64,000 nucleotides of DNA, from the NCBI RefSeq assembly GCF_001428025.1, contig NZ_LMSC01000009.1, positions 133,896 through 197,895 on the forward strand, read 5' to 3'. Position numbers and translations under genes: made by a program. Source of the stretch: Phycicoccus sp. Soil748. GTDB lineage: Bacteria; Actinomycetota; Actinomycetes; Actinomycetales; Dermatophilaceae. The stretch's first letter is position 1. The number at the start of each line of letters is the position of its first letter. Shown here in pieces: positions 1 to 64,000 of this stretch. The notes under the pieces were generated by a model that worked only from the letters and a program-made list of their open reading frames with translations, was not told where the DNA came from and searched no databases.

Positions 1-72
1 GGGTCGGCGGCACCTCCCCAGATGGTCGCGGAACCGGCTTCCTGCCGCGCTCGGGGGCACCGCTGCGCGGGC

Positions 73-603
73 TCAGGAGAGGCCGACCTGCTCGCGCAGG
101 TAGTCCAGCGCCTGGTCGGCGGCGAGCGCCACCTCGGGGTCGTCGGCCCGTACGTTCCTGCCCAGGACGACCTGCTCGACAAGGTCCCCGGTGGCGAGGT
201 CCTGGCGGATCACGGCCCGGGCGGAGCGGCGCGGACCCACCTCGAACTTCTGGGCCAGCACCACGCTGGCCTGCACCCGCTCGCGCAGCGTCTCCGGCAG
301 CAGGGACGAATCGCCCAGCACCCACTGCGCCGGTGCGGCGCGGTCGACCCACGTCACCGTCAGCTGGTGCAGCTCGGCCGACCACGACCCCGCGTCGACC
401 TCGTGCCACGGCCGGGCGACGACGCGCGTCCCCGTCGCGTCGACGGCATACAGGCCGTGGGTGGTGGCGACCACGGTGGTGCCGGTCGGCCGGCCACCGG
501 CCTCCTCGGCGGCGAAGGACAGCACCCTCTCGCGCGGACCGAGCGCGAGGGCCTGCTTGACCGCCTCGGGGAGCTTGGCGCCGCGGCGCAGCGAGATGCC
601 CAT
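73..603 (-). CDS. Hypothetical protein co-transcribed with dnaG
   Basis: A 176-residue soluble protein with no signal peptide or membrane segment. Its ATG overlaps the dnaG stop codon in an ATGA arrangement, so it is translationally coupled to dnaG and probably shares its mRNA. The N-terminal half has several short beta-like stretches ending in the pattern GTTVVATTHGLYAVD and a following W-rich section, reminiscent of a PH-like/bacterial-PH fold. No catalytic motif is visible. I do not recognise a named family; a small protein in this position downstream of dnaG is common in actinobacteria. Reading is confident as a gene, not as a function. Confidence 0.8.
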   Translation of the reverse strand: MGISLRRGAKLPEAVKQALALGPRERVLSFAAEEAGGRPTGTTVVATTHGLYAVDATGTRVVARPWHEVDAGSWSAELHQLTVTWVDRAAPAQWVLGDSSLLPETLRERVQASVVLAQKFEVGPRRSARAVIRQDLATGDLVEQVVLGRNVRADDPEVALAADQALDYLREQVGLS

Positions 604-2594
604 CAGCTCGCCCGGTCGCGCAGCCGGGCCAGCTCGCGCTGGAGGTCCTGCAGCTCGCCGCTGAGGTCGCGCGCCTGCGCGGGGTCGGTATGGGGGTCGG
701 CGGCCATGCGGCGCATCGCGGACATGGCGTCGCCGATCTTGCGGGTCAAGGAGACCTCCTGGACGCGCACGAGGAGCGCGTCGACGTAGCGGCGCTCGGG
801 CAGCCCCGTCGCCTTGTCGAAACGGGTGGGCAGGGGCGCCACGGCGAGCTCGGAGACGAGGCCACGTACGGACAACGGGGCGGCCTCGGCCACGGTGTCG
901 GCCCAGGCCTGGGTCGACAGCCCACGACGGGGGCCACCCGCGGCGCGGATGCCGTCGAAGACCGCCCGGTGGGCCGGCGCGGTGAAGGCCTCCGCGTCGA
1001 GGCTGTCGATGTCGGCGGGCTCGAAGCTGTCGGGGTACTGCAACAGGGTCTGCAGCAGCTGCCGCTCGGCGAACACCACGGGGTCCCGCAGGTCGGGGGC
1101 CGGCAGCGCCGCTCGCGCCTCCTCGAAGGACGGCTCGGGGACCATGTCGGCGTCCGCGCGCTGGCCGCGCTGGGGGTGACCCGGAGCCTGACCGGCTCCG
1201 CCACCCGTACCGGCACCGGGCCTGGCGTCGCCGTCGGCCTTGGCGTCGCGGGCGGCGAGGCGCTGCGCGCGGGAGACCTCCGCCTGGACCTGCTCCACCT
1301 CGACGCCGATCCACCCGGCCACGGTGCGGATGTACTCCGGGCGCATCGAGCTGTCGCGGATGCTGTTGACGATCGGCGCCGCCGCGCGCATCCCCTGCAC
1401 CCGGCCCTCCGCCGTCGACAGGTCGAACCGTGCGATGGTGGTGCGCACGGCGAACTCGAACATCGGCACGGCGTCGTCGACGAGGTGGCGCACGGCGTCG
1501 TCGCCCTTGGCGATCCGGAGCTCGCACGGGTCCATTCCGCCGTCGGCCACGGCCACGAACGACTGGGAGGCCCAGCGCTGGTCCTCGCCGAACGCCTTCA
1601 TGGCCGCCTTCTGCCCGGCGGCGTCACCGTCGAAGGTGAAGACGACGCGCGCAGGGGCGAGGTCGGCCTCGTCGCGCATGATGCGGCGCAGCACCTTGAT
1701 GTGGTCGACACCGAACGCGGTGCCACAGGTGGCGACCGCACCCTCGATGCCGGCGAGGTGGCAGGCCATGACGTCGGTGTAGCCCTCGACGACCACGGCC
1801 TTGCGGTCCCCCGCGATCGACTTCTTCGCCAGGTCGAGGCCGTAGAGGACGGTGGACTTCTTGTAGATGGGCGTCTCGGAGGTGTTGAGGTACTTCGCGG
1901 CGATCCGGTCGTCGTCGAACAGGCGGCGCGCGCCGAAGCCGACCGTGTCGCCGGTGATGTCGCGGATGGGCCAGACCAGCCGTCCACGGAACCGGTCGTA
2001 GAGCCCCCGGCTCCCCCGGCCCGACAGGCCACCGATGGTCAGCTCGTCGTCGGTGAAGCCCTTGGACCGCAGGTGGCGCGAGAGCTCCTCGCCGCCGCGG
2101 GGGGCGAACCCCACGCCGAAGCGCTTGGCCGCCTCGCTGTCGAACCCCCGCTCGCGCAGGAAGTCGCGCCCGATCCGCGCCTCCGGGGAGTTGAGCAGCG
2201 CGTGGTGGTAGAACTCCTGCGCCGCCCGGTGGGCCTCCAGCAGGCGCGAGCGCCGGCCGAGGCTCTCTCCGTCGCGCGGGCGCCCACCCTCCTCGTAGTG
2301 CAGCTCCATCCCGAGCTTCTGGGCCAGCCGCTCGACCGACTCGCTGAACGTCAGGTGCTCGACCTTCTGCACGAACGAGATGACGTCGCCGCCCTCGCCG
2401 CAGCCGAAGCAGTGCCAGGCGCCGACGGTGGGCCGGATGTTGAAGGAGGGCGTCTTCTCGTCGTGGAAGGGGCACAGCCCCTTCATCGAGCCCGGGCCCG
2501 CGGGTCGCAGCGTCACGTGCTCGCGCACGACGTCCTCGATCGACGACCGCTCCTTGACGAGCGCGACGTCCTCGGCCTTGATCCGACCCGCCAC
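603..2594 (-). CDS. dnaG: DNA primase DnaG
   Basis: DNA-dependent RNA polymerase that lays the RNA primers for Okazaki fragments at the replication fork, with DnaB helicase as partner. The 663-residue length is normal for actinobacteria. The N-terminal CHC2 zinc finger is present (CPFHDEKTPSF at about residue 41, then CFGCGEGGD about 20 residues later). The catalytic core follows with a TOPRIM section (VVEGYTDVMA, then FDGDAAGQKAA), then the DnaB-interacting helical C-terminus, linked by a low-complexity Gly/Ala/Asp-rich stretch at about residues 455-490. The start is an ATG with AGGAGGG just upstream. The stop overlaps the start of the next small gene. Confidence 0.97.
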   Translation of the reverse strand: MAGRIKAEDVALVKERSSIEDVVREHVTLRPAGPGSMKGLCPFHDEKTPSFNIRPTVGAWHCFGCGEGGDVISFVQKVEHLTFSESVERLAQKLGMELHYEEGGRPRDGESLGRRSRLLEAHRAAQEFYHHALLNSPEARIGRDFLRERGFDSEAAKRFGVGFAPRGGEELSRHLRSKGFTDDELTIGGLSGRGSRGLYDRFRGRLVWPIRDITGDTVGFGARRLFDDDRIAAKYLNTSETPIYKKSTVLYGLDLAKKSIAGDRKAVVVEGYTDVMACHLAGIEGAVATCGTAFGVDHIKVLRRIMRDEADLAPARVVFTFDGDAAGQKAAMKAFGEDQRWASQSFVAVADGGMDPCELRIAKGDDAVRHLVDDAVPMFEFAVRTTIARFDLSTAEGRVQGMRAAAPIVNSIRDSSMRPEYIRTVAGWIGVEVEQVQAEVSRAQRLAARDAKADGDARPGAGTGGGAGQAPGHPQRGQRADADMVPEPSFEEARAALPAPDLRDPVVFAERQLLQTLLQYPDSFEPADIDSLDAEAFTAPAHRAVFDGIRAAGGPRRGLSTQAWADTVAEAAPLSVRGLVSELAVAPLPTRFDKATGLPERRYVDALLVRVQEVSLTRKIGDAMSAMRRMAADPHTDPAQARDLSGELQDLQRELARLRDRAS

Positions 2595-2722
2595 TGGCCC
2601 TCCTTGTCGCGGCCGAGTCTAGGTGGTCCGCCGATGCCGTCGTGGCGCTCCCCCACAGTCCCGTCGCAGGCGGGGGACCTTGGGCCCGGCCGAGGACGCC
2701 TGCACGGCCGCAGACTGCAGTC

Positions 2723-3850
2723 ATGACCGGGGAGGGTCGTCGTGTCGCCCGCCGGGCCGTCGAGGCGCTGGCCGCCGTCGCGACGGCTGTGGTGCTGCTC
2801 ACCCTCGGCCTGCCGCGGATCGCCAATGCCACGTGGACGGAGATCGGCACGGTGCTCGGCTCCGTGCCGCTGCCCTGGTTCGTCCTGCTCGCGGCGGTGT
2901 GGCTGGCGGGGCTGTGGGTCCACACCATCGTGCTGGTGGCTGCCCTCCCGGGGCTCAGCCACCGGCGCGCCTTCTTCCTCAACATCTCCGGCAGCAGCGT
3001 GTCCAACGTCGTGCCCCTCGGTGGCGCCCTCGGCACGGCCGTCAACTGGTGGTCCTGCCGGCGGTGGGGCTTCACCACGACCGCGTTCGTGCGGTGGGCC
3101 CTGGTGACGAACATCTGGGACGTCCTCGGGCGGCTCGTGGTGCCTGCGGTGGCCCTCGGGTGGTTCGGCCTCGAAGGGCGCGGTGAGGGCGACCTGCTCC
3201 TCAGCGCCGGCCTCGGGTCGGTCGCCGCACTCCTCGCGGCAGCCGCGCTCACCGCGTTCCTGCTCCGCACCGACGTCGGGGCGCGGCGGCTCGGCGCGGC
3301 CGCCGACCGCCTCCAGGTCCGTCTGCACCGCACGGCGGGAGGCCAGGAGGCCCGCGCCGTGGAGATGCGGGGCGCCATCATCGAGCTCGTCCGGCACGCG
3401 TGGCCACGCCTCACGGCGGGCAAGCTGCTGTACGCCGCCGCGCAGGCCGCCCTGCTGTGGCTGTGCCTCGCAGCGGTCGGCACCCCGCCGGCAGCCTCCG
3501 TCGTCTTCGCGGCGTTCGCCGTCGAGCGGGTGCTCTCCCTCGCGGTGGTCACCCCGGGCGCCACCGGGTTCGTGGAGCTCGGCATGACCGCCTACCTCGT
3601 GCGGATGGGCGCGAACCCGGCCTCCGCGGCCGCCGGAGTCCTGCTCTACCGGTTCTTCGTCATCGGCATGGAGGTCCCCGTGGGCGGCACGCTGCTGCTC
3701 GGGTGGACGGCGCGCCAGATGCTCCACAGCGGCGTACGTGGCGCGAGCGCAACCGAGGCCCTGGGCGGTGCGGCGCGGAGCGAGGCACCCCCCGACGTTC
3801 CGTCGTCCGGAATGCCGATTTCGACTGAGCCGGAGGCGAGAGTAAGGTAA
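2723..3850 (+). CDS. Lysylphosphatidylglycerol synthase/UPF0104-like membrane protein
   Basis: An integral membrane protein of 375 residues with about eight hydrophobic helices. It carries the family pattern of the LPG-synthase/flippase transmembrane domain: SGSSVSNVVPLGGALGTAVNW near residue 90 and PGATGFVELGMTAYLVRMG near residue 290. It has no C-terminal aminoacyl-transfer domain, so it may only move or handle lipids rather than make lysyl-PG. I chose the ATG at 2723 because the next upstream start gives a non-hydrophobic tail without homology. Its last codons overlap the IdeR-type box of the following iron operon. Confidence 0.8.
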   Translation: MTGEGRRVARRAVEALAAVATAVVLLTLGLPRIANATWTEIGTVLGSVPLPWFVLLAAVWLAGLWVHTIVLVAALPGLSHRRAFFLNISGSSVSNVVPLGGALGTAVNWWSCRRWGFTTTAFVRWALVTNIWDVLGRLVVPAVALGWFGLEGRGEGDLLLSAGLGSVAALLAAAALTAFLLRTDVGARRLGAAADRLQVRLHRTAGGQEARAVEMRGAIIELVRHAWPRLTAGKLLYAAAQAALLWLCLAAVGTPPAASVVFAAFAVERVLSLAVVTPGATGFVELGMTAYLVRMGANPASAAAGVLLYRFFVIGMEVPVGGTLLLGWTARQMLHSGVRGASATEALGGAARSEAPPDVPSSGMPISTEPEARVR

Positions 3851-3861
3851 GCCTTGCCTTC
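3843..3861 (+). promoter_or_regulatory. IdeR/DtxR iron box
   Basis: A 19-bp imperfect palindrome reading TAAGGTAAGCCTTGCCTTC. It matches about 14 of 19 positions of the DtxR/IdeR consensus (TTAGGTTAGSCTAACCTAA), including the AGGT...CC core. It lies about 95 bp upstream of the ferric iron binding protein and covers the stop codon of the preceding gene. The match is seen directly; iron-dependent repression of 3955-7553 is inferred from it and from the operon content. Confidence 0.75.
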
Positions 3862-3954
3862 TCAACGGCGAGGACGCCCAGCGCGCGACCACCGACCACG
3901 GTGCCAGACGCGCGCCCCTTCCCTGCAGCCGACCCCCAGGAGTACCCGACCGTG

Positions 3955-4983
3955 ATGCCCCGACGCACCGTCCTCGTCGCCCTGGCGGCGACTGCCGCCC
4001 TCGGCCTCGCCGGCTGCGGCGGCGGGACCCTCGAGGCCGGCAAGAACCTCGACCCGGACAAGCTCACGATCTACAGCGCGCAGCACGAGAACCTCACCGA
4101 GGCCTGGGCCAAGAAGTTCCAGGAGGAGAGCGGCATCAAGGTCCAGATCCGCTACGGCAGCGACTCCTCGATGGGATCGCAGATCGTGCAGGAGGGCGAC
4201 AGGTCGCCGGCCGACGTCTTCCTCACCGAGAACTCGCCCGCCATGACCACGGTGCAGCGCGCCGGGCTGCTCGCCCCGGTCGACGCCTCGACCATCGCCC
4301 AGGTCGGCTCCGGCTACGCGCCGTCCTCCAAGGACTGGGTCGGCATCGCCGCGCGCTCGACCGTCCTGGTCTACAACCCCGACAAGATCTCGGCGGCCGA
4401 GCTGCCGAAGTCGATCATGGACCTGCAGGACCCGAAGTGGTCGGGCAAGTGGGGTGCTGCCGCGGGCGGCGCCGACTTCCAGGCCATCGTCAGCGCCATC
4501 CTGGCGACCCAGGGCGAGGCCAGGACGCAGGCCTGGCTCAAGGGACTCAAGGACGGCGCGAAGATCTACCAGAACAACATCGCCGTGATGAAGGCCGTCA
4601 ACGCCGGCCAGGTCCCTGTCGGGATCATGTACCACTACTACTGGTACCGCGACCAGGCCCTGACCAAGGCCGGCAGCAAGAACACCAAGCTCCTCTACTT
4701 CCGCAACCAGGACCCGGGTGCCTTCGTCAGCATCTCCGGCGGTGCGGTGCTGAAGTCGAGCAAGCACGCGGCCAACGCGCAGAAGTTCCTCGCCTTCATC
4801 ACCGGCAAGGAGGGGCAGACCATGCTCGCCACCAGCGACGCCAAGGAGTACGCCGTCGGCAACGGTGTCGCGTCCGACAAGGCCCTCGAGCCGCTCGAGT
4901 CGCTGCAGGCGCCCAAGGTCGACCCCTACACCCTGAACGGCCCCAAGGTCATCGAGCTGATGACCGCCGCGGGCATCCTCTAG
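3955..4983 (+). CDS. Ferric iron ABC transporter substrate-binding lipoprotein (FbpA/FutA type)
   Basis: Extracytoplasmic Fe(III)-binding lipoprotein that hands iron to the permease encoded next. It has a positively charged N-terminus, a hydrophobic core and a lipobox LAGC with Cys at residue 21. The mature part is a cluster-D/type-II periplasmic binding fold starting DKLTIYSAQHENLTEAW, and carries the paired iron-ligand tyrosines in YHYYWYRD near residue 225, a hallmark of FbpA-like proteins. AGGAG at 3938-3942 serves either the ATG at 3955 or the GTG just before it. It is the first gene of a three-gene iron operon under an IdeR-type box. Confidence 0.9.
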   Translation: MPRRTVLVALAATAALGLAGCGGGTLEAGKNLDPDKLTIYSAQHENLTEAWAKKFQEESGIKVQIRYGSDSSMGSQIVQEGDRSPADVFLTENSPAMTTVQRAGLLAPVDASTIAQVGSGYAPSSKDWVGIAARSTVLVYNPDKISAAELPKSIMDLQDPKWSGKWGAAAGGADFQAIVSAILATQGEARTQAWLKGLKDGAKIYQNNIAVMKAVNAGQVPVGIMYHYYWYRDQALTKAGSKNTKLLYFRNQDPGAFVSISGGAVLKSSKHAANAQKFLAFITGKEGQTMLATSDAKEYAVGNGVASDKALEPLESLQAPKVDPYTLNGPKVIELMTAAGIL

Positions 4984-6519
4984 GTGGCTCGTCGCCGGCG
5001 CGGCCCCTCCGCGCCCACCGCAGTCGTCACGGCCAGCCTGGCCGTGGCGGCGCTGTGCGTGCTGCCCCTGCTCGTGGTCGTGTCGACCGCGTTCGACACC
5101 GGCCTCGGCCAGGCGTGGTCGCTGCTGTGGCGTCCGCGGGTCGGCGAGCTGCTGCGCAACACCGCCTCGCTCGTGGTCGTCACCGTCGCCCTCACCACCG
5201 TGCTGGGTATCGGGACCGCCTGGCTCGTGGAGCGCACCTCGCTCCCGGGAGCGAAGTACTGGCGGGTGCTGATGGTCGCGCCGCTGGCGGTCCCCGCCTT
5301 CGTCAACAGCTACGCGTGGGTCACCGTCCGCCCGGACCTCGAAGGGCTCCGCGGCGCCGTGCTGGTCACCACGCTGTCCTACTTCCCGTTCGTCTTCCTG
5401 CCTGTGGCGGCGGTGCTGCGCGGGCTCGACCAGGCCATGGAGGACTCCTCGCGCTCGCTCGGGCAGGGCCCGTGGCGCACCTTCTTCCGTGCCGTCCTGC
5501 CGCAGCTGCGCCCGGCGATGCTCGGCGGCATGCTGCTGGTGTCGCTGCACCTGCTCTCGGAGTTCGGCGTGCTGGCGATGCTTCGCTTCCCGACCTTCAC
5601 CACCGCGATCCTCGAGCAGTTCCAGGTCGCGTTCAGCAACAGCGCCGGCAGCGTCCTGGCCCTGGTGCTCATCGCCCTCTGCCTGGGGCTGCTCACGGTG
5701 GAGGCGCTGCTGCGCGGCACCGTCCGGCTCGCGAGGTTCGGCCGCGGCGCCGCCCGTCGCGCGCTCCCGGCCCGGCTCGGCCGCTGGACGGTCCCGTCCC
5801 TGCTGGCGATGACGGCCCTGACCGCCCTGTCGCTGGGCGTGCCGTTGGGGAGCCTCGTCTACTGGCTGGCTGCCGGCAGCGCGCAGGTCGACCCGGCCCA
5901 GGTGGCCAGGACCCTGGGCAGCACGCTCGGCCTCGGTCTCGGCGCGGGTGTCGTCACCGTCGTCGCGGCGTTCCCCATCGCGTGGCTCATCGCCCGCCGC
6001 CGCAGCTGGCTGTCGGTGCTGGTCGAGCGCGCCACCTACGTCGCCTCGTCGCTGCCCGGTGTGGTCATCGCGCTCGCCCTGGTCACCCTGTCGGTCAAGT
6101 ACGCCAACGCCGTCTACCAGACCAGCGTCGTCCTCGTCGCGGCCTACGCGATCCTGTTCATCCCCCGCGCCATGGTCAGCATCCGCGCGGCCATGGCCCA
6201 CGCGCCCGAGGAGCTGACCGACGCCGCCCGCGCCCTCGGCGACAGCCCGTGGCGCGCCTTCACCCGCGTCCTGGTCCCCCTGACGCTGCCGGGCACGCTG
6301 GCCGGCTTCGCCATGGTGTTCATCGCCGTGTCGACCGAGCTCACCGCCACCCTGCTGCTCGCGCCGACCGGCACCCAGACACTGGCCACCGCGTTCTGGA
6401 GTGCGAGTGAGAGCATCGACTACGCGGGCGCGGCACCGTACGCCGCCGCGATGGTCCTGGTGTCCGCCCCGCTCACCTACCTGCTGCTGCGACGACCCGA
6501 TGAGGAGCCTGCGCTGTGA
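4984..6519 (+). CDS. Ferric iron ABC transporter permease, two fused domains (FbpB type)
   Basis: Inner-membrane permease of 511 residues with two tandem BPD_transp_1 domains (about residues 50-250 and 300-500), each with the EAA loop: EDSSRSLGQGPWRTFFRAVLP in the first and ELTDAARALGDSPWRAFTRV in the second. Roughly twelve membrane helices are visible. This fused form is normal for FbpB/SfuB/HitB-type iron importers. The GTG start follows immediately after the TAG of the binding protein, and the stop overlaps the start of the ATPase gene, so the three are tightly coupled. Confidence 0.93.
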   Translation: MARRRRGPSAPTAVVTASLAVAALCVLPLLVVVSTAFDTGLGQAWSLLWRPRVGELLRNTASLVVVTVALTTVLGIGTAWLVERTSLPGAKYWRVLMVAPLAVPAFVNSYAWVTVRPDLEGLRGAVLVTTLSYFPFVFLPVAAVLRGLDQAMEDSSRSLGQGPWRTFFRAVLPQLRPAMLGGMLLVSLHLLSEFGVLAMLRFPTFTTAILEQFQVAFSNSAGSVLALVLIALCLGLLTVEALLRGTVRLARFGRGAARRALPARLGRWTVPSLLAMTALTALSLGVPLGSLVYWLAAGSAQVDPAQVARTLGSTLGLGLGAGVVTVVAAFPIAWLIARRRSWLSVLVERATYVASSLPGVVIALALVTLSVKYANAVYQTSVVLVAAYAILFIPRAMVSIRAAMAHAPEELTDAARALGDSPWRAFTRVLVPLTLPGTLAGFAMVFIAVSTELTATLLLAPTGTQTLATAFWSASESIDYAGAAPYAAAMVLVSAPLTYLLLRRPDEEPAL

Positions 6520-7553
6520 CCACCCTGCGTGTTGCCGGGGTCGACGCGTCCTACGGACCGCGTCCCGTCCTGCACGGCATCGACCTCGTGGTGCCCTCCG
6601 GGACGACCACGGCCATCCTCGGCCCCTCGGGCTGCGGCAAGACGACGCTGCTGCGGGTCGTGGCCGGGTTCCAGACCCCCGACGCAGGGACGGTCCAGCT
6701 CGACGACCGCACCGTCGTCGGACCCGACACCTGGGTCCCCCCGGAGCGTCGTGGCATCGGCTACGTGCCGCAGGAGGGCAACCTCTTCCCCCACCTGTCG
6801 GTCGGCGCCAACGTGTCCTACGGCCTCCCCCGTGCGGCGCGGCGCACCGGCGCCCGGGTCGGCGAGCTGCTCGAGCTGGTGGGCCTGACCCCCGACCTCG
6901 CCAAGCGCCGCCCCGACCAGCTGAGCGGCGGCCAGCAGCAGCGCGTCGCGCTGGCCCGGGCGCTGGCCCGCCGGCCCAGCGTGGTGCTCCTCGACGAGCC
7001 GTTCTCCTCCCTCGACGCCGGCCTGCGTGCCTCGACGCGCCAGGCCGTCGCCGACGCCCTGGCCCACGAGGGCGTGACCGTGGTGCTGGTGACCCATGAC
7101 CAGTCCGAGGCGCTGTCGTTCGCCGACGAGGTGGCGATCATGCACGAGGGCCGCTTCGCCCAGGTGGGCGCCCCGACGGAGGTGTATGCCACGCCGGCCG
7201 ACCGGCACGCCGCGGCGTTCCTCGGTGACGCGGTGTTCCTGCGTGGACGCGCCGAGGGCACGTCCGTGGCGACCGCACTCGGACGGCTCAAGGTGCACCA
7301 GCCCGCCCCGGCCGGCACGGTCGACGTGCTGCTTCGGCCCGAGCAGATCCAGCTCGGCAGCGTCGCCCCCGGCCACCCCTGCGCCGAGGTCCTCTCGACG
7401 ACCTACTTCGGCCACGACGCCCTGGTGGCACTGCGCCTGCAGGGCGACCACACGGTCGTCACTGCGCGCATCCACGGCACCGAGGTGCCCTCCACCGGCA
7501 CGATCGTGGGGCTCAGCGTCATCGGCGAGGCCCGCGCCTTCACCCCCGCCTGA
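6516..7553 (+). CDS. Ferric iron ABC transporter ATP-binding protein (FbpC type)
   Basis: ATPase that powers the iron importer. Walker A is GPSGCGKTTLLRV near residue 36, the signature LSGGQQQRVALARALARRP near 139, Walker B VVLLDEPFSSLD, and the switch His in VLVTHDQSEALSFAD. After about residue 240 it carries a regulatory TOBE-like domain (VDVLLRPEQIQLG). Q-loop is YVPQEGNLFPHLS. The GTG start overlaps the permease stop (GTGA). It closes the iron operon; an imperfect 7-bp inverted repeat lies just after its stop before convergent dgt. Confidence 0.95.
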   Translation: MTTLRVAGVDASYGPRPVLHGIDLVVPSGTTTAILGPSGCGKTTLLRVVAGFQTPDAGTVQLDDRTVVGPDTWVPPERRGIGYVPQEGNLFPHLSVGANVSYGLPRAARRTGARVGELLELVGLTPDLAKRRPDQLSGGQQQRVALARALARRPSVVLLDEPFSSLDAGLRASTRQAVADALAHEGVTVVLVTHDQSEALSFADEVAIMHEGRFAQVGAPTEVYATPADRHAAAFLGDAVFLRGRAEGTSVATALGRLKVHQPAPAGTVDVLLRPEQIQLGSVAPGHPCAEVLSTTYFGHDALVALRLQGDHTVVTARIHGTEVPSTGTIVGLSVIGEARAFTPA

Positions 7554-7614
7554 CGCGGTCCGTCCCGCTCCCGGCGTCGTCGCCGGCGTCAGGGGCGGCG
7601 GCGCCGGTGACGCC

Positions 7615-8853
7615 TCAGCACCAGCGCTCGTGCAGCGCGAGGGCCCGCACGTCGCTGAGCGAGGCCACCTGGTCGACCACGACGCGCAACGCCTCGGCGT
7701 CGGAGGCGGCCGCCTTCCAGTCCGCGAGCAGGTCGGGGTCGAGCCGTCCGGGCGGATCGGCCTGGTAGGCCTCGACGAGGGAGCGCACGACCTGCCGCTG
7801 CCCGGCCATGACGGTCACGCGCTCCTGGGCGTGCATGACGAAGTGGGCTGCCACCGCCTTGAGCACGGCGCACTCCGCCCTGGTGTCGTCGGGGACGACG
7901 AGGTCGGCGTCGTAGCGGGTCAGCGAGCCCGAACCGTGGCGCTCGCGAGTGGCCACCTCGACGGCGAGGACGAAGCGGCCGATGAGCCGGGAGGTCATGT
8001 CCTTCAAGGCTGCCCGGTCGCTGCGCCCGCCGTCGTACGTCGTGGGGACCGCACCGCTCGCGAGGACGCGTTCGAGGGCGGCGCCGAGGGCGTCGGAGCC
8101 GAGGTCGGCGGCGTAGAGCCCCGTGGCCACGGCGACCACGCTGTCGACGTCGGTGGCGTCGCGCAGCCGCCGGACGTCGAGGCGCCCGGAGGCGATGGCG
8201 TCCTCGACGTCGTGGACGGAGTAGGCCACGTCGTCGGACCAGTCCATGACGTCGGCCTCGATGCAGCGGGTGCCCGGTTCGCGGCCTGCGCGGTACCACT
8301 CGTACACCGGGAGGTCGTCGGCGTAGACGCCGAACTTCACCGTGGGCCCGACCGCAACCGGCGCCGCTCCTCGGGCCCAGGGGTACTTCGTCGTCGCGTC
8401 GAGGCTCGCCCGGGTGAGGTTGAGTCCTGCTGGGCGGCCGTCGGCGTGGGTGCGCTTGGGCTCGAGCCGGGTGAGCAGCCTCAGGGTCTGGGCGTTGCCC
8501 TCGAAGCCGCCGATGTCCGTGGCCACCGCGTCGAGCGCCTGCTCACCGTTGTGGCCGAAGGGAGGGTGACCGAGGTCGTGGGCCAGGCAGGCGGTGTCGA
8601 CGACGTCGGCGTTGCAGCCCAGGGCTGCGCCGAACTCGCGACCGATCTGGGCCACCTCGAGGGAGTGCGTCAGCCGGTTGCGGACGAAGTCGTCGTCGCT
8701 GGGTTGGACCACCTGCGTCTTGGCCGACAGCCGTCGTAGGGAGGCCGAGTGCACGAGTCGGGCGCGGTCCCGGGCGAAGTCGTCACGGTCGGCGCGCTTG
8801 AGCACCGGGTCCTCGCGGACCCAGCGCTCGCGGTCGGCCTCGGTGTATCCCAC
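7615..8853 (-). CDS. dgt: Deoxyguanosinetriphosphate triphosphohydrolase-like protein
   Basis: HD-domain enzyme that splits dNTPs (classically dGTP) into the nucleoside and triphosphate, balancing nucleotide pools. The HD motif is AHDLGHPPFGHNGEQAL near residue 95; an upstream His in RNRLTHSLEVAQIGREF and a downstream Asp in DWSDDVAYSVHDVEDAI complete the metal site. The length of 412 fits the actinobacterial family. In many actinobacteria dgt lies directly upstream of dnaG; here the pair is split by a plus-strand block (2723-7553). Confidence 0.95.
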   Translation of the reverse strand: MGYTEADRERWVREDPVLKRADRDDFARDRARLVHSASLRRLSAKTQVVQPSDDDFVRNRLTHSLEVAQIGREFGAALGCNADVVDTACLAHDLGHPPFGHNGEQALDAVATDIGGFEGNAQTLRLLTRLEPKRTHADGRPAGLNLTRASLDATTKYPWARGAAPVAVGPTVKFGVYADDLPVYEWYRAGREPGTRCIEADVMDWSDDVAYSVHDVEDAIASGRLDVRRLRDATDVDSVVAVATGLYAADLGSDALGAALERVLASGAVPTTYDGGRSDRAALKDMTSRLIGRFVLAVEVATRERHGSGSLTRYDADLVVPDDTRAECAVLKAVAAHFVMHAQERVTVMAGQRQVVRSLVEAYQADPPGRLDPDLLADWKAAASDAEALRVVVDQVASLSDVRALALHERWC

Positions 8854-8863
8854 GCGGGGAACT

Positions 8864-9538
8864 CTAGGCTCCGGCTCCCCCGGCGGCGGCAGCCGCCTCG
8901 GCCGCCGCTGCCGCGCGCTCCACCCACCGGGGCTGCTCGCCGTAGCGCTGCGACGGGATGAGCCGGCCGTGCGAGCTGTCGTCGACGAGCTGGGTCATCC
9001 GCTTGTGCCGCGTGGCCTCCTGCTTGGCCGTGAGCACCCAGTTGACGGCGAGCTTGCGGTAGGACGGGGTGGCCACCTCCCAGAACGCGGCCGCGCGCGG
9101 GTCGGCGGCGAGCTGCTCTGCGTACGCCGCGGGCAGCTCACGCTCGCGGTTCTCGTAGGCGTAGACCCCCGACCGCTCTGGGCTGCGGCGCTCGTAGGCA
9201 GCCAACCCCGGCGGCTGCATGCGCCCTTCGACGAGGAGGCGCTCGACGGTGGTGATGTTGACCGTGCTCCAGTTGCTCGAGGCCTTGCGCGGCGTCCACC
9301 GCTGGCGCACGGAGTGCTCGTCGACGCGCTGGGCGACCGAGTCGATCCACCCCCAGCACAGGGCCTCGACGACGGCGGCCTCCCAGGTCAGGCCGCGCTC
9401 GGGCACGTGCTTCTTGTACAGGCCCATCCACAGCTCCGTCGCCGAGTCGTGGTTGGCCTCCAGCCACGCCCAGAACTCCTGTGGCCCCGAGAAGAAGGTC
9501 GCCGGCCGCTCCGGGGTCCCACCGGGTGTCCCGATCAT
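8864..9538 (-). CDS. YdeI/OmpD-associated family protein
   Basis: A soluble 224-residue protein. The segment FFSGPQEFWAWLEANHDSATELWMG followed by LTWEAAVVEALCWGWIDS and RWTPRKASSNWSTVN is the conserved core of the YdeI/OmpD-associated family, whose E. coli member was linked to peptide resistance; the biochemical role is unknown. The C-terminus ends in an Ala/Glu-rich helix. The ATG at 9538 begins just before the conserved core; a GTG further upstream would add a non-conserved tail. No strong Shine-Dalgarno precedes it. The gene stands 10 bp upstream of dgt on the same strand and may be co-transcribed with it. Confidence 0.8.
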   Translation of the reverse strand: MIGTPGGTPERPATFFSGPQEFWAWLEANHDSATELWMGLYKKHVPERGLTWEAAVVEALCWGWIDSVAQRVDEHSVRQRWTPRKASSNWSTVNITTVERLLVEGRMQPPGLAAYERRSPERSGVYAYENRERELPAAYAEQLAADPRAAAFWEVATPSYRKLAVNWVLTAKQEATRHKRMTQLVDDSSHGRLIPSQRYGEQPRWVERAAAAAEAAAAAGGAGA

Positions 9539-9625
9539 GGGCACAGCGTGCCACGGCCCACCGACAAGGAGCCCGGGACGGCTGCTCCGATTGCGGCGCG
9601 CAGCCACTCACCGCAGGGTGGAGAC

Positions 9626-10186
9626 ATGAGCCATCTGAGTGGAAAGACCATCGCCTTCCTCGTCGCCTCCGAGGGCATCGAGCGCGTCGAGCTGACCGAC
9701 CCGTGGCAGGCCGTCACGGACGCCGGTGCCCAGCCCGTCCTGCTCTCCCCGGAGTCCGGCGAGGTGCAGACCTTCGACCACCTCGACAAGGCCGAGACGC
9801 GGCCGGTCGACAAGACCGTGTCGTCAGCCTCGGTCGACGACTACGACGCCCTCGTGCTGCCGGGCGGTGTGGCGAACCCCGACGCCCTGCGCACCGACGA
9901 CGACGCCGTCGCGTTCGTCCGTGACTTCGTCGCCAGCGGCAAGCCCGTGGCGGCCATCTGCCACGCGCCGTGGACCCTCATCGAGGCCGACGTCCTCAAG
10001 GGGCGCACCGTCACGAGCTGGCCCAGCCTGCAGACCGACCTGCGCAACGCCGGCGCCGAGTGGGTCGACAAGGAGGTCGTCGTCGACGGCAACCTCATCA
10101 CCAGCCGCAACCCCGACGACCTGCCGGCCTTCAACAGCCAGCTCCTCGAGTCGCTGGCCCACGGAGCGGCGGCGCAGGAGGCCTGA
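9626..10186 (+). CDS. DJ-1/PfpI family protein (type 1 glutamine amidotransferase-like)
   Basis: A 186-residue single-domain protein of the DJ-1/PfpI superfamily. The nucleophile elbow is AAICHAPWTL with Cys near residue 113 followed by His, and DYDALVLPGG sits before it as in YhbO/PfpI-type proteases, deglycases and chaperones. The conserved acidic residue early in the chain is in FLVASEGIERVELTDP. It likely deals with damaged or glycated proteins under stress, but substrate claims for this family are disputed. The ATG at 9626 has GTGGAG just upstream. It stands alone, convergent with the subtilase. Confidence 0.9.
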   Translation: MSHLSGKTIAFLVASEGIERVELTDPWQAVTDAGAQPVLLSPESGEVQTFDHLDKAETRPVDKTVSSASVDDYDALVLPGGVANPDALRTDDDAVAFVRDFVASGKPVAAICHAPWTLIEADVLKGRTVTSWPSLQTDLRNAGAEWVDKEVVVDGNLITSRNPDDLPAFNSQLLESLAHGAAAQEA

Positions 10187-10213
10187 CAGCCCGCAGGGAC
10201 CGCTGCACGACGA

Positions 10214-10251
10214 GGCGGTGGACGCTCGCCCGGTGGCGAGCCTCCACCGCC
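10214..10251. terminator. Bidirectional stem-loop between convergent genes
   Basis: Arms GGCGGTGGA-C-GCTCGCC and GGCGAGC-C-TCCACCGCC pair over 16 bp with one C-C mismatch and a 4-nt loop. It lies between the convergent stops of the DJ-1-like gene and the subtilase, 28 and 8 bp away. There is no T tract, as is common in high-GC genomes. Its position supports a shared terminator. Confidence 0.65.
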
Positions 10252-10258
10252 CCTGTCG

Positions 10259-12016
10259 CTACCTCACGACGCCCAGGGCGTTGACGATGCCGTCCCCGTA
10301 GAAGCCGTTGAAGGCACGGCTCCCGACGCACAGGGCGTCGAACTCTGCCGTCCGGCCCACGTCGACGTACGACTGGAGCGCGGGGGTGGGACAGGCGTGG
10401 TTGGTCGCAGTGTCCATGAGGAGCCGGCGCACACGGTCGGGCGCGAGCCCGAACCCGCTGCCGCCCACGACCTTTCCGTGCGCCGAGACCGCGAGGGCCG
10501 CAACTCCTGCGGCGTGCGGTGAGGCCATCGACGTGCCCTGGAGGTACTGGTAGTAGCCGCAGGCGCTCGCGCCCGGGGCGGGACGGCTCGTGCAGGCCTT
10601 CATGGTGCCCAGCGACTCCCCCAGCGGTGTGACGTCGCCGTTGGCGTCGACCTGTCCCTCGGCGACCATCACGTTGCGCGGGGCCGTCGACAGGATGAGG
10701 TTCTCGTTGGTGAGGTACGAGTCCGTGCCGAGACCGTCGCGGTACCAGCCGCCGGGAGCCGACACCTCGAGCTCACCCGAGCGCAGGTTGCCGGCGTGGT
10801 TGGAGTAGTCGGCCTTGCGCGCCGACGGCCCCAGGGCGGAGACGCCGATGACGTGGGGACCTTCGACCGGGAGGTCGAGGCAGCTCGCGTCGTCGATCGT
10901 GCGCGAGTGCTCCGTGCCCACCGGGAAGTCCGGGCTCGAGACGTCGGTGCGCGGGTGGGAGACGTCGTCGTGGTCGTTGCCCAGCGCAGCCACGAGGGTG
11001 ACGCCCTTGCGGTGGGCGTAGTTCAGCGCCCGGGTCATCGTCTCGATGATGAGGTCCTGCTCGGCCGCCTGCTCCGGTGTGTCCTCCGGGGCACCGCCCC
11101 GACAGTTGTAGAGCCAGGGGTCGACGTAGAAGGACATGTTCACCACGTCGATGCCGACGTCGCCCGAGTAGGTCAGCGCGTTGGCCGTGGGAGCGAGGAA
11201 GAAGTAGCCGCTGTCCTGGCCGGCGCGGACGTTGACGATGCCCACGTCCGGTGCGACGCCCGACACGCCCATGCCGTTCATGGCTGCCGCCATCGTGCCG
11301 GCGACGTGGGTGCCGTGGCCGTCGTCGTCGACGTCGGCGGGGTCGACACAGGACGCGACCTCGCAGGGACCGTCGATGACGGGCATGTCCTTGGTGAAGT
11401 TGCGGGACAGCGTCCGGTCGAAGTTGGCGGCGAGGTCAGGGTGGGTGCCGTCGACCCCGGTGTCCATGACGCCGACCCGCACCCGCTTGTCTCCCAGCTG
11501 CTTCGCGTGGGCGGCGGGGGCCTTGATCATGTCCATGCCCCACAGCAGGCTGTCCAGTGGGTCCGAGGGCCCCTTGGTGGCAGCCGCCGACTGCGCACTC
11601 CGCGCTCCTGCGGCGCTCGCCCCCGCCGAGGTGCGCAGGGACGACTGGTGCTCCTTGAGGACGGCGACCTTCACCTTGGCCGCGTCGGGCGACCTGCCGA
11701 CGACACCGTCGCGACCGGCGACCTGGACGCCGGGCAGGGCACGGGCGCGGGCGAGGAACACGCTCGAGGTCGACTCCACGGCGACCATGCCGATGGCCCG
11801 GTTGACCGAGCTGACCTGGCCACCCGCGCCACGCAGCGCTTCGGCCAGGGTGTCCGCGTCGGCTGCGCGGTCGGCGAGGATGACGTAGCGGGTGCTGGCG
11901 GCTGCACCGACCTGCGTCGTCGCGGTGTGTGTGGCCGCGGCTGCTGTCGTCCCAGCCAGAGCCGACGTGGCCAGGGCCACCGCTCCGGTGATGGCGACCG
12001 TGCGGGATCGTCGCAT
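10259..12016 (-). CDS. Secreted subtilisin-like serine protease (S8)
   Basis: An exported S8 peptidase of 585 residues. It begins with an Arg-rich signal sequence (MRRSRTVAITGAVALATSALAG) and a propeptide of the inhibitor-I9 kind up to about residue 110. The catalytic triad is Asp in VGVMDTGVDGTHPD, His in DDDGHGTHVAGTMAA and Ser in GTSMASPHAAGVAALAVSAHG; the oxyanion region is present. No sorting signal or membrane anchor follows, so the enzyme is probably released. I chose the ATG at 12016 because GGAGGAG lies 7 nt upstream and the signal peptide starts there. A 9-bp inverted repeat lies just upstream and is a candidate operator. Confidence 0.93.
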   Translation of the reverse strand: MRRSRTVAITGAVALATSALAGTTAAAATHTATTQVGAAASTRYVILADRAADADTLAEALRGAGGQVSSVNRAIGMVAVESTSSVFLARARALPGVQVAGRDGVVGRSPDAAKVKVAVLKEHQSSLRTSAGASAAGARSAQSAAATKGPSDPLDSLLWGMDMIKAPAAHAKQLGDKRVRVGVMDTGVDGTHPDLAANFDRTLSRNFTKDMPVIDGPCEVASCVDPADVDDDGHGTHVAGTMAAAMNGMGVSGVAPDVGIVNVRAGQDSGYFFLAPTANALTYSGDVGIDVVNMSFYVDPWLYNCRGGAPEDTPEQAAEQDLIIETMTRALNYAHRKGVTLVAALGNDHDDVSHPRTDVSSPDFPVGTEHSRTIDDASCLDLPVEGPHVIGVSALGPSARKADYSNHAGNLRSGELEVSAPGGWYRDGLGTDSYLTNENLILSTAPRNVMVAEGQVDANGDVTPLGESLGTMKACTSRPAPGASACGYYQYLQGTSMASPHAAGVAALAVSAHGKVVGGSGFGLAPDRVRRLLMDTATNHACPTPALQSYVDVGRTAEFDALCVGSRAFNGFYGDGIVNALGVVR

Positions 12017-12035
12017 CTGTGCTCTCCTCCATCGG

Positions 12036-12061
12036 GATGAGCCAAGTACGGATGGCTCATC
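12036..12061 (-). promoter_or_regulatory. Inverted repeat upstream of the subtilase, candidate operator
   Basis: A perfect 9-bp inverted repeat, GATGAGCCA and TGGCTCATC, with an 8-nt spacer, 20 bp upstream of the protease start. A third copy of the half-site, GATGAGCC, stands at 12092-12099. Three half-sites in 65 bp of a promoter region suggest binding of a dimeric regulator. Which protein is unknown; the promoter elements themselves are not clear. Confidence 0.5.
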
Positions 12062-12126
12062 GCTCACCGTAGGGACCTGGCCCGTGGAGGGGATGAGCCG
12101 AAAAGCGTGTCCATGACGAGGAGTTC

Positions 12127-12166
12127 GTCCCTCGACGAGGGGTATGTCCCAGGCCGGTCGAGGGAC
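12127..12166 (-). terminator. Stem-loop downstream of dusB
   Basis: Two perfect 10-bp arms, GTCCCTCGAC (12127-12136) and GTCGAGGGAC (12157-12166), separated by 20 nt. It lies 22 bp beyond the dusB stop and upstream of the subtilase promoter region. It may end the dusB transcript, or be another regulator site for the protease. The long loop and lack of a T tract keep this uncertain. Confidence 0.4.
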
Positions 12167-12187
12167 AGCGGGCTCCCCCCTGCCCGG

Positions 12188-13432
12188 TCAGCCCCCGGAG
12201 ACGGACAGCTCGGCCTGCGCGACCGCCTCGCGTGACGCGTCGTCCAGGGTCCGGGAGCTCAGCCAGCCGTCGGGCAGCGCGACGTGTCGGGGTGAACCGG
12301 CCCGCCCCCGCTGCCCCTCGGCGGCCTCTCCCGGCCAGGGGGCGTCGGCCTCCATGGTGGCGATCAGCGCGTCGAGCGCCTCCAGCGAGTCGACCAGCGC
12401 CAGCAAGTGCCGCACCGTCGAGCCGGCGGGGAATCCCTTGAGGTACCAGGCGATGTGCTTGCGGATGTCGCGGCAGGCCTTGTACTCGTCACCGTAGAAG
12501 TCGACGAGGTACTCGGTGTGACGGCGCATCGTGGCCGTCACCTCCCCCAGCGTGGGCTGCGCCCGCGCCGTGGTGCCGGCGAACGCCGCGGCGAGGTCGG
12601 TGAACAGCCAGGGCCGCCCCAGGCACCCGCGGCCGACGACGACGCCGTCGCACCCCGTCTCGTGCACCATGCGCACCGCGTCCTCGGCCGACCAGATGTC
12701 GCCGTTGCCGAGGACCGGGACGGTCCGCACCGTCTCCTTGAGCCGGGCGATGGCGCTCCAGTCGGCCTGCCCCGAGTAGGCCTGCGACGCCGTACGGCCA
12801 TGCAGCGCAACGGCGGCCACGCCTGCGCGTTCGGCGGTGAGGCCGGCCTCGAGGTAGGTCAGGTGGTCGTCGTCGATGCCCTTGCGCATCTTCACGGTGA
12901 CCGGCACGTCGTACGGGCTCGCCTCCCGCACCGCGGTGGTCACGATGGCCTCGAAGAGATCCTTCTTCCACGGCAGCGCCGCGCCGCCACCCTTGCGGGT
13001 GACCTTCGGGACCGGGCAGCCGAAGTTGAGGTCGATGTGGTCGGCCCGGTCCTCGGTGACGAGCATCCGCACCGCCGCCCCGACCGTCGCGGGGTCGACG
13101 CCGTAGAGCTGGATCGACCGGGGCGACTCCTCCGGGTCGTGCTCGATCAGCCTCATCGACTCCGGGGTGCGCTCGACCAGCGCGCGGGAGGTGATCATCT
13201 CGCTGACGTAGAGCGACGTGGCGCCACTCGCGCCACCCGCTTCCAGCCCGTTCTCGCCGTACTCGCGGCACAGCTTGCGGAACGCCCGGTTGGTGATGCC
13301 GGCCATCGGCGCGAGCACGACGGGCGACCCGATGGTGTGGCGCCCGATCTGCAGCGGCGGCAGCACGGCGGTGCCGGGCGTCGCGGTGCCGGGGCGCGGC
13401 GCGTGGGTCTGGGGTGCGGTGGTGGCGGTCAT
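12188..13432 (-). CDS. dusB: tRNA-dihydrouridine synthase (DusB family)
   Basis: FMN-dependent enzyme that reduces uridines in the tRNA D-loop. The TIM barrel begins with VVLAPMAGITNRAFRKLC near residue 38. The catalytic cysteine lies in LNFGCPVPKVTRKGGGAAL, and the FMN phosphate region GNGDIWSAEDAVRM and GVVVGRGCLGRPWLF follows. The last ~120 residues form the helical tRNA-binding domain with KACRDIRKHIAWYLKGFPAG. The 414 residues include a low-complexity Thr/Pro-rich start of about 20 residues. It is divergent from the rhodanese gene with only 38 bp between the start codons. Confidence 0.95.
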   Translation of the reverse strand: MTATTAPQTHAPRPGTATPGTAVLPPLQIGRHTIGSPVVLAPMAGITNRAFRKLCREYGENGLEAGGASGATSLYVSEMITSRALVERTPESMRLIEHDPEESPRSIQLYGVDPATVGAAVRMLVTEDRADHIDLNFGCPVPKVTRKGGGAALPWKKDLFEAIVTTAVREASPYDVPVTVKMRKGIDDDHLTYLEAGLTAERAGVAAVALHGRTASQAYSGQADWSAIARLKETVRTVPVLGNGDIWSAEDAVRMVHETGCDGVVVGRGCLGRPWLFTDLAAAFAGTTARAQPTLGEVTATMRRHTEYLVDFYGDEYKACRDIRKHIAWYLKGFPAGSTVRHLLALVDSLEALDALIATMEADAPWPGEAAEGQRGRAGSPRHVALPDGWLSSRTLDDASREAVAQAELSVSGG

Positions 13433-13470
13433 GGCGGCACCAGTGTCCCATCTGCTGCTTGACTGGCCGA

Positions 13471-14307
13471 ATGAGCGCCCTCGTCGATGCCGCCGACCTG
13501 CGAGCCGAGCTCGCCCAGCCCTCCCCGCCCGTCGTCATCGACGTGCAGTGGGTCCTCACCGGCGCGCAGGGGCCGAGCGGCCGTGAGCGGTATGCCGCGG
13601 AGCACCTGCCCGGGGCCGCGTACGTCGACCTCGACGCCGAGCTCGCCGGCCCGCCAGGACCCCGTGGTAGGCACCCGCTGCCCGATCCCCAGGTCGTCGC
13701 GGCGGCGCTGCGGCGTGCCGGGGTCGACCAGGACAGCCGGGTGGTCGTGTACGACCAGGGGCCGTCCTTCGCGGCGGCACGCGCATGGTGGGTGCTGCGC
13801 TGGGTCGGGCTCCAGGACGTGCGGGTGCTCGACGGCGGGCTGTCCGCGTGGGTCGAGGACGGCGGGCCGACGACGGCCGAGGTCCCGGTGGCAGGCGCAG
13901 GCGCTTTCACCGCACGGCCGGGATCGCTACCCGTCCTCGACGCGGACGCAGCCGCGAAGGTCGCCCGCACGGGGACCCTGGTGGACGCGAGGGCGGCGGA
14001 ACGGTTCGCAGGGCTGTCCGAGCCGATCGACCCGGTGGCCGGCCACATCCCCGGCGCGGTCAATGCCCCGACGACCGACAACGCCCGACCCGACGGCAGG
14101 TTCCTCGAGCCGGCTGAGCTGCGGGAGCACTACTCCCGGTTGGGGATCGGCACCGCCAGCGCACCTGTGGGCGTCTACTGCGGCTCGGGCGTCACTGCCG
14201 CGCACGCCCTGCTGGCCATGCACGAGGCGGGCATCGACGCCGCGCTCTACGTCGGGTCGTGGAGCGAGTGGATCACCGACCCTGCCCGCCCGGTCGCCAC
14301 GGCCTGA
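13471..14307 (+). CDS. Sulfurtransferase with two rhodanese domains
   Basis: Thiosulfate or 3-mercaptopyruvate sulfurtransferase, 278 residues. The first rhodanese domain (about 1-140) ends with YDQGPSFAAARAWWVLRW and lacks a catalytic Cys, as normal for the tandem type. The second (about 155-275) has GHIPGAVNAP and the active-site loop VYCGSGVTAAHALLAM with its Cys. The loop CGSGVT rather than CRKGVT points to mercaptopyruvate type (CGSGVTA), though the assignment is not certain. The ATG at 13471 starts exactly at the conserved region. Confidence 0.9.
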   Translation: MSALVDAADLRAELAQPSPPVVIDVQWVLTGAQGPSGRERYAAEHLPGAAYVDLDAELAGPPGPRGRHPLPDPQVVAAALRRAGVDQDSRVVVYDQGPSFAAARAWWVLRWVGLQDVRVLDGGLSAWVEDGGPTTAEVPVAGAGAFTARPGSLPVLDADAAAKVARTGTLVDARAAERFAGLSEPIDPVAGHIPGAVNAPTTDNARPDGRFLEPAELREHYSRLGIGTASAPVGVYCGSGVTAAHALLAMHEAGIDAALYVGSWSEWITDPARPVATA

Positions 14308-14412
14308 CCGGCACCTGGGCGACGCCGCGCGGCCGGCGCCTCGTCCGCCACCCCACCCACGACGAAGGCGAGGGGCACTGCTCCTCGCCACTACCAAGGT
14401 ATAGCGCGACCG

Positions 14413-14432
14413 GGGGCTTGCGGCAAGGCCCC
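14413..14432 (+). promoter_or_regulatory. Rifamycin-associated element (RAE)
   Basis: The sequence GGGGCTTGCGGCAAGGCCCC, extended by further G/C pairs to 14410-14435. It is identical, as far as I recall it, to the 19-20-bp inverted repeat called RAE that sits upstream of rifampin-inactivating genes (glycosyltransferase, phosphotransferase, monooxygenase) and helR in actinomycetes and drives rifampin-inducible expression. It is 59 bp upstream of the FAD monooxygenase start. A TATAGC hexamer at 14399-14404 just before it could be part of the promoter. It also lies about 105 bp after the rhodanese stop, but its exact sequence argues against a plain terminator. Confidence 0.85.
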
Positions 14433-14490
14433 CGGGGTGCTCCACACTGGGCGGCCGTGCCCGGCGACGGGCGGTGACGAGCAGGGGGAG

Positions 14491-16002
14491 ATGAACGTGG
14501 TGGACATGGTGGACGTGGCGGTCGTGGGCGGCGGTCCGACGGGCCTGATGCTGGCTGGTGAGCTCGCCCTGGCAGGCGTCGACGTCGTGGTCCTGGAGCG
14601 TCGGCCGACAGCCGAGCTGCTGGGGTCACGCGCCGGTGGCTTCCACGCGCGCACGATCGAGATCCTCGACCAGCGGGGCATCGCCGAACGGTTCCTGGCC
14701 GAGGGCAAGACCTACGACGTGCCGTACTCGGGGCGGCTCATGCTCGACATGAGCGACTTCCCGACCCGGCACCCGTACACGCTCGGCCTGTGGCAGAACC
14801 ACATCGAGCGGATCCTGGCCGGCTGGGTCGAGGAGCTGGGCGTGCCGACCCGTCGCGGGGTCGAGGTCACGGGCCTCGTCGAGGGCGACGACGGTGTCGA
14901 CGTGCGGCTGAACGGCGGTGAGGGGGTGCGGGCGCAGTACGTCGTCGGCGCCGACGGTGGGCGCAGCGCGGTCCGCAAGGCCGCCGGGATCGAGTTCCCC
15001 GGGTGGGAGGCGACCCAGAGTGCGCTCATCGCCGAGGTCGAGGTCACCGAGGAGCTGCCCCAGGGCGTGAAGCTCGACGCCCACGGGGTGCACGGGCTCA
15101 GCTTCATGGAGAACGGGCACACCGTGCGGGTGGTCTCCGGCGAGGCAGAGCTGGGCGCCACGACCGAACCCACGCTGGCCGACCTCAGCGCCAACCTGCA
15201 GGCGGTCTACGGCACCGACTTCGGCGTCCACGACCCGACGTGGATCTCGAGGTTCACCGACGCGACCCGCCAGGCGGCGACGTACCGCAAGGGCAGGGTC
15301 CTGGTGGCCGGCGACGCTGCCCACATCCACTCCCCCGCCGGCGGTCAGGGCATCGGGCTCGGGGTCCAGGACGCGGTGAACCTGGGCTGGAAGCTCGCGC
15401 AGGTGGTGCACGGCGTCTCGCCCGAGACACTGCTCGACACCTACCACGCCGAGCGCCACCCGGCGGACGCCCGTGCGCTGGAGTACAGCAAGTCGGTCAG
15501 CGCGCTCCAGCGACAGGACGCCCGCATCGCGGCGGTGCGGGAGCTGCTGGACGAGCTGGTGGCCATGGACGAGCCGCGGCGCCACGTCGTGGGCATCATC
15601 TCCGGCCTCGACGTGCGCTACGACCTCGGCGAAGGACACCCGCTGCTGGGGCGGCGGATGCCCGACCTCGACCTGCAGGTCGGCGACGAGGTGGTGCGCG
15701 TCTACCCGCTGCTGCACTCGGCGCGTCCGGTGCTGGTCAACCTCGGACGGCCCGGAGCCCTGGACGTGGGCTGCTGGGCCGACCGGGTACAGCTCGTCGA
15801 CGCGTCGTACACAGGGCCATGGGAGCTGCCGGTGGTCGGTGCGGTCGAGGCGCCCCCCGCGGTGCTGGTGCGGCCTGACGGGCACGTGGCGTGGGTCGGC
15901 GACGGGACGGGTGCCGGGCTGGTGCAGGCGCTCACGACGTGGTTCGGGACGCCGTCGGGTGGGTCCGGCGCGGGTGCCGAGGAGGCGGCGCCAGGGGCCT
16001 AG
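14491..16002 (+). CDS. rox: FAD-dependent monooxygenase, probable rifampin monooxygenase
   Basis: Group A flavoprotein hydroxylase, 503 residues. The FAD/NADPH motifs are in order: GXGXXG-type VAVVGGGPTGLMLAGELALAG at about residue 10, DG motif VVGADGGRSAVRKAAG near 155, and GD motif VLVAGDAAHIHSPAGGQG near 272. The C-terminal part (DVRYDLGEGHPLLGRRMPDL and AVLVRPDGHVAWVGD) is typical of Rox/Iri-type rifampin monooxygenases, which hydroxylate the rifamycin naphthyl group and open the ansa ring. The RAE upstream supports that role strongly. Several starts are possible (ATG 14491, GTG 14497/14500, ATG 14506); GGGGGAG ending at 14490 favours 14497-14500. Confidence 0.85.
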   Translation: MNVVDMVDVAVVGGGPTGLMLAGELALAGVDVVVLERRPTAELLGSRAGGFHARTIEILDQRGIAERFLAEGKTYDVPYSGRLMLDMSDFPTRHPYTLGLWQNHIERILAGWVEELGVPTRRGVEVTGLVEGDDGVDVRLNGGEGVRAQYVVGADGGRSAVRKAAGIEFPGWEATQSALIAEVEVTEELPQGVKLDAHGVHGLSFMENGHTVRVVSGEAELGATTEPTLADLSANLQAVYGTDFGVHDPTWISRFTDATRQAATYRKGRVLVAGDAAHIHSPAGGQGIGLGVQDAVNLGWKLAQVVHGVSPETLLDTYHAERHPADARALEYSKSVSALQRQDARIAAVRELLDELVAMDEPRRHVVGIISGLDVRYDLGEGHPLLGRRMPDLDLQVGDEVVRVYPLLHSARPVLVNLGRPGALDVGCWADRVQLVDASYTGPWELPVVGAVEAPPAVLVRPDGHVAWVGDGTGAGLVQALTTWFGTPSGGSGAGAEEAAPGA

Positions 16003-16012
16003 GGTCGAGGTC

Positions 16013-16660
16013 GTGAGCGAGCGATCGACGTGGACCGTGACCACCCACGACTGGGCCTGCGACCTCGACGTCGAGCACCTCGCCGATGTGCGTCGCGGTG
16101 CGCGGACAGGGCAGGTCGGTGGGCAGGCGTGGGAGGTCGGCGGCCGAAGGCACCTGCTCCTCGAGGTGCTCGCGTACGCCGACGACGAGGCGCAGGCGCT
16201 GGGTCGGGTGGGCCGTGCGGTGGTCACGGAGCACGGCGACGGCTCGGTCACCGTGGCCGACGACGGGCGTGGCACCGACACCCGGGTGGACGCTGAGGGT
16301 CGCGTCGTCCGCAAGCCGGTGATGGCGACGCGGGACGTCAGGTTCTTCGACGCCGTCGACGGGCCCCGCCTGCCCGACGGCCTACCCAGGCGGGGGATGT
16401 CGACGGTGGCCGCCCTCAGCTCGGCGCTCGTGCACGAGAACCACCGGGTCGACGGCGCGTGGTCGCAGACCTACCGCCACGGCCTCCCCGACGACGAGCT
16501 GCTGCCGGTCACGCCGGGCGAGGGGCCGGTCACGCCGGGCGAGAGGTCGGGGACCTCGGTGAGGTTCCTGGCCGACGACCTGGCGGGTCCGCGGTCGCTG
16601 ACGGTCGAGGACCTCGGTGCGTTCACGTGGCTGCGCATCGAGGTGCGCAGCGGTTCCTAG
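16013..16660 (+). CDS. Stand-alone GyrB/ParE-like ATPase (GHKL) domain protein
   Basis: A 215-residue protein that aligns by eye only with the N-terminal ATPase domain of GyrB/ParE: DVEHLADVRRGARTG matches the region before the P-binding loop, DGSVTVADDGRGTDTR the DNGRG motif, RGMSTVAALSSALVHENHR the ATP-lid region, and GTSVRFLADD the GTTVRFWPD strand. The transducer and TOPRIM parts of GyrB are absent. In the EVVDNSIDEA motif the catalytic Glu is kept but the Mg-binding Asn is replaced (EVLAYADDEA), and the lid lacks GLHGVG, so ATP turnover is doubtful. The GTG start is 10 nt after the monooxygenase stop, so it probably shares its RAE-driven mRNA. Its stop overlaps the convergent regulator stop by 4 nt. 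Confidence 0.75.
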   Translation: MSERSTWTVTTHDWACDLDVEHLADVRRGARTGQVGGQAWEVGGRRHLLLEVLAYADDEAQALGRVGRAVVTEHGDGSVTVADDGRGTDTRVDAEGRVVRKPVMATRDVRFFDAVDGPRLPDGLPRRGMSTVAALSSALVHENHRVDGAWSQTYRHGLPDDELLPVTPGEGPVTPGERSGTSVRFLADDLAGPRSLTVEDLGAFTWLRIEVRSGS

Positions 16661-17265
16661 AGCCAGCCGAACTCGTCGGCGATGCGGACCGCGTCAGCCC
16701 GGTTGCGCGCCATGGTCTTGCCGATCGCCGAGGACAGGTGGTTGCGCACGGTGCCCTCCGAAAGGCTCACGTGGCGCGCGATGTCCGCGACCGAACCACC
16801 CCCCCGGGCGGCGAGCAGCACCTCGGTCTCCCGGGCGGTGAGCGGCGACTCCCCGCCGGAGAGCGAGTCGGCCGCGAGCGCGGGGTCGACCACGCGCAGC
16901 CCTGCGGCGACGCGGCGTACCGCCTCCGCGAGCTGGCGCGCCGGGGTGTCCTTGACGACGAACCCGCTCGCGCCGGCCTGCAGGGCGCGCCGCAGGAACC
17001 CCGGGCGGCCGAACGTCGTCACGATGAGCACCCGTACCCCCGGCAGCGCCTCGTGCAGCGCGGCGGTGGCGGCGATCCCGTCGAGGCCGGGCATCTCCAC
17101 GTCGACGAGGGCGACGTCCGGTGAGGTGCGACGGGCAGCCTCGACCACCTCGTCGCCGCGGCCCACCTCGGACACGACCTCCATGTCGGGCTCGAGCCCG
17201 AGCAGCGTCGCGAGGGCGCCGCGCACCAGGGCCTGGTCGTCGGCGAGGAGCAGCCTGATCGTCAC
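16657..17265 (-). CDS. LuxR/NarL-family response regulator
   Basis: A DNA-binding response regulator of 202 residues. The receiver domain has LLLADDQALVRGALATLL, the phosphoacceptor Asp in DVALVDVEMPGLDG near residue 53, and the conserved Lys in GFVVKDTPARQLAEAVR. A C-terminal LuxR HTH follows (LTARETEVLLAARGGGSVADIARHVSLSEGTVRNHLSSAIGKTMARNRADAVR). Its GTG start overlaps the kinase stop (GTGA), and the two form a DesK/DesR-type pair. A 44-bp element repeated upstream of the kinase gene and of the ABC exporter at 25-26.7 kb is the likely binding site. Confidence 0.93.
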   Translation of the reverse strand: MTIRLLLADDQALVRGALATLLGLEPDMEVVSEVGRGDEVVEAARRTSPDVALVDVEMPGLDGIAATAALHEALPGVRVLIVTTFGRPGFLRRALQAGASGFVVKDTPARQLAEAVRRVAAGLRVVDPALAADSLSGGESPLTARETEVLLAARGGGSVADIARHVSLSEGTVRNHLSSAIGKTMARNRADAVRIADEFGWL

Positions 17266-18572
17266 GCGTCCACCTTCTCACCGGGGTCGACTCCGCCGCC
17301 GACGGGTCGGGCCGCCGTGCGCACGGCGAGCTCGAACCCGTGCGGCACCAACCCCCGTGTCCGCAGGTGCGCCCCCGCCGCTTCGGCGCGCTCGGTGAGG
17401 CCGAGCAGGCCCGTGCCGGGTGTGCCGGGCACGGGCCCGGTGCCGTCGTCGCGCACGCAGATTCCGGTTTCGTCGAGGGTGACGCTGCAGGTGGTGGCTC
17501 CGCTGTGCCGGATCACGTTGGTGACGCCCTCGCGCAGGGTCCAGGCACACACCTCGCGCAGCCGGGTGGGTACGGCGTCGACGGCGGTGGGGAGGTCGGC
17601 CTCGATCCCGGCCGTGGCGAGGGCTGCCCGCGCGCGGGCGAGCTCGGCCGGCAGGGACATCTCGCGGAACCCGACCACCGCCTGGCGGACGTCTGCCAAG
17701 GCGTCGCGCGCGAGCCGCTCGAGGTCGGCGACCTCGGCGCGGGCCCGCTCGGGGCTGACCTCGAGGAGTCGGGCGGCGAGCTCGGCCTTGACCGTGATGA
17801 CGGTCAGACTGTGGCCGAGGATGTCGTGGACGTCGCGGGCCATCCGGTTGCGCTCCTCCTGGATGGCCAGCTGCGCGTTCTCCTGGCGCGCCTCGGCGAG
17901 GGCGCGCTGGCGCTGCGCCGCCACCATGGCCCCGGTGACGGCAGCCATGGCGAGGACCATGGACATGCTGATGCTCGCGTCGTGGGTCCAGGTGTCGACG
18001 TGGAAGGTGAGGAACTCGTAGAGGACCACCAGGACCAGGCCGAGGACCAGGCCCAGCCGCAGCCGGAACGTCCACAGCCCCGAGACCGCGAGGAAGACCC
18101 AGGTGCTGGCGCCCTCCTGTCCCACCGTGACGGTCGACAGGGCGGCCAGCACCGCCAGGCCCACCCAGGACAACAGCCCGACCCGGGAGACGTACCAGGT
18201 GCGCGGCGGAGTGCCCAGCGCCCCCCAGACGGCTCGACGCAGGTGCAGGAAGTGGGCGAGGTAGAGGACGACGAACGCGACGAGCACCGTCAGCGCCGTG
18301 TCCCCGCGCAGCTCGGTCCGGTCGCTCCACGCCGCGGAGAAGGCGTCGGAGAGGAACACGAGCCAGATGCCGGCGAAGAACACGCCGAGCAGGCGCCCGC
18401 TGAGCGGCTGGTCCTCGTCGCCGGTGAGCAGCCGGGGACGCGGCTCGGCGAACTCCTCGGCAGGCCGGGGCTCGGGGTGCGTGCTCACAGCCCCAAGCCT
18501 CGCAGAGTCGACCTCCGTCGCGGCGGCGAGTGCGGCGATCAGGCGCGAACGGAGCGTCGGCCGGGGCGCCAT
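17262..18572 (-). CDS. DesK-type sensor histidine kinase
   Basis: A membrane histidine kinase of 436 residues. About five to six membrane helices occupy residues 65-215; the HisKA_3 box has the phosphoacceptor His in EERNRMARDVHDILGHSLTV; the ATP-binding domain has REGVTNVIRHSGATTCSV (N box) and GTGLLGLTERAEAAGAHL (G box). I chose the ATG at 18572 with GAGG 7 nt upstream; a GTG at 18488 is an alternative. No extracellular sensor domain is present, so the membrane part is likely the sensor, as in lipid or antibiotic sensing kinases. The promoter region carries the 44-bp operator. Confidence 0.9.
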   Translation of the reverse strand: MAPRPTLRSRLIAALAAATEVDSARLGAVSTHPEPRPAEEFAEPRPRLLTGDEDQPLSGRLLGVFFAGIWLVFLSDAFSAAWSDRTELRGDTALTVLVAFVVLYLAHFLHLRRAVWGALGTPPRTWYVSRVGLLSWVGLAVLAALSTVTVGQEGASTWVFLAVSGLWTFRLRLGLVLGLVLVVLYEFLTFHVDTWTHDASISMSMVLAMAAVTGAMVAAQRQRALAEARQENAQLAIQEERNRMARDVHDILGHSLTVITVKAELAARLLEVSPERARAEVADLERLARDALADVRQAVVGFREMSLPAELARARAALATAGIEADLPTAVDAVPTRLREVCAWTLREGVTNVIRHSGATTCSVTLDETGICVRDDGTGPVPGTPGTGLLGLTERAEAAGAHLRTRGLVPHGFELAVRTAARPVGGGVDPGEKVDA

Positions 18573-18621
18573 AGCGATCCTCGCGTGGTCATGACCCCAC
18601 CGTGCCGCCGGCCTCCCGGTG

Positions 18622-18665
18622 GGACCCGCGACGCGCGTCACGACCTGGCCGTGACGTCTGTCAGG
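18622..18665 (-). promoter_or_regulatory. Copy 1 of a 44-bp operator-like element, upstream of the kinase gene
   Basis: Read on the minus strand it starts CCTGACAGACGTCA and continues with TCGTGACGC and CGTCGC. 36 of 44 positions are identical to 26768-26811, with no gaps. Within it are TGAC-N4-GTCA type dyads and CGTCA-N11-TGACG. It lies about 50 bp upstream of the kinase ATG and overlaps the last codon of the NAT gene. The duplication is directly seen; binding by the adjacent response regulator is inferred. Confidence 0.75.
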
Positions 18666-19494
18666 GATCCTTCAGCTTGTCCAGGAGGCGGCTGCGCTCG
18701 TCGGCCGTCAGCGGCACGCCCAGCGCGGTGAGCCACTCGTCGTGCTCTCCGGGGCGCAGGGGTCGGTGCTCGGTCGGCTGCCCGGGAGTGCGGATGGTCA
18801 GGGTCTCCTCGGTCACCGCGACATGGCTGCCGGACAGGTGCTTGGTGAGGATGAGTCCCTGCGTGAAGTGGGACCCGGGGAACGTGCTCGTGAAGTGGTG
18901 GCCCATGACCACGTCGACAGGCCGCACCTCGAGCTCGTCGGTCGTGTGGGTCACCTCCCAGCCCCCGTCGCGGTGCCGGTCCAGGGCCCAGCCACCTCGG
19001 GTGTGGCGCATGCGGTAGCGCCAGCCCGGCAGGTAGTCGTCCTCGGCCCCGTCGACCATCGGTATCGGGCGGCGCAGGCTCATGCCGAAGCCCGGGTCGC
19101 AGAGCAGTCGCTCCCCGTCGAGGACGACATCGACGACCATGTGCGTGCGGCCCTGCTGGCTGCCGGTCGTCGGGTCGCCAACCCGTCCCAGGTGGCGCCT
19201 GACGTCGTAGCCGAGGCGTTGCAGGGCGGCGGCGAAGATCGTGCTGTGCTCGAAGCAGTAGCCGCCACGGCCCCGGCCGACGAACTTCTCCTGCACCCGG
19301 TCGAGGGAGACGCCGGGGTGCTGGCCGAGGAACACGTCGATGTTGTCGAACGTGAAGGTGCGGACGTGCCGCTCGTGCAGCTCGGCGAGCGCTCCCCAGC
19401 TCGGGGCCACAGCCGGCAGCTGGAGACGGTGCAGGTAACCGGCCAGGTCGAGGCCGTCGGCCTGCCACTCGTCGGCGCCCGTGCTCACGGCCAC
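18661..19494 (-). CDS. nat: Arylamine N-acetyltransferase (NAT)
   Basis: Acetyl-CoA-dependent arylamine/arylhydrazine N-acetyltransferase, 277 residues. The Cys-His-Asp triad is visible: Cys in GRGGYCFEHSTIF, His in GRTHMVVDVV and Asp in LLCDPGFGMSLRRPIP. The N-terminal helical part begins LDLAGYLHRLQL. I chose the GTG at 19494 because GGAGGAG lies 6 nt upstream; the GTG six bases later is also possible. NATs can inactivate arylamine drugs such as isoniazid. It precedes the kinase/regulator genes on the same strand, but the operator between them suggests separate promoters. Confidence 0.92.
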   Translation of the reverse strand: MAVSTGADEWQADGLDLAGYLHRLQLPAVAPSWGALAELHERHVRTFTFDNIDVFLGQHPGVSLDRVQEKFVGRGRGGYCFEHSTIFAAALQRLGYDVRRHLGRVGDPTTGSQQGRTHMVVDVVLDGERLLCDPGFGMSLRRPIPMVDGAEDDYLPGWRYRMRHTRGGWALDRHRDGGWEVTHTTDELEVRPVDVVMGHHFTSTFPGSHFTQGLILTKHLSGSHVAVTEETLTIRTPGQPTEHRPLRPGEHDEWLTALGVPLTADERSRLLDKLKDP

Positions 19495-19522
19495 GACGGC
19501 TCCTCCTCTGCCGGGCTCGTGG

Positions 19523-19957
19523 TCAGTCGAGGCAGAACTCGTTGCCCTCGACGTCCTGCATGACCAGGCACGACTCGTTCTCCTCGTCGGCCTCCAGCAG
19601 GCGCAGCCTGGTCGCGCCCAGCGGCAGAAGGCGAGCGCACTCGGCCTCAAGCGCGGCGAGGCGCTCCTCACCCACCATGCCCGTCCCGACGCGGACGTCG
19701 AGGTGCACGCGGTTCTTGACGACCTTGCCCTCGGGGACTCGCTGGAAGAACAGCCGTGGACCCGCTCCGTCCGGGTCGACGCAGGCGAAGGCGGAGTCCT
19801 GCTTCTCTGGCGGCAGGGACGCGTTGAAGTCGTCCCACGACTCGAACCCGGGCGGTGCGGGCGGGACGACGTACCCCAGTACCTCGCACCAGAAGCGGGC
19901 GACCCGCTCGGGCTGGGCGCAGTCGAAGGTGATCTGGACCTGCTTCACCGAAGGCAT
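19523..19957 (-). CDS. VOC-family (glyoxalase-like) protein
   Basis: A 144-residue vicinal-oxygen-chelate protein. The two paired beta-alpha-beta-beta-beta modules are recognisable: VQITFDCAQPERVARFWCEVLGY at the start, then KNRVHLDVRVG and LVMQDVEGNEFCLD at the end. It resembles actinobacterial glyoxalase-like proteins of unknown substrate. Members of this fold include resistance proteins and dioxygenases, so the reaction cannot be given. It is followed by NAT 28 bp downstream on the same strand. Confidence 0.85.
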   Translation of the reverse strand: MPSVKQVQITFDCAQPERVARFWCEVLGYVVPPAPPGFESWDDFNASLPPEKQDSAFACVDPDGAGPRLFFQRVPEGKVVKNRVHLDVRVGTGMVGEERLAALEAECARLLPLGATRLRLLEADEENESCLVMQDVEGNEFCLD

Positions 19958-20016
19958 GCGCCCACCCTAGGGAAGGGGGCTGACAGCCACCACGACATTT
20001 CTTCGCAGGCCCGGCG

Positions 20017-20364
20017 CTAGCCCAGACGAGCGAGCTTGGCCTCGACGAGCCTGCGCACCAGCTCGTCGGGCAGGGGCTGGTCGACCGCGAAGTGCAGGGA
20101 GCCGCTCGTGTGCTCGTAGTCCTCGAGGGCGTCACCCAGGTCCGCCAGCACGGTGCCGCTGTGGGGCAGGTAGGCCAGGTGGTTCGTGAACGCCGCGAAC
20201 CCGGCGACCACCTTCCCGCCGACCCGGAACGCCGGCATGCCGTAGGAGATGCACTCCTGCGCGTCCGGCACGACCTCGAGGATCGACCGGCGCAGCGCCT
20301 CGAGGGTGCTCTTCTTCGGCTCCTCCAGTAGTGCCAGGTAGGCGTCCACCTCGTCAGCGGTCAT
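20017..20364 (-). CDS. DUF1801 (YdhG-like) protein
   Basis: A 115-residue protein of the DUF1801/YdhG fold: EEPKKSTLEALRRSILEVVPDAQECISYGMPAFRVGGKVVAGFAAFTNHL is its core, with the typical LPHSG and the C-terminal LHFAVDQPLPDELVRRLVEAKLA. This family has been described as iron chaperone-like in eukaryotic frataxin comparisons and is otherwise uncharacterised. It is divergent from the reductase-like gene at 20502. Confidence 0.85.
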   Translation of the reverse strand: MTADEVDAYLALLEEPKKSTLEALRRSILEVVPDAQECISYGMPAFRVGGKVVAGFAAFTNHLAYLPHSGTVLADLGDALEDYEHTSGSLHFAVDQPLPDELVRRLVEAKLARLG

Positions 20365-20501
20365 GGCAGACAGTCTCCCCGAAGTCGGCCACGACGGAAG
20401 AGGCGAACTCGGCCCCCCACCCCGGCCGATGAGTATGTTCGGTCGGTCGGGTCAGTCCTCGCAGGACCAGCCCGCCCGACTGCCGACCGAGGAGAGCGCC
20501 G

Positions 20502-21137
20502 ATGTCACGCACACGGATCCACAACTTCGCCATCTCGCTCGACGGCTTCGCCACGGGCGAGCCACAGACGCTCGAGACCCCGTTCGGCCATGCCGGCCAG
20601 CGGCTGCACACCTGGATGTTCGCCACGCAGTACTGGGATCCCAGCGGGAGCGACGGTGTCGACAACGCCTTCGCCCGACGCTTCGACCACGGCGTGGGGG
20701 CCGAGATCATGGGCGCCAACAAGTTCGGCCCGCCCGGCTGGGGGGACGACCCGGACTGGAAGGGCTGGTGGGGTCCGAACCCGCCCTTCCACACACCGAC
20801 CTTCGTCCTGACCCACCACCCGCGGCCCCCGATGGAGATGGAGGGCGGCACCACCTTCCACTTCCTCGACGCGACACCGGCCGAGGCGCTCGAGGTCGCC
20901 CGGGAGGCAGCCGGAGGGCTGGACGTCCGCATCGGCGGGGGTGCCACGGTCGTGCGCGAGTTCCTCCTGGCTGGCCTCGTCGACCACATGCACCTCGTCC
21001 AGGTGCCCATCGTGCTCGGCCGCGGCGTGCGCCTGTGGGACGGGCTCGAGGCCGTCGAGGAGGCGTTCGACGTCGAGACGGTCTCCTCCCCCAACGGCGT
21101 CACGCACCTCACGTTCTCCCGCAGGGCGGTCGCGTAG
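20502..21137 (+). CDS. Dihydrofolate reductase family (RibD C-terminal-like) protein
   Basis: A 211-residue NADPH-dependent reductase-like protein. It begins RIHNFAISLDGFATGEPQ, as is typical for the RibD-C/DHFR-like proteins common in actinobacteria, and has VRIGGGATVVREFLLAGLVDHMHLVQVPIVLGRG near residue 145. Neither folate nor riboflavin biosynthesis is implied by the neighbours; substrates of these single-domain paralogues are unknown. The ATG has GGAGAG 7 nt upstream. Confidence 0.88.
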   Translation: MSRTRIHNFAISLDGFATGEPQTLETPFGHAGQRLHTWMFATQYWDPSGSDGVDNAFARRFDHGVGAEIMGANKFGPPGWGDDPDWKGWWGPNPPFHTPTFVLTHHPRPPMEMEGGTTFHFLDATPAEALEVAREAAGGLDVRIGGGATVVREFLLAGLVDHMHLVQVPIVLGRGVRLWDGLEAVEEAFDVETVSSPNGVTHLTFSRRAVA

Positions 21138-21276
21138 CCGCAGCCATTCGGGTTGCCTCGTCAGCCTTCCGTCTGGTCAGAGCTAGGTCTTGGTGCTCAG
21201 GTGTGCTGCCCCTGATCGATGGTTCCCTTGGCTCGTGGGACCAGGACAGCGTGGGCGGGACACCAGTCATCTCGGG

Positions 21277-21678
21277 ATGGGTTACGGCCACCTGGTGGTC
21301 GGCGCCGCTGCACTGGTGTTCGCAGGATCGATGATCATCACCGCACGAGGCCCGGGTGCCGAGCTGGGAGGCGTCTTCCTGGTCCCCGGAATCGTGCTCG
21401 CGCTGGCAGCCGCTGCCTTCACCGCTGCGGCACTGCGCGTGGTGGCACGGCCGCAGGCAGGCCGCGCAGGTCCTCTGTCGCTGATCCTCAGCACCATAGA
21501 GCTCGTGGCCGGGACGGCCACGACCGTCGGGCTGGTCGTCGCGACGACCAGCTATGGCGAGATCGCGCCATGGCGCTCACCGCTGTTGCTGCCGTCCGTG
21601 CTGCTGCTGGCGCTCGGTGTGACCGGGATCCGGATGGAGGTTGCGCACCGCGGCCGCGGCTCTCGGCCGGCCCGCTGA
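21277..21678 (+). CDS. Small four-helix membrane protein
   Basis: A 133-residue protein with four hydrophobic helices at about 5-22, 30-52, 67-88 and 97-115 and a basic tail. I do not recognise a family. The start has a weak Shine-Dalgarno. Composition and codon use fit its neighbours, so it is likely real, but no motif gives a function. Confidence 0.55.
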   Translation: MGYGHLVVGAAALVFAGSMIITARGPGAELGGVFLVPGIVLALAAAAFTAAALRVVARPQAGRAGPLSLILSTIELVAGTATTVGLVVATTSYGEIAPWRSPLLLPSVLLLALGVTGIRMEVAHRGRGSRPAR

Positions 21679-21791
21679 CGTGCCGTCCCTCGCGCTGACG
21701 TGCCGTAGCGCGAGCCCGCACCCAGGCCTCTGCGAAGCCAGCACACCCCCGCCTTCAGCCGTCGACCTCGTCCGAGGGATACGGTCGCGAG

Positions 21792-22646
21792 GTGTCCTTG
21801 GCCGTCGCAGTGCCCTGTGCCGTGCTGTCCGCGGTGGCGTACGGCACGGCCACGGCCGTCCAGCACCGGGTGGCGCACCGCGGGAGCGGCCGCGCCGACG
21901 CCCGCGGCGTCGTCGCCCTCCTGCGCGACCCGCGGTGGCTGGCCGCCGCGGGCGGCGACACCGTCGGACTGGCCCTGCAGGTCGTCGCCCTGGCGACCGG
22001 CCCTGTGCTGCTCGTCCAGCCGCTGCTCGTCCTCGCGGTTCCCGTGGCGCTACCCGTGGGGCACCGGCTCGGCGGACCTGTCCCCGGCCTGCGTGACTAT
22101 GCCGCCTGCGTCGGCATCCTGGGCTCCCTCGCCGTCTTCTTCGCCCTGGTCGGCGACCCCGGCCGGGCGTCCCCGCTCTCGGCGGCCGCAGCAGCCTGGT
22201 CCGTGGCGTGTGCGGCCGCCGTCGGGACCGTCGTGGTCCTCGCCGTCAGGGCTTCGTCCCCGCAGGTCCGGGCCGCGGCCTACGGTGCGCTGGCCGGGGC
22301 CTGGTTCGGTCTCGTCGGGGTGCTGCTGGACTCGGTGGCGACGCTCTGGCAGGGCTCCGGTCCGTCCACCCTCGTGCACCCCGAGGGGTGGGTGCCGCTC
22401 GGGTGCCTTCTCCTGGTGGGCGCCTCCGCACTCGTGCTGACGCAGGTCTCCTTCCAGGTGGGACCACTGGCCGCGAGCTTCCCGGCCAACGAAGCCACCG
22501 CTCCCGTCGTCGCCGTGCTGCTCGGCGCCTCCCTGCTGCACGAGCGGCTGCCCCTCTCCCCCGGGCACCTCGCGGCGTACCTGGTGTGCGTGGGCGTGGT
22601 GACGGTCGGCGCTGCCCAGCTGGCCCGAGGGCTCGTCGACGGCTGA
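21792..22646 (+). CDS. DMT/EamA-like membrane transporter
   Basis: A 284-residue membrane protein with about nine to ten helices. The start (LAVPCAVLSAVAYGTATAVQHRVAHRG) and the C-terminal half (VSFQVGPLAASFPANEATAPVVAVLLGASLLHERLPLSPGHLAAY) resemble drug/metabolite-superfamily proteins of the actinobacterial EamA/NIPA-like type. Substrate is unknown. The start is a GTG directly at the first helix. Confidence 0.75.
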   Translation: MSLAVAVPCAVLSAVAYGTATAVQHRVAHRGSGRADARGVVALLRDPRWLAAAGGDTVGLALQVVALATGPVLLVQPLLVLAVPVALPVGHRLGGPVPGLRDYAACVGILGSLAVFFALVGDPGRASPLSAAAAAWSVACAAAVGTVVVLAVRASSPQVRAAAYGALAGAWFGLVGVLLDSVATLWQGSGPSTLVHPEGWVPLGCLLLVGASALVLTQVSFQVGPLAASFPANEATAPVVAVLLGASLLHERLPLSPGHLAAYLVCVGVVTVGAAQLARGLVDG

Positions 22647-22680
22647 CCCGCCCCAGCCTCCGTGCTGTACGGTCCGCTCC

Positions 22681-23043
22681 GTGAAGCTGGCGCGAGTGCG
22701 GGGTCCTCGTCAGATCGACGACGCGGCGCGGTGGACGCCCGCCCGTCCGAGGGGCCTGCGGTACTGGGTCGCGCTCGCGTCGGTGGTGCTCATCGGGTCC
22801 GTGGTCACGGCTCGCTGGGGATGGGTCGTGCTGCTCGCCTACCTCGCCGTCGGCATCCGCCACACGCTCATCCACCCACCGCAGCACTTCTGGAGATCCC
22901 AGCCAGGAGGCGACGACGAGTCGGGCGCGTCCACGGTCGTGTGGGCCGTCCTGGTGACGTGGTCCTCGTGGCGGCTCTGGCGCCACCTCCGCACGTCTTC
23001 GTCGCCGGGCCCGGCACCGTCGCAGGACCGCCCGGCGGCCGGC
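22681..23043 (+). other. Gene-less stretch with a doubtful membrane-protein reading
   Basis: From the GTG at 22681 a plus-strand frame encodes a plausible basic N-terminus followed by two hydrophobic helices (about residues 26-65) and a polar tail. The frame then has no stop and runs on across the opposite-strand peptidase gene to 23934, which cannot be right. Either this is a chance reading or a small membrane protein whose stop was lost by a frameshift or sequencing error near 22950-23040. I see no other gene in the 397-bp gap. Confidence 0.3.
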
Positions 23044-23658
23044 CTACGCCCCGACCGCCTCTCCCGTGCGCGGAAGGGAGCCCAGGAAGGTGACGCGGAC
23101 CGGTCGGGCCTGCTCCACGTCGACGCGGTCGAGGGCCTGGACGTGCAGGTGTGGCTCGGTGCTGTTGCCGGAGTTGCCGCACCGACCCACCTCCTGCCCG
23201 ACCCGCACCACCTCCCCCACCCGGACGTCGACGCTGCCCTGCTGCAGGTGGCACAGGGCGACGACGGCGCCGGGACGCGTCTGGACGAGGACGTGGTTGC
23301 CCGCGAGGGCGGCCCAGCCTGCCGCCGCTCGCCGTCCCTGGGTGAGGGCATAGGTGACAGAGGGGAGCCCGCGGTGTGCCGCATGGTCCTCCTGACCGTC
23401 GTCCGCCGCGACGACCAGTCCCTCGACCGGGGCCAGAACCTCCCGGCCGAAGCCTGGAAAGCGTTGCGGCGGCTCGGTAACCACGAGCGTACGGAACCGT
23501 ACGGGGGCAGACCTTCCCCCGGCGTCCACGGGCACGAAGTCGATGGCGAACGAGCTGGCGAACGCCGTGGTGCCGTGGCTGGGCACGCGGTCGGCAGGAC
23601 TGTTCTGCACCAGCCACCGTCCGTGGAACGGGAACGCCAGGTCCAACGCCTCCTGCAC
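23044..23658 (-). CDS. M23/LytM-like peptidase domain protein
   Basis: A 204-residue protein ending in a LytM-like fold: NHVLVQTRPGAVVALCHLQQGSV, VRVGEVVRVGQEVGRCGNSGNSTEPHLHVQ. The HxH zinc pair (HLHVQ) and the conserved GNSGNS loop are present. The upstream metal Asp is in AIDFVPVD, but the usual first His is replaced. No signal peptide is seen, so it may act inside the cell or be inactive. Start: GTG at 23658, with GGAGGAG six bases upstream. It resembles small cytosolic M23 proteins seen in actinobacteria. Confidence 0.82.
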   Translation of the reverse strand: MQEALDLAFPFHGRWLVQNSPADRVPSHGTTAFASSFAIDFVPVDAGGRSAPVRFRTLVVTEPPQRFPGFGREVLAPVEGLVVAADDGQEDHAAHRGLPSVTYALTQGRRAAAGWAALAGNHVLVQTRPGAVVALCHLQQGSVDVRVGEVVRVGQEVGRCGNSGNSTEPHLHVQALDRVDVEQARPVRVTFLGSLPRTGEAVGA

Positions 23659-23768
23659 CGCGCCTCCTCCCAGCGACCAGCACCCGTTCCGGGTATCAGC
23701 AGCCCACCACGCCACCTCCTTGACGACAAGAGGTTGGGCAACCCGCCCACCCCAGGTTGGAGGTCGTC

Positions 23769-24017
23769 ATGCGTGACGAGTTCACAGCCCGGGTCTCGAG
23801 CCTGGCCGTCATCGTGTCAGCCCTCTCGACCCTGGGAGCAGTCATCTACCTGTCGGTGCGGGGCCAACAGGTCAACGAGTACCTCGCCGGCCTGGCGGGG
23901 CTCACCATCGGAGCGCTCCTGCCCTCCCCGCTGACGTCGGCGCGCAGCGCCCCGACTCAGCGGCGGGCGCGCGCGCTCAGCCTCACCCCTCCAGTCGACG
24001 GTCCCCGGAGTCCGTGA
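23769..24017 (+). CDS. Small membrane protein
   Basis: An 82-residue reading with a clear GGAGG five bases before its ATG. It has a hydrophobic helix at about residues 10-30, a second weaker one at about 40-55 and a basic, Ser/Pro-rich tail. The 3' end overlaps the convergent epimerase gene by 35 bp. No family recognised. Confidence 0.5.
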   Translation: MRDEFTARVSSLAVIVSALSTLGAVIYLSVRGQQVNEYLAGLAGLTIGALLPSPLTSARSAPTQRRARALSLTPPVDGPRSP

Positions 24018-24894
24018 GCACGTCGCGCCACGAGTGCTGGGGCTCGTACCCGAGCAGCCGGCGAGCCTTGTCGATGGAGTAGAACGTCTCGTCGGGCTCC
24101 ATCTCGCGACGCACGTCGACGCCGTCGTAGAACCGGTCCACGACCTCCTGCGACGTGGCCGCCACCGACAGGTCGGCGTTGGCGACGTTGAACACCTCGT
24201 AGCCGAGTCCGTCGACCTCCAGGCAGCGCTGCACCATCTGGCCAAGGTCACGGGTGTCGATGTAGGCGAACACATTTCGTCGCCGCAGGGCCGGGTCCGC
24301 GAGGAAGTCAGGGAACTTCTCGGCGTACTCGTGCGGCTCGATGACGTTGTTGATGCGCAGGCCGTAGACGTCGGCACCGGTGCGCGCCTGGAACGACCGG
24401 GCGGTCACCTCGTTTGCCACCTTCGACATCGCGTACGAGTCCTCCGGCACCGTGGGGTGCTCCTCGTCCACCGGCACGTAGAGCGGTCGTCGCTCGCCCT
24501 GGGCGAAGCAGATCCCGTAGGTCGTCTCCGAGGACGCGAAGACCACCTTGCGCACGCCGAGCCGGGTCGCAGCCTCCAGCACGTTGTAGGTGCTCAGGAC
24601 GTTGGTGGCGTACGTCCTCGCGTCGGAGGTGAGCAGGATCGCCGGCACCGCCGCGAAGTGCACCACCGCGTCGTACGCGGGCTTCTCAGGGAGCTCCAGC
24701 TCCTCGAAGGTCGCCAGCCCGGCGAGGGCCGAGTACACCTCGCCGGTGTCGGTGAGGTCGACCCTGAGGTCGGTGATGCCGGGGTGCCCGAGGGGGACGA
24801 GGTCGGCGTTGGTGACGTGGTGGCCCTGTCCGGCCAGGTATGGCGCCACGTGCTTGCCGGCCTTGCCGCTGCCTCCGGTGAAGAAGATCCGCAT
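23983..24894 (-). CDS. NAD-dependent epimerase/dehydratase
   Basis: An extended short-chain dehydrogenase, 303 residues. It starts with the nucleotide-binding GXXGXXG form MRIFFTGGSGKAGKHVAPYL, then DLRVDLTD for the adenine site. The catalytic motif is YAMSKVANE with Tyr and Lys near residue 155, preceded by SSETTYG. It resembles nucleoside-diphosphate-sugar epimerases, but this subfamily often sits alone and no sugar-pathway genes are nearby. The ATG at 24894 begins exactly at the Rossmann strand. Confidence 0.87.
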   Translation of the reverse strand: MRIFFTGGSGKAGKHVAPYLAGQGHHVTNADLVPLGHPGITDLRVDLTDTGEVYSALAGLATFEELELPEKPAYDAVVHFAAVPAILLTSDARTYATNVLSTYNVLEAATRLGVRKVVFASSETTYGICFAQGERRPLYVPVDEEHPTVPEDSYAMSKVANEVTARSFQARTGADVYGLRINNVIEPHEYAEKFPDFLADPALRRRNVFAYIDTRDLGQMVQRCLEVDGLGYEVFNVANADLSVAATSQEVVDRFYDGVDVRREMEPDETFYSIDKARRLLGYEPQHSWRDVLTDSGDRRLEG

Positions 24895-25011
24895 ACCCCG
24901 ATCCAAACACCTCGGCGCCGGCGGCACCTCCCGAGCGACTCGTCGTGCTGCCTGGCCGAGGCGCCCGGGCGGGGAGACGATGATCCCCCAGGGCCGTGGC
25001 GGGACGGAGGC

Positions 25012-25796
25012 TCAGACGCGGGCGGTGTCCCGGCCGAAGCGCCATACCGCGCCCCCGACGAACACGGCCAACCAGACGAGGACGTTCACCACGGCGGCCC
25101 AGCCCGGTGCGTCGCCGGTCAGGGGTGCGTGCACCACCTCGTTGAGGCCGTACATCGGCGTGAAGTGGGCGATCGTCCGGAACGTCGGGCTCATCTCCTC
25201 CAACGGCAGGAAGAGCCCACCGAGGAAGGCGAACAGGGCGAGGCCGGGACCGAGGATCTGCATCACGTTCTCGCTCGGCAGCAGGTAGCCCATGAAGACG
25301 CCGAACGCTGCGAAGACGAGCGACCCGACCCACACGGCGACCCCCGTGACGAGCCACACCGACGTGTCCATGTGCGCCCCGGTGAGGGCGCCGGCGGCAT
25401 AGGTCACGACCACCGACAGGGCCCCGAGCAGCATGGCGACGAGCACCTTCACCGAGATGTATGCCGTGGAGCTCAGCGGCGTGAGGCGCAGTTGGCGGCT
25501 CCAGCCCTGGCTGCGTTCGACCGCGACCATCGCCCCGCCGCCGGTCGTCGACAGCATCGCCCCGTAGAGGGCCATGCTGACCATGATGAAGGCGGCGACG
25601 TTGCCGTGGCCGGCGCTCTCGTCCGAGTAGGACTTGCCCGTGCCGAACAGCAGGAAGAACAGCACCGGCATGACGACGGAGAAGATGACGGTGCGGCGGT
25701 TGCGGAGCATGCGGCGCAGCTCGAGGCGCACCAGCGTGGAGTTGAAGCTCCCGAAGCGTGGGACGGACCGCTCATTGGCGGCCAGGTCGGCGGTGG

Positions 25797-25800
<4 letters not shown>
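25012..25800 (-). CDS. ABC-2 type exporter permease
   Basis: A membrane permease of 262 residues with six helices. The first cytoplasmic section (NSTLVRLELRRMLRNRRTVIFSVVMPVLFFLLFG) and the segment GGGAMVAVERSQGWSRQLRLTPLSSTAYISVKVL are typical of ABC-2 exporters. Its start overlaps the ATPase stop by 4 nt. Together with the ATPase and the likely response-regulator operator, it looks like an antimicrobial- or lipid-related exporter of the DesKR-controlled type. Confidence 0.9.
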
Positions 25801-26738
<938 letters not shown>

Positions 26739-26767
26739 GGCAGGAGCCTGCCGGACCGGACAGGCGT

Positions 26768-26811
26768 GAACCTGCGACGGGCGTCACGAGATCACCATGA
26801 CGTCTGTCAGG
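26768..26811 (-). promoter_or_regulatory. Copy 2 of the 44-bp operator-like element, upstream of the ABC exporter
   Basis: On the minus strand it reads CCTGACAGACGTCA, then TCGTGACGC and CGTCGC, matching 36 of 44 positions of 18622-18665 with the same internal spacing. It ends about 30 bp before the ATPase ATG. Both copies face a leftward gene in the same orientation, as expected for sites of one regulator. Confidence 0.75.
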
Positions 26812-27148
26812 TTCCGTTCAGGTTCCGGGTCTGTTGCCGCGCCACGCCCCGGCTCGGACAACAAGCCATGGCCCGGCGAAGGCTGGCCGACATCCTGGCC
26901 CTGTGCCTCGCGGTCCTGTACGTCGCCGCGGGCGTGGCGGAGACGGTTCGTGCGTCGTGACGGGAGATGGAGGAGTGCCGTTCTGGTTCGGGACCTCGTC
27001 GGTGGCGGGACGCTGATCCTGCACGGCATCGGCGCCGAGGTCGAGGTCATCTCGGCGGACCAGGTCAACGAGGCCAACCAGCGCGTCCTCGCCTCCGACG
27101 TCCGCTACCGCTTCGTCATCGACACGGCCACCCTGGCCTGAGCCACAC
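26812..27148. other. Gap with coding-like remnants only
   Basis: No confident gene. A 30-codon plus-strand reading at 26868-26960 encodes a short hydrophobic helix. A second frame ending at 27141 gives a sensible 50-residue tail ([20 protein letters not shown] and onward) but has no start codon in a suitable position; a GTG at 26975 with GGAGG before it opens a different frame that stops after 13 codons. This looks like a small gene broken by a frameshift. Confidence 0.35.
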
Positions 27149-28726
27149 CTAGCCCCGGCTGCCGACGGCGAGCGCGACGGCGTGCGGGTAGTCGACGCCG
27201 CCGCCCTCGTCGAGCCGGGTGACGTCGTAGACCCGACCCGTCTCCACGTTCCAGGCCAGGACCCACGACCCGTCGTAGCCGCTGGACCGGAAGAGCACGG
27301 TCGACGGGTCGGCCCACGCCAGCACGGTGCAGCACTCCTTCACCCGTCCGGTCCGGCCGTCGGGCGACTCGGGTGCCAGCAGCACCCGCCCGGCGCGCGC
27401 GTCCTGGTCGACGGCGACGAGCCCCTGGTAGATCGGGCCGTTGCCGCGCACGATCACCGGTGAGGTGACGTCCTGGTCGAAGTACGCGCCGCTGGCGGCC
27501 CAGCGGCCCGCGGTGACGGTCTCGCCGGCCAGGTCCGTGACGGGTACGGCGACGCCTCGCGTCAGCGCCACAGGCACGGCGCTGCGCGCGGCCGTCGGTG
27601 ACGGCTGGGACAGGTCGAGGCTCCACGCCTCCCCCGCCGTGCGCGCAACCACCGTGCTCCCGGCGCGCCAGCCGGCCACGAGCAGGTCCGGTGCCGGCAC
27701 GGCATACCGGTCGACCGCGCCGGTGCGCAGGTCGAGCCGCACGACCGCACGGGGTTGGGCGAACACCACGTACCGGCCGTCGGCGCTGATCGCCTTCGCC
27801 CCCAACGGTTCTCCCTCGTTGCCGCCGGAGTCGCGCGTCGGCAGCAGGTCGAGGGTGTCGACGAGGACCTGCGTGCGGTCCGCGGGCACCAGCACGGCGC
27901 GGTAGTGCGTGGCCGCCCTGCGCAGGTAGACCGCGACCACGGAGCCCGGCGGGGAGGAGAGCGTCGACAGGCGCACCGTTCTCCCCTCGGGGTCGATGGC
28001 CGACGGCAGTCCTGCGTCGAAGTCGGGCAGGCCATCCTCCTCGCCCTCCAGCGGCATCGCGGCATACATCGTGCCGTCCGGAAGACGTTGCAGCGCAGGC
28101 TTGCTCGTCGTCGTGGTGGGTGACGGAGCAGGCACGGGCCCGACACGTCCCGCACCCTGGGCGACCGCCACCACCACCCCCACCGCTGCGAGACCCGCGA
28201 CCGTGGAGGCGACCCGTCGTCGCCGCAGTCGACGGCCGGCGAGCGCTGCGTCCCAGGCGCGCTGGGCCAGGTCGACCTCGTCCACACCGCCGCTCGCGTC
28301 GTCCAGCAGCTCGGTCACGTCGTGGGCCGGGTACAGCTCGTGCAGCCGGGTGACCGCCGCCGAGGTCTCGCGCGCCACCTCGGGGACCGTGCCCCCGAGC
28401 ACCTCCGCCACCTGCGGCTCGCTGCGCTCCTCGAAGTACCGCAGGACCAGCAGCGCCCGGTGCCCGGGCGTCAGCGCGGCCAGCACCCCGTGGGCGTCGA
28501 CGCGACCACCCCGGGAGGAGACTGCGTCGCGGTAGAGGAGCCGGCGGACGGCGAGGTCCGGCTCGTCCCGCATCCGGTGCCAGCGCCCGGCAGCCGTGGC
28601 GAGGGCCTGCTCGAGGACCTCCTCGGCACGCGGGCCGTTGCCGCAGACCAGGTTGGCGGCACGGAGCAGCTGGTGCTGACGGGCCCGGACGTACCGGGCG
28701 AAGTCGGCGTCCACCTCGCGCTGCAC
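27149..28726 (-). CDS. Sigma-factor-like domain fused to membrane helix and beta-propeller-like domain
   Basis: A 525-residue protein in three parts. Residues about 5-75 resemble SigE-family ECF sigma region 2 (DFARYVRARQHQLLRAANLV, EEVLEQALATAAGRWHRM), and 80-135 region 4 (LTPGHRALLVLRYFEERSEPQVAEVLGG). A single membrane helix follows at about 175-197, then a Pro/Thr/Ser linker and a 320-residue outside domain with repeated short beta strands (AISADGRYVVFAQPRAVVRLD) like a TolB/WD propeller. Sigma, membrane anchor and sensor would thus be on one chain. GGAGG lies 4 nt before the GTG at 28726; a GTG at 28798 is the alternative. Whether it still binds promoters is unknown. Confidence 0.75.
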   Translation of the reverse strand: MQREVDADFARYVRARQHQLLRAANLVCGNGPRAEEVLEQALATAAGRWHRMRDEPDLAVRRLLYRDAVSSRGGRVDAHGVLAALTPGHRALLVLRYFEERSEPQVAEVLGGTVPEVARETSAAVTRLHELYPAHDVTELLDDASGGVDEVDLAQRAWDAALAGRRLRRRRVASTVAGLAAVGVVVAVAQGAGRVGPVPAPSPTTTTSKPALQRLPDGTMYAAMPLEGEEDGLPDFDAGLPSAIDPEGRTVRLSTLSSPPGSVVAVYLRRAATHYRAVLVPADRTQVLVDTLDLLPTRDSGGNEGEPLGAKAISADGRYVVFAQPRAVVRLDLRTGAVDRYAVPAPDLLVAGWRAGSTVVARTAGEAWSLDLSQPSPTAARSAVPVALTRGVAVPVTDLAGETVTAGRWAASGAYFDQDVTSPVIVRGNGPIYQGLVAVDQDARAGRVLLAPESPDGRTGRVKECCTVLAWADPSTVLFRSSGYDGSWVLAWNVETGRVYDVTRLDEGGGVDYPHAVALAVGSRG

Positions 28727-28836
28727 GACACCTCCCTGGGGCTCCGGTGCGCCCACGACATCGAGGCGCCACCGGGGTTCGTCACCCCATTGACCCACGG
28801 ATGGGTCGGGGCGCGCCGCGACTCAGCCCACAACAG

Positions 28837-28873
28837 TGCGCCCTGCCCACGAAGCTTTCGTGGGCAGGGCGCA
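28837..28873 (-). terminator. Strong stem-loop downstream of glyS
   Basis: A perfect 17-bp inverted repeat (arm TGCGCCCTGCCCACGAA) with a 3-nt loop, 45 bp beyond the glyS stop on its transcript and upstream of the sigma-like gene. It has no T tract. Its strength and position make it the likely terminator of glyS. Confidence 0.75.
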
Positions 28874-28917
28874 GTGAAGTGGGCAGAGCGGGGTCGAGCG
28901 GCCGCCGGGTCCGGACG

Positions 28918-30309
<1,392 letters not shown>

Positions 30310-30395
30310 GCGCAGAAGGTTACTGTGCGGTCGCCGCAGCCTCGACGGGGTATGGCGCGCGAGCCACCCCAGGCCCACCATCTAGGGTTTGGCGC

Positions 30396-30680
30396 GTGTC
30401 CTCCCTGCGTGAGTCCATCCAGCGAGCCAGCCTGCCCGCCCTCCAGCGGCTGAACGCGCTCCCCCGGCCGGTCCCCTTCCTCGCCATCCTGGCTCTGATG
30501 GTCGCCGGCCTGTTCGTGCCGGGGTGGGGCTGGGTCCTGCTGCTCCTCGTCGTGCTGTTCCTGCTCTGGACCCTCTACCTGTCGTGGCCCGTCCTCGAGC
30601 CGGTGCCCCGCCTCATGCGCGCCACCATCCTGCTGATGGCCGTGGCGATCACGATCACGCAGGCCTTCCCCCGGAGCTGA
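30396..30680 (+). CDS. Small membrane protein (DUF6703-like)
   Basis: A 94-residue protein with three helices. It begins SLRESIQRASLPALQRLNALPRPVPF and has WGWVLLLLVVLFLLWTLYLSWP, a pattern I associate with an actinobacterial family found between glyS and the zinc operon. The GTG start has no strong Shine-Dalgarno. Function unknown. It ends 12 bp before the Zur-controlled promoter. Confidence 0.75.
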   Translation: MSSLRESIQRASLPALQRLNALPRPVPFLAILALMVAGLFVPGWGWVLLLLVVLFLLWTLYLSWPVLEPVPRLMRATILLMAVAITITQAFPRS

Positions 30681-30691
30681 CCCGGGAGGTT

Positions 30692-30729
30692 TTGACAATG
30701 GTTCTCATTTCAGTTGAGAATCATGGTCA
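30692..30729 (+). promoter_or_regulatory. Zinc operon promoter with two Zur boxes
   Basis: A -35 TTGACA at 30692-30697 and a -10-like GAGAAT at 30716-30721, 18 bp apart. Two 15-bp Zur-type boxes overlap them: TGACAATGGTTCTCA (30693-30707) and TGAGAATCATGGTCA (30715-30729), 22 bp apart centre to centre, or two helical turns. Both match the actinobacterial TGAnAATnnTnnTCA form. Zinc-loaded Zur bound here would block RNA polymerase at both hexamers. Confidence 0.82.
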
Positions 30730-31661
30730 TGTCACCCCGCCGTCTGCTCGGCCCAGCCGCTGCCCTGGTCGCCCTGGTCCTCACCAGCGCGTGCGGTAGC
30801 GGACTCGGTGGAAGCGCGGACTCCGGCAAGGTCACCGTCGCGGCCGCGTTCTACCCCCTCGAGTACGCCGTGAGCCAGGTCGGCGGGGACCTCGTCGAGG
30901 TGCAGTCCCTCACCAAGCCCGGCGCGGAGCCGCACGACCTCGAGCTCAACCCCCGTCAGGTCGCCCACGTCGCCCTGGCCGACCTGGTCGTCTACGAGAA
31001 GGGCTTCCAGCCTGCCGTCGACGACGCCGTGCGCAGCGAGGCCAGGCACACCGCGCTCGACGTCTCTGCCGCCGCCCGACTCGACCTCACCGCCGCGGAC
31101 GAGACCGAGTCGGCCCACGCGCAGCACGACGACCATGCGGCGAAGGACCCCCACTTCTGGCTCGACCCGCTGCGCTACGCCGACGTCGGGGACGCGATCG
31201 GCGCGGAGCTTGGCCGGCGTGACCCGGCGCACGCAGCGGAGTACACCTCCAACGCCAAGGCGTTCCGCGCCACCATGACGACACTCGACCGGCAGTTCCG
31301 GAGCGGGCTGGAGCAGTGCAGGGTCAAGGACCTGGTCACCGCGCACGCCGCGTTCGGCTACCTCGCGCGGGCCTACGGGCTGACCCAGCAGAGCATCACC
31401 GGGCTCACGCCGGACGCCGAACCCAGCCCGGCCGCGCTGGCGGACATCACCGACCGCATCCGGCGCAGCGGCGCCGCGACGGTCTACGCCGAGACCCTCG
31501 TCAGCGAGGACGTCGCCAGGACCCTGGCCCGCGAGACCGGTGCGAGACTGGCGGTGCTCGACCCCCTCGAGGGCATCACCACCGCATCCGCCGGTCGCGA
31601 CTACCCCAGCGTCATGCGGGCCAACCTCGCCACCCTCGAAGCAGGACAGGAGTGTTCGTGA
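30729..31661 (+). CDS. znuA: Zinc ABC transporter substrate-binding lipoprotein
   Basis: Zn(II)-binding lipoprotein of the cluster-A-I type, 310 residues. Signal peptide with lipobox TSAC. The metal His ligands are in KPGAEPHDLELNPRQV, DPHFWLDP and TAHAAFGYLARAYGL, with a Glu/Asp ligand near the C-terminus (SVMRANL region). A His-rich loop AHAQHDDHAAKDPH marks zinc rather than manganese. I chose the ATG at 30729 because the -10 hexamer ends 7 nt before it, giving a leaderless message; an ATG at 30723 lies inside the Zur box. The stop overlaps the ATPase start. Confidence 0.9.
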   Translation: MSPRRLLGPAAALVALVLTSACGSGLGGSADSGKVTVAAAFYPLEYAVSQVGGDLVEVQSLTKPGAEPHDLELNPRQVAHVALADLVVYEKGFQPAVDDAVRSEARHTALDVSAAARLDLTAADETESAHAQHDDHAAKDPHFWLDPLRYADVGDAIGAELGRRDPAHAAEYTSNAKAFRATMTTLDRQFRSGLEQCRVKDLVTAHAAFGYLARAYGLTQQSITGLTPDAEPSPAALADITDRIRRSGAATVYAETLVSEDVARTLARETGARLAVLDPLEGITTASAGRDYPSVMRANLATLEAGQECS

Positions 31662-32497
31662 CCACCACAGCACCCGCCGGGACGCCCGTCCTCGAGCTCG
31701 ACCGCGCGTCCTTCGGCTACGCCGACCAGGCCGTCATCCAGGGCGCCGACCTCACCGTCCGCGCCGGCGAGGTCGTCGCGGTGCTCGGGCCCAACGGCTC
31801 GGGCAAGTCGACGCTCGTGCGGGGGATGCTCGGGCTCAACGACCGGCTCGGCGGCGAGGTGAGGCTGTTCGGCACGCCGCGCGAGTCCTTCCACGAGCAC
31901 GCACGGCTCGGCTACGTGCCCCAGCGGCACACGCTCTCCGCCTCGGTGCGGGCCACGGTCGAGGAGATCGTCGCCGTCGGACGGCTCCCCCACCAGCGGT
32001 GGTGGTGGCCGGTGCGCCGTACGCCGCGGGACCAGGAGGTCATCGACCGCGCCCTGGAGGTGGTCGGGCTGTCCGACCGCGCCGCCGCCGACGTGTCCAC
32101 GCTGTCGGGCGGCCAGCAGCGGAGGGTGCTCATCGCCCGCGCCCTCGCCTCGGAGCCCGACGTCCTGCTCATGGACGAGCCCACGGCCGGCGTCGACGCC
32201 GCCAACCAGCACGTGCTGTCGACGGTCCTCGCCCGCCTGCGCCGGCGCGGGACGACCATGGTCATCGTCACCCACGAGCTGACCGCTCTGGCGGGCATCG
32301 TCTCGCGCATCGTCCTGGTCCAGGGAGGCAGGATCGCGTTCGACGGCACGCCGGACGAGTTCGCCACGCGCACAGGGCAGTTCGTGCCAGACCACCACGA
32401 CCACCACGAGCACGACCACGACGAGGTCGCGCCCAGGACCCGCGTGCAGGGCACGCCGGCGTCCGGCCCGCTCGACCCGAGGGGAGGCATCCGGTGA
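31658..32497 (+). CDS. znuC: Zinc ABC transporter ATP-binding protein
   Basis: ATPase of the zinc importer, 279 residues. Walker A VLGPNGSGKSTLVRGMLG near residue 43, signature STLSGGQQRRVLIARALASEPD, Walker B LLMDEPTAGVD, switch His VIVTHELTALAG. The C-terminus is His/Asp-rich (PDHHDHHEHDHDEV), which probably buffers metal. The GTG start overlaps the binding-protein stop (GTGA) and the stop overlaps the permease start. Confidence 0.94.
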   Translation: MTTTAPAGTPVLELDRASFGYADQAVIQGADLTVRAGEVVAVLGPNGSGKSTLVRGMLGLNDRLGGEVRLFGTPRESFHEHARLGYVPQRHTLSASVRATVEEIVAVGRLPHQRWWWPVRRTPRDQEVIDRALEVVGLSDRAAADVSTLSGGQQRRVLIARALASEPDVLLMDEPTAGVDAANQHVLSTVLARLRRRGTTMVIVTHELTALAGIVSRIVLVQGGRIAFDGTPDEFATRTGQFVPDHHDHHEHDHDEVAPRTRVQGTPASGPLDPRGGIR

Positions 32498-33519
32498 CTG
32501 AGCTCCTCTCCCTCGACTTCATGCGCCAGGCGCTGCTCGCGGCCCTGCTCGTCGGCATCGCCGCGCCGCTGGTGGGCGTGTTCCTCGTGCAGCGGCGGCT
32601 GTCGCTGATCGGCGACGGCATGGGGCACGTCGCCCTCGCCGGTGTGGCCGTCGGCCTGCTCACCGGGCAGGCGCCCGTGCTCACGGCCCTGCTCGCCGCG
32701 GTGGCCGCCGCCATCGCGATCGAGGTGATCCGCGGCCGGGGCCGCACCAGCGGCGACATCGCCCTGGCCGTGATGTTCTACGGCGGCATCGCCGCCGGTG
32801 TCGTCATCATCGCCAAGTCGCCGAGCAGCAGCCCTGCCAACCTCACGGCATACCTCTTCGGGGCGATCACCACCGCGGACCAGAAGGACCTGTGGGTGTT
32901 CGCCGGGCTCGCCCTCGTGGTGCTGCTGGCGACCTGGCTGCTGCGGCCCTGGCTGTTCGCGGTGGCCAACGACGAGGAGTACGCCCGCGCCAGCGGCCTC
33001 CCGGTCACCGGCCTCAACATCGCCCTGGCGGTGCTGACCGCCGTCACCGTCGTCGTCTCGATGCGGGTGGTAGGCCTGCTGCTCATCAGCGCCCTGATGA
33101 TCATCCCCAACGCCACGGCCCAGCTGCTCGGGCGCAGCTTCCGGGCCTCGGTGCGCTGGGCCGTCCTGGTCGGCGTCGTCTCCAGCGTGGGCGGTGTCGT
33201 CGCGTCGTTCTACGCCGAGACCCCGTCCGGCGGCACCATCGTCCTGCTGGCCATCGGCTTCTTCGTGGTCGTCGCAAGCCTGAGCGGAGCGGTCGCCACC
33301 GCGCGGGCGGCCCGCCACCGCCGGGCCGAGCGCCACGACCACGAGCACGGACCGGGTTGCGGCCACGCGGCTGTCGCCCACGACGACCACCTCGACTACG
33401 TCCACGACGGCCACCTGCACGCGCCCCACGAGGGGCACTACGACGAGCACGCCCCCGGCGGCCACACCCACGGCGAGCCGACCGGCGGCACCACCCCGAA
33501 GGAGACGGCACCGCGATGA
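32494..33519 (+). CDS. znuB: Zinc ABC transporter permease
   Basis: Eight- to nine-helix ABC-3 permease, 341 residues. Family signature IGDGMGHVALAGVAVGLLTG near residue 40 and VVGLLLISALMIIPNATAQLLGRS near 195. After the last helix comes a long cytoplasmic His-rich tail (about residues 270-335) with HDHEHGPGCGH and many further His residues, extending well past the usual end of the family. The GTG start and the stop both overlap neighbouring genes by 4 nt. Confidence 0.94.
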   Translation: MTELLSLDFMRQALLAALLVGIAAPLVGVFLVQRRLSLIGDGMGHVALAGVAVGLLTGQAPVLTALLAAVAAAIAIEVIRGRGRTSGDIALAVMFYGGIAAGVVIIAKSPSSSPANLTAYLFGAITTADQKDLWVFAGLALVVLLATWLLRPWLFAVANDEEYARASGLPVTGLNIALAVLTAVTVVVSMRVVGLLLISALMIIPNATAQLLGRSFRASVRWAVLVGVVSSVGGVVASFYAETPSGGTIVLLAIGFFVVVASLSGAVATARAARHRRAERHDHEHGPGCGHAAVAHDDHLDYVHDGHLHAPHEGHYDEHAPGGHTHGEPTGGTTPKETAPR

Positions 33520-33962
33520 CCGGAGTCCAGGACCGCACCGCGAGCGCGACCAACCGCTCGGCCACCGAGGCGGTGGACGTTCCTCGCCGTCCCACCCGCC
33601 AGCGGGCCGCGGTGGCTGCGCTGCTCGCCGGCACGGGCGAGTTCCGCTCGGCCCAGGAGCTGCACGCGCTGCTGCGCGCGGGCGGCGACAAGGTCGGCCT
33701 CGCCACCGTCTACCGCAACCTTCAGGCCATGGCCGCCGACGGCGAGATCGACATGCTGCGCACCGACGACGGCGAGGCCGTCTACCGGGCCTGCTCGACC
33801 GGCCACCACCACCACCTGGTGTGCCGCGACTGCGGTCGCACCGTCGAGGTCGAGGGCCCCACCGTCGAGGCCTGGGCGACCAGGGTCAGCGCCGAGCACG
33901 GCTTCACCGACGTCCACCACACCCTGGAGATCTTCGGCACCTGCGCCGGCTGCGCCCGCTGA
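33516..33962 (+). CDS. zur: Zinc uptake regulator, Fur family
   Basis: Fur-family repressor, 148 residues. Winged-helix DNA-binding part PTRQRAAVAALLAGTGEFRSAQELHALLRAGGDKVGLATVYRNLQAMAADG, then the metal-binding part with HHHHLVCRDCGRTVEVEG and FGTCAGCAR (two CxxC pairs for structural zinc). Its place at the end of the zinc ABC operon and the Zur boxes in front of that operon identify it as Zur and imply autoregulation by zinc. The ATG overlaps the permease stop. Confidence 0.94.
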   Translation: MTGVQDRTASATNRSATEAVDVPRRPTRQRAAVAALLAGTGEFRSAQELHALLRAGGDKVGLATVYRNLQAMAADGEIDMLRTDDGEAVYRACSTGHHHHLVCRDCGRTVEVEGPTVEAWATRVSAEHGFTDVHHTLEIFGTCAGCAR

Positions 33963-33963
33963 C

Positions 33964-34746
33964 TCAGCCCGTCGGCAGGTCGACTGCGCCGCCGTAGCGG
34001 CGGTCGCGCTCGGCATACGTCTGGATGGCCTGCCACAGGTGTCGACGGTCGTAGTCGGGCCACAGCGTGTCCTGGAAGACCATCTCGGCGTAGGCGCTCT
34101 GCCACAGCAGGAAGTTGCTGGTGCGCTGCTCCCCCGAGCTCCGCACGAACAGGTCGACGTCGGGCATGTCCGCCTCGGGCAGGTGGCGGGCGATGGTCTT
34201 CTCGTCGATCGAGCCCGGCTTGAGCTTGCCGCGCTGCACCTGCTCGGCGATGCGCTGCACGGCGTCGGCGATCTCGGCGCGGCCGCCGTAGTTGACGCAG
34301 AAGTACAGCGTCAGCCCGGTGTTGTCCCTGGTCAGCTCCTGCGCCGTCTCGAGCTCCTTGATGACCGAGCCCCACAGCCGGGGGCGCCGCCCGACCCAGC
34401 GCATGCGCACGCCCCACTCGTGGAGCTGGTCGCGGCGGCGGCGGATGACGTCACGGTTGAACCCCATGAGGAAGCGCACCTCGTCGGGACTGCGCTTCCA
34501 GTTCTCCGTCGAGAACGCGTAGGCCGACAGGTGCGTCACGCCGATCTCGATGGCCCCGGCGACGACGTCGAGGAGGGCCGCCTCCCCAGCCTCGTGGCCC
34601 TTGGTGCGCGGAAGGCCTCGCTGGTTGGCCCAGCGGCCGTTGCCGTCCATGACCACCGCCACGTGTCGCGGCACGAGCTCCTTGGGGAGAGAAGGAGGTT
34701 GGGCTCCGCTCGGATGCGGGAAGGGCTTGGCGTATCCAGCGCTCAC
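33964..34746 (-). CDS. uppS: Isoprenyl (undecaprenyl) diphosphate synthase
   Basis: Cis-prenyltransferase that makes the C55 (or decaprenyl) lipid carrier for peptidoglycan and wall polymers, 260 residues. The substrate site [27 protein letters not shown] with the catalytic Asp is near residue 30. The region [21 protein letters not shown] and the C-terminal [25 protein letters not shown] with its conserved Arg and Ser residues are intact. GTG start overlaps the recO stop. Only one base separates its end from the zur stop. Confidence 0.96.
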
Positions 34747-35585
34747 GCCTGGGCCGCCTGGGCTGCGGCGTGCGCCTGGTCGACCTTCTCCACCGCCGCG
34801 ATCAGCGGCACGGCCGACCACGTCACGCGGGAGTCCACCTGGGTCGGGGCGTCGGGGTCTCGTCGGTCCACGAGGCGCAACGATCGCACACCCCGCTCCA
34901 GGTGCCACTGCAGGAAGGCGCTGGCCAGGGTGCTCCCCTCGCGGCGGTGGCGTCCACTCGAGGCGTCGGCCACGGACCAGTCACCGGCGAGCAGCGCCGC
35001 CAGCAGCGACAACGTCTCCGGGGCCGGGGCCGCCGAGCCCGGTGGGCGGCAGGCCGAGCACACCGTGCCGCCCGCGGCGAGGTTGAAGGCGCGGTGCGGG
35101 CCGTGGGCACCGCAGCGCGCACAGTCGTGGAAGCTCGGTGCCCAGCCGGCGACGGCCAGGGCCCGCAGCAGGTAGGCGTCGAGGACCAGGCCCGGGTCGT
35201 GCAGACCCTCGGCCATCGAGCGCAGGGCCCCTTGGAGCAGGAGGTACTGCTGGACGTTCGGCTCGCGCTCCTCGGTGAGCCGGTCCGCCGTCTCGAGCAT
35301 GGCCGCCGCGGCCGTGTAGGTCGTGTAGTCGCGGGCCAGGACGTCGCCCCAGGAGGCGAGCGACTCCGCCTGGGTGACGGTGTCGAGCGTGCGGCCCTCG
35401 AAGCACTGGACGTCGACCCACATGGCCGGCTCCAGCCGCGCCCCGAACCGGCTCTTCGTGCGCCGTACGCCCTTGCCCACCACGCGCACCTTGCCCAGCC
35501 CCCGCGTGAGCAGGGTGACGATGCGGTCGGCCTCGCCCAGCTTCTGGGTGCGCAGGACGATGCCTTCGTCGCGGTACAGGGGCAT
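34743..35585 (-). CDS. recO: DNA repair protein RecO
   Basis: RecF-pathway mediator that loads RecA on SSB-coated DNA and anneals strands. The N-terminal OB fold begins [45 protein letters not shown]. The zinc finger is [25 protein letters not shown] near residue 160, and the rest is helical. 280 residues is slightly long, due to a C-terminal Ala/Gln-rich stretch ([19 protein letters not shown]). It overlaps uppS by 4 nt. Confidence 0.95.
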
Positions 35586-35646
35586 GACGCCATTCTCCCC
35601 CACAGCGGGGCTGCGGCCGGGAGGCGGTGCCGTAGGGTCGCCGGCC

Positions 35647-36135
35647 ATGGGCGACTGGAGGCAGGACCGGGTGGGGGCGGCACTGCGCGGGGAGAACCCC
35701 ACGGTGCTGCGACGGCTCCGCGCCGGGTTCGCGGTGATCGACGACGTGCAGTTCCTGCCCGGGTACTGCGTGCTCGTCACCGACACCCCCGGCGCAGACC
35801 GGCTGACGGACCTGCCCCTGTCCCGCCGCCTGGAGTTCCTGGCCGACATGGAGCTGCTCGGCGAGGCGGTGCAGACGGTGTGCGCCCGTCGCGACCCGGC
35901 GTTCCGGCGCATCAACCTGGAGATCCAGGGCAACCACGACGCGTTCCTGCACGCCCACGTCTGGCCGCGCTACGAGTGGGAGGGTCCCGACCACACCTGG
36001 CGCCCGGTGGCCCTGCACCCGATCGAGCGGTGGCGCGAGCCTGATGCCGACACCGTGCTCGGCCCCCAGCACGACGAGCTGCGACGAGAGCTCACAGCCG
36101 AGGTCGACCGGCTGAGCGCGAGCGCACGCGACTGA
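35647..36135 (+). CDS. HIT-family (diadenosine tetraphosphate hydrolase-like) protein
   Basis: A 162-residue protein of the actinobacterial HIT-like group. It starts WRQDRVGAALRGENPTVLRRLRAGFAVIDDVQFLPGYCVLVTD and has the histidine motif as FLHAHVWPRYEWE, where only two of the three His of HxHxHxx are kept. It may act on dinucleoside polyphosphates. It is convergent with, and overlaps by 44 bp, the GT-C-like gene; such an overlap of two good genes is unusual but both readings end normally. Confidence 0.83.
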   Translation: MGDWRQDRVGAALRGENPTVLRRLRAGFAVIDDVQFLPGYCVLVTDTPGADRLTDLPLSRRLEFLADMELLGEAVQTVCARRDPAFRRINLEIQGNHDAFLHAHVWPRYEWEGPDHTWRPVALHPIERWREPDADTVLGPQHDELRRELTAEVDRLSASARD

Positions 36136-37711
36136 GGGCCAGCCGGGCCGGTTGCACCAGGCCGTTGCGGCCGCCAGGGGCGACCGCCGCGGCGAGCGCC
36201 ACGAACACCGGCGAGTAGACGAGCAGGTAGCGCGACCGCCCCTGGAACACCAGCGTGAACAGGATGATGGCGAACACCGACGCCACGACGAGCGCCACGT
36301 CGCGACGGTAGGGGCGCACCAGCAGCCCCAGCCCGGCGGCCAGGAGCACGACCAGCCACAGTCCCTGGGTGAGCCCGGCCCGGAGCGCGTAGTGGGTGCC
36401 CTGGGGATGGCTCCACGACACGATCCACGGAGTCAGGGGCCCGTGTCGAGGCACCGGTGTCGTCGCGTCACTGCCCTCGCCCCAGGCCCAGAACATGCCG
36501 TCGCCGAGGTTCCAGGTGACCTTGTTGGCGGCGAACGTGGCGTACCCCGTCGGCCCGAGCTCGTGCAGTCGCTGCCGCAGCGCCTGGTCCGACCAGCGCA
36601 CCAGCTCGGTGTGGTCGAGGTGGACGGTCCTGGCCACCATGGTCGCGTTGTACGCGCCATACCGCTTGGTGTTGCCCTGCGTCGACGTCATGCCCATGGC
36701 CACCCACCAGGACAGCGGTGGCGTCCGGCTCGTGTCCACCCGCGTCAGGTCGAGGCCCGATGCCCTGGACAGGGCCGCATCGGCTCCCGCCGACGCGCCG
36801 AGGAACACCCCCGCCGCCACGAGCACCACGGCACCGGCGGCAGCCGCGCGACGCGGCCGGCGCAGGAGGCTGGCCACGACCACGACGCCCAGCGCCAGCA
36901 CCCCCGCCATCGTCGCCACCGGAGTCGTCTTGAGCACGAACCCCACCGCCAGCGCGGCGACGGCGGCAACGCCCAGGGCCACGCCCGCCACCCGCGAGGA
37001 CCGGGTGGCGGCGGTGAGGGCCAGTGCGGTGGCGAGGATGGGCCACGGCAGCGTCACGATGTCGGTGTAGGGCACGGTCACCCAGGGGGACAGGGCGACC
37101 AGGGCGATCCCCGCGACCTGCGCGACGAGGCCGGATGGCGCACTGCGTACCCGGCGCACCACGACGTACAGGCTCTGGAGCGACACCCCGACGCACGCGG
37201 CGTTGACCAGCGCGAAGACGGTCCGCTGGTCCCAGCCCAGCAGCCCCTTCAGCTCCCAGCTCATCCGCGAGATGGCGGCGAAGGGGATCTGGTTGGGGTA
37301 GCGCGAGAGGTAGCGGTAGTAGAAGAGCGGTGCCGGGCCCTGGGCGAGGCGACTGCCGAGGTTGGACATCGCCTTGGCGTCCCAGCCCACCGGATAGACG
37401 AGGTTGAGCGCCACCACGAGGCACGCGGCGGTCCCGAGCAGGGTGAGGAACCACGACACCCAGCCCGCCCGCCGCGCCAGCCAGCGCAACGGCCGGGAGG
37501 CCGCCAACCGCCGTCGGCCGGCGACCAGCGTCAGCCACAGACCCGCGAACGCCCCGAACCCGACCCAGACCCAGACGTGGTCGTAGGGGATGTTGGGCTC
37601 GCGAGGCACGAGCAGCGCCACGACGACCGCGGCCAGGAGGACCATGCCGAGCACCTTGGAGACCACAGCGCCCACGGCTCGCTCGAGACCGTATGGAGCC
37701 CACACGGACAT
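36092..37711 (-). CDS. GT-C-like polytopic membrane protein
   Basis: A 539-residue membrane protein with about eleven to twelve helices. The first large outside loop has WDAKAMSNLGSRL and FYYYRYLSRYPNQIPF-like acidic/aromatic content (exact: PLFYYRYLSRYPNQIPFAAI), and a second large loop in the second half holds TRTPPLSWWVAMGM and NKVTWNLGDGMFWAWGEG. This is the layout of lipid-linked sugar transferases (GT-C/PMT-like) such as actinobacterial mannosyl- or arabinosyl-transferases, but I cannot name a donor or acceptor. Start: ATG at 37711 with GGAGGAGG before it. Confidence 0.75.
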   Translation of the reverse strand: MSVWAPYGLERAVGAVVSKVLGMVLLAAVVVALLVPREPNIPYDHVWVWVGFGAFAGLWLTLVAGRRRLAASRPLRWLARRAGWVSWFLTLLGTAACLVVALNLVYPVGWDAKAMSNLGSRLAQGPAPLFYYRYLSRYPNQIPFAAISRMSWELKGLLGWDQRTVFALVNAACVGVSLQSLYVVVRRVRSAPSGLVAQVAGIALVALSPWVTVPYTDIVTLPWPILATALALTAATRSSRVAGVALGVAAVAALAVGFVLKTTPVATMAGVLALGVVVVASLLRRPRRAAAAGAVVLVAAGVFLGASAGADAALSRASGLDLTRVDTSRTPPLSWWVAMGMTSTQGNTKRYGAYNATMVARTVHLDHTELVRWSDQALRQRLHELGPTGYATFAANKVTWNLGDGMFWAWGEGSDATTPVPRHGPLTPWIVSWSHPQGTHYALRAGLTQGLWLVVLLAAGLGLLVRPYRRDVALVVASVFAIILFTLVFQGRSRYLLVYSPVFVALAAAVAPGGRNGLVQPARLALSRVRSRSAGRPRL

Positions 37712-37779
37712 CGCCTCCTCCCTCGCCCTCTCGAGGTTAGGCCCCTGACCTGAGGAAATGGCAAGACCAGCGACACCTG

Positions 37780-37809
37780 TAGAACACCTGTTCGAACGTG
37801 GGTTATGCT
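37780..37809 (+). promoter_or_regulatory. SOS (LexA) box and leaderless promoter of alkB
   Basis: TAGAACACCTGTTCGA at 37780-37795 matches the actinobacterial/Gram-positive SOS box TCGAACnnnnGTTCGA at all but one of twelve fixed bases. A -10 hexamer TATGCT lies at 37804-37809, exactly 6 nt before the A of the alkB ATG, the spacing of leaderless genes. The box covers the -35 region, so LexA would block polymerase. Confidence 0.8.
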
Positions 37810-37815
37810 CCGGGC

Positions 37816-38445
37816 ATGGGCATGGCACTCCAGGGCTCGCTCCTCGACACCGCCGACGAGATCCAGCTGCACGGCCTCGACCACCGGCTCACCCGCACGC
37901 AGCTGAGCCGCGGCGCCTGGGTCGACTACCGACCGGGTTGGCTCACCGGCGCCGAGCAGCTGTTCGACGCCCTCCACCACGAGGTGCCGTGGCACGCCGA
38001 GAAGCGTGAGATGTACGAGCGCGTCGTCGACGTCCCCCGGCTCCTCAAGTTCTACGGGGAGGGCGAGGCACTCCCCCACCCCGTCCTCGACCAAGCGCGC
38101 GACGAGCTGAGCCGCTGGTACGCGAACGAGCTCGGCGAGCCGTTCGTCAGCGCGGGCATGTGCCTCTACCGCGACGGCCGCGACTCGGTTGCGTGGCACG
38201 GGGACCGCATCGGCCGGTCGAAGGACCTCGACACGATGGTGGCCATCCTGTCGATCGGGTCCGCCAGGCCCCTGATGCTGCGGCCCCGCGGTGGTGGCGA
38301 GTCGATCGGCTTCTCCCTCGGGCACGGTGACCTGGTCGTCATGGGCGGCTCCTGCCAGCGCACCTGGGACCACTGCATCCCCAAGTCGACCAAGGCCGTG
38401 GGCCCGCGCATCTCCATCCAGTTCCGGCCACAGGGTGTGCGCTGA
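37816..38445 (+). CDS. alkB: AlkB-family 2OG-Fe(II) dioxygenase (alkylation repair)
   Basis: Oxidative demethylase that repairs N1-methyladenine and N3-methylcytosine in DNA, 209 residues. The iron ligands are the His-Asp pair in VAWHGDRIGR near residue 132 and the His in TWDHCIPKSTKAV; the 2-oxoglutarate Arg is in GPRISIQFRP near the C-terminus. Closest to the ALKBH2-like bacterial group (AGMCLYRDGRDSVAWHGD). Two ATGs six bases apart are possible; the first fits a leaderless start. Under an SOS-type box, which would make it DNA-damage inducible rather than Ada controlled. Confidence 0.92.
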   Translation: MGMALQGSLLDTADEIQLHGLDHRLTRTQLSRGAWVDYRPGWLTGAEQLFDALHHEVPWHAEKREMYERVVDVPRLLKFYGEGEALPHPVLDQARDELSRWYANELGEPFVSAGMCLYRDGRDSVAWHGDRIGRSKDLDTMVAILSIGSARPLMLRPRGGGESIGFSLGHGDLVVMGGSCQRTWDHCIPKSTKAVGPRISIQFRPQGVR

Positions 38446-38472
38446 GCGGTCCCTCGTGGACGGCCGAGCGAG

Positions 38473-40285
<1,813 letters not shown>

Positions 40286-40300
40286 GGGGCGGCTGATCGG

Positions 40301-40339
40301 TCAGGCCCCGCCGCGGCGGCGAAGGAGGAGGCGCTGCAT
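40301..40339 (-). CDS. leuA leader peptide
   Basis: A 12-residue reading MQRLLLRRRGGA with three consecutive Leu codons (CTC CTC CTT) followed by three Arg codons, ending 88 bp before the leuA ATG. Short peptides with runs of Leu are the classic sensor in attenuation of actinobacterial leuA: a ribosome short of charged tRNA-Leu stalls on these codons. A weak purine-rich stretch (CGAGAG) precedes the ATG. Too short for a normal gene search, so it rests on the codon run and position. Confidence 0.75.
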   Translation of the reverse strand: MQRLLLRRRGGA

Positions 40340-40459
40340 ACGCACTCTCGGAGGATATGCCGCGTCGTCGCGGTACGTCCATCGCACGGGACTCGTCGCT
40401 CACGATCCGGACGGTCCCCCGTCAGCCGGTCTCGGCGGCACGGGGCGGCGCGGCCCCGC

Positions 40460-40921
40460 TCAGCGGCCGCGGATCAGGCGCACCACGGCCACCAGTGCGC
40501 CGATCACCGACCCGACCATGCCGAGGACGAGCGCGCAGCGCACCACGAGGTCCCAGTCGAACCCCTGTCCGCCGAGGTCGAACGGGAAGACCTGCCACAG
40601 GCGCACCAGGGCAGCGAGGCCGACAGCGTTCTGCACCAGGTCACCGAAGGCCCGCAACCGGAACCACAGCAGGACCGCGGAGACGAGGCTGGACACCAGG
40701 CCGACCGCGAGCGAGGCGTTGACGAGGCCGAGCACCTGACGCGTGTCGTCGGTGAGGAACGGCACCACCTGCCATCCGGGCGCGATGTTGACCCACCAGA
40801 GCAGGACGGCGTTGACGACGGCGCCGATGACGAACCCGACCCTGCGGCCGACGTCGGACCGTCGGGCTGCGGCGTTCGACGTCCTGGTCGAACGGCTGGC
40901 GCGGAGCTGTGGCTGGGACAC
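40460..40921 (-). CDS. Four-helix membrane protein of unknown role
   Basis: A 153-residue protein with four hydrophobic helices (about 29-48, 66-88, 95-112 and 126-148) and a short basic N-terminus. GTG start at 40921 with GGGGGAGG 5-7 nt upstream. I recognise no family motif; similar proteins are widespread in actinobacteria. Confidence 0.75.
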   Translation of the reverse strand: MSQPQLRASRSTRTSNAAARRSDVGRRVGFVIGAVVNAVLLWWVNIAPGWQVVPFLTDDTRQVLGLVNASLAVGLVSSLVSAVLLWFRLRAFGDLVQNAVGLAALVRLWQVFPFDLGGQGFDWDLVVRCALVLGMVGSVIGALVAVVRLIRGR

Positions 40922-40999
40922 TGCGGACCTCCCCCGTGGTGTGGGTGTCCCCTCAGGTCACCGTGCACCGGCGGGCCGCGTTAGGGCCAGAGGTCCGTG

Positions 41000-42259
41000 T
41001 CACGCGGGCGACGAGATGGTCGCACCGCGGAGGTCGTCCAGGGTGCGGGTCGAGATGACGGGTGACCACAGCAGCCACAGCACCGACAGCGAGCCACCCA
41101 CCGCGGCGACCACCATGGTCGGCCCCAAGCCGATCCACTCCCCCACCACGCCGCCGAGCACCGCGCCGGCGGGACGGATCCCGTAGTTCACCGTCGAGAA
41201 CGCGCCGGTCACCCGGCTGCGGACGCCGTCGGGGGTCACCGCCGTCATGAGCGCGTTGAGCGGGATGTCGAGGCACATCACGCCGACGGAGGAGACGAGC
41301 TCGACGGCCGCCACCACCCCGGCGCGCGCCCACATCGGGCCCTGCGCCAGCGGCATCAGCGCGAAGGGGGCGGAGAAGACCACAGCGCCCACCGCGATGG
41401 TGCGCCCGATGCCGATCCTTCGCGACAGCGGCCCGGCGAGAACCGTGCCGAGGAGGCCGCCCGTCGCCCCGATCCCGAGGGCGAGCCCGATGAGCCCGGC
41501 CGACATCCCCAGCTGCCGGCTCGCGAAGAGCACGACCAGCGCGCCCGCCATGAGGTTGAACAGGTTGATCGTGGTGGCACACACGAGGGCCGCCCGCAGG
41601 TAGGCGTCGTGGAGCACCAGGCCCATCCCGTCCCGCGCCCGCCGCAGCAGGCTCGTCCCCTCGGCGCCGTCCACCGGCAGGTCGGGCACCTTCACCCGCC
41701 CGATGAGGACGGCCGACACCGCGAAGGTGACCGCGTCGACGAGCATGGCCATCGGTGCCGTGACTGCCTGGACCAGGCCGCCGGCGACGGCGGGACCGGC
41801 CACGAACGAGGCCGACCGGGTACCGCTCAGCAGGCTGTTGGCCTCCACGAACTGGTCGCGGCGCACGAGCGCGACGAAGAAGCTCGGGTACGCCGTCTGG
41901 TAGAGCACCTGCCCGAGGCCGGCCACCAGCGCGACCGCGAACAGCTGGCCGAGGGTCATCGCCCCCACCAGGTGCGCCACCGGCAGCGTCAGCAGCACGG
42001 CGCAGCGCAGCAGGTCGGCCAGGATGAGCAGCCGCCGCTTTCGCACGTGGTGGTCGACCCAGGCGCCGACGAAGAGGGACAGCAGGTTCGGCGCCCACAC
42101 CGCAGCCGTGAGGAGGCCCACCGTGGTGGCCCCCGCGTGCAGGGTGGTGACCGCGATGAGCGGCAGGGCGAGCCCGGTGATCCGGTCGCCGAACTGCGAG
42201 ATCCCCTGCCCCACCCAGTAGGTCGCGAACCGCCGGTCCCGCCACAGGGGCTCGCTCAT
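41000..42259 (-). CDS. MFS transporter (MFS_3/EntS-like exporter)
   Basis: A 419-residue transporter with twelve predicted helices. The first helix region DRRFATYWVGQGISQFGDRITGLALPLIAV and the loop VGAWVDHHVRKRRLLILADLLRCAV are typical of the enterobactin-exporter-like MFS branch common next to ArsR regulators. The second half has GLALGIGATGGLLGTVLAGPLSRRIGIGR. The start overlaps the ArsR-family gene stop (ATGA), so the regulator and the pump form one unit, likely for export of a toxic compound. Confidence 0.9.
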   Translation of the reverse strand: MSEPLWRDRRFATYWVGQGISQFGDRITGLALPLIAVTTLHAGATTVGLLTAAVWAPNLLSLFVGAWVDHHVRKRRLLILADLLRCAVLLTLPVAHLVGAMTLGQLFAVALVAGLGQVLYQTAYPSFFVALVRRDQFVEANSLLSGTRSASFVAGPAVAGGLVQAVTAPMAMLVDAVTFAVSAVLIGRVKVPDLPVDGAEGTSLLRRARDGMGLVLHDAYLRAALVCATTINLFNLMAGALVVLFASRQLGMSAGLIGLALGIGATGGLLGTVLAGPLSRRIGIGRTIAVGAVVFSAPFALMPLAQGPMWARAGVVAAVELVSSVGVMCLDIPLNALMTAVTPDGVRSRVTGAFSTVNYGIRPAGAVLGGVVGEWIGLGPTMVVAAVGGSLSVLWLLWSPVISTRTLDDLRGATISSPA

Positions 42260-42846
42260 GCCGGCTCCCCCTCGTCGGTCGCGGCCTCGGGCAGCACGTA
42301 GCGGAGCATCCGCACCGAGCGCGCGCCCGGCACCACGTCGGGCTCGGACTTGCGCAGGACGTACGGCGCGAGCACCTGTTCGATGGCTGCCTCCACCTCG
42401 GCCAGCTCCTCGGACGTCACGACGATCCGGGTGTTGGACAGCCCTGCCGAGGCCCGCCAGTCGTCCTCGAGCAGCGGTTCGGCCTCCGCGGCCCAGCGGT
42501 CCGGCAGGTCGCGGGCCTGGTCGAACACCACGCGCGACAGGAGCACGGCGGCGTCACGTCCCGTCTCGTCCTCCGAGGGGGTGAAGCGGAAGCCGCGGCC
42601 GACCGCCTCCCACCACCGCTGGCGACCGTCGGACGCGACCTGGGCGTCCCGGACGAGGCCGTGGCCGGCGAGGTGGCGCAGGTGCCAGCTCGTGACCGAC
42701 GGGGTGGCCCCCACCTCGGGGGCCAGTGCGGTCGCGGTGCTCGGGCCGTGCTGCTGGAGCCGGGCCAGGATGGCGAGGCGCGTGGGGTGGGCCAGGGCGC
42801 GGATGTCCCGCGGCGTGAGCTCGACGTCGCCATAGGGGTTGGTCAC
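42256..42846 (-). CDS. ArsR/SmtB-like HTH transcriptional regulator
   Basis: A 196-residue regulator. The N-terminal winged helix is DIRALAHPTRLAILARLQQHGPSTATALAPEVGATPSVTSWHLRHLAGHGLVRDAQ. A C-terminal domain of about 110 residues with no metal-binding Cys follows, so a small-molecule or membrane-stress signal is more likely than metal. GTG start. It leads the MFS gene and faces an 8-bp inverted repeat 14 bp upstream of its start, suggesting autoregulation. Confidence 0.9.
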   Translation of the reverse strand: MTNPYGDVELTPRDIRALAHPTRLAILARLQQHGPSTATALAPEVGATPSVTSWHLRHLAGHGLVRDAQVASDGRQRWWEAVGRGFRFTPSEDETGRDAAVLLSRVVFDQARDLPDRWAAEAEPLLEDDWRASAGLSNTRIVVTSEELAEVEAAIEQVLAPYVLRKSEPDVVPGARSVRMLRYVLPEAATDEGEPA

Positions 42847-42859
42847 CGGGTCACCTCGA

Positions 42860-42893
42860 TGTGAGAGAACTGTTTCGAGAGGACTCTCTCACA
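42860..42893 (-). promoter_or_regulatory. Inverted repeat operator before the ArsR-type gene
   Basis: TGTGAGAG (42860-42867) and CTCTCACA (42886-42893), a perfect 8-bp inverted repeat over 34 bp, with inner GAGAG/CTCTC repeats. It lies 14 bp before the GTG of the regulator and covers the likely promoter. Inferred to be the regulator's own site. Confidence 0.65.
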
Positions 42894-42978
42894 ATGGCCG
42901 CAATCCGGCCATCCCCCCGCGACCGGGACCACGAAGTCGCCGAAAAGGCCGTGCGCGAGCGCGGGCGCACCCGCCACC

Positions 42979-43884
42979 ATGAGCCCCATGGACCTGCCCG
43001 ACGGCCTCACCGCCCGCCCGCTGCGGATGTCTGACGCCCGCGCCATGTACGAGCTGTTCGCCACCTCCGAGCAGGCGGACGCCGGGGAGGTCGCCATCGA
43101 GCCCGAGGACATCGAGGGCGACTGGCAGCGGCCGAGCTTCGACCTCGAGCAGGAGAGTGTCGGGGTGTTCGACGGACCGACCCTGGTCGCGGCGGCGGAG
43201 GTGTACAAGACCCGTCGTGCCGAGGCCACGGTGCACCCCGACCACCGAGGGCGTGGCATCGGCACGTGGCTGGCGGCCTGGGTGGAGGACTGCTCGCGTC
43301 GCCGCGGCGGCACGCTGGTCGGCCAGACCGTGCCCCTCGGCAGCTCGGCGGAACGGCTCTTCACCACCCTCGGCTACCGCGAGGGCTGGACCTCGTGGGT
43401 GCTCGTCGTGCCCGAGGGGGCGGCCATCGAGCCGCAGCCCCTCCCCCACGGCTACCTCCTGCGCGACCTCGTCCCCGGGGCGGACGAACAGGTCGCCCAC
43501 CTGCTCGTCGAGGATGCCTTCAACGAGTGGCCGGACCGCCAGCCGAGCGCGTTCGACGACTGGGCAGCCCGCACGGTGCGCCGGCCCGGCTTCGAGCCCT
43601 GGCAGATCAGGTTCGCCGTCGACCCCGACGGCACACCGGTCGGCGTCGCCTTCATGATCGTCACCGAGGGGTGCGGCTACGTCGACCAGCTGGCGGTGCG
43701 CGCCGACCAGCGCGGCAAGGGCCTCGCCCGGGCGCTGCTCGTCGACGCGTTCGAGCGCGCCCGCGAGCACGGCGCCACCCGTAGCGAGCTGTCGACCGAC
43801 TCACGGACGGGCGCGCTACCGCTCTACCAGCACGTCGGCATGGAGGTCAGCAAGACCTACCAGCACTGGATGACCGACGTCTGA
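42979..43884 (+). CDS. Two-domain GNAT N-acetyltransferase
   Basis: A 301-residue protein with two GNAT folds. The first has the acetyl-CoA loop VHPDHRGRGIGTWLAAWVEDC near residue 85, the second QLAVRADQRGKGLARALLVDAFERAREHG near residue 240, both with the Q/RxxGxG/A form. Double-GNAT proteins include mycothiol synthase and antibiotic acetyltransferases; this one lacks clear MshD features, so the acceptor is unknown. ATG at 42979, just after the divergent ArsR operator region. Confidence 0.88.
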   Translation: MSPMDLPDGLTARPLRMSDARAMYELFATSEQADAGEVAIEPEDIEGDWQRPSFDLEQESVGVFDGPTLVAAAEVYKTRRAEATVHPDHRGRGIGTWLAAWVEDCSRRRGGTLVGQTVPLGSSAERLFTTLGYREGWTSWVLVVPEGAAIEPQPLPHGYLLRDLVPGADEQVAHLLVEDAFNEWPDRQPSAFDDWAARTVRRPGFEPWQIRFAVDPDGTPVGVAFMIVTEGCGYVDQLAVRADQRGKGLARALLVDAFERAREHGATRSELSTDSRTGALPLYQHVGMEVSKTYQHWMTDV

Positions 43885-43893
43885 CGGGTCAGT

Positions 43894-43971
43894 GGGGCCG
43901 CGGCCCCGACGCGACGAAAGGGTGGCGATCTGCCGCCTCGGGTGGAGTTGAAGCGGCAGATCGCCACCCTT
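43894..43971. terminator. Long perfect stem-loop between GNAT and asd genes
   Basis: A 19-bp perfect inverted repeat, arms 43918-43936 and 43953-43971 (AAGGGTGGCGATCTGCCGC), with a 16-nt loop, preceded by a 14-bp palindrome GGGGCCGCGGCCCC at 43894-43907. It lies between two convergent genes, so a two-way terminator is likely. The arms are longer than terminators need. Confidence 0.7.
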
Positions 43972-43988
43972 CGCGCGGTGGGACCGGC

Positions 43989-45059
<1,071 letters not shown>

Positions 45060-45067
45060 TCAGCGGC

Positions 45068-46894
45068 TCACGATGTGGCGGATCCTGCACGCACATCGGC
45101 CGTATCGAGCTCGTCATGGCCCGCGTGCCCGGTCACCGGCGCGGTGGGCACCAGGTCGCCGACGCCCTCGCCGGGGGCGGACTCCTCGTAGGTGAGGGTG
45201 AAGTCGTCGCCGTGCTCGGTGACGCCTGCCACGACGGCCTGCTCGATCGCGGCGACGGCATACGCGCGGCGCACGATGAGCGGGTCGTTGCTCAGGTCCT
45301 TCACCAGGGCGATCGCGAGGCCGACCATGACGATCAGGAACGGCAGGGCAGCCACGATGGTGATGTTCTGCAGCCCGGACAGCGCATCCTCACCACCGAC
45401 GAGCAGCATCACCGCCGCGACCGCGCCCGTGGCCGCGCCCCAGAAGATCACCGTCTTGCGGCTCGGGGCCAGGGTGCCGCGCTCGGAGAGCGTGCCCATG
45501 ACGATGGACGCGGCATCGGCGCCGGAGACGAAGAAGATCGCCACGAGCACCATCACCAGGACCGACGTGATCGTCGACAGCGGCATGTGCGAAAGCATCT
45601 CGAAGAGGGTGCCCTCGGTCGAGCCCGCGCCCGCGAGGTCGGTGCCACCGCGCTGCATGTCGATGCCGGCACCACCGAAGATGGCGAACCACACGAGCGA
45701 CACGACGCTCGGGACGAGCAGCACACCGGTGACGAACTGGCGGATGGTGCGGCCGCGCGAGATGCGGGCGATGAACATGCCGACGAAGGGGGTCCAGCTG
45801 ACCCACCAGGCCCAGTAGAAGATGGTCCAGCCCGACAACCAGGTCTTCATGGCGTCGCCACCGGCGGCGTCGGTGCGGGCCGACATCATCGCCAGGTTCT
45901 GGAAGTAGGAACCGATCTCGGTGGGCACGAGGTTGAGGATGAAGACCGTCGGGCCCACGACGAAGACGAAGACCGCGAGGGCCAGCGCCAGCACCATGTT
46001 GATGTTGGACAGCCACTGGATGCCCTTGGCCAGGCCGGAGACGGCCGACAGGATGAAGCAGACGGTGAGTACCGCGATGATCGCGACGAGGACCATGTTG
46101 CCGGCCTTGCCGATGCCGGCGACGATCGTCAGGCCGGAGCCGATCTGCAGGGCGCCGAGGCCGAGCGAGGCAGCCGAGCCGAACAGGGTGGCGAAGATCG
46201 CGAGCATGTCGATGACGCGACCGGCCGGGCCCTCGGCGCGCTTGCCCAGCAGCGGGGCGAACGCCGAGCTGATGAGCAGCGAGCGGCCCTTGCGGAAGAC
46301 GCCGTACGCCACGGCGAGGCCGACGACCGCGTAGATGGCCCACGGGTGCAGCGTCCAGTGGAACAGCGTGGTGGCCATGGCGTTCTGCACGGCCTGCGGG
46401 TTGCCTGCGGCACCGGTGCCGGGCGGCGGCTTCACGAAGTGCGACAGCGGCTCCGAGACGCCGTAGAACATCAGGCCGATGCCCATGCCCGCGGAGAACA
46501 TCATCGCGATCCACGAGACGGTCTTGAACTCCGGCTCCTCGTCGTCACGCCCGAGGGGGATGCGGCCGAACTTGCTTGCCGCGAGCCAGATCACGAACAG
46601 GACGAAGCCCGAGGCGACGAGGGAGAACAGCCAGCCCATGTTGTGCACGACCCATTCGAGGCCGGCGCCGGAGGCCGAGCTCAGCGTGTCGGTGCTGAGG
46701 AACCCCCACAGCACGAACGCGATCGCGATGGCGGCGGTGACGCCGAAGACGATCGTGTCGACCTTCTGCGGCTCCTCGGCCGGGTGCTCCTCGATGACGG
46801 GGTCGAGGGCGGGGTGCGGGCTGTCGAGGGCTGTGTGCTCGCCCGTGGCCTCAGCCGGAGCGGCTGGGCCCGTCTTGGTCAGTGTCGTGTCCAC
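45068..46894 (-). CDS. BCCT-family (betaine/choline/carnitine) transporter
   Basis: Secondary transporter for quaternary ammonium osmolytes such as glycine betaine, 608 residues with twelve helices from about residue 45 to 545. Family features are MFSAGMGIGLMFYGVSEPLSHF near 145, FHWTLHPWAIYAVVGLAVAYG near 190, and WTIFYWAWWVSWTPFVGMFIARISRGRTIRQF near 350. Charged N- and C-terminal cytoplasmic tails are present, as in osmosensing members. The GTG start is preceded by a stable hairpin, see 46903. Confidence 0.93.
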   Translation of the reverse strand: MDTTLTKTGPAAPAEATGEHTALDSPHPALDPVIEEHPAEEPQKVDTIVFGVTAAIAIAFVLWGFLSTDTLSSASGAGLEWVVHNMGWLFSLVASGFVLFVIWLAASKFGRIPLGRDDEEPEFKTVSWIAMMFSAGMGIGLMFYGVSEPLSHFVKPPPGTGAAGNPQAVQNAMATTLFHWTLHPWAIYAVVGLAVAYGVFRKGRSLLISSAFAPLLGKRAEGPAGRVIDMLAIFATLFGSAASLGLGALQIGSGLTIVAGIGKAGNMVLVAIIAVLTVCFILSAVSGLAKGIQWLSNINMVLALALAVFVFVVGPTVFILNLVPTEIGSYFQNLAMMSARTDAAGGDAMKTWLSGWTIFYWAWWVSWTPFVGMFIARISRGRTIRQFVTGVLLVPSVVSLVWFAIFGGAGIDMQRGGTDLAGAGSTEGTLFEMLSHMPLSTITSVLVMVLVAIFFVSGADAASIVMGTLSERGTLAPSRKTVIFWGAATGAVAAVMLLVGGEDALSGLQNITIVAALPFLIVMVGLAIALVKDLSNDPLIVRRAYAVAAIEQAVVAGVTEHGDDFTLTYEESAPGEGVGDLVPTAPVTGHAGHDELDTADVRAGSATS

Positions 46895-46902
46895 GTGGTG
46901 TA

Positions 46903-46926
46903 GGCGCCCTCTTTGGGGAGGGCGCC
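46903..46926 (-). promoter_or_regulatory. Leader hairpin directly before the BCCT gene
   Basis: A perfect 9-bp stem GGCGCCCTC/GAGGGCGCC with a 6-nt loop, ending 8 bp before the GTG. On the mRNA the 3' arm contains GAGGG, the only purine-rich stretch upstream of the start, so the hairpin could hide the ribosome site. The further 210 bp to era hold no gene; it is the most AT-rich part of this region and probably holds the promoter. Confidence 0.5.
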
Positions 46927-47140
46927 GCTCCTTCGCTGTCCTGGTCAGTTGCGTATCAAAACCGTGTCGGTCGACCGCCCAGCCTGCCGAGAACGAGGCG
47001 CGATCTCAAATCGTGGTTACCGGGAACCAATTCAGAAGTGCATCGAAACCGTTGCACTGCAACGGATCTCGACGAGACGTGAGTCTCGCCACGTGAGCTT
47101 TGGCTCGGATCAGGGCTAGGAACAGGTCTCGGAACCCGGC

Positions 47141-48109
47141 TCAGAACCCGAGTCGCTGCAGCTGCTTGGGGTCGCGCTGCCAGTCCTTGGCGATCTTCAC
47201 GTGCAGGTCGAGGTAGACCTTCTGGCCGAGGAGCTTCTCGATCCCCTGGCGGGCGGTCGTCCCGACCTCGCGCAGCCGCGACCCACCCCGCCCGATGATG
47301 ATGGCCTTCTGCGACGAGCGCTCGACGAAGACGTTGACCCGCACGTCGAGCAGCGGCTTGTCCGCCGGACGCCCCTCGCGCTGGACCATCTCCTCCACGA
47401 CAACGGCCAGGGAGTGCGGCAGCTCGTCGCGCACGCCCTCGAGGGCGGCCTCGCGCACGAGCTCGGCGATCATCACCATCTGGGGCTCGTCGGTGAGGAC
47501 GCCCTCGGGGTAGAGCGGTCCCGGGGAGGTCGGCAGGTAGGAGGCCAGCACCTCGGCGACCTCGTCGACCTGCGACCCGTCGACGGCCGAGCACGGCACG
47601 ATCGCGTCCCAGGAGCCGAGCTGGTCGATGGCCATGAGGTGCTCGGCGAGCCGCTGGCGGTCGACCCGGTCGGTCTTGGTCGCGATGGCGACCACCGGCC
47701 GTCGCTTGCCCTGCTGGATCTCCTTGAGCTCGCGGGCGATGAAGCTGTCCCCCGGCCCGATCTTCTGGTCGGCCGGCAGGCAGAACCCGATGACGTCGAC
47801 CTCGAGCAGGGTCTCGCGCACCACGTCGTTGAGCCGCTCCCCCAGCAGGGTGCGCGGCTTGTGCAGGCCGGGGGTGTCGACGAGCACCAGCTGGGAGCGC
47901 GGCGAGGTGACGATGCCGCGGATCGTGTGGCGGGTCGTCTGCGGCTTCGAGGAGGTGATCGCGACCTTCTGCCCCACCAGGGCATTGGTCAGCGTCGACT
48001 TGCCGGCGTTCGGCCGCCCGACGAGGCAGGCGAAACCGGCCAGGTAGGGACGGGTCGCCTCGGGCCCGTCGGCCTGCGCACCGGTGGGACCGGGACCACT
48101 CGCTGTCAT
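47141..48109 (-). CDS. era: GTPase Era
   Basis: Ribosome-associated GTPase for 30S (16S rRNA 3' end) maturation, 322 residues. G1 GRPNAGKSTLTNALVG near residue 33, G3 LVDTPGLHKPR, G4 ATKTDRVDRQ, and C-terminal KH domain with FVERSSQKAIIIGRGGSRLREVGTTARQGIEKLLG near 265. Start overlaps the CNNM/CBS stop. Part of the conserved phoH-ybeY-CBS-era chain. Confidence 0.97.
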   Translation of the reverse strand: MTASGPGPTGAQADGPEATRPYLAGFACLVGRPNAGKSTLTNALVGQKVAITSSKPQTTRHTIRGIVTSPRSQLVLVDTPGLHKPRTLLGERLNDVVRETLLEVDVIGFCLPADQKIGPGDSFIARELKEIQQGKRRPVVAIATKTDRVDRQRLAEHLMAIDQLGSWDAIVPCSAVDGSQVDEVAEVLASYLPTSPGPLYPEGVLTDEPQMVMIAELVREAALEGVRDELPHSLAVVVEEMVQREGRPADKPLLDVRVNVFVERSSQKAIIIGRGGSRLREVGTTARQGIEKLLGQKVYLDLHVKIAKDWQRDPKQLQRLGF

Positions 48110-49428
48110 GACACTCCCTCGCGTTCGGCCTCCACCGTAGTGCGCTCGGCGCCGTCCTCGGTCCCGCCCTCCTCGACGGCGTGCAGCCGCTCGACGATGA
48201 CCGAGGCGATGCGGTGCCGCCGGCCGGCCATCCGCTCCGCGGTGAGCGACAGCCCGGCCACCTCGGCCCGGGACCCGACGATGGGCACCCGGCCGATGCT
48301 CTTGCCGATGAGCCCGCCGACGGTGTCGACCTCGTCCTCGTCGATCTCGACCTCGAACAGGTCGGCCAGGTCGTCGATGTCCATGGTGGCCGGCACGCGT
48401 ACGGTGCCGTCCCCCAGGTCCTCCACGCCGGGAGCCTCGCGGTCGTACTCGTCGGCGATCTCGCCGACGATCTCCTCGATGATGTCCTCGATGGTGACCA
48501 GGCCTGCGGTCCCGCCGTACTCGTCGACGACGACGGCGAAGTGGCTCTGGTCGCGCTGCATCTCGCGCAGCAGGTCGTCCACCGGCTTGCTCTCCGGGAC
48601 GTAGTGCATGGGGCGCATCTGCGCCGTGACCGGCAGCGAGCCGGCCTCCGGGTCGGCGTTGACGCGGCGTACGACGTCCTTGAAGTAGAGCAGCCCGAGG
48701 ATGTCGTCGGACCCGTCGCCGACGACCGGGATGCGCGAGAACCCCGAGCGCAGGAACAGCGACATGGCCGAGCGCAGCGACTTCTCGCCGTCGATCGTCA
48801 CCATGTCGGTGCGCGGCACCATGACCTCGCGGGCCACCGTGTCGCCGAGCTCGAAGACCGAGTGGATCATCTCGCGCTCGCCCGCCTCGATGACCGCGCT
48901 CTCCCCCGCGAGGTCGACCAGGTCGCGCAGCTCGGACTCGCTCTGGAAGGGCCCGTCGCGGTAGCCGCGCCCCGGCGTCACCGCGTTGCCGAGGGCGACG
49001 AGGACGCGCGCGACCGGTCCGAGGAACGTGCGCAGGCCGACGATCACCGGTGACGCGACGAGCGCGACGGCGTCGGCGTTCTGCCGTCCGAGCGTGCGCG
49101 GCGAGACGCCCACGACGACGAACGACACGAGGGCCATGACGCCGATCGCGATGAGCAGCGGCTTCCAGAAGCCGTCGACGAGGTCGACCGCCCCGAGGGT
49201 GATGAGCACCGCGGTCGTCGCCTCGGCGACGACGCGCAGGAACGCGGTGACGGACAGGTAGGCAGCGCTGTCGCTGACGATGCGGTCCAGCGACTTCGAC
49301 CCGGGGCGGCGCTCCTCGAGCAGCTCGTGCGCCCGCACCCGGGACATGCGCCAGATCGCGGCCTCAGCGGCCGTGAGCAGGAACGCCACGGCGATGCTGA
49401 GGAGCGCGGCCAGCACGAGGCGGGTCAT
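48106..49428 (-). CDS. CNNM/CBS-domain transporter (hemolysin/CorC family)
   Basis: Membrane protein, 440 residues: DUF21 (CNNM) domain with four helices at about 1-160, two CBS domains (about 200-330; MVPRTDMVTIDGEKSLRSAMSLFLRSGFSRIPVVGDGSDDILG) and a C-terminal CorC_HlyC domain (PATMDIDDLADLFEVEIDEDEVDTVGGLIGKSIGRVP). Related proteins export or regulate Mg2+/Co2+. It is almost always between ybeY and era in actinobacteria, as here. Confidence 0.93.
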   Translation of the reverse strand: MTRLVLAALLSIAVAFLLTAAEAAIWRMSRVRAHELLEERRPGSKSLDRIVSDSAAYLSVTAFLRVVAEATTAVLITLGAVDLVDGFWKPLLIAIGVMALVSFVVVGVSPRTLGRQNADAVALVASPVIVGLRTFLGPVARVLVALGNAVTPGRGYRDGPFQSESELRDLVDLAGESAVIEAGEREMIHSVFELGDTVAREVMVPRTDMVTIDGEKSLRSAMSLFLRSGFSRIPVVGDGSDDILGLLYFKDVVRRVNADPEAGSLPVTAQMRPMHYVPESKPVDDLLREMQRDQSHFAVVVDEYGGTAGLVTIEDIIEEIVGEIADEYDREAPGVEDLGDGTVRVPATMDIDDLADLFEVEIDEDEVDTVGGLIGKSIGRVPIVGSRAEVAGLSLTAERMAGRRHRIASVIVERLHAVEEGGTEDGAERTTVEAEREGVS

Positions 49429-49438
49429 CGCTGCGCCA

Positions 49439-49906
49439 TCAGGGGTTGCGGCGACCGCGACCCGCGAGGAACGTCAGCAGCAGCTGGCGCTGGAGCTCGA
49501 ACATCTCGCGCTCCTCCTCGGGTTCGGCGTGGTCGTAGCCGAGCAGGTGCAGGATGCCGTGGGTGGTGAGGAGCAGCAGCTCCTCCTCGGTGGCATGACC
49601 GGCCTCGGCGGCCTGCTTGGCCGCGACCGACGGGCAGAGCACGATGTCGCCGAGGACGCCCTCCTCGGGTTCCTCGCCCTCGCGGCCGGGGCGCAGCTCG
49701 TCCATCGGGAACGACATGACGTCGGTCGGGCCGGGCAGGTCCATCCACTGCACGTGCAGGACCTCCATGGCGGCCTCGTCGACGAGGCGCAGGCAGAGGT
49801 CGGCGCCCGGGTGGACCCGCATCTCGCCCATGACGTACTTGCTCAGGGCCACCAGCTCGAGCTCGTCGAGCTGGTAGTCGGTCTCATTGAGAACGTCGAC
49901 GCTCAC
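49439..49906 (-). CDS. ybeY: Endoribonuclease YbeY
   Basis: Zinc endoribonuclease for 16S rRNA 3' maturation and ribosome quality control, 155 residues. The metal motif [24 protein letters not shown] near residue 118 gives the three His ligands. Upstream is [19 protein letters not shown]. The GTG start overlaps phoH by 23 bp, showing coupling. Confidence 0.96.
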
Positions 49907-50951
49907 GCGGCCCCCGTCCCTGCTGCCCGTGGGTCTCGCCCTGCTGGTCGTCCCAGCGGCCGTAGGCGTCGACGATGGCCCCGACGAGCCGGTGCCGGAC
50001 GACGTCCTGCGGCGTCAGCACGGAGAAGTGGATGTCCTCGACGCCGGCCAGGATGTCGCGGACGACCCGCAGCCCGGACCGCGTGCCGTCCGGCAGGTCG
50101 ACCTGGGTGACGTCACCGGTGACGACCATCTTGGAGCCGAACCCCAGACGGGTCAGGAACATCTTCATCTGCTCGGGAGAGGTGTTCTGGGCCTCGTCGA
50201 GGATGATGAACGCATCATTAAGAGTTCTACCGCGCATATAAGCGAGCGGCGCGACCTCGATGGTGCCGGCGGCCATGAGGCGCGGGATCGACTCGGGGTC
50301 GACCATGTCGTGCAGTGCGTCGTACAGCGGCCGCAGGTAGGGGTCGATCTTGTCGTTGAGCGTGCCGGGCAGGAAGCCGAGGCGCTCACCGGCCTCGACG
50401 GCCGGCCGCGTGAGGATGATCCGGTTGACCTGCTTGGCCTGCAGGGCAGCGACGGCCTTGGCCATCGCGAGGTAGGTCTTGCCGGTGCCGGCAGGGCCGA
50501 TGCCGAAGACCACGGTGTGCTCGTCGATCGCGTCGACGTAGTGCTTCTGGTTCAGCGTCTTGGGCCGGATGGTGCGACCGCGGGAGCTGACGATGTTCAT
50601 CGTCAGGACGTCGGCCGGACGCTCCTTGGTCTGCTCGCGCAGCATGCCGATCGAACGCTCCACGGCGTCGCGGTTGAGCGGCTGACCGCCCTCGATCACC
50701 AGGAGCAGCTCGTCGATCGTCCGCTCCGCCAGGGCCACCTCGGCGCTGGGGCCGGACAGGTGGAACTCGTTGCCACGGACGTGGATCTCCAGCTGCGGGA
50801 ACGCCCGCTCCATGGTCCGCAGCAGCTCGTCGCGCGGGCCGAGCAGCGTGACCATCTGGACCTGCGGAGGGATCTCGACGGTGTGGATGGGGAGGGGACG
50901 AGCGCCGTCGGCTGCGCCCCCCGGCGTGGTCGGATGATCGTCTTCAGGCAT
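49884..50951 (-). CDS. phoH: PhoH-family ATPase
   Basis: P-loop ATPase of the PhoH/YbeZ type, 355 residues, thought to work with YbeY in RNA handling. Walker A is [21 protein letters not shown] near residue 150, and the Walker B region [32 protein letters not shown] near 245. Its N-terminal 100 residues form a KH-like domain. The short segment coding [12 protein letters not shown] uses A/T-ending codons (see 50210), unlike the rest. C-terminal 20 residues are Gln/Gly/Arg-rich. Confidence 0.94.
50210..50243 (-). other. AT-rich codon island inside phoH
   Basis: On the coding strand the codons for [12 protein letters not shown] include GCT TAT GGT AGA ACT CTT AAT GAT, nearly all ending in A or T, in a gene where almost all other codons end in G or C. 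The protein sequence is normal for the family. The base pattern alone is odd; its cause is unknown. Confidence 0.7.
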
Positions 50952-50975
50952 GGTCGTCCCAGTCTACGGTGCCGC

Positions 50976-51320
50976 TCAGCCGGGTGGCCACGTCATTGCC
51001 CGGCCCCCGAGCACGTGCACGTGGGCGTGGAAGACGGTCTGGTGGGCCTGCGCTCCGGTGTTGAAGACGCTGCGGTACCCCGCGTCCGCCACCCCCTCCT
51101 GCTCGGCCACCGCGCGCACCGCGTCGACGAGCGGGGCGACCTCCTCAGGCGCCTCCAGGGCAAGAGCACCGACGTCCGGGACGTGACGCCTCGGGATGAC
51201 GAGCACGTGGGTCGGGGCCTGCGGGTCGAGGTCCCGGAACGCCACGGTGTGCTCGTCCTCGCGGACCACCTCGGCGGGGACGTCCCCGGCGACGATCGAG
51301 CAGAAGATGCAGTCGGCCAT
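50976..51320 (-). CDS. HIT domain protein (HinT-like)
   Basis: A 114-residue histidine triad hydrolase for nucleoside phosphoramidates. Starts CIFCSIVAGDVPAEVVREDEHTVAFRDLDPQAPTHVLVIPRRHV, and the triad is HQTVFHAHVHVLGGR, complete HxHxH. Lies between phoH and the sigma gene, the usual place upstream of phoH. ATG at 51320. Confidence 0.93.
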   Translation of the reverse strand: MADCIFCSIVAGDVPAEVVREDEHTVAFRDLDPQAPTHVLVIPRRHVPDVGALALEAPEEVAPLVDAVRAVAEQEGVADAGYRSVFNTGAQAHQTVFHAHVHVLGGRAMTWPPG

Positions 51321-51380
51321 GGCTCGGACACTATCCGCCCGGCGCGTCAACCGGCGGGGTCGGCTGCGCGTCAAGGGGGC

Positions 51381-51944
51381 GTGAGACTGTTGAGCGTGGC
51401 AGAACGCGACCCCGGCGGGGAGACCCGCCCAGCCGCCGACGAGGCCATCGCCGAGCTGTACGCGGCGCACTGGACGGGCCTGGTGCGCCTGGCCTGGCTG
51501 CTGCTGCGCGACGACCTCGCCGCCGAGGAGGTCGTGCAGGACGCGTTCATCGCCGTGCACCGGCGCTGGGACACGTTGCGCAGCCACGAGAGCGCAGCCG
51601 CCTACCTGCGCCGGGCCGTGGTCAACGGCGCCCGCTCGGGTCTGCGCCACCGCGGCGTCGAGGAGCGATACCTCACCCGGGAGCGGGCCGAGCCCGGAGG
51701 CCCGGCCCGCCGTACCGAGTCGAGCGCCGAGGCCCACGCCCTCGAGGCCGAGGCCACCAGCTCGATGATCGAGGCGCTCGGACGCCTCCCCCAGCGCCAG
51801 AGAGAGGTCCTGACCATGCGCTACTACCTCGACCTGAGCGAGGCCGAGATCGCCGACGCCCTCGGCATCTCCGCGGGCTCGGTAAAGGCCCATGCCCACC
51901 GTGGGCTCGCCTCACTGCGCGACCGGGTGGAGGTCGGGCGATGA
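51381..51944 (+). CDS. SigE-family ECF sigma factor
   Basis: An extracytoplasmic-function sigma-70 factor of the SigE family, 187 residues. Region 2: IAELYAAHWTGLVRLAWLLLRDDLAAEEVVQDAFIAVHRRWDTLR; region 4: ALGRLPQRQREVLTMRYYLDLSEAEIADALGISAGSVKAHAHRGLASLR. The start may be GTG 51381, TTG 51390 or GTG 51396; AAGGGGG at 51373-51379 fits the TTG best. The next gene overlaps it by 4 nt and encodes a membrane protein with an N-terminal cytoplasmic part, a probable anti-sigma or effector. Confidence 0.9.
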   Translation: MRLLSVAERDPGGETRPAADEAIAELYAAHWTGLVRLAWLLLRDDLAAEEVVQDAFIAVHRRWDTLRSHESAAAYLRRAVVNGARSGLRHRGVEERYLTRERAEPGGPARRTESSAEAHALEAEATSSMIEALGRLPQRQREVLTMRYYLDLSEAEIADALGISAGSVKAHAHRGLASLRDRVEVGR

Positions 51945-53083
51945 GCGACCGCACGGACTTCCTTCACCCCGACCTCGAGCCGGGCGAGCTCGAGCGCGTG
52001 GAGCGGCGGCTGCGGCAGTCACTGGCGCACGAGGCCCGCAAGATGCGCCCCGGCGACCGCCTCGACGCGATCCTGCAGGAGGCGCACGAGGTCGGCCCCG
52101 CGACCGGTGGGACCGGTTCTCGGCACTGGCTCGCGCCGGTGGCTGCCGCGGCACTGGTCGCCGCCATCGCCGGAGGCGCCTGGTGGGCGACCCAGGACAC
52201 CAGCGGCACGCCCGGTCCTCCTGCCGGCTCGCCGTCGGCGTCGGCCCCGTCCGTCACCGGAGCTCCGACGACGGCGCCCCCGACCGCCCAGACCTCGCCG
52301 ACGGGGTCGACCACCAGCGGAACCGGTGCGACCGTGCAGGCTGCCCTGCCTGCCTACTTCGTGGGCCCCATCGGCGACACCACGCCCACCTACAGGTTGT
52401 TCCGCGAGTTCGTGCGTGGTGAGCTGCCCCGGGCAGCCACCGACGCCGACCGGGTGCAGGCCGCCCTGGCGGTGGCCATGAACGCCCAGCCCTACTCGAA
52501 CACCGACGGCTACCTCCAGCCCTGGTCGGGCACCACCGTCTCGTCGGTGAAGGTCACCTCCGACACGATCCAGGTGGAGCTCAGCGGGCCCGGCGCCGAG
52601 GGCTTCACGCCCGAGGTCCAGCGGCTCGCCGTGCAGGAGCTCGTGTGGACGGCCCAGGCCGCCCTGGGGCGGGGCGCGATCCCGGTGCGCTTCCAGGTCG
52701 CGGGCGGGGTCACGACCCTCTTCGGGTCGATCCCGACCGACCAGCTGTTCACCCGGCCGTCCGCCGATCTTTCCTGGCGCGACCTCGCACCGATCTGGGT
52801 CACCGCCCCCACCCGCGACCAGGTCCTCCCGGCCGGCACGCCGGTCACGCTCAGGGGCGAGGCCACCGTCTTCGAGGCCACCCTGCAGTGGGAGCTCGAC
52901 CGCGGCACGACCACGGTCGGGAGCGGTACGGCGATGGCCACCATCGGGGCGCCGTCGCGCGGGACCTACTCGGTCGACCTCGGCCGGCTCAGCGCAGGCA
53001 CCTACACGGTCCGGGTGAGGTCGGCGAGCCCCAAGGACGGCACGGTCGCGGCCGAGGACTCGGTGACGTTCACCGTGCGGTGA
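51941..53083 (+). CDS. Membrane-anchored GerMN/Gmad2-like protein, partner of the sigma factor
   Basis: A 380-residue protein: cytoplasmic head (about 1-60, HEARKMRPGDRLDAILQEAHEV), one membrane helix (63-82), a Thr/Pro/Ser linker (about 85-130), then an outside part with a GerMN-like domain (PTYRLFREFVRGELPRAATDADRVQAALAVAM) and a C-terminal Gmad2 immunoglobulin-like domain (PIWVTAPTRDQVLPAGTPVTLRGEATVFEATLQWEL). Its ATG overlaps the sigma gene stop. The head looks like an anti-sigma-like segment without a zinc motif, so control of the sigma factor is inferred only from position. Confidence 0.83.
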   Translation: MSDRTDFLHPDLEPGELERVERRLRQSLAHEARKMRPGDRLDAILQEAHEVGPATGGTGSRHWLAPVAAAALVAAIAGGAWWATQDTSGTPGPPAGSPSASAPSVTGAPTTAPPTAQTSPTGSTTSGTGATVQAALPAYFVGPIGDTTPTYRLFREFVRGELPRAATDADRVQAALAVAMNAQPYSNTDGYLQPWSGTTVSSVKVTSDTIQVELSGPGAEGFTPEVQRLAVQELVWTAQAALGRGAIPVRFQVAGGVTTLFGSIPTDQLFTRPSADLSWRDLAPIWVTAPTRDQVLPAGTPVTLRGEATVFEATLQWELDRGTTTVGSGTAMATIGAPSRGTYSVDLGRLSAGTYTVRVRSASPKDGTVAAEDSVTFTVR

Positions 53084-53113
53084 CGCGCGGGGCATCGCCC
53101 TCGCGGGACCGGC

Positions 53114-53857
53114 TCAGCGCCAGCGCGCACCGGCGCTGAGCACCGCGAGCGCCGCGGGGCCGGCACTGGAGGAGCGCAGCACGCTCGACCCCAGGCGTAC
53201 GGTGCGTGCCCCGGCGGCCTCGAAGGCAGCGACCTCGTCGGGGGTGATGCCGCCCTCGGGGCCGACGACCACGACGACCTCGCCGGAGGCCGGGAGGTCC
53301 TGTCCGGCAAGGGGTTCGGTGGCGTCCTCGTGGAGCACGAACGCCGCGGAGGCCGCGGCCAGGCGCCCGGCGAGTCCCTTGGACGTCACCAGCTCGGAGA
53401 CGACAGGGGTCCGCGGGCGCCGCGACTGCTTGGCCGCGGCACGGACGGTCGACTCCCACTTGCGGCGGGCTTTCTCGCCCCGCTCGCCCCGCCATTGCAC
53501 GATGCTGCGCGAGGCCTGCCAGGGCACGACCTCGTCGACGCCGAGCTCGGTGGCGGTCTCGATGGCCTGGTCGTCGCGCTCCCCCTTGGCGAGCGCCTGC
53601 ACCAGGACGAAGCGGGGCTGCGGCTCCGGCTCGACCGCCATGTCCTCGACCCGGAGGTCGAGCCGGGCGGGGGCGGCGGCCTCCACCACGCAGGTGGCCA
53701 CCAGGCCCCCGCCGTCGGCGAGCAGGAGGTGCTCCCCCACCCCGATCCGGCGCACCGTCGCGGCGTGGCGGCCCTCGGCCCCGTCCAGGACGACCCGGGC
53801 TCCCGAGGCGGCACCCGCGAGCACCGCCTCGTCGACGAGGAACAGGGGCAGCGTCAC
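53114..53857 (-). CDS. rsmE: 16S rRNA m3U1498 methyltransferase RsmE
   Basis: SPOUT-class methyltransferase, 247 residues. The N-terminal PUA-like part has GAEGRHAATVRRIGVGEHLLLADGGG. The SPOUT SAM knot has VVVVVGPEGGITPDEVAAFEAAGARTVRLGSSVLRSSSAGPAALAVL near residue 200. GTG at 53857 is 7 bp from the dnaJ stop, so it is in the hrcA-dnaJ transcript. Confidence 0.95.
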   Translation of the reverse strand: MTLPLFLVDEAVLAGAASGARVVLDGAEGRHAATVRRIGVGEHLLLADGGGLVATCVVEAAAPARLDLRVEDMAVEPEPQPRFVLVQALAKGERDDQAIETATELGVDEVVPWQASRSIVQWRGERGEKARRKWESTVRAAAKQSRRPRTPVVSELVTSKGLAGRLAAASAAFVLHEDATEPLAGQDLPASGEVVVVVGPEGGITPDEVAAFEAAGARTVRLGSSVLRSSSAGPAALAVLSAGARWR

Positions 53858-53864
53858 GGCGCGG

Positions 53865-54989
53865 CTACTTGGCCTTGAACGCGTCGCGCAGCTTGCCGAA
53901 CAGGCCCGGGTGGGCCGGCGAGAGACGACCCTCGGGGCGCTCCTCACCGCGGAGCACGGCGAGCTGGCGCAGGAGGTCCTCCTGGGCGTCGTCGAGGCGC
54001 GTCGGCGTGACCACGTTGGCGTGGATGACCAGGTCGCCGCGACCGGTGCCGCGCAGGTGGGTGACCCCGAGCCCGCGCAGGGTCATCGCGTCGCCCGCCT
54101 GGGTGCCCGGCTTGATCTCGAGCTCGTTGACACCGTCGAAGGTGTCGAGCTTGAGGGTCGTGCCGAGCGCCGCGGCCGTCATGGGCAGCTCGACCGTGCA
54201 GTGCAGGTCGTCGCCGCGCCGCTGGAAGGTCTGGTGCGGACGCACCGCGACCTCGACGTAGAGGTCACCGGCGGGGCCGCCGCCCTGGCCGACCTCGCCC
54301 TCGCCGGCGAGCTGGATACGGGTGCCGGTGTCGACGCCGGCGGGCACCTTGATCTTCAGGGTGCGCCGGGTGCGGACCCGGCCGTCGCCGGAGCACTCGA
54401 AGCAGGGGCTGACCAGCACCTCGCCGTAGCCCTGGCAGGTCATGCAGGGGCGGGTGGTCATCACCTGGCCGAGGAAGGACCGCTGCACCTGCTGGATCTC
54501 GCCGCGACCGCCGCAGACGTCACAGGTACGGCGCGAGGTGCCCGGCTGGGCCCCGTCACCGTGGCAGGTGGAGCACACGACCGCGGTCTCGACGGTGAGC
54601 TCCTTCTCGCCCCCGAACACCGCGTCGGCGAGGTCGAGGTCGAGGCGCACGAGGGCGTCCTGGCCGCGGCGCTGGCGCGAGCGTGGGCCGCGCTGGGCCT
54701 GCCCGGCGCCCGCCCCGAAGAAGGCGTCCATGATGTCGCTGAAGGAGAAGCCCTGGCCGAAGCCGGCCGCGCCTGCGGCGTAGGGGTCGGAGCCCATGTC
54801 GTAGGCGCGCTTCTTCTCGGCGTCGGAGAGCACGTCGTAGGCCTGGGAGACCTTCTTGAACTGCTCCTCGGCCTCGGGGCTGGGGTTGACGTCGGGGTGC
54901 AGCTTGCGCGCCATCTTGCGGTAGGCCCGCTTGATGTCCTCCGGCGACGCGTCCTTGGAGACGCCCAGGTCCTGGTAGTAGTCGTTCAA
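53865..54989 (-). CDS. dnaJ: Chaperone DnaJ
   Basis: HSP40 co-chaperone for DnaK, 374 residues. J domain starts [35 protein letters not shown] with HPD near residue 33, then a Gly/Phe-rich part, then four CxxCxGxG-type zinc repeats ([32 protein letters not shown]) and the substrate-binding C-terminus. The start is a TTG. Lies after hrcA; the HrcA-controlled type of dnaJ (dnaJ2) in actinobacteria. Confidence 0.96.
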
Positions 54990-55041
54990 CGAGTGTCCTT
55001 GTCAGTGGTGCGTGGTCGCGCGGTGCCGTCGGGGACGACGG

Positions 55042-56073
55042 TCACTGCGCCAGGATTCGGGAGACGTAGGTGGCGACGGCCCGGACCGAAGCCATCGTGG
55101 TCGGGTAGTCCATGCGGGTGGGTCCGAGGACGCCGAGCCCGGCGACCAGCTCGGAGCCGTGGCCGTACTCGGTGGAGACGACCGACGTCGACTGGAGCCC
55201 CGCGAACGGGTTCTCGTGGCCGATGCGCACCGACACGGCGTCGGAGGTCTCACGGGCGGTGCCGAGCAGCTTGAGCAGCACGACGTGCTGCTCGAGCGCC
55301 TCGAGCACGGGGCCGATGGTGAGCGGGAAGTCCGTGCCGACGCGGGCGAGGTTGGAGGTGCCGGCCAGCACGACCCGCTCCTCCCGCTCCTCGACCAGGG
55401 CGTCGTCGAGCGAGCGCAGGACGGCCCGGACGAGGTCGCGGTCGGCCGGCTCGAACTCCTCCGGCAGCGAGCCGAGGGAGTCGGCCGCGTCGACCAGTCG
55501 AGCGCCGACCGCTCGCGCGTTGACCTTGGCCCGGAGCAGGCCGAGCGTGGCCTCCCCGTCGGGCGTGGACAGGTCGTGCGTCGTCTCGATGACTCGCTGC
55601 TCCACCCGGCCGGTGTTGACGATGAGCACGATCATCAGGCGGGTGCTGCCCATGGGCACGAACTCGATGTGCCGCACCGACGAGCGCGTCAGCGACGGGT
55701 ACTGCATGACCGCGACCTGCCGGGTCAGCGAGGCGAGCAGGCGCACGGTGCGGTCGACGACGTCGTCGAGGTCGACGGCGCCCTCGAGGAACTGGCCGAT
55801 GGCCGACCGCTCGGCGGCGGACATGGGCTTGACCGAGCTGAGCCGGTCGACGAAGAGCCGGTAGCCGGCGTCGGTCGGCACCCGCCCGGCGCTGGTGTGC
55901 GGGGCGGCGATGAGCCCCTCCTCCTCCAGGGCGGCCATGTCGTTGCGTACCGTGGCGGCCGAGACCCCGAGCTGGTGGCGCTCGAGGAGGGCCTTGGACC
56001 CCACGGGTTCGGAGGTCTCGACGTAGTCCTGCACGATCGCGCGCAGCACGGCGAGACGGCGCTCCTCGCTCAT
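55042..56073 (-). CDS. hrcA: Heat-inducible transcription repressor HrcA
   Basis: Repressor of class I heat-shock genes, 343 residues. N-terminal winged helix [68 protein letters not shown], then GAF-like and C-terminal domains. It binds CIRCE elements; a perfect one lies 50 bp upstream, giving autoregulation. I chose the ATG at 56073, at the family start, with AGGAGG shortly before it. Confidence 0.96.
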
Positions 56074-56125
56074 CAGACACCTCCTGTGAGTCTGTCGTGG
56101 TGCGGCGGCGACCACCGCCGCACCG

Positions 56126-56152
56126 CTGGCACTCATGGTCAGCGAGTGCCAA
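56126..56152 (-). promoter_or_regulatory. CIRCE element (HrcA operator)
   Basis: CTGGCACTC at 56126-56134 and GAGTGCCAA at 56144-56152 with exactly nine bases between. This matches TTAGCACTC-N9-GAGTGCTAA at nearly every position; the outer bases vary as is usual in actinobacteria. Lies between hrcA and the DUF3097 gene, and should repress the hrcA-dnaJ-rsmE transcript. Confidence 0.92.
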
Positions 56153-56234
56153 GTCTACGGTGTTCCCGACCTCTCGGCCGCACCGGCGGCGCGCCCTTGC
56201 GAACGTCGGCGACCCCGCGGCATACCCTGCCTCG

Positions 56235-57110
56235 GTGTCCGACCGCTATGGCTCCGATGTCCTCTCCGGCGACTGGAAGGTCCCCCCGCGGGGACGCTCC
56301 CGCGAGGTGGAGGCCGAGACCGGCCTGGTCGTCGAGGACGTGCAGACCGGGTGGTGCGGGGCCGTCGTGCGCGTCGAGAAGGCCGGCGGCATGCGGGTCG
56401 TGCACCTCGAGGACCGCCGCGGACGCACCAGAGGCTTCCCGATGGGGCCGGGCTTCCTGCTCGACGGCGCACCCGTCATCCTCACCCCGCCCACCGCCGC
56501 CGCCCGCGCCCAGCTCGCCGCGGCCAAGGCCGTGACGTCGCGGACTGCTTCGGGATCCCGGGCCGTCGAGGGCGCCAAGGCTCGCGTCGCCAGCGGTTCG
56601 CGCATCTTCGTCGAGGGGCGCCACGACGCCGAGCTCGTGGAGAAGGTCTGGGGTGACGACCTGCGCATCGAGGGGGTCGTCGTCGAGATGCTCGACGGGG
56701 TCGACGACCTCGCCGGGGCGATCCGCGACTTCGCCCCCGGACCGGGCCAGCGGATGGGGGTCCTCGTCGACCACCTCCTGCCCGGGACCAAGGAGGACAA
56801 GGTCGTCCAGGCGTGCCGCAAGGGCCCGTATGCCGCGCACGTCAAGATCCTCGGCCACCCCTACGTCGACGTGTGGCAGTCGGTGCGGCCGGAGCGGCTC
56901 GGGCTGCAGCAGTGGCCGGTCATCCCCCGCGGGCAGTCGTGGAAGCACGGCATCTGCCACCACCTGGGTTGGCAGGCCGACAGCCAGGCCGACATCGCCC
57001 GGGCCTGGAAGCAGATCCTCGGGACGGTGCGGTCCTACGCCGACCTCGAGCCGACGCTGCTCGCCAGCGTCGAGGAGCTCATCGACTTCGTCACCGAGCC
57101 GGGGCACTGA
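56235..57110 (+). CDS. DUF3097 family protein
   Basis: A 291-residue actinobacterial protein, seen next to hrcA/hemW in many genomes. N-terminal beta-rich part (TGWCGAVVRVEKAGGMRVVHLEDRRGRTRGFPMGPGF) and a C-terminal half with a TOPRIM-like beginning SRIFVEGRHDAELVEKVWGDDLRIEGVVVEML and LVDHLLPGTKEDK. TOPRIM-like acidic residues (E and DxD-like) are plausible but no role is known. GTG start at 56235. Its end is duplicated as a tandem repeat, see 57103. Confidence 0.9.
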   Translation: MSDRYGSDVLSGDWKVPPRGRSREVEAETGLVVEDVQTGWCGAVVRVEKAGGMRVVHLEDRRGRTRGFPMGPGFLLDGAPVILTPPTAAARAQLAAAKAVTSRTASGSRAVEGAKARVASGSRIFVEGRHDAELVEKVWGDDLRIEGVVVEMLDGVDDLAGAIRDFAPGPGQRMGVLVDHLLPGTKEDKVVQACRKGPYAAHVKILGHPYVDVWQSVRPERLGLQQWPVIPRGQSWKHGICHHLGWQADSQADIARAWKQILGTVRSYADLEPTLLASVEELIDFVTEPGH

Positions 57111-57150
57111 GCGGAGGCACTGAGCGGAGGCACTGAGCGCTGGCACTGAG
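57103..57150 (+). repeat. 13-bp tandem repeat overlapping the DUF3097 stop
   Basis: Unit GGCACTGAGCGGA in about 3.7 copies (two exact, one with two changes, one partial). The first copy holds the DUF3097 stop codon, so each further copy repeats a TGA after a His-like codon. It looks like slippage expansion of the gene end. The remaining gap to 57298 has no gene. Confidence 0.9.
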
Positions 57151-57298
57151 GCCTCGCCCGCCGCCCTCGGCCGGCCGTCGGCGTCGGGGTCGTCCCTGAC
57201 GCGACCCTGACCGGGCCCTGCGCCGACCCCGAAAGCCCTGTGCGCGGACTGCCGGATGCGTTTCACTGGACGCCAGGCACCACTCACGGAGGGAAACC

Positions 57299-57688
57299 AT
57301 GACCGCCTCACCGCAGTACCCGCAGCAGCCGACCCAGCCGATGTCGCAGCAGGAGGAGAAGACCTGGGCAACCCTGACCCACGTCATCTCCGGCGCCGCG
57401 ATGGTCGTCAGCGCCGGCACGCTGGGCTTCGTCGCCAGCCTCGTGATCTACCTCGTCTACCGCGACCGGGGGCCATTCGTCCGGGCGCACGCGGCCAACG
57501 CCGTCAACGTGCAGCTCACGGCCCTCGTCGGCCTCATCGTGTCCGGCATCCTGATGCTGGTCCTGGTCGGCTTCATCACCTACCCGATCATCGTGGTGGC
57601 TGCCGTCGTGATCCACGCCATCGCTGCGGTGCGGGCCAACGCGGGTGAGTGGTACGACCCGCCCTTCACCATCCGCTTCGTGAAGTGA
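57299..57688 (+). CDS. DUF4870 membrane protein
   Basis: A 129-residue protein with a Gln/Pro-rich N-terminus and three helices, with the DUF4870 pattern EEKTWATLTHVISGAAMVVSAGTLGFVASLVIYLVYRDRGPFVRAHAANAVNVQL. Function unknown; this family is often near chaperone and stress genes. ATG with GGAGGG 6 nt upstream. Ends 7 bp from convergent hemW. Confidence 0.9.
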   Translation: MTASPQYPQQPTQPMSQQEEKTWATLTHVISGAAMVVSAGTLGFVASLVIYLVYRDRGPFVRAHAANAVNVQLTALVGLIVSGILMLVLVGFITYPIIVVAAVVIHAIAAVRANAGEWYDPPFTIRFVK

Positions 57689-57695
57689 CTTCCGT

Positions 57696-58925
57696 CTAGC
57701 GAAGACCGAGCAGCCGGCGCACCACGGTGTCGGCCAACAGGCGGCCCTGCCTCGTCAGCACCACCCGCTGGCGGCGCAGGGCCGCTGTCGCGTCCACGAG
57801 CCCGTCGGCGATGAGGCCCGCCACCGCGGTCCTGCCCTCGGGGCGCAGCTCCTCTATGGGCAGCCCCTCGACCAGGCGTACGCCGAGGAGCACCCGCTCG
57901 TCGTACCGCTGCTCGTCGGTGAGCGTCTCACGCCCGTGCGCGGGACTCGTCCCGGCGGCGACGCGGGAGGCGTAGGCGTTGGGGTGCTTGACGTTCCACC
58001 ACCGCACGCCCCCGACGTGGCTGTGCGCACCCGGCCCGATCCCCCACCAGTTGCCGTCGGCCCAGTAGCCCTCGTTGTGGCGGCAGCGGGCGTCCTCGCG
58101 CGCCGCCCAGTTGCTCACCTCGTACCAGCCGTAGCCGGCGGCGGCGAGGTGCTCGTCGGCGAGCTCGTACTTGGCTGCCTCGTCGTCGTCCTCGGGGGCC
58201 GGCACCTGACCTCGACGCACCTGGGCGGCCAGCTTGGTGCCGTCCTCGACGACGAGCGCGTAGGCCGACACGTGGTCGGGACCCAGGTCGGTGGCGGTGC
58301 GCAGGCTGGTGCGCCAGTCGTCCAGGCTCTCCCCCGGTGTGCCGTAGATGAGGTCGAGGCTGACCTGCAGCCCGGCCGCGCGGGCGGCGTCGACCGCCTT
58401 GGCGACGTTGGCCGGGTCGTGGGTGCGCTCGAGGGTGCGCAGGACGTGCGGCACCGCCGACTGCATGCCCAGGGAGACCCGGGTGAAACCAGCCTCCGCG
58501 AGCAGCTCGAGGCCCTCGGGGGTCACCGAGTCCGGGTTGGCCTCGGTGCTCACCTCGGCGCCGGGTGCGAGGCCGAAGCGGTCGCGCACGCCCGTCAGCA
58601 TGGCGGCGAGGTCAGCCGCCGCGAGCATTGTGGGGGTGCCCCCGCCCACGAAGACGGTCTGCACCTGCGGCACGTCGCCGCCGAGGACGGACCGCGCCAG
58701 GTCGAGCTCGCGCGCGGCCGCGCCGGCGAACGTGTCGACGCTCGCGCCGTCGGTGCCCAGCTCGGTGAGCGTGTACGTGTTGAAGTCGCAGTAGCCGCAC
58801 CGGACCGAGCAGAAAGGCACGTGCAGGTAGATGCCGAACGACCGGTCCGTCAGGGTCGCCAGCGCCGACTCGGGCAGGCGTCCGTCGGCGGGCGCGGGGT
58901 CGCCGTCGGGAAGGGCACTGGGCAT
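57696..58925 (-). CDS. hemW: Radical SAM heme chaperone HemW
   Basis: 409 residues. Radical SAM iron-sulfur motif IYLHVPFCSVRCGYCDFNTYT near residue 38, then GGGTPTMLAAADLAAML and DLIYGTPGESLDDWRTSL. HemW family members bind heme and differ from true coproporphyrinogen oxidase HemN; the CxxxCxxC with F (not FC pair) and length fit HemW. Common neighbour of hrcA in actinobacteria. Confidence 0.93.
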   Translation of the reverse strand: MPSALPDGDPAPADGRLPESALATLTDRSFGIYLHVPFCSVRCGYCDFNTYTLTELGTDGASVDTFAGAAARELDLARSVLGGDVPQVQTVFVGGGTPTMLAAADLAAMLTGVRDRFGLAPGAEVSTEANPDSVTPEGLELLAEAGFTRVSLGMQSAVPHVLRTLERTHDPANVAKAVDAARAAGLQVSLDLIYGTPGESLDDWRTSLRTATDLGPDHVSAYALVVEDGTKLAAQVRRGQVPAPEDDDEAAKYELADEHLAAAGYGWYEVSNWAAREDARCRHNEGYWADGNWWGIGPGAHSHVGGVRWWNVKHPNAYASRVAAGTSPAHGRETLTDEQRYDERVLLGVRLVEGLPIEELRPEGRTAVAGLIADGLVDATAALRRQRVVLTRQGRLLADTVVRRLLGLR

Positions 58926-58966
58926 GACGCCATCCTCTCAGCCCCAGCCGCGGCTACGGTCGTCGG

Positions 58967-59911
58967 ATGCGCTACCTGAGCGACGCCGACGTCGAGGCCC
59001 TGCTGCCCCCTCCGTCGGAGGCCGTCCGACTGGTGCGCGAGGCGCTCGTCGCGCTGTCGCGCGGCGAGGCGGAGGTGCCACCCAAGCCGGCCGTGCATGC
59101 GGCGGACGGCGCGTTCGCCAACGCGATGCCCGCGACATACCCGGCGCGAAAGTTGTTGGGCTGCAAGTGGATCAGCATCTTCCCGAGGAACGCGGCGCAG
59201 GGACTCCCGACCGCAAGCGGGCTCGTGGTCGTCAACGACGGGGAGACCGGGCTCCCTCGCGCCCTCATGGCCGCAGGTGTGCTCACCGCCGCCCGCACGG
59301 CGGCGGTCACCGGCGCCTGCATCACAGCCCTTGCACCGGCTGGGGCACTCGTCGCCTTCACCGGGGCCGGGGTCCAGGCGCGCACCCACCTGCGGGTCCT
59401 GGACGCACTGGGTCACCGCGACGTCGCCGTGTATGCGCGCCGCGAGGCCGCACGGCGCGACCTGCTCGCCTGGGCGGGGGAACACGTGCCGGACGTGCGC
59501 CTCACCGTGACCGGCGACGCGCGCTCGGCCGTCGAGGGACGTTCGGTCGTCGTCACCGCGCTGTCCATCGGGCTCACCGGGGTCGAGCTCGACCCATCCT
59601 GGGTCGCACCGGATGCGCTCGTGCTGCCGCTCGACTACGCCAGCTCGGTGGGGCCGGAGCTGGCTCGTGATTCGCTGCTGGTCGCCGACCACCTCCCCCA
59701 GTTCGAGGCGGTGCGCGCCATCGGCAGCCTCGGCGACTACCCGCCCGCCAGCGCATGGACCGGTGAGCTGCTCGCTGCCCCACGCCCGGCAGGCCGGGTC
59801 GTCTGCCAGAACCTCGGCAACGGCCTCAGCGACCTCGTCGTCGCTGCCGCGGTGGCCGATGCCGCCGAGTCGACCGGTGTCGGACAGCTCCTGGACACCG
59901 GCGCCGCGTAG
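58967..59911 (+). CDS. Ornithine cyclodeaminase family protein
   Basis: NAD-dependent 314-residue protein of the OCD/mu-crystallin family. N-terminal MRYLSDADVEALLPPPSEAVRLVREALVALSRGEAEVPPKP, then KWISIFPRNAAQGLPTASGLVVVND with the Lys, and nucleotide site LVAFTGAGVQARTHLRVLDAL near residue 125. Family members are ornithine cyclodeaminases, alanine dehydrogenases or imine reductases; neighbours do not decide. It may be co-transcribed with the phosphatase 9 bp downstream. Confidence 0.87.
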   Translation: MRYLSDADVEALLPPPSEAVRLVREALVALSRGEAEVPPKPAVHAADGAFANAMPATYPARKLLGCKWISIFPRNAAQGLPTASGLVVVNDGETGLPRALMAAGVLTAARTAAVTGACITALAPAGALVAFTGAGVQARTHLRVLDALGHRDVAVYARREAARRDLLAWAGEHVPDVRLTVTGDARSAVEGRSVVVTALSIGLTGVELDPSWVAPDALVLPLDYASSVGPELARDSLLVADHLPQFEAVRAIGSLGDYPPASAWTGELLAAPRPAGRVVCQNLGNGLSDLVVAAAVADAAESTGVGQLLDTGAA

Positions 59912-59920
59912 GGTCGCAGC

Positions 59921-60718
59921 GTGACCCCACCGCACTGGATACACCTCGACGGCGTCGTCAACATGCGTGACGTGGGCGGGTTGCCCACCACCGACGGCGA
60001 CACCATCGCGACGGGGCGGCTGCTGCGCTCGGACAACCTCCAGGACCTCACCGAGGCCGACATGCGGCACCTCGTGGACGTCGTCGGGCTCACGGACGTG
60101 GTCGACCTGCGCAGCAACGTCGAGGTCCACATCGAGGGCCCGGCTCCCCTGCAGGTGCGGGGCCTGGCGAACCACCACCGGCACTCCCTGCTCCGCGACG
60201 ACGACCACGACATCTCCGCCGAGGAGGCACTCGTCGTGCCGTGGTCGAAGAAGTCGCGGCACGCCCAGCAGCCCCAGCCCCGGCGGGACGACGACCACTG
60301 GGCCAGCCACTACCTCGGCTACCTGGCCGACCGGCCCGACTCGGTGCTCGGCGCCCTCGAGGTCGTCGCCCGGGCCGAGGGCGCGACGGTGGTGCACTGC
60401 GCCGCCGGCAAGGACCGCACGGGGACCGTCGTGGGGCTGGCCCTGTCGGTGGCCGGCGTCGCCGACGAGGACGTCGTCGCCGACTACGTCGCCACCGGCG
60501 AGCGGATCGAGCGGGTGGTCGAGCGCCTCCGGGCGCGGCCTGCGTACGGCGAGGCGCTGGAGGACCAGCCGATGGAGCACCACCGACCCCGTCCAGAGAC
60601 CATGGCCCGCATCCTCACGGTGCTCGCCGAGCGTCACGGGGGCGCCGCCGGCTGGCTGCAGCAGCAGGGCTGGAGCGACGAGCAGGTGGAGCAGCTGAGG
60701 AAGCGGCTGCGCGCGTGA
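59921..60718 (+). CDS. Tyrosine/serine protein phosphatase (PTP-like, DSPc)
   Basis: 265 residues. Opens with the bacterial PTP start LDGVVNMRDVGGLPTTDGDTIATGRLLRSDNLQDLTEAD and has the Cys loop VVHCAAGKDRTGTVVGLAL (CX5R, near residue 163). Resembles mycobacterial PtpB-like enzymes (Y_phosphatase3 family), which can also dephosphorylate lipids. GTG start; the stop overlaps the Nudix gene start (GTGA). Confidence 0.9.
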   Translation: MTPPHWIHLDGVVNMRDVGGLPTTDGDTIATGRLLRSDNLQDLTEADMRHLVDVVGLTDVVDLRSNVEVHIEGPAPLQVRGLANHHRHSLLRDDDHDISAEEALVVPWSKKSRHAQQPQPRRDDDHWASHYLGYLADRPDSVLGALEVVARAEGATVVHCAAGKDRTGTVVGLALSVAGVADEDVVADYVATGERIERVVERLRARPAYGEALEDQPMEHHRPRPETMARILTVLAERHGGAAGWLQQQGWSDEQVEQLRKRLRA

Positions 60719-61266
60719 CCACCGCGGACACGCGGCCCCGCCGCCGGCGCCGGGCCATGCGGGTGCTGCTCGTCGACGACCGTGACCGGTTGCTGCTCTT
60801 CCAGGACAGCGATCCCGGACTGTCCCCGGTCCCGCGCTGGTGGATCACGCCCGGCGGTGGGGTCGAACCCGGCGAGGCCGACGTCGACGCGGCGGTGCGA
60901 GAGCTGTTCGAGGAGACCGGGATCCGCGTCACGCCGTCAGACCTCGCGGGTCCGCTCGCGACGCGTGTCGTGGTCCACGGCTACAGCGACGTGGTGACCA
61001 CCCAGGACGAGGTGTTCTGGTCCGTCCGGGTGCCGGCGTTCGAGGTGAGCACCGTCGGGCACACCGACCTGGAGCTGCTCACGATGACGGCACACCGTTG
61101 GTGGTCCCGCGACGAGCTGGCCACCACCGACGAGGAGGTGTGGCCACGGGACGTCCTCGAGCTGTGGTCGCTGGCCGAGTCGTCCTCCCGCGGTGACGGT
61201 TCTGCCCCACGTGACCTGGGCACCGTCGAGGAGTCCACCGTCCCACCAGAGCGGAGCCCGTCATGA
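60715..61266 (+). CDS. Nudix hydrolase
   Basis: 183 residues. The Nudix box is GGGVEPGEADVDAAVRELFEETGI, with all conserved Glu residues. Starts with a basic stretch RPRRRRRAMRVLLVDDRDRLLLFQD. Substrate unknown (mutT- or NADH-type). GTG start at 60715 overlaps the phosphatase gene. A 12-residue ATG reading at 61263 overlaps its stop and marks the methyltransferase remnant. Confidence 0.9.
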   Translation: MTTADTRPRRRRRAMRVLLVDDRDRLLLFQDSDPGLSPVPRWWITPGGGVEPGEADVDAAVRELFEETGIRVTPSDLAGPLATRVVVHGYSDVVTTQDEVFWSVRVPAFEVSTVGHTDLELLTMTAHRWWSRDELATTDEEVWPRDVLELWSLAESSSRGDGSAPRDLGTVEESTVPPERSPS

Positions 61267-61452
61267 CGACCACCGACTACGACCAGTTCGCGGAGGCCTA
61301 CGCGAACTGAGAACGAGTCCGGCCTCAGGCTTCCGCCTCGCCACGATCAGCGAACCACCGCCCTCCCGGACACTCCCGCCGAGCTGCTCCCACCCGACAT
61401 GGGGTCCGGGTCGTTCATGTGCTTCCTGTTCTTCGTCCTGGAGGCCGTCTGA
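61263..61452 (+). pseudogene. Methyltransferase remnant with large internal loss
   Basis: The ATG at 61263 gives MTTTDYDQFAEAYAN then a stop; after one-base shift the sequence continues E-N-E-S, as in actinobacterial class I SAM-dependent methyltransferases (YDxFAEAYAxENES). 60-100 bases later another frame gives DTPAELLPPDMGSGSFMCFLFFVLEAV, their usual C-terminus, ending at 61452. The whole SAM-binding core (about 180 residues) is missing and at least two frame changes are needed. Confidence 0.72.
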
Positions 61453-61921
61453 GACCGCTGCTCCTGAAGGCCCACACGGCTGCGCGGTCCGGCGGCGGCA
61501 ACACTGCCTGGCCGATGGACAGGGCGAGCACGGACACCGTGGCGTAGGCGACGACGTAGCGCTGCCTCGTGCGATCCTGCTGCGTCAGGGCTTCGCGCTT
61601 CTCCCCGGCGCGCACCATGAACCGGTTCACAGCCCGCTCACGGGAGACCAGCGCGCCGCCGTGGGCCATCGTCGCCAGCATCCACATCCACCAGAAGCCA
61701 CGCCCGGTCCAGGCCGACGCGATGGCGCTGACCAGGCAGAACAGACCCATCGCGCCGTTCATCAGGTACTGCAGCCGGTGGCTGACGGAGTCCCGCACCT
61801 GCTGTCGCTGCTGCTCGGTGCGCTTGTCCAAGAACCTCTCGGAGGCGAGATGGGCCGGCATGAACACGCCGAGCAGGCCCAGGGCGAGCCAGATGCTGGG
61901 CGCGACGAGGTACCTGGCCAT
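61415..61921 (-). CDS. Membrane protein of unknown family
   Basis: A 168-residue protein with four helices (about 4-22, 52-70, 75-93, 120-140), beginning ARYLVAPSIWLALGLLGVFMP. Polar Arg/Gln-rich loop RTEQQRQQVRDSVSHR. The 3' end runs antisense into the methyltransferase remnant for 38 bp, and the last 15 residues (SSGLRRPPGRRTGST) look random, so the original stop may have been lost with the neighbouring deletion. Start ATG at 61921. Confidence 0.55.
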   Translation of the reverse strand: MARYLVAPSIWLALGLLGVFMPAHLASERFLDKRTEQQRQQVRDSVSHRLQYLMNGAMGLFCLVSAIASAWTGRGFWWMWMLATMAHGGALVSRERAVNRFMVRAGEKREALTQQDRTRQRYVVAYATVSVLALSIGQAVLPPPDRAAVWAFRSSGLRRPPGRRTGST

Positions 61922-62020
61922 GGGCGGAGTCTTGCAGCGAGACCGCCAGCAGACGAGCAGGTCCAATGGTCCTAGCCGCCTCGAATGGGCACCTGCAAGC
62001 CTTGATCCGAGGTGAGAACC

Positions 62021-62668
62021 ATGAACGAGTTCCGTCCGAGGTTGGTGGCTCGGGTCGAGGGTGTGGATGCGCTTCGATGGAGCGCCGCGGCGGTCACGCT
62101 GGGGTTCGTCGGCCTGGTGTCCCTCGTCGTGGGCGGCTATGCCGTGACAGATCCCGGAGGCTGGGCAGGAATCGGGGGCACTGTCATCGGGGTGCTGGTC
62201 ATGCTCGGACTGTCCCTGCTGGCCCTGGCTCGCCCCAGGGGCGCGATCGTGGCGTTGGCCGTCGCGGCGTGCGGACCCCTGGCTTTCGGGGTGTGGTCGC
62301 TGGTGGACTACGGCGCGGCCCACGGCTGGGAGGACAGGCATGGCCCGCTCTCGCTCGTGCTGGTCATGTTCGTGTGCGCACCGGCTGCAGCGGCGGGCCC
62401 GTTCCGTCCACGTGCGGCCGGTTACCTCATTCTCACCGTGAGTGTGGTGCCCCTCCTGCTGGAAGCGGCCGGCGCAGCCTCCCGCTTCTACGAGCCCCTG
62501 TCGGTGGGGCTGCTGCTTGCACCCTTGGTGGCCTCGGGCGTGCTGTTCCTGCTGTCCGGTCGGCGGCAGGGCCATCCGACACAGGGCCATCCGATTACGG
62601 GCCATCCGACTACGGGCCCCCATCCGACTCCAAGCGATCCGACTCCAAGCGCGTCTTCAAGCGCGTGA
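62021..62668 (+). CDS. Membrane protein with a repetitive C-terminal tail
   Basis: 215 residues with about five to six helices (25-50, 55-75, 80-98, 115-132, 140-157, 165-185), then a repetitive polar tail of about 32 residues (QGHPT-like units, then SDPTPSA). The tail comes from a 15-bp tandem repeat. No family recognised. ATG preceded by GGTGAG. Convergent overlap of 59 bp with the SRPBCC fragment. Confidence 0.55.
   Translation: MNEFRPRLVARVEGVDALRWSAAAVTLGFVGLVSLVVGGYAVTDPGGWAGIGGTVIGVLVMLGLSLLALARPRGAIVALAVAACGPLAFGVWSLVDYGAAHGWEDRHGPLSLVLVMFVCAPAAAAGPFRPRAAGYLILTVSVVPLLLEAAGAASRFYEPLSVGLLLAPLVASGVLFLLSGRRQGHPTQGHPITGHPTTGPHPTPSDPTPSASSSA
62569..62651 (+). repeat. 15-bp tandem repeat
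   Basis: About five units of GGGCCATCCGACTAC-like sequence (three at 62569-62613 differing by a few bases, then two degenerate ATCCGACTCCAAGCG units). In the plus strand it codes the QGHPT-type tail of the membrane protein. Confidence 0.85.
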
Positions 62669-62933
62669 GAGCCTGCTCGTCCTCGCGCCCCTCGAAGCGG
62701 GCCAACAGCCTGTCGAGGACGCTGAGCCGCCACAGCGATCGCCGTTCACGGCTCAGCGTCAGCCGGGTTCCAGAGCCTTCGCGCTCGAAGCTGTAGGTCT
62801 CGCTCCCTTCGACGGCCGTTGACCACCTGTCGATGATCCGCTCGTTCGGGACGAACTCCGTGAAGACGCCGAACATCTCGAACCGCACACCGCGCAGCGG
62901 CCTCATGACCCACGTGGCTCGCCGACACGGCAA
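62610..62933 (-). pseudogene. SRPBCC-family protein, N-terminally truncated
   Basis: The frame reads RGVRFEMFGVFTEFVPNERIIDRWSTAVEGSETYSFEREGSGTRLTLSRERRSLWRLSVLDRLLARFEGREDEQALTRLK, the second half of a START-like SRPBCC domain. The first ~60 residues of the fold are absent. GAGGAGG at 62934-62940 lies against a TTG that would give a 107-residue protein; ATG 62906 gives 98. A shifted frame starting from a GTG at 62928 is stopped after 60 codons. Probably a decayed gene. Confidence 0.5.
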
Positions 62934-63178
62934 CCTCCTCTGAGCGGGTCGCGGCTCGGTGCGTGGCTGCCTCGCCCCAATGTCCTTCGCGCTGCCAGCA
63001 CCGTGGAGGGGCGCAAGTCCCTGGTCCGACCAGCCCGGACGAGGACCGGCGATCGGAATGGCGGCTGCCCCTTCCTTAAGTTATTCACTTTCATGACCGA
63101 ATGCGTAACTTCCGAAGAGGTCTCCCGTTGAGCGGGTCACTGAACTTGAACAGTTCTTGACCTAGGGGAGACCAAAAC
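62934..63178. promoter_or_regulatory. Gene-less stretch with the promoter region of the secreted protein gene
   Basis: No gene seen. It includes an AT-rich part (63070-63100) and a dyad GAACT-tgaac-AGTTC at 63142-63156, 22 bp before the ATG at 63179. TTGACC at 63157-63162 follows the dyad but no matching -10 fits before the start, so the promoter is not placed. Confidence 0.3.
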
Positions 63179-64000
63179 ATGAAGCTCAACAGCGCTGTGC
63201 ACCATTCCGCCTCATCCCGTCCCGCCTCCATCCGGCTGGCGGCCCGGCCGGTCGGACGCGCGGCCCTCAGCTGCGGCCTCGCCGGAGCCCTGTCGTTGGG
63301 TGCCGCGGGGGCGGCCCTTGCCAGCGGTCCCGACGCCGCCAGCCGCGGCGCCTCTCACGGTGCGGAGCACCAGGGGCACGCCTCTGGACAGAAGTCGGCG
63401 AAGAAGGCCCGGCCCGAGCGCACCGACAAGCGTCAGCCGGGGGCTGGGAAGGACAGGACGGCGTCGCAGACCCAGGGGACGGCCAAGCGCGAAGGCGCGA
63501 AGAAGAGCACCGGGTCGCAGCACGCCGCTGCCGCCCACCGGCCAAAGGGCTCCACCGCGGCGACCCCGGCACCCCGGCGGAGCAAGGACCCGCGTGGCAA
63601 CAACGGCACCATCAAGATCGACGGCGCCGCGTGGGACGCCCGCGTCGACAACGAGCCGCACACCTCCTGCGCCTTCCGCGTGACGTTCTTCGGCTTCGAC
63701 GAGGGGCAGACCGCCGACATCACCGTCACGGGCCACGCCCCGACCGGCGGCGGCGTGCTGCTGCACGAGACCGCCGTACCGACCAGTGACGACCGGGCGA
63801 CGGGCGCCGCCCACGACTACGACGGTGCCACGCGCGTCATCACGGCCGACGACCTCGGGCTCGGCGCCGTCACGCCGCACCCCAAGCAGGGGTACCACCT
63901 GAAGGTCACCGTCGACTCGCTCGAGGCTCCGGGTGGCGCGAAGCAGAAGGTGTTGTGGCTGGCGCCCTGTGGAGCCCAGCCGCCGGTGACCCAGCCTGAG
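63179..64000 (+). CDS. Secreted protein with basic linker and beta-sandwich domain, partial
   Basis: Open to the window end (274 codons so far). An N-terminal signal with a long positive part and hydrophobic stretch (ALSCGLAGALSLGAAGAALASG; likely cleavage after ALA), then about 90 residues rich in Lys, Arg, Gln, Ala, and then a compact domain from about residue 140 (GTIKIDGAAWDARVDNEPHTSCAFRVTFFGFDEG to VLWLAPC) with two Cys. This domain occurs in actinobacterial surface proteins that often end in LPXTG; the end is outside the window. GGGGAG lies 7 nt before the ATG. Confidence 0.78.
   Translation, partial: MKLNSAVHHSASSRPASIRLAARPVGRAALSCGLAGALSLGAAGAALASGPDAASRGASHGAEHQGHASGQKSAKKARPERTDKRQPGAGKDRTASQTQGTAKREGAKKSTGSQHAAAAHRPKGSTAATPAPRRSKDPRGNNGTIKIDGAAWDARVDNEPHTSCAFRVTFFGFDEGQTADITVTGHAPTGGGVLLHETAVPTSDDRATGAAHDYDGATRVITADDLGLGAVTPHPKQGYHLKVTVDSLEAPGGAKQKVLWLAPCGAQPPVTQPE

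Follow-up and report, generated by a model that had tools for sequence, protein, structure and literature searches.

The window, a 64,000-nucleotide stretch of the genome of Phycicoccus sp. Soil748, carries on its forward strand a rifamycin-associated element (RAE), a gene for a Rox-like FAD monooxygenase and a gene for a small protein resembling the ATPase domain of GyrB (Table 1). The original prediction had described an exact RAE before such a monooxygenase, with a GyrB-ATPase-like gene beginning ten bases after it, and both observations are confirmed; the RAE does lie upstream of the ATG, at a measured distance of 58 bp rather than the 59 bp first given. Allowing up to three mismatches, this RAE is the sole site in the 3.97-Mb genome, besides the reading of its own palindrome on the opposite strand, and in shuffled sequence such matches would be expected at 0.03 per window. 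The monooxygenase gene ends in a TAG stop codon (16000-16002), ten bases from the GTG of the GyrB-like gene (16013), and at its 3' end the latter shares 4 bp with a response-regulator gene that converges on it.

Table 1. Features of the RAE-rox locus and the adjoining GyrB-like gene, in window coordinates
Feature	Position	Strand	Basis
TATAGC, -10-like box of the upstream (P1-like) promoter, 7 bp 5' of the RAE	14400..14405	+	by-eye comparison
RAE, exact GGGGCTTGCGGCAAGGCCCC	14413..14432	+	20-mer palindrome, sequence match
TTGCGG within the RAE, candidate -35 of the downstream (P2-like) promoter	14418..14423	+	sequence; PMC10719064
CACACT, candidate -10 of the P2-like promoter	14443..14448	+	inferred from RAE-locus comparison
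Rox-like FAD monooxygenase, 503 aa, FAD_binding_3 + Rng_hyd_C	14491..16002	+	ORF, Pfam, NCBIfam, PDB sequence matches
TAGGGT, -10-like box of a leaderless-type promoter, 7 nt upstream of the GyrB-like GTG	16000..16005	+	sequence and family comparison
Stand-alone GyrB-ATPase-like protein, 215 aa, GTG start; Tyr55 for GyrB Asn46, lid GLPRRG for GLHGVG	16013..16660	+	ORF, homologues, fold

By eye, the flanks of the element look like those of other RAE loci. A TATAGCG-like block occurs at the same RAE-relative place as the 5' TATAGC in many of them, and CAGAAT or CAGACT is found in many others at the position of the 3' CACACT. PMC10719064 describes a dual-promoter architecture for RAE genes, with an overlap between the RAE and the promoter 2 -35. 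A sigma-70 scan of 14250-17300, which requires a -35 box, returned zero promoter-like sites.

RAEs with at most one mismatch were found in 45 of 247 genomes, the present one counted, and among the 44 sites at which the led gene was read (window included) the gene was helR at 30 and rox-like at 11, again with the window included. This comparison supports the window RAE as a genuine element, placed as in its relatives before rox or helR, and going by sequence the RAE-rox half of the locus is of an already known kind. RAE-led rifamycin resistance genes covered by the same source are Streptomyces venezuelae rox and helR, Mycobacterium abscessus helD/helR, and rgt (PMC10719064). The window shares with such genes the exact palindrome, an upstream promoter-like block and a Rox-like first gene, but differs in having a second gene that starts 10 bp after rox. 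Because its single RAE leads rox, this genome has no RAE-led helR.

The first gene had been called a rifampin monooxygenase, a description that we retain as probable. Its closest solved relatives, matched at near full length and with the FAD_binding_3 and Rng_hyd_C domains in common, are the rifampin monooxygenases (RIFMO/Rox) of PDB entries 5kow (E 4.5e-111) and 5vqb (E 1.2e-109), and RAE-led homologues with 42-81% identity stand at 10 other loci. What the protein does not share with RIFMO/Rox is the curated family assignment, since it scores 481.4 against a cut-off of 800 for NCBIfam NF033145 (rif_monoox) and instead passes the cut-off of the unnamed subfamily PRK06834 (761 against 625). These scores, and the almost equal match to the polyketide oxygenase 4k2x (E 2.1e-108, just behind the RIFMO structures), could be taken to mean that the enzyme is a related aromatic hydroxylase other than Rox, with the RAE before it by coincidence. 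With two rifampin monooxygenases ranking best among the solved relatives, and RAE-led homologues at ten further loci, we regard such a coincidence as very improbable.

Homologues of the second ORF share its start and can be aligned to it from end to end, which marks it as a real gene. The relation of its product to GyrB is seen in NCBIfam (E 8.5e-13) and in PDB sequence matches (E ~3e-11), and the fold agrees: the AlphaFold model is GyrB-like with a mean pLDDT of 79, dropping to ~50 in part of residues 101-110. In Pfam, HATPase_c is sub-threshold (E 0.15). The NCBIfam models for GyrB/ParE, 625-803 positions long, are matched only between their positions 18 and 178. Like the 24-kDa ATPase domain of GyrB/ParE, it has the fold, the order of motifs and the equivalents of Glu42, Asp73, Gly75, Arg76, Gly77, Arg136 and Thr165; unlike GyrB/ParE, it stands alone, without the RPGMYIG motif, transducer, TOPRIM and C-terminal/DNA-binding part, and its Asn46 position and ATP lid are altered. 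Ten actinobacterial database entries (H1-H10), labelled 'ATP-binding protein' or 'DNA gyrase', belong to the same family, with 53-59% identity to the window protein. Searches of Pfam, NCBIfam, PADLOC and PHROGs returned no family-specific curated model, and nothing was found in the open-licence PMC literature on this family or on gyrase-like genes behind a RAE.

Considering the word 'degenerate', which had been applied to this domain, the altered Asn46 equivalent and ATP lid bear it out in part, but a gene in decay is rejected because the same active-site changes are fixed family-wide. Tyr occupies the Asn46 position in all 73 aligned family rows, and E51 and D83, the equivalents of Glu42 and Asp73, are each present in 73/73; R145 is found in 71 rows and T181 in 70. 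At the position of the lid residue H116 the family has Pro (62 rows), Ala (6), Ser (2), Ile (1), Leu (1) or a gap (1), and the positions of Ile78 and Pro79 are taken by Thr and Asp. The control set of 21 GyrB/ParE proteins, picked without selecting on the Asn motif, has Asn46, Glu42, Asp73 and lid His116 and Gly117 in every member.

The residue roles that follow (Mg-binding Asn46, catalytic Glu42, adenine-binding Asp73) are transferred from GyrB to the family. An invariant equivalent of the catalytic Glu42, together with Arg126 at the Gly117 position (71/73 rows) and Arg110 near Lys103 (72/73), would suit a small, active GHKL ATPase whose phosphate site has been re-built and which would serve as a switch or regulate GyrB. 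Such an enzyme would have to manage with the Mg-binding Asn gone in every row, the lid histidine gone from each row that has a residue there and no transducer lysine domain, and the structure model behind it is of moderate confidence only; we consider it unlikely, if worth keeping in mind. Our best guess from the aligned residues is instead a ligand-binding, non-cycling GHKL module. That this module could bind nucleotide, or a drug of the GyrB pocket, without running the gyrase cycle is a tentative suggestion by analogy with GyrB, which we would sooner doubt than believe.

The GyrB-like gene also appears to have a promoter of its own. The TAG of its TAGGGT box is at the same time the rox stop codon, and the first T of the box lies 13 nt upstream of the GTG; for leaderless genes, PMC3160421 gives TANNNT about 10-12 bp upstream. 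At 6-7 nt before the start, 11 of 27 family members have TANNNT and 19 have NANNNT, with two at most at any other single distance, compared to 40 and 80 of 331 control genes (Fisher p 4e-4 and 2e-6, values that overstate independence as the family members are related, against a control rate lowered by taking control-gene starts from our own codon-usage caller). In a later-fetched Streptomyces-like set, NANNNT stands 6 nt before the start in 31 of 34 genes. A leaderless-type promoter would, on this pattern, usually be typical of family genes, with a spacing of 7 nt in the window against a family mode of 6. Since the gene has this box, it could be expressed at a basal level independently of the RAE. 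An AGGG lies 8 nt before the start, a possible Shine-Dalgarno site on a polycistronic mRNA.

The original prediction had suggested that the GyrB-like protein would be a new kind of RAE-controlled protein. The search of other genomes for RAE, rox and this gene that it had proposed found the pair in this strain only, an outcome that it had itself named as refuting, and the suggestion that the protein was recruited to RAE control is not upheld. The GyrB-like gene is absent from all 20 RAE loci read (5.5-7 kb each). The 10 RAE-rox loci outside the window, of which three belong to the host's genus, have none within the 5-6 kb read, and RAE-rox is present at none of 76 other GyrB-like loci, for which the median flank was ~6 kb, the shortest ~1 kb at contig ends, and a few had 1-2 kb on one side. 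A conserved RAE-rox-GyrB-like operon is thereby rejected from both sides, RAE loci and GyrB-like loci, within a sample of one genome per species, in which the pair might go unseen if confined to a rare clade. RAE presence is about equal with the GyrB-like gene (3/11) and without it (20/87; hand count, 98 genomes). An 80% homologue of the window gene at 20502-21137 adjoins rox in genome G010, so the interval between rox and that gene has been rearranged. In two orthologous Streptomyces-like loci (L176 and L219) a RAE-rph lies ~5 kb from the GyrB-like gene; this is one arrangement, with an estimated ~0.1 expected and near chance level, and it offers a faint hint of linkage of the family to rifamycin resistance.

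That hint, the exact RAE upstream, the shared strand and the 10-bp gap with no terminator-like site in between are all features that a functional operon would have, one in which the GyrB-like protein would be a rifampicin-response factor adjusting supercoiling or gyrase upon RNA polymerase stalling. The empty counts at RAE-rox and family loci, the even occurrence of RAEs with and without the gene, and the gene's own -10-like box nevertheless make this operon very unlikely.

With reference genomes included and one genome per species, the GyrB-like family is patchy: within the host's family 27 of 186 genomes have it, within a Streptomyces-like genus 40 of 295, and within the host's genus 2 of 11. 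Entries H1-H10 include genes on Streptomyces and Pseudonocardia plasmids, and the three of these loci that were read differ from the window in their neighbours and lack RAE-rox. This patchiness, together with the plasmids, suggests that the gene has spread by gene transfer. A defence or phage origin gained no support: PADLOC had no family matching at E up to 1, PHROGs gave weak matches only, one being topoisomerase II, and phage records gave only matches of 32-34% identity, named gyrase where annotated. A conserved neighbour of any kind was likewise rejected by locus comparison. Within 4.5 kb of the first 13 GyrB-like loci, genes formed two-locus clusters at most, the gene itself aside; some Streptomyces-like pairs (L208 and L211, L222 and L226) share an adjacent gene by eye, as expected from common descent.

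The GyrB-like domain is also found in in-frame fusions, with GNAT in three proteins, with an APH-like domain in one, and with DUF3626 in one confirmed case and, by resemblance, two more in the same genus. A Pfam tally of neighbours (n=131) gave MFS 7, ABC 6, GNAT 4, VOC 4, APH 3 and NUDIX 3, versus MFS 3, ABC 2 and 0 for GNAT, VOC, APH and NUDIX among the 25 families listed for 122 control proteins; the excess of transporters, GNAT, VOC and APH is suggestive only. In GyrB, Asp73, Arg136, Gly77 and Thr165 take part in aminocoumarin binding, and Asn46 is a drug contact as well.

From the fusions, the neighbour counts and the retained equivalents of those four residues, one could picture an accessory drug-handling module, a mimic of the GyrB pocket that captures ATP-competitive (aminocoumarin-like) gyrase inhibitors beside, or fused to, modifying enzymes. 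The pocket itself fits this poorly, with Asn46 changed to Tyr in 73/73 and Ile78 and Pro79 to Thr and Asp; moreover, GNAT, ABC and MFS are common genes, some tally loci come from related species and are non-independent, fusions could arise from insertion at gene ends, and 38 later Streptomyces-like loci show by eye no recurrent drug-enzyme partner in adjacent genes. We judge such a module to be distinctly unlikely. Still less credence goes to its fuller form, in which transfer-spread, stand-alone gyrase-pocket mimics would bind ATP-site gyrase inhibitors while running no gyrase cycle, and would work together with modifying enzymes such as acetyltransferases and phosphotransferases, in some cases within a single chain, with the RAE-rox placement here adding rifampicin sensing.

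The explanation that we prefer, and consider highly likely, is that RAE-rox and the GyrB-like gene are two independent things side by side. By comparison with other loci, an ordinary RAE promoter would drive the Rox-like monooxygenase; as may be gathered from the literature, rifampicin would raise transcription from this promoter and the enzyme would oxidise the drug. A patchy accessory GyrB-like gene would have come to sit 10 bp behind rox, so far in this genome only, where its leaderless-type promoter would use a -10 box sharing the rox stop codon. Because of the short gap, the common strand and the lack of a terminator-like site, RAE transcription should enter the GyrB-like gene. Such read-through is likely and looks incidental, and it would probably raise the level of the GyrB-like product under rifampicin as a by-product of position.

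For the RAE regulon in this group, the picture is sharpened, as helR or rox is the led gene at 41 of the 44 sites examined, and the tempting claim of gyrase control in the rifamycin response is removed. What emerges beside it is a conserved protein family of actinobacteria, GyrB-ATPase-like and stand-alone, in which an active-site change is fixed, the genes usually carry a leaderless-type promoter and some members are fused to acetyltransferase or phosphotransferase-like domains; this family may outweigh the RAE question.

The original prediction read the rifamycin-associated element (RAE), the rifampin monooxygenase gene (rox) behind it and the stand-alone GyrB-like gene as an RAE-led operon, in which the GyrB-like protein would be a new kind of RAE-controlled product. 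Re-reading of the sequence confirmed the positions of all three, and the recognition of a GyrB ATPase-like domain also held, with matches of the 215-aa protein to GyrB models confined to their initial part. For the RAE, 0.03 matches with up to three mismatches are expected by chance; it is the only copy in the 3.97-Mb host genome, and is flanked by TATAGC upstream and CACACT downstream. The monooxygenase contains FAD_binding_3 and Rng_hyd_C domains, and we name it Rox-like because its best PDB relatives are the rifampin monooxygenases 5kow and 5vqb, with the polyketide oxygenase 4k2x close behind, and its score of 481 lies below the NCBIfam rif_monoox cut-off of 800. A few genes from rox, at 18661-19494, lies a gene that by eye resembles an arylamine N-acetyltransferase.

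Features of the RAE-rox region in the window and GyrB-like fusion genes in other loci
Feature	Location	Remarks
RAE	window 14413-14432	exact
Rox-like monooxygenase gene	window 14491-16002	
TAGGGT box	window 16000-16005	7 nt before GTG of GyrB-like gene; its TAG doubles as the stop codon of rox
GyrB-like gene	window 16013-16660	
Fusion, L037	6382-7509	GNAT N-terminal to GyrB-like domain, in frame
Fusion, L166	4624-5745	GNAT N-terminal to GyrB-like domain, in frame
Fusion, L160	4623-6011	GNAT C-terminal to GyrB-like domain; N-terminal polyketide-cyclase-like domain, weak, sub-threshold
Fusion, L045	5633-6955	APH-like domain C-terminal to GyrB-like domain, in frame
Fusion, L165	5112-6581	DUF3626 N-terminal to GyrB-like domain (Pfam)

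Searched for with up to one mismatch, the RAE turned up in 45 of 247 genomes, host included; a reversed-pattern control matched in one of the genomes listed. At the 44 sites read, out of 48 listed, the gene directly downstream encodes a HelR homologue in 30 cases, a Rox-like protein in 11 (window included) and neither in three; the HelR reference, from locus L075, passes the NCBIfam HelR model though a fragment (761 vs 750). RAE-rox is also found in three congeneric species (G005, G006 and G010; about 68-82% identical), and the arrangement in the window is of an already known kind. Compared by eye, many RAEs have a block like CCACTTCCAACGTATAGCG upstream and a CAGAAT-like box downstream, the places taken in the window by TATAGC and CACACT. 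This is consistent with the dual-promoter arrangement that PMC10719064 reports for class II helD; according to PMC12802891, how the RAE exerts its regulation has yet to be worked out. At three loci (L056, L061 and L066) an RAE with up to one mismatch is followed by neither helR, rox nor rph within the bases read, and these may be new RAE genes or chance sites. The host itself holds two HelD/HelR-like matches (G000:C8:180585-181559 and G000:C1:197657-198949; 40% and 34% to HelR), in a genome where no RAE other than that preceding rox is present.

The predicted pairing of RAE-rox with the GyrB-like gene did not recur in the other loci read. The GyrB-like gene is absent from all ten other RAE-rox loci, read for ~5-6 kb downstream of the RAE, and RAE-rox is found in none of the 76 GyrB-like loci besides the window, which were scanned for RAEs (up to three mismatches), Rox, HelR and Rph over flanks of median ~6 kb (shortest ~1 kb). 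Two orthologous Streptomyces-like loci, L176 and L219, have an RAE (one mismatch) ~5 kb upstream of the GyrB-like gene; the RAE-led gene in L176 (G263) passes the rifamycin phosphotransferase model (1611 vs 999), and that in L219 (G754) is 93% identical to it. In L176 the RAE-led and GyrB-like genes are separated by a gene on the opposite strand, another that looks like an acetyltransferase gene and a third confirmed to be one. From the density of RAEs (79 sites in 61 genomes; 48 sites in 247 genomes), chance is estimated to produce ~0.1 arrangement of this kind across the whole set of loci; one was observed. Rox-like genes without an RAE occur in L201 (41%, 4-5 kb from the GyrB-like gene on the other strand) and L128 (28%). 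Among 98 genomes covered by both searches, a hand count gave an RAE in 3 of 11 with the GyrB-like gene vs 20 of 87 without. We regard the pairing as most probably an incidental feature of this species.

The GyrB-like gene in the window probably has its own transcript, because a leaderless-type TAGGGT box sits just before its start. According to PMC3160421, TANNNT-like boxes ~10-12 bp upstream mark leaderless genes, on average ~19% of actinobacterial genes. With starts assigned by homology, 11 of 27 GyrB-like members have TANNNT, and 19 have NANNNT, 6-7 nt upstream of the start, and no other single distance, out to 49 nt, shows these boxes in more than two of the 27; among other genes of the same and control loci the frequencies are 40/331 and 80/331 (Fisher p 4e-4 and 2e-6). 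The pattern was first spotted in part of this first set, and the Streptomyces-like set (L200-L237), fetched later, serves as a repeat: 31 of 34 members have NANNNT at a spacing of exactly 6 nt from the start, mostly as [GC]ATACT, and none has TANNNT proper 6-7 nt upstream. So uniform a box suggests a specific leaderless promoter. A sigma-70 scan that requires a -35 box returned no promoter in the rox/GyrB-like region. Translation from a longer RNA could use an AGGG that lies 8 nt upstream of the start, and, as no terminator-like site was found between the two genes, read-through from the RAE would also be expected.

The 215-aa protein matches GyrB 24-kDa structures by sequence, and its predicted fold is GyrB-like (mean pLDDT 79; top Foldseek match E 3.8e-12, TM ~0.6). 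In a class-wide search its family separates cleanly from real GyrBs (at least 248 bits vs at most 85), with a few later-found members at 146-228 bits. The family is conserved and its distribution is patchy: it is present in 27 of the 186 host-family genomes, in 2 of 11 from the host genus and in 40 of 295 from a single Streptomyces-like genus. It also occurs on Streptomyces and Pseudonocardia plasmids, where its members are labelled 'ATP-binding protein', 'hypothetical protein' or 'DNA gyrase'. Pfam, NCBIfam, PADLOC and PHROGs gave no curated model beyond partial or weak gyrase-type matches, and the papers searched contained no account of the family. One genome (G026; L038 on C38, L039 on C1) has two copies, one interrupted by a stop codon.

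In GyrB, Glu42 is the general base, Asn46 acts with Mg, Asp73 contacts adenine and aminocoumarins, and Arg136 contacts aminocoumarins. Equivalents of Glu42, Glu50, Asp73, Gly75, Arg76 and Gly77 are invariant in 73 aligned GyrB-like rows, and those of Arg136 and Thr165 are retained in 71 and 70. Positions 46 and 78 are Tyr and Thr in all 73, and the lid position Gly117 is Arg in 71. Among 21 GyrB/ParE controls from related genomes, chosen without regard to these motifs, Asn46, Ile78, His116 and Gly117 are each present in all 21, and position 136 holds Arg in 12 proteins and Gln in the other nine. That these changes are fixed in so widespread a family suggests selection for an altered function and speaks against decay.

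Besides the fusions in the table, L163 and L169 carry DUF3626 N-terminal to the GyrB-like domain, by resemblance. Neighbours of GyrB-like genes (n=131) include MFS (7), ABC (6), GNAT (4), VOC (4), APH (3) and NUDIX (3) proteins; the control proteins (n=122) include three MFS and two ABC, with GNAT, VOC, APH and NUDIX missing among the 25 families listed. VOC/glyoxalase-like proteins that look alike by eye lie near the GyrB-like gene in the window (19523-19957) and in L176 (+2063 to +2497 from its start). The fusions and neighbours, which belong to abundant families and come in part from loci of related species, hint at a place for the GyrB-like family in small-molecule chemistry.
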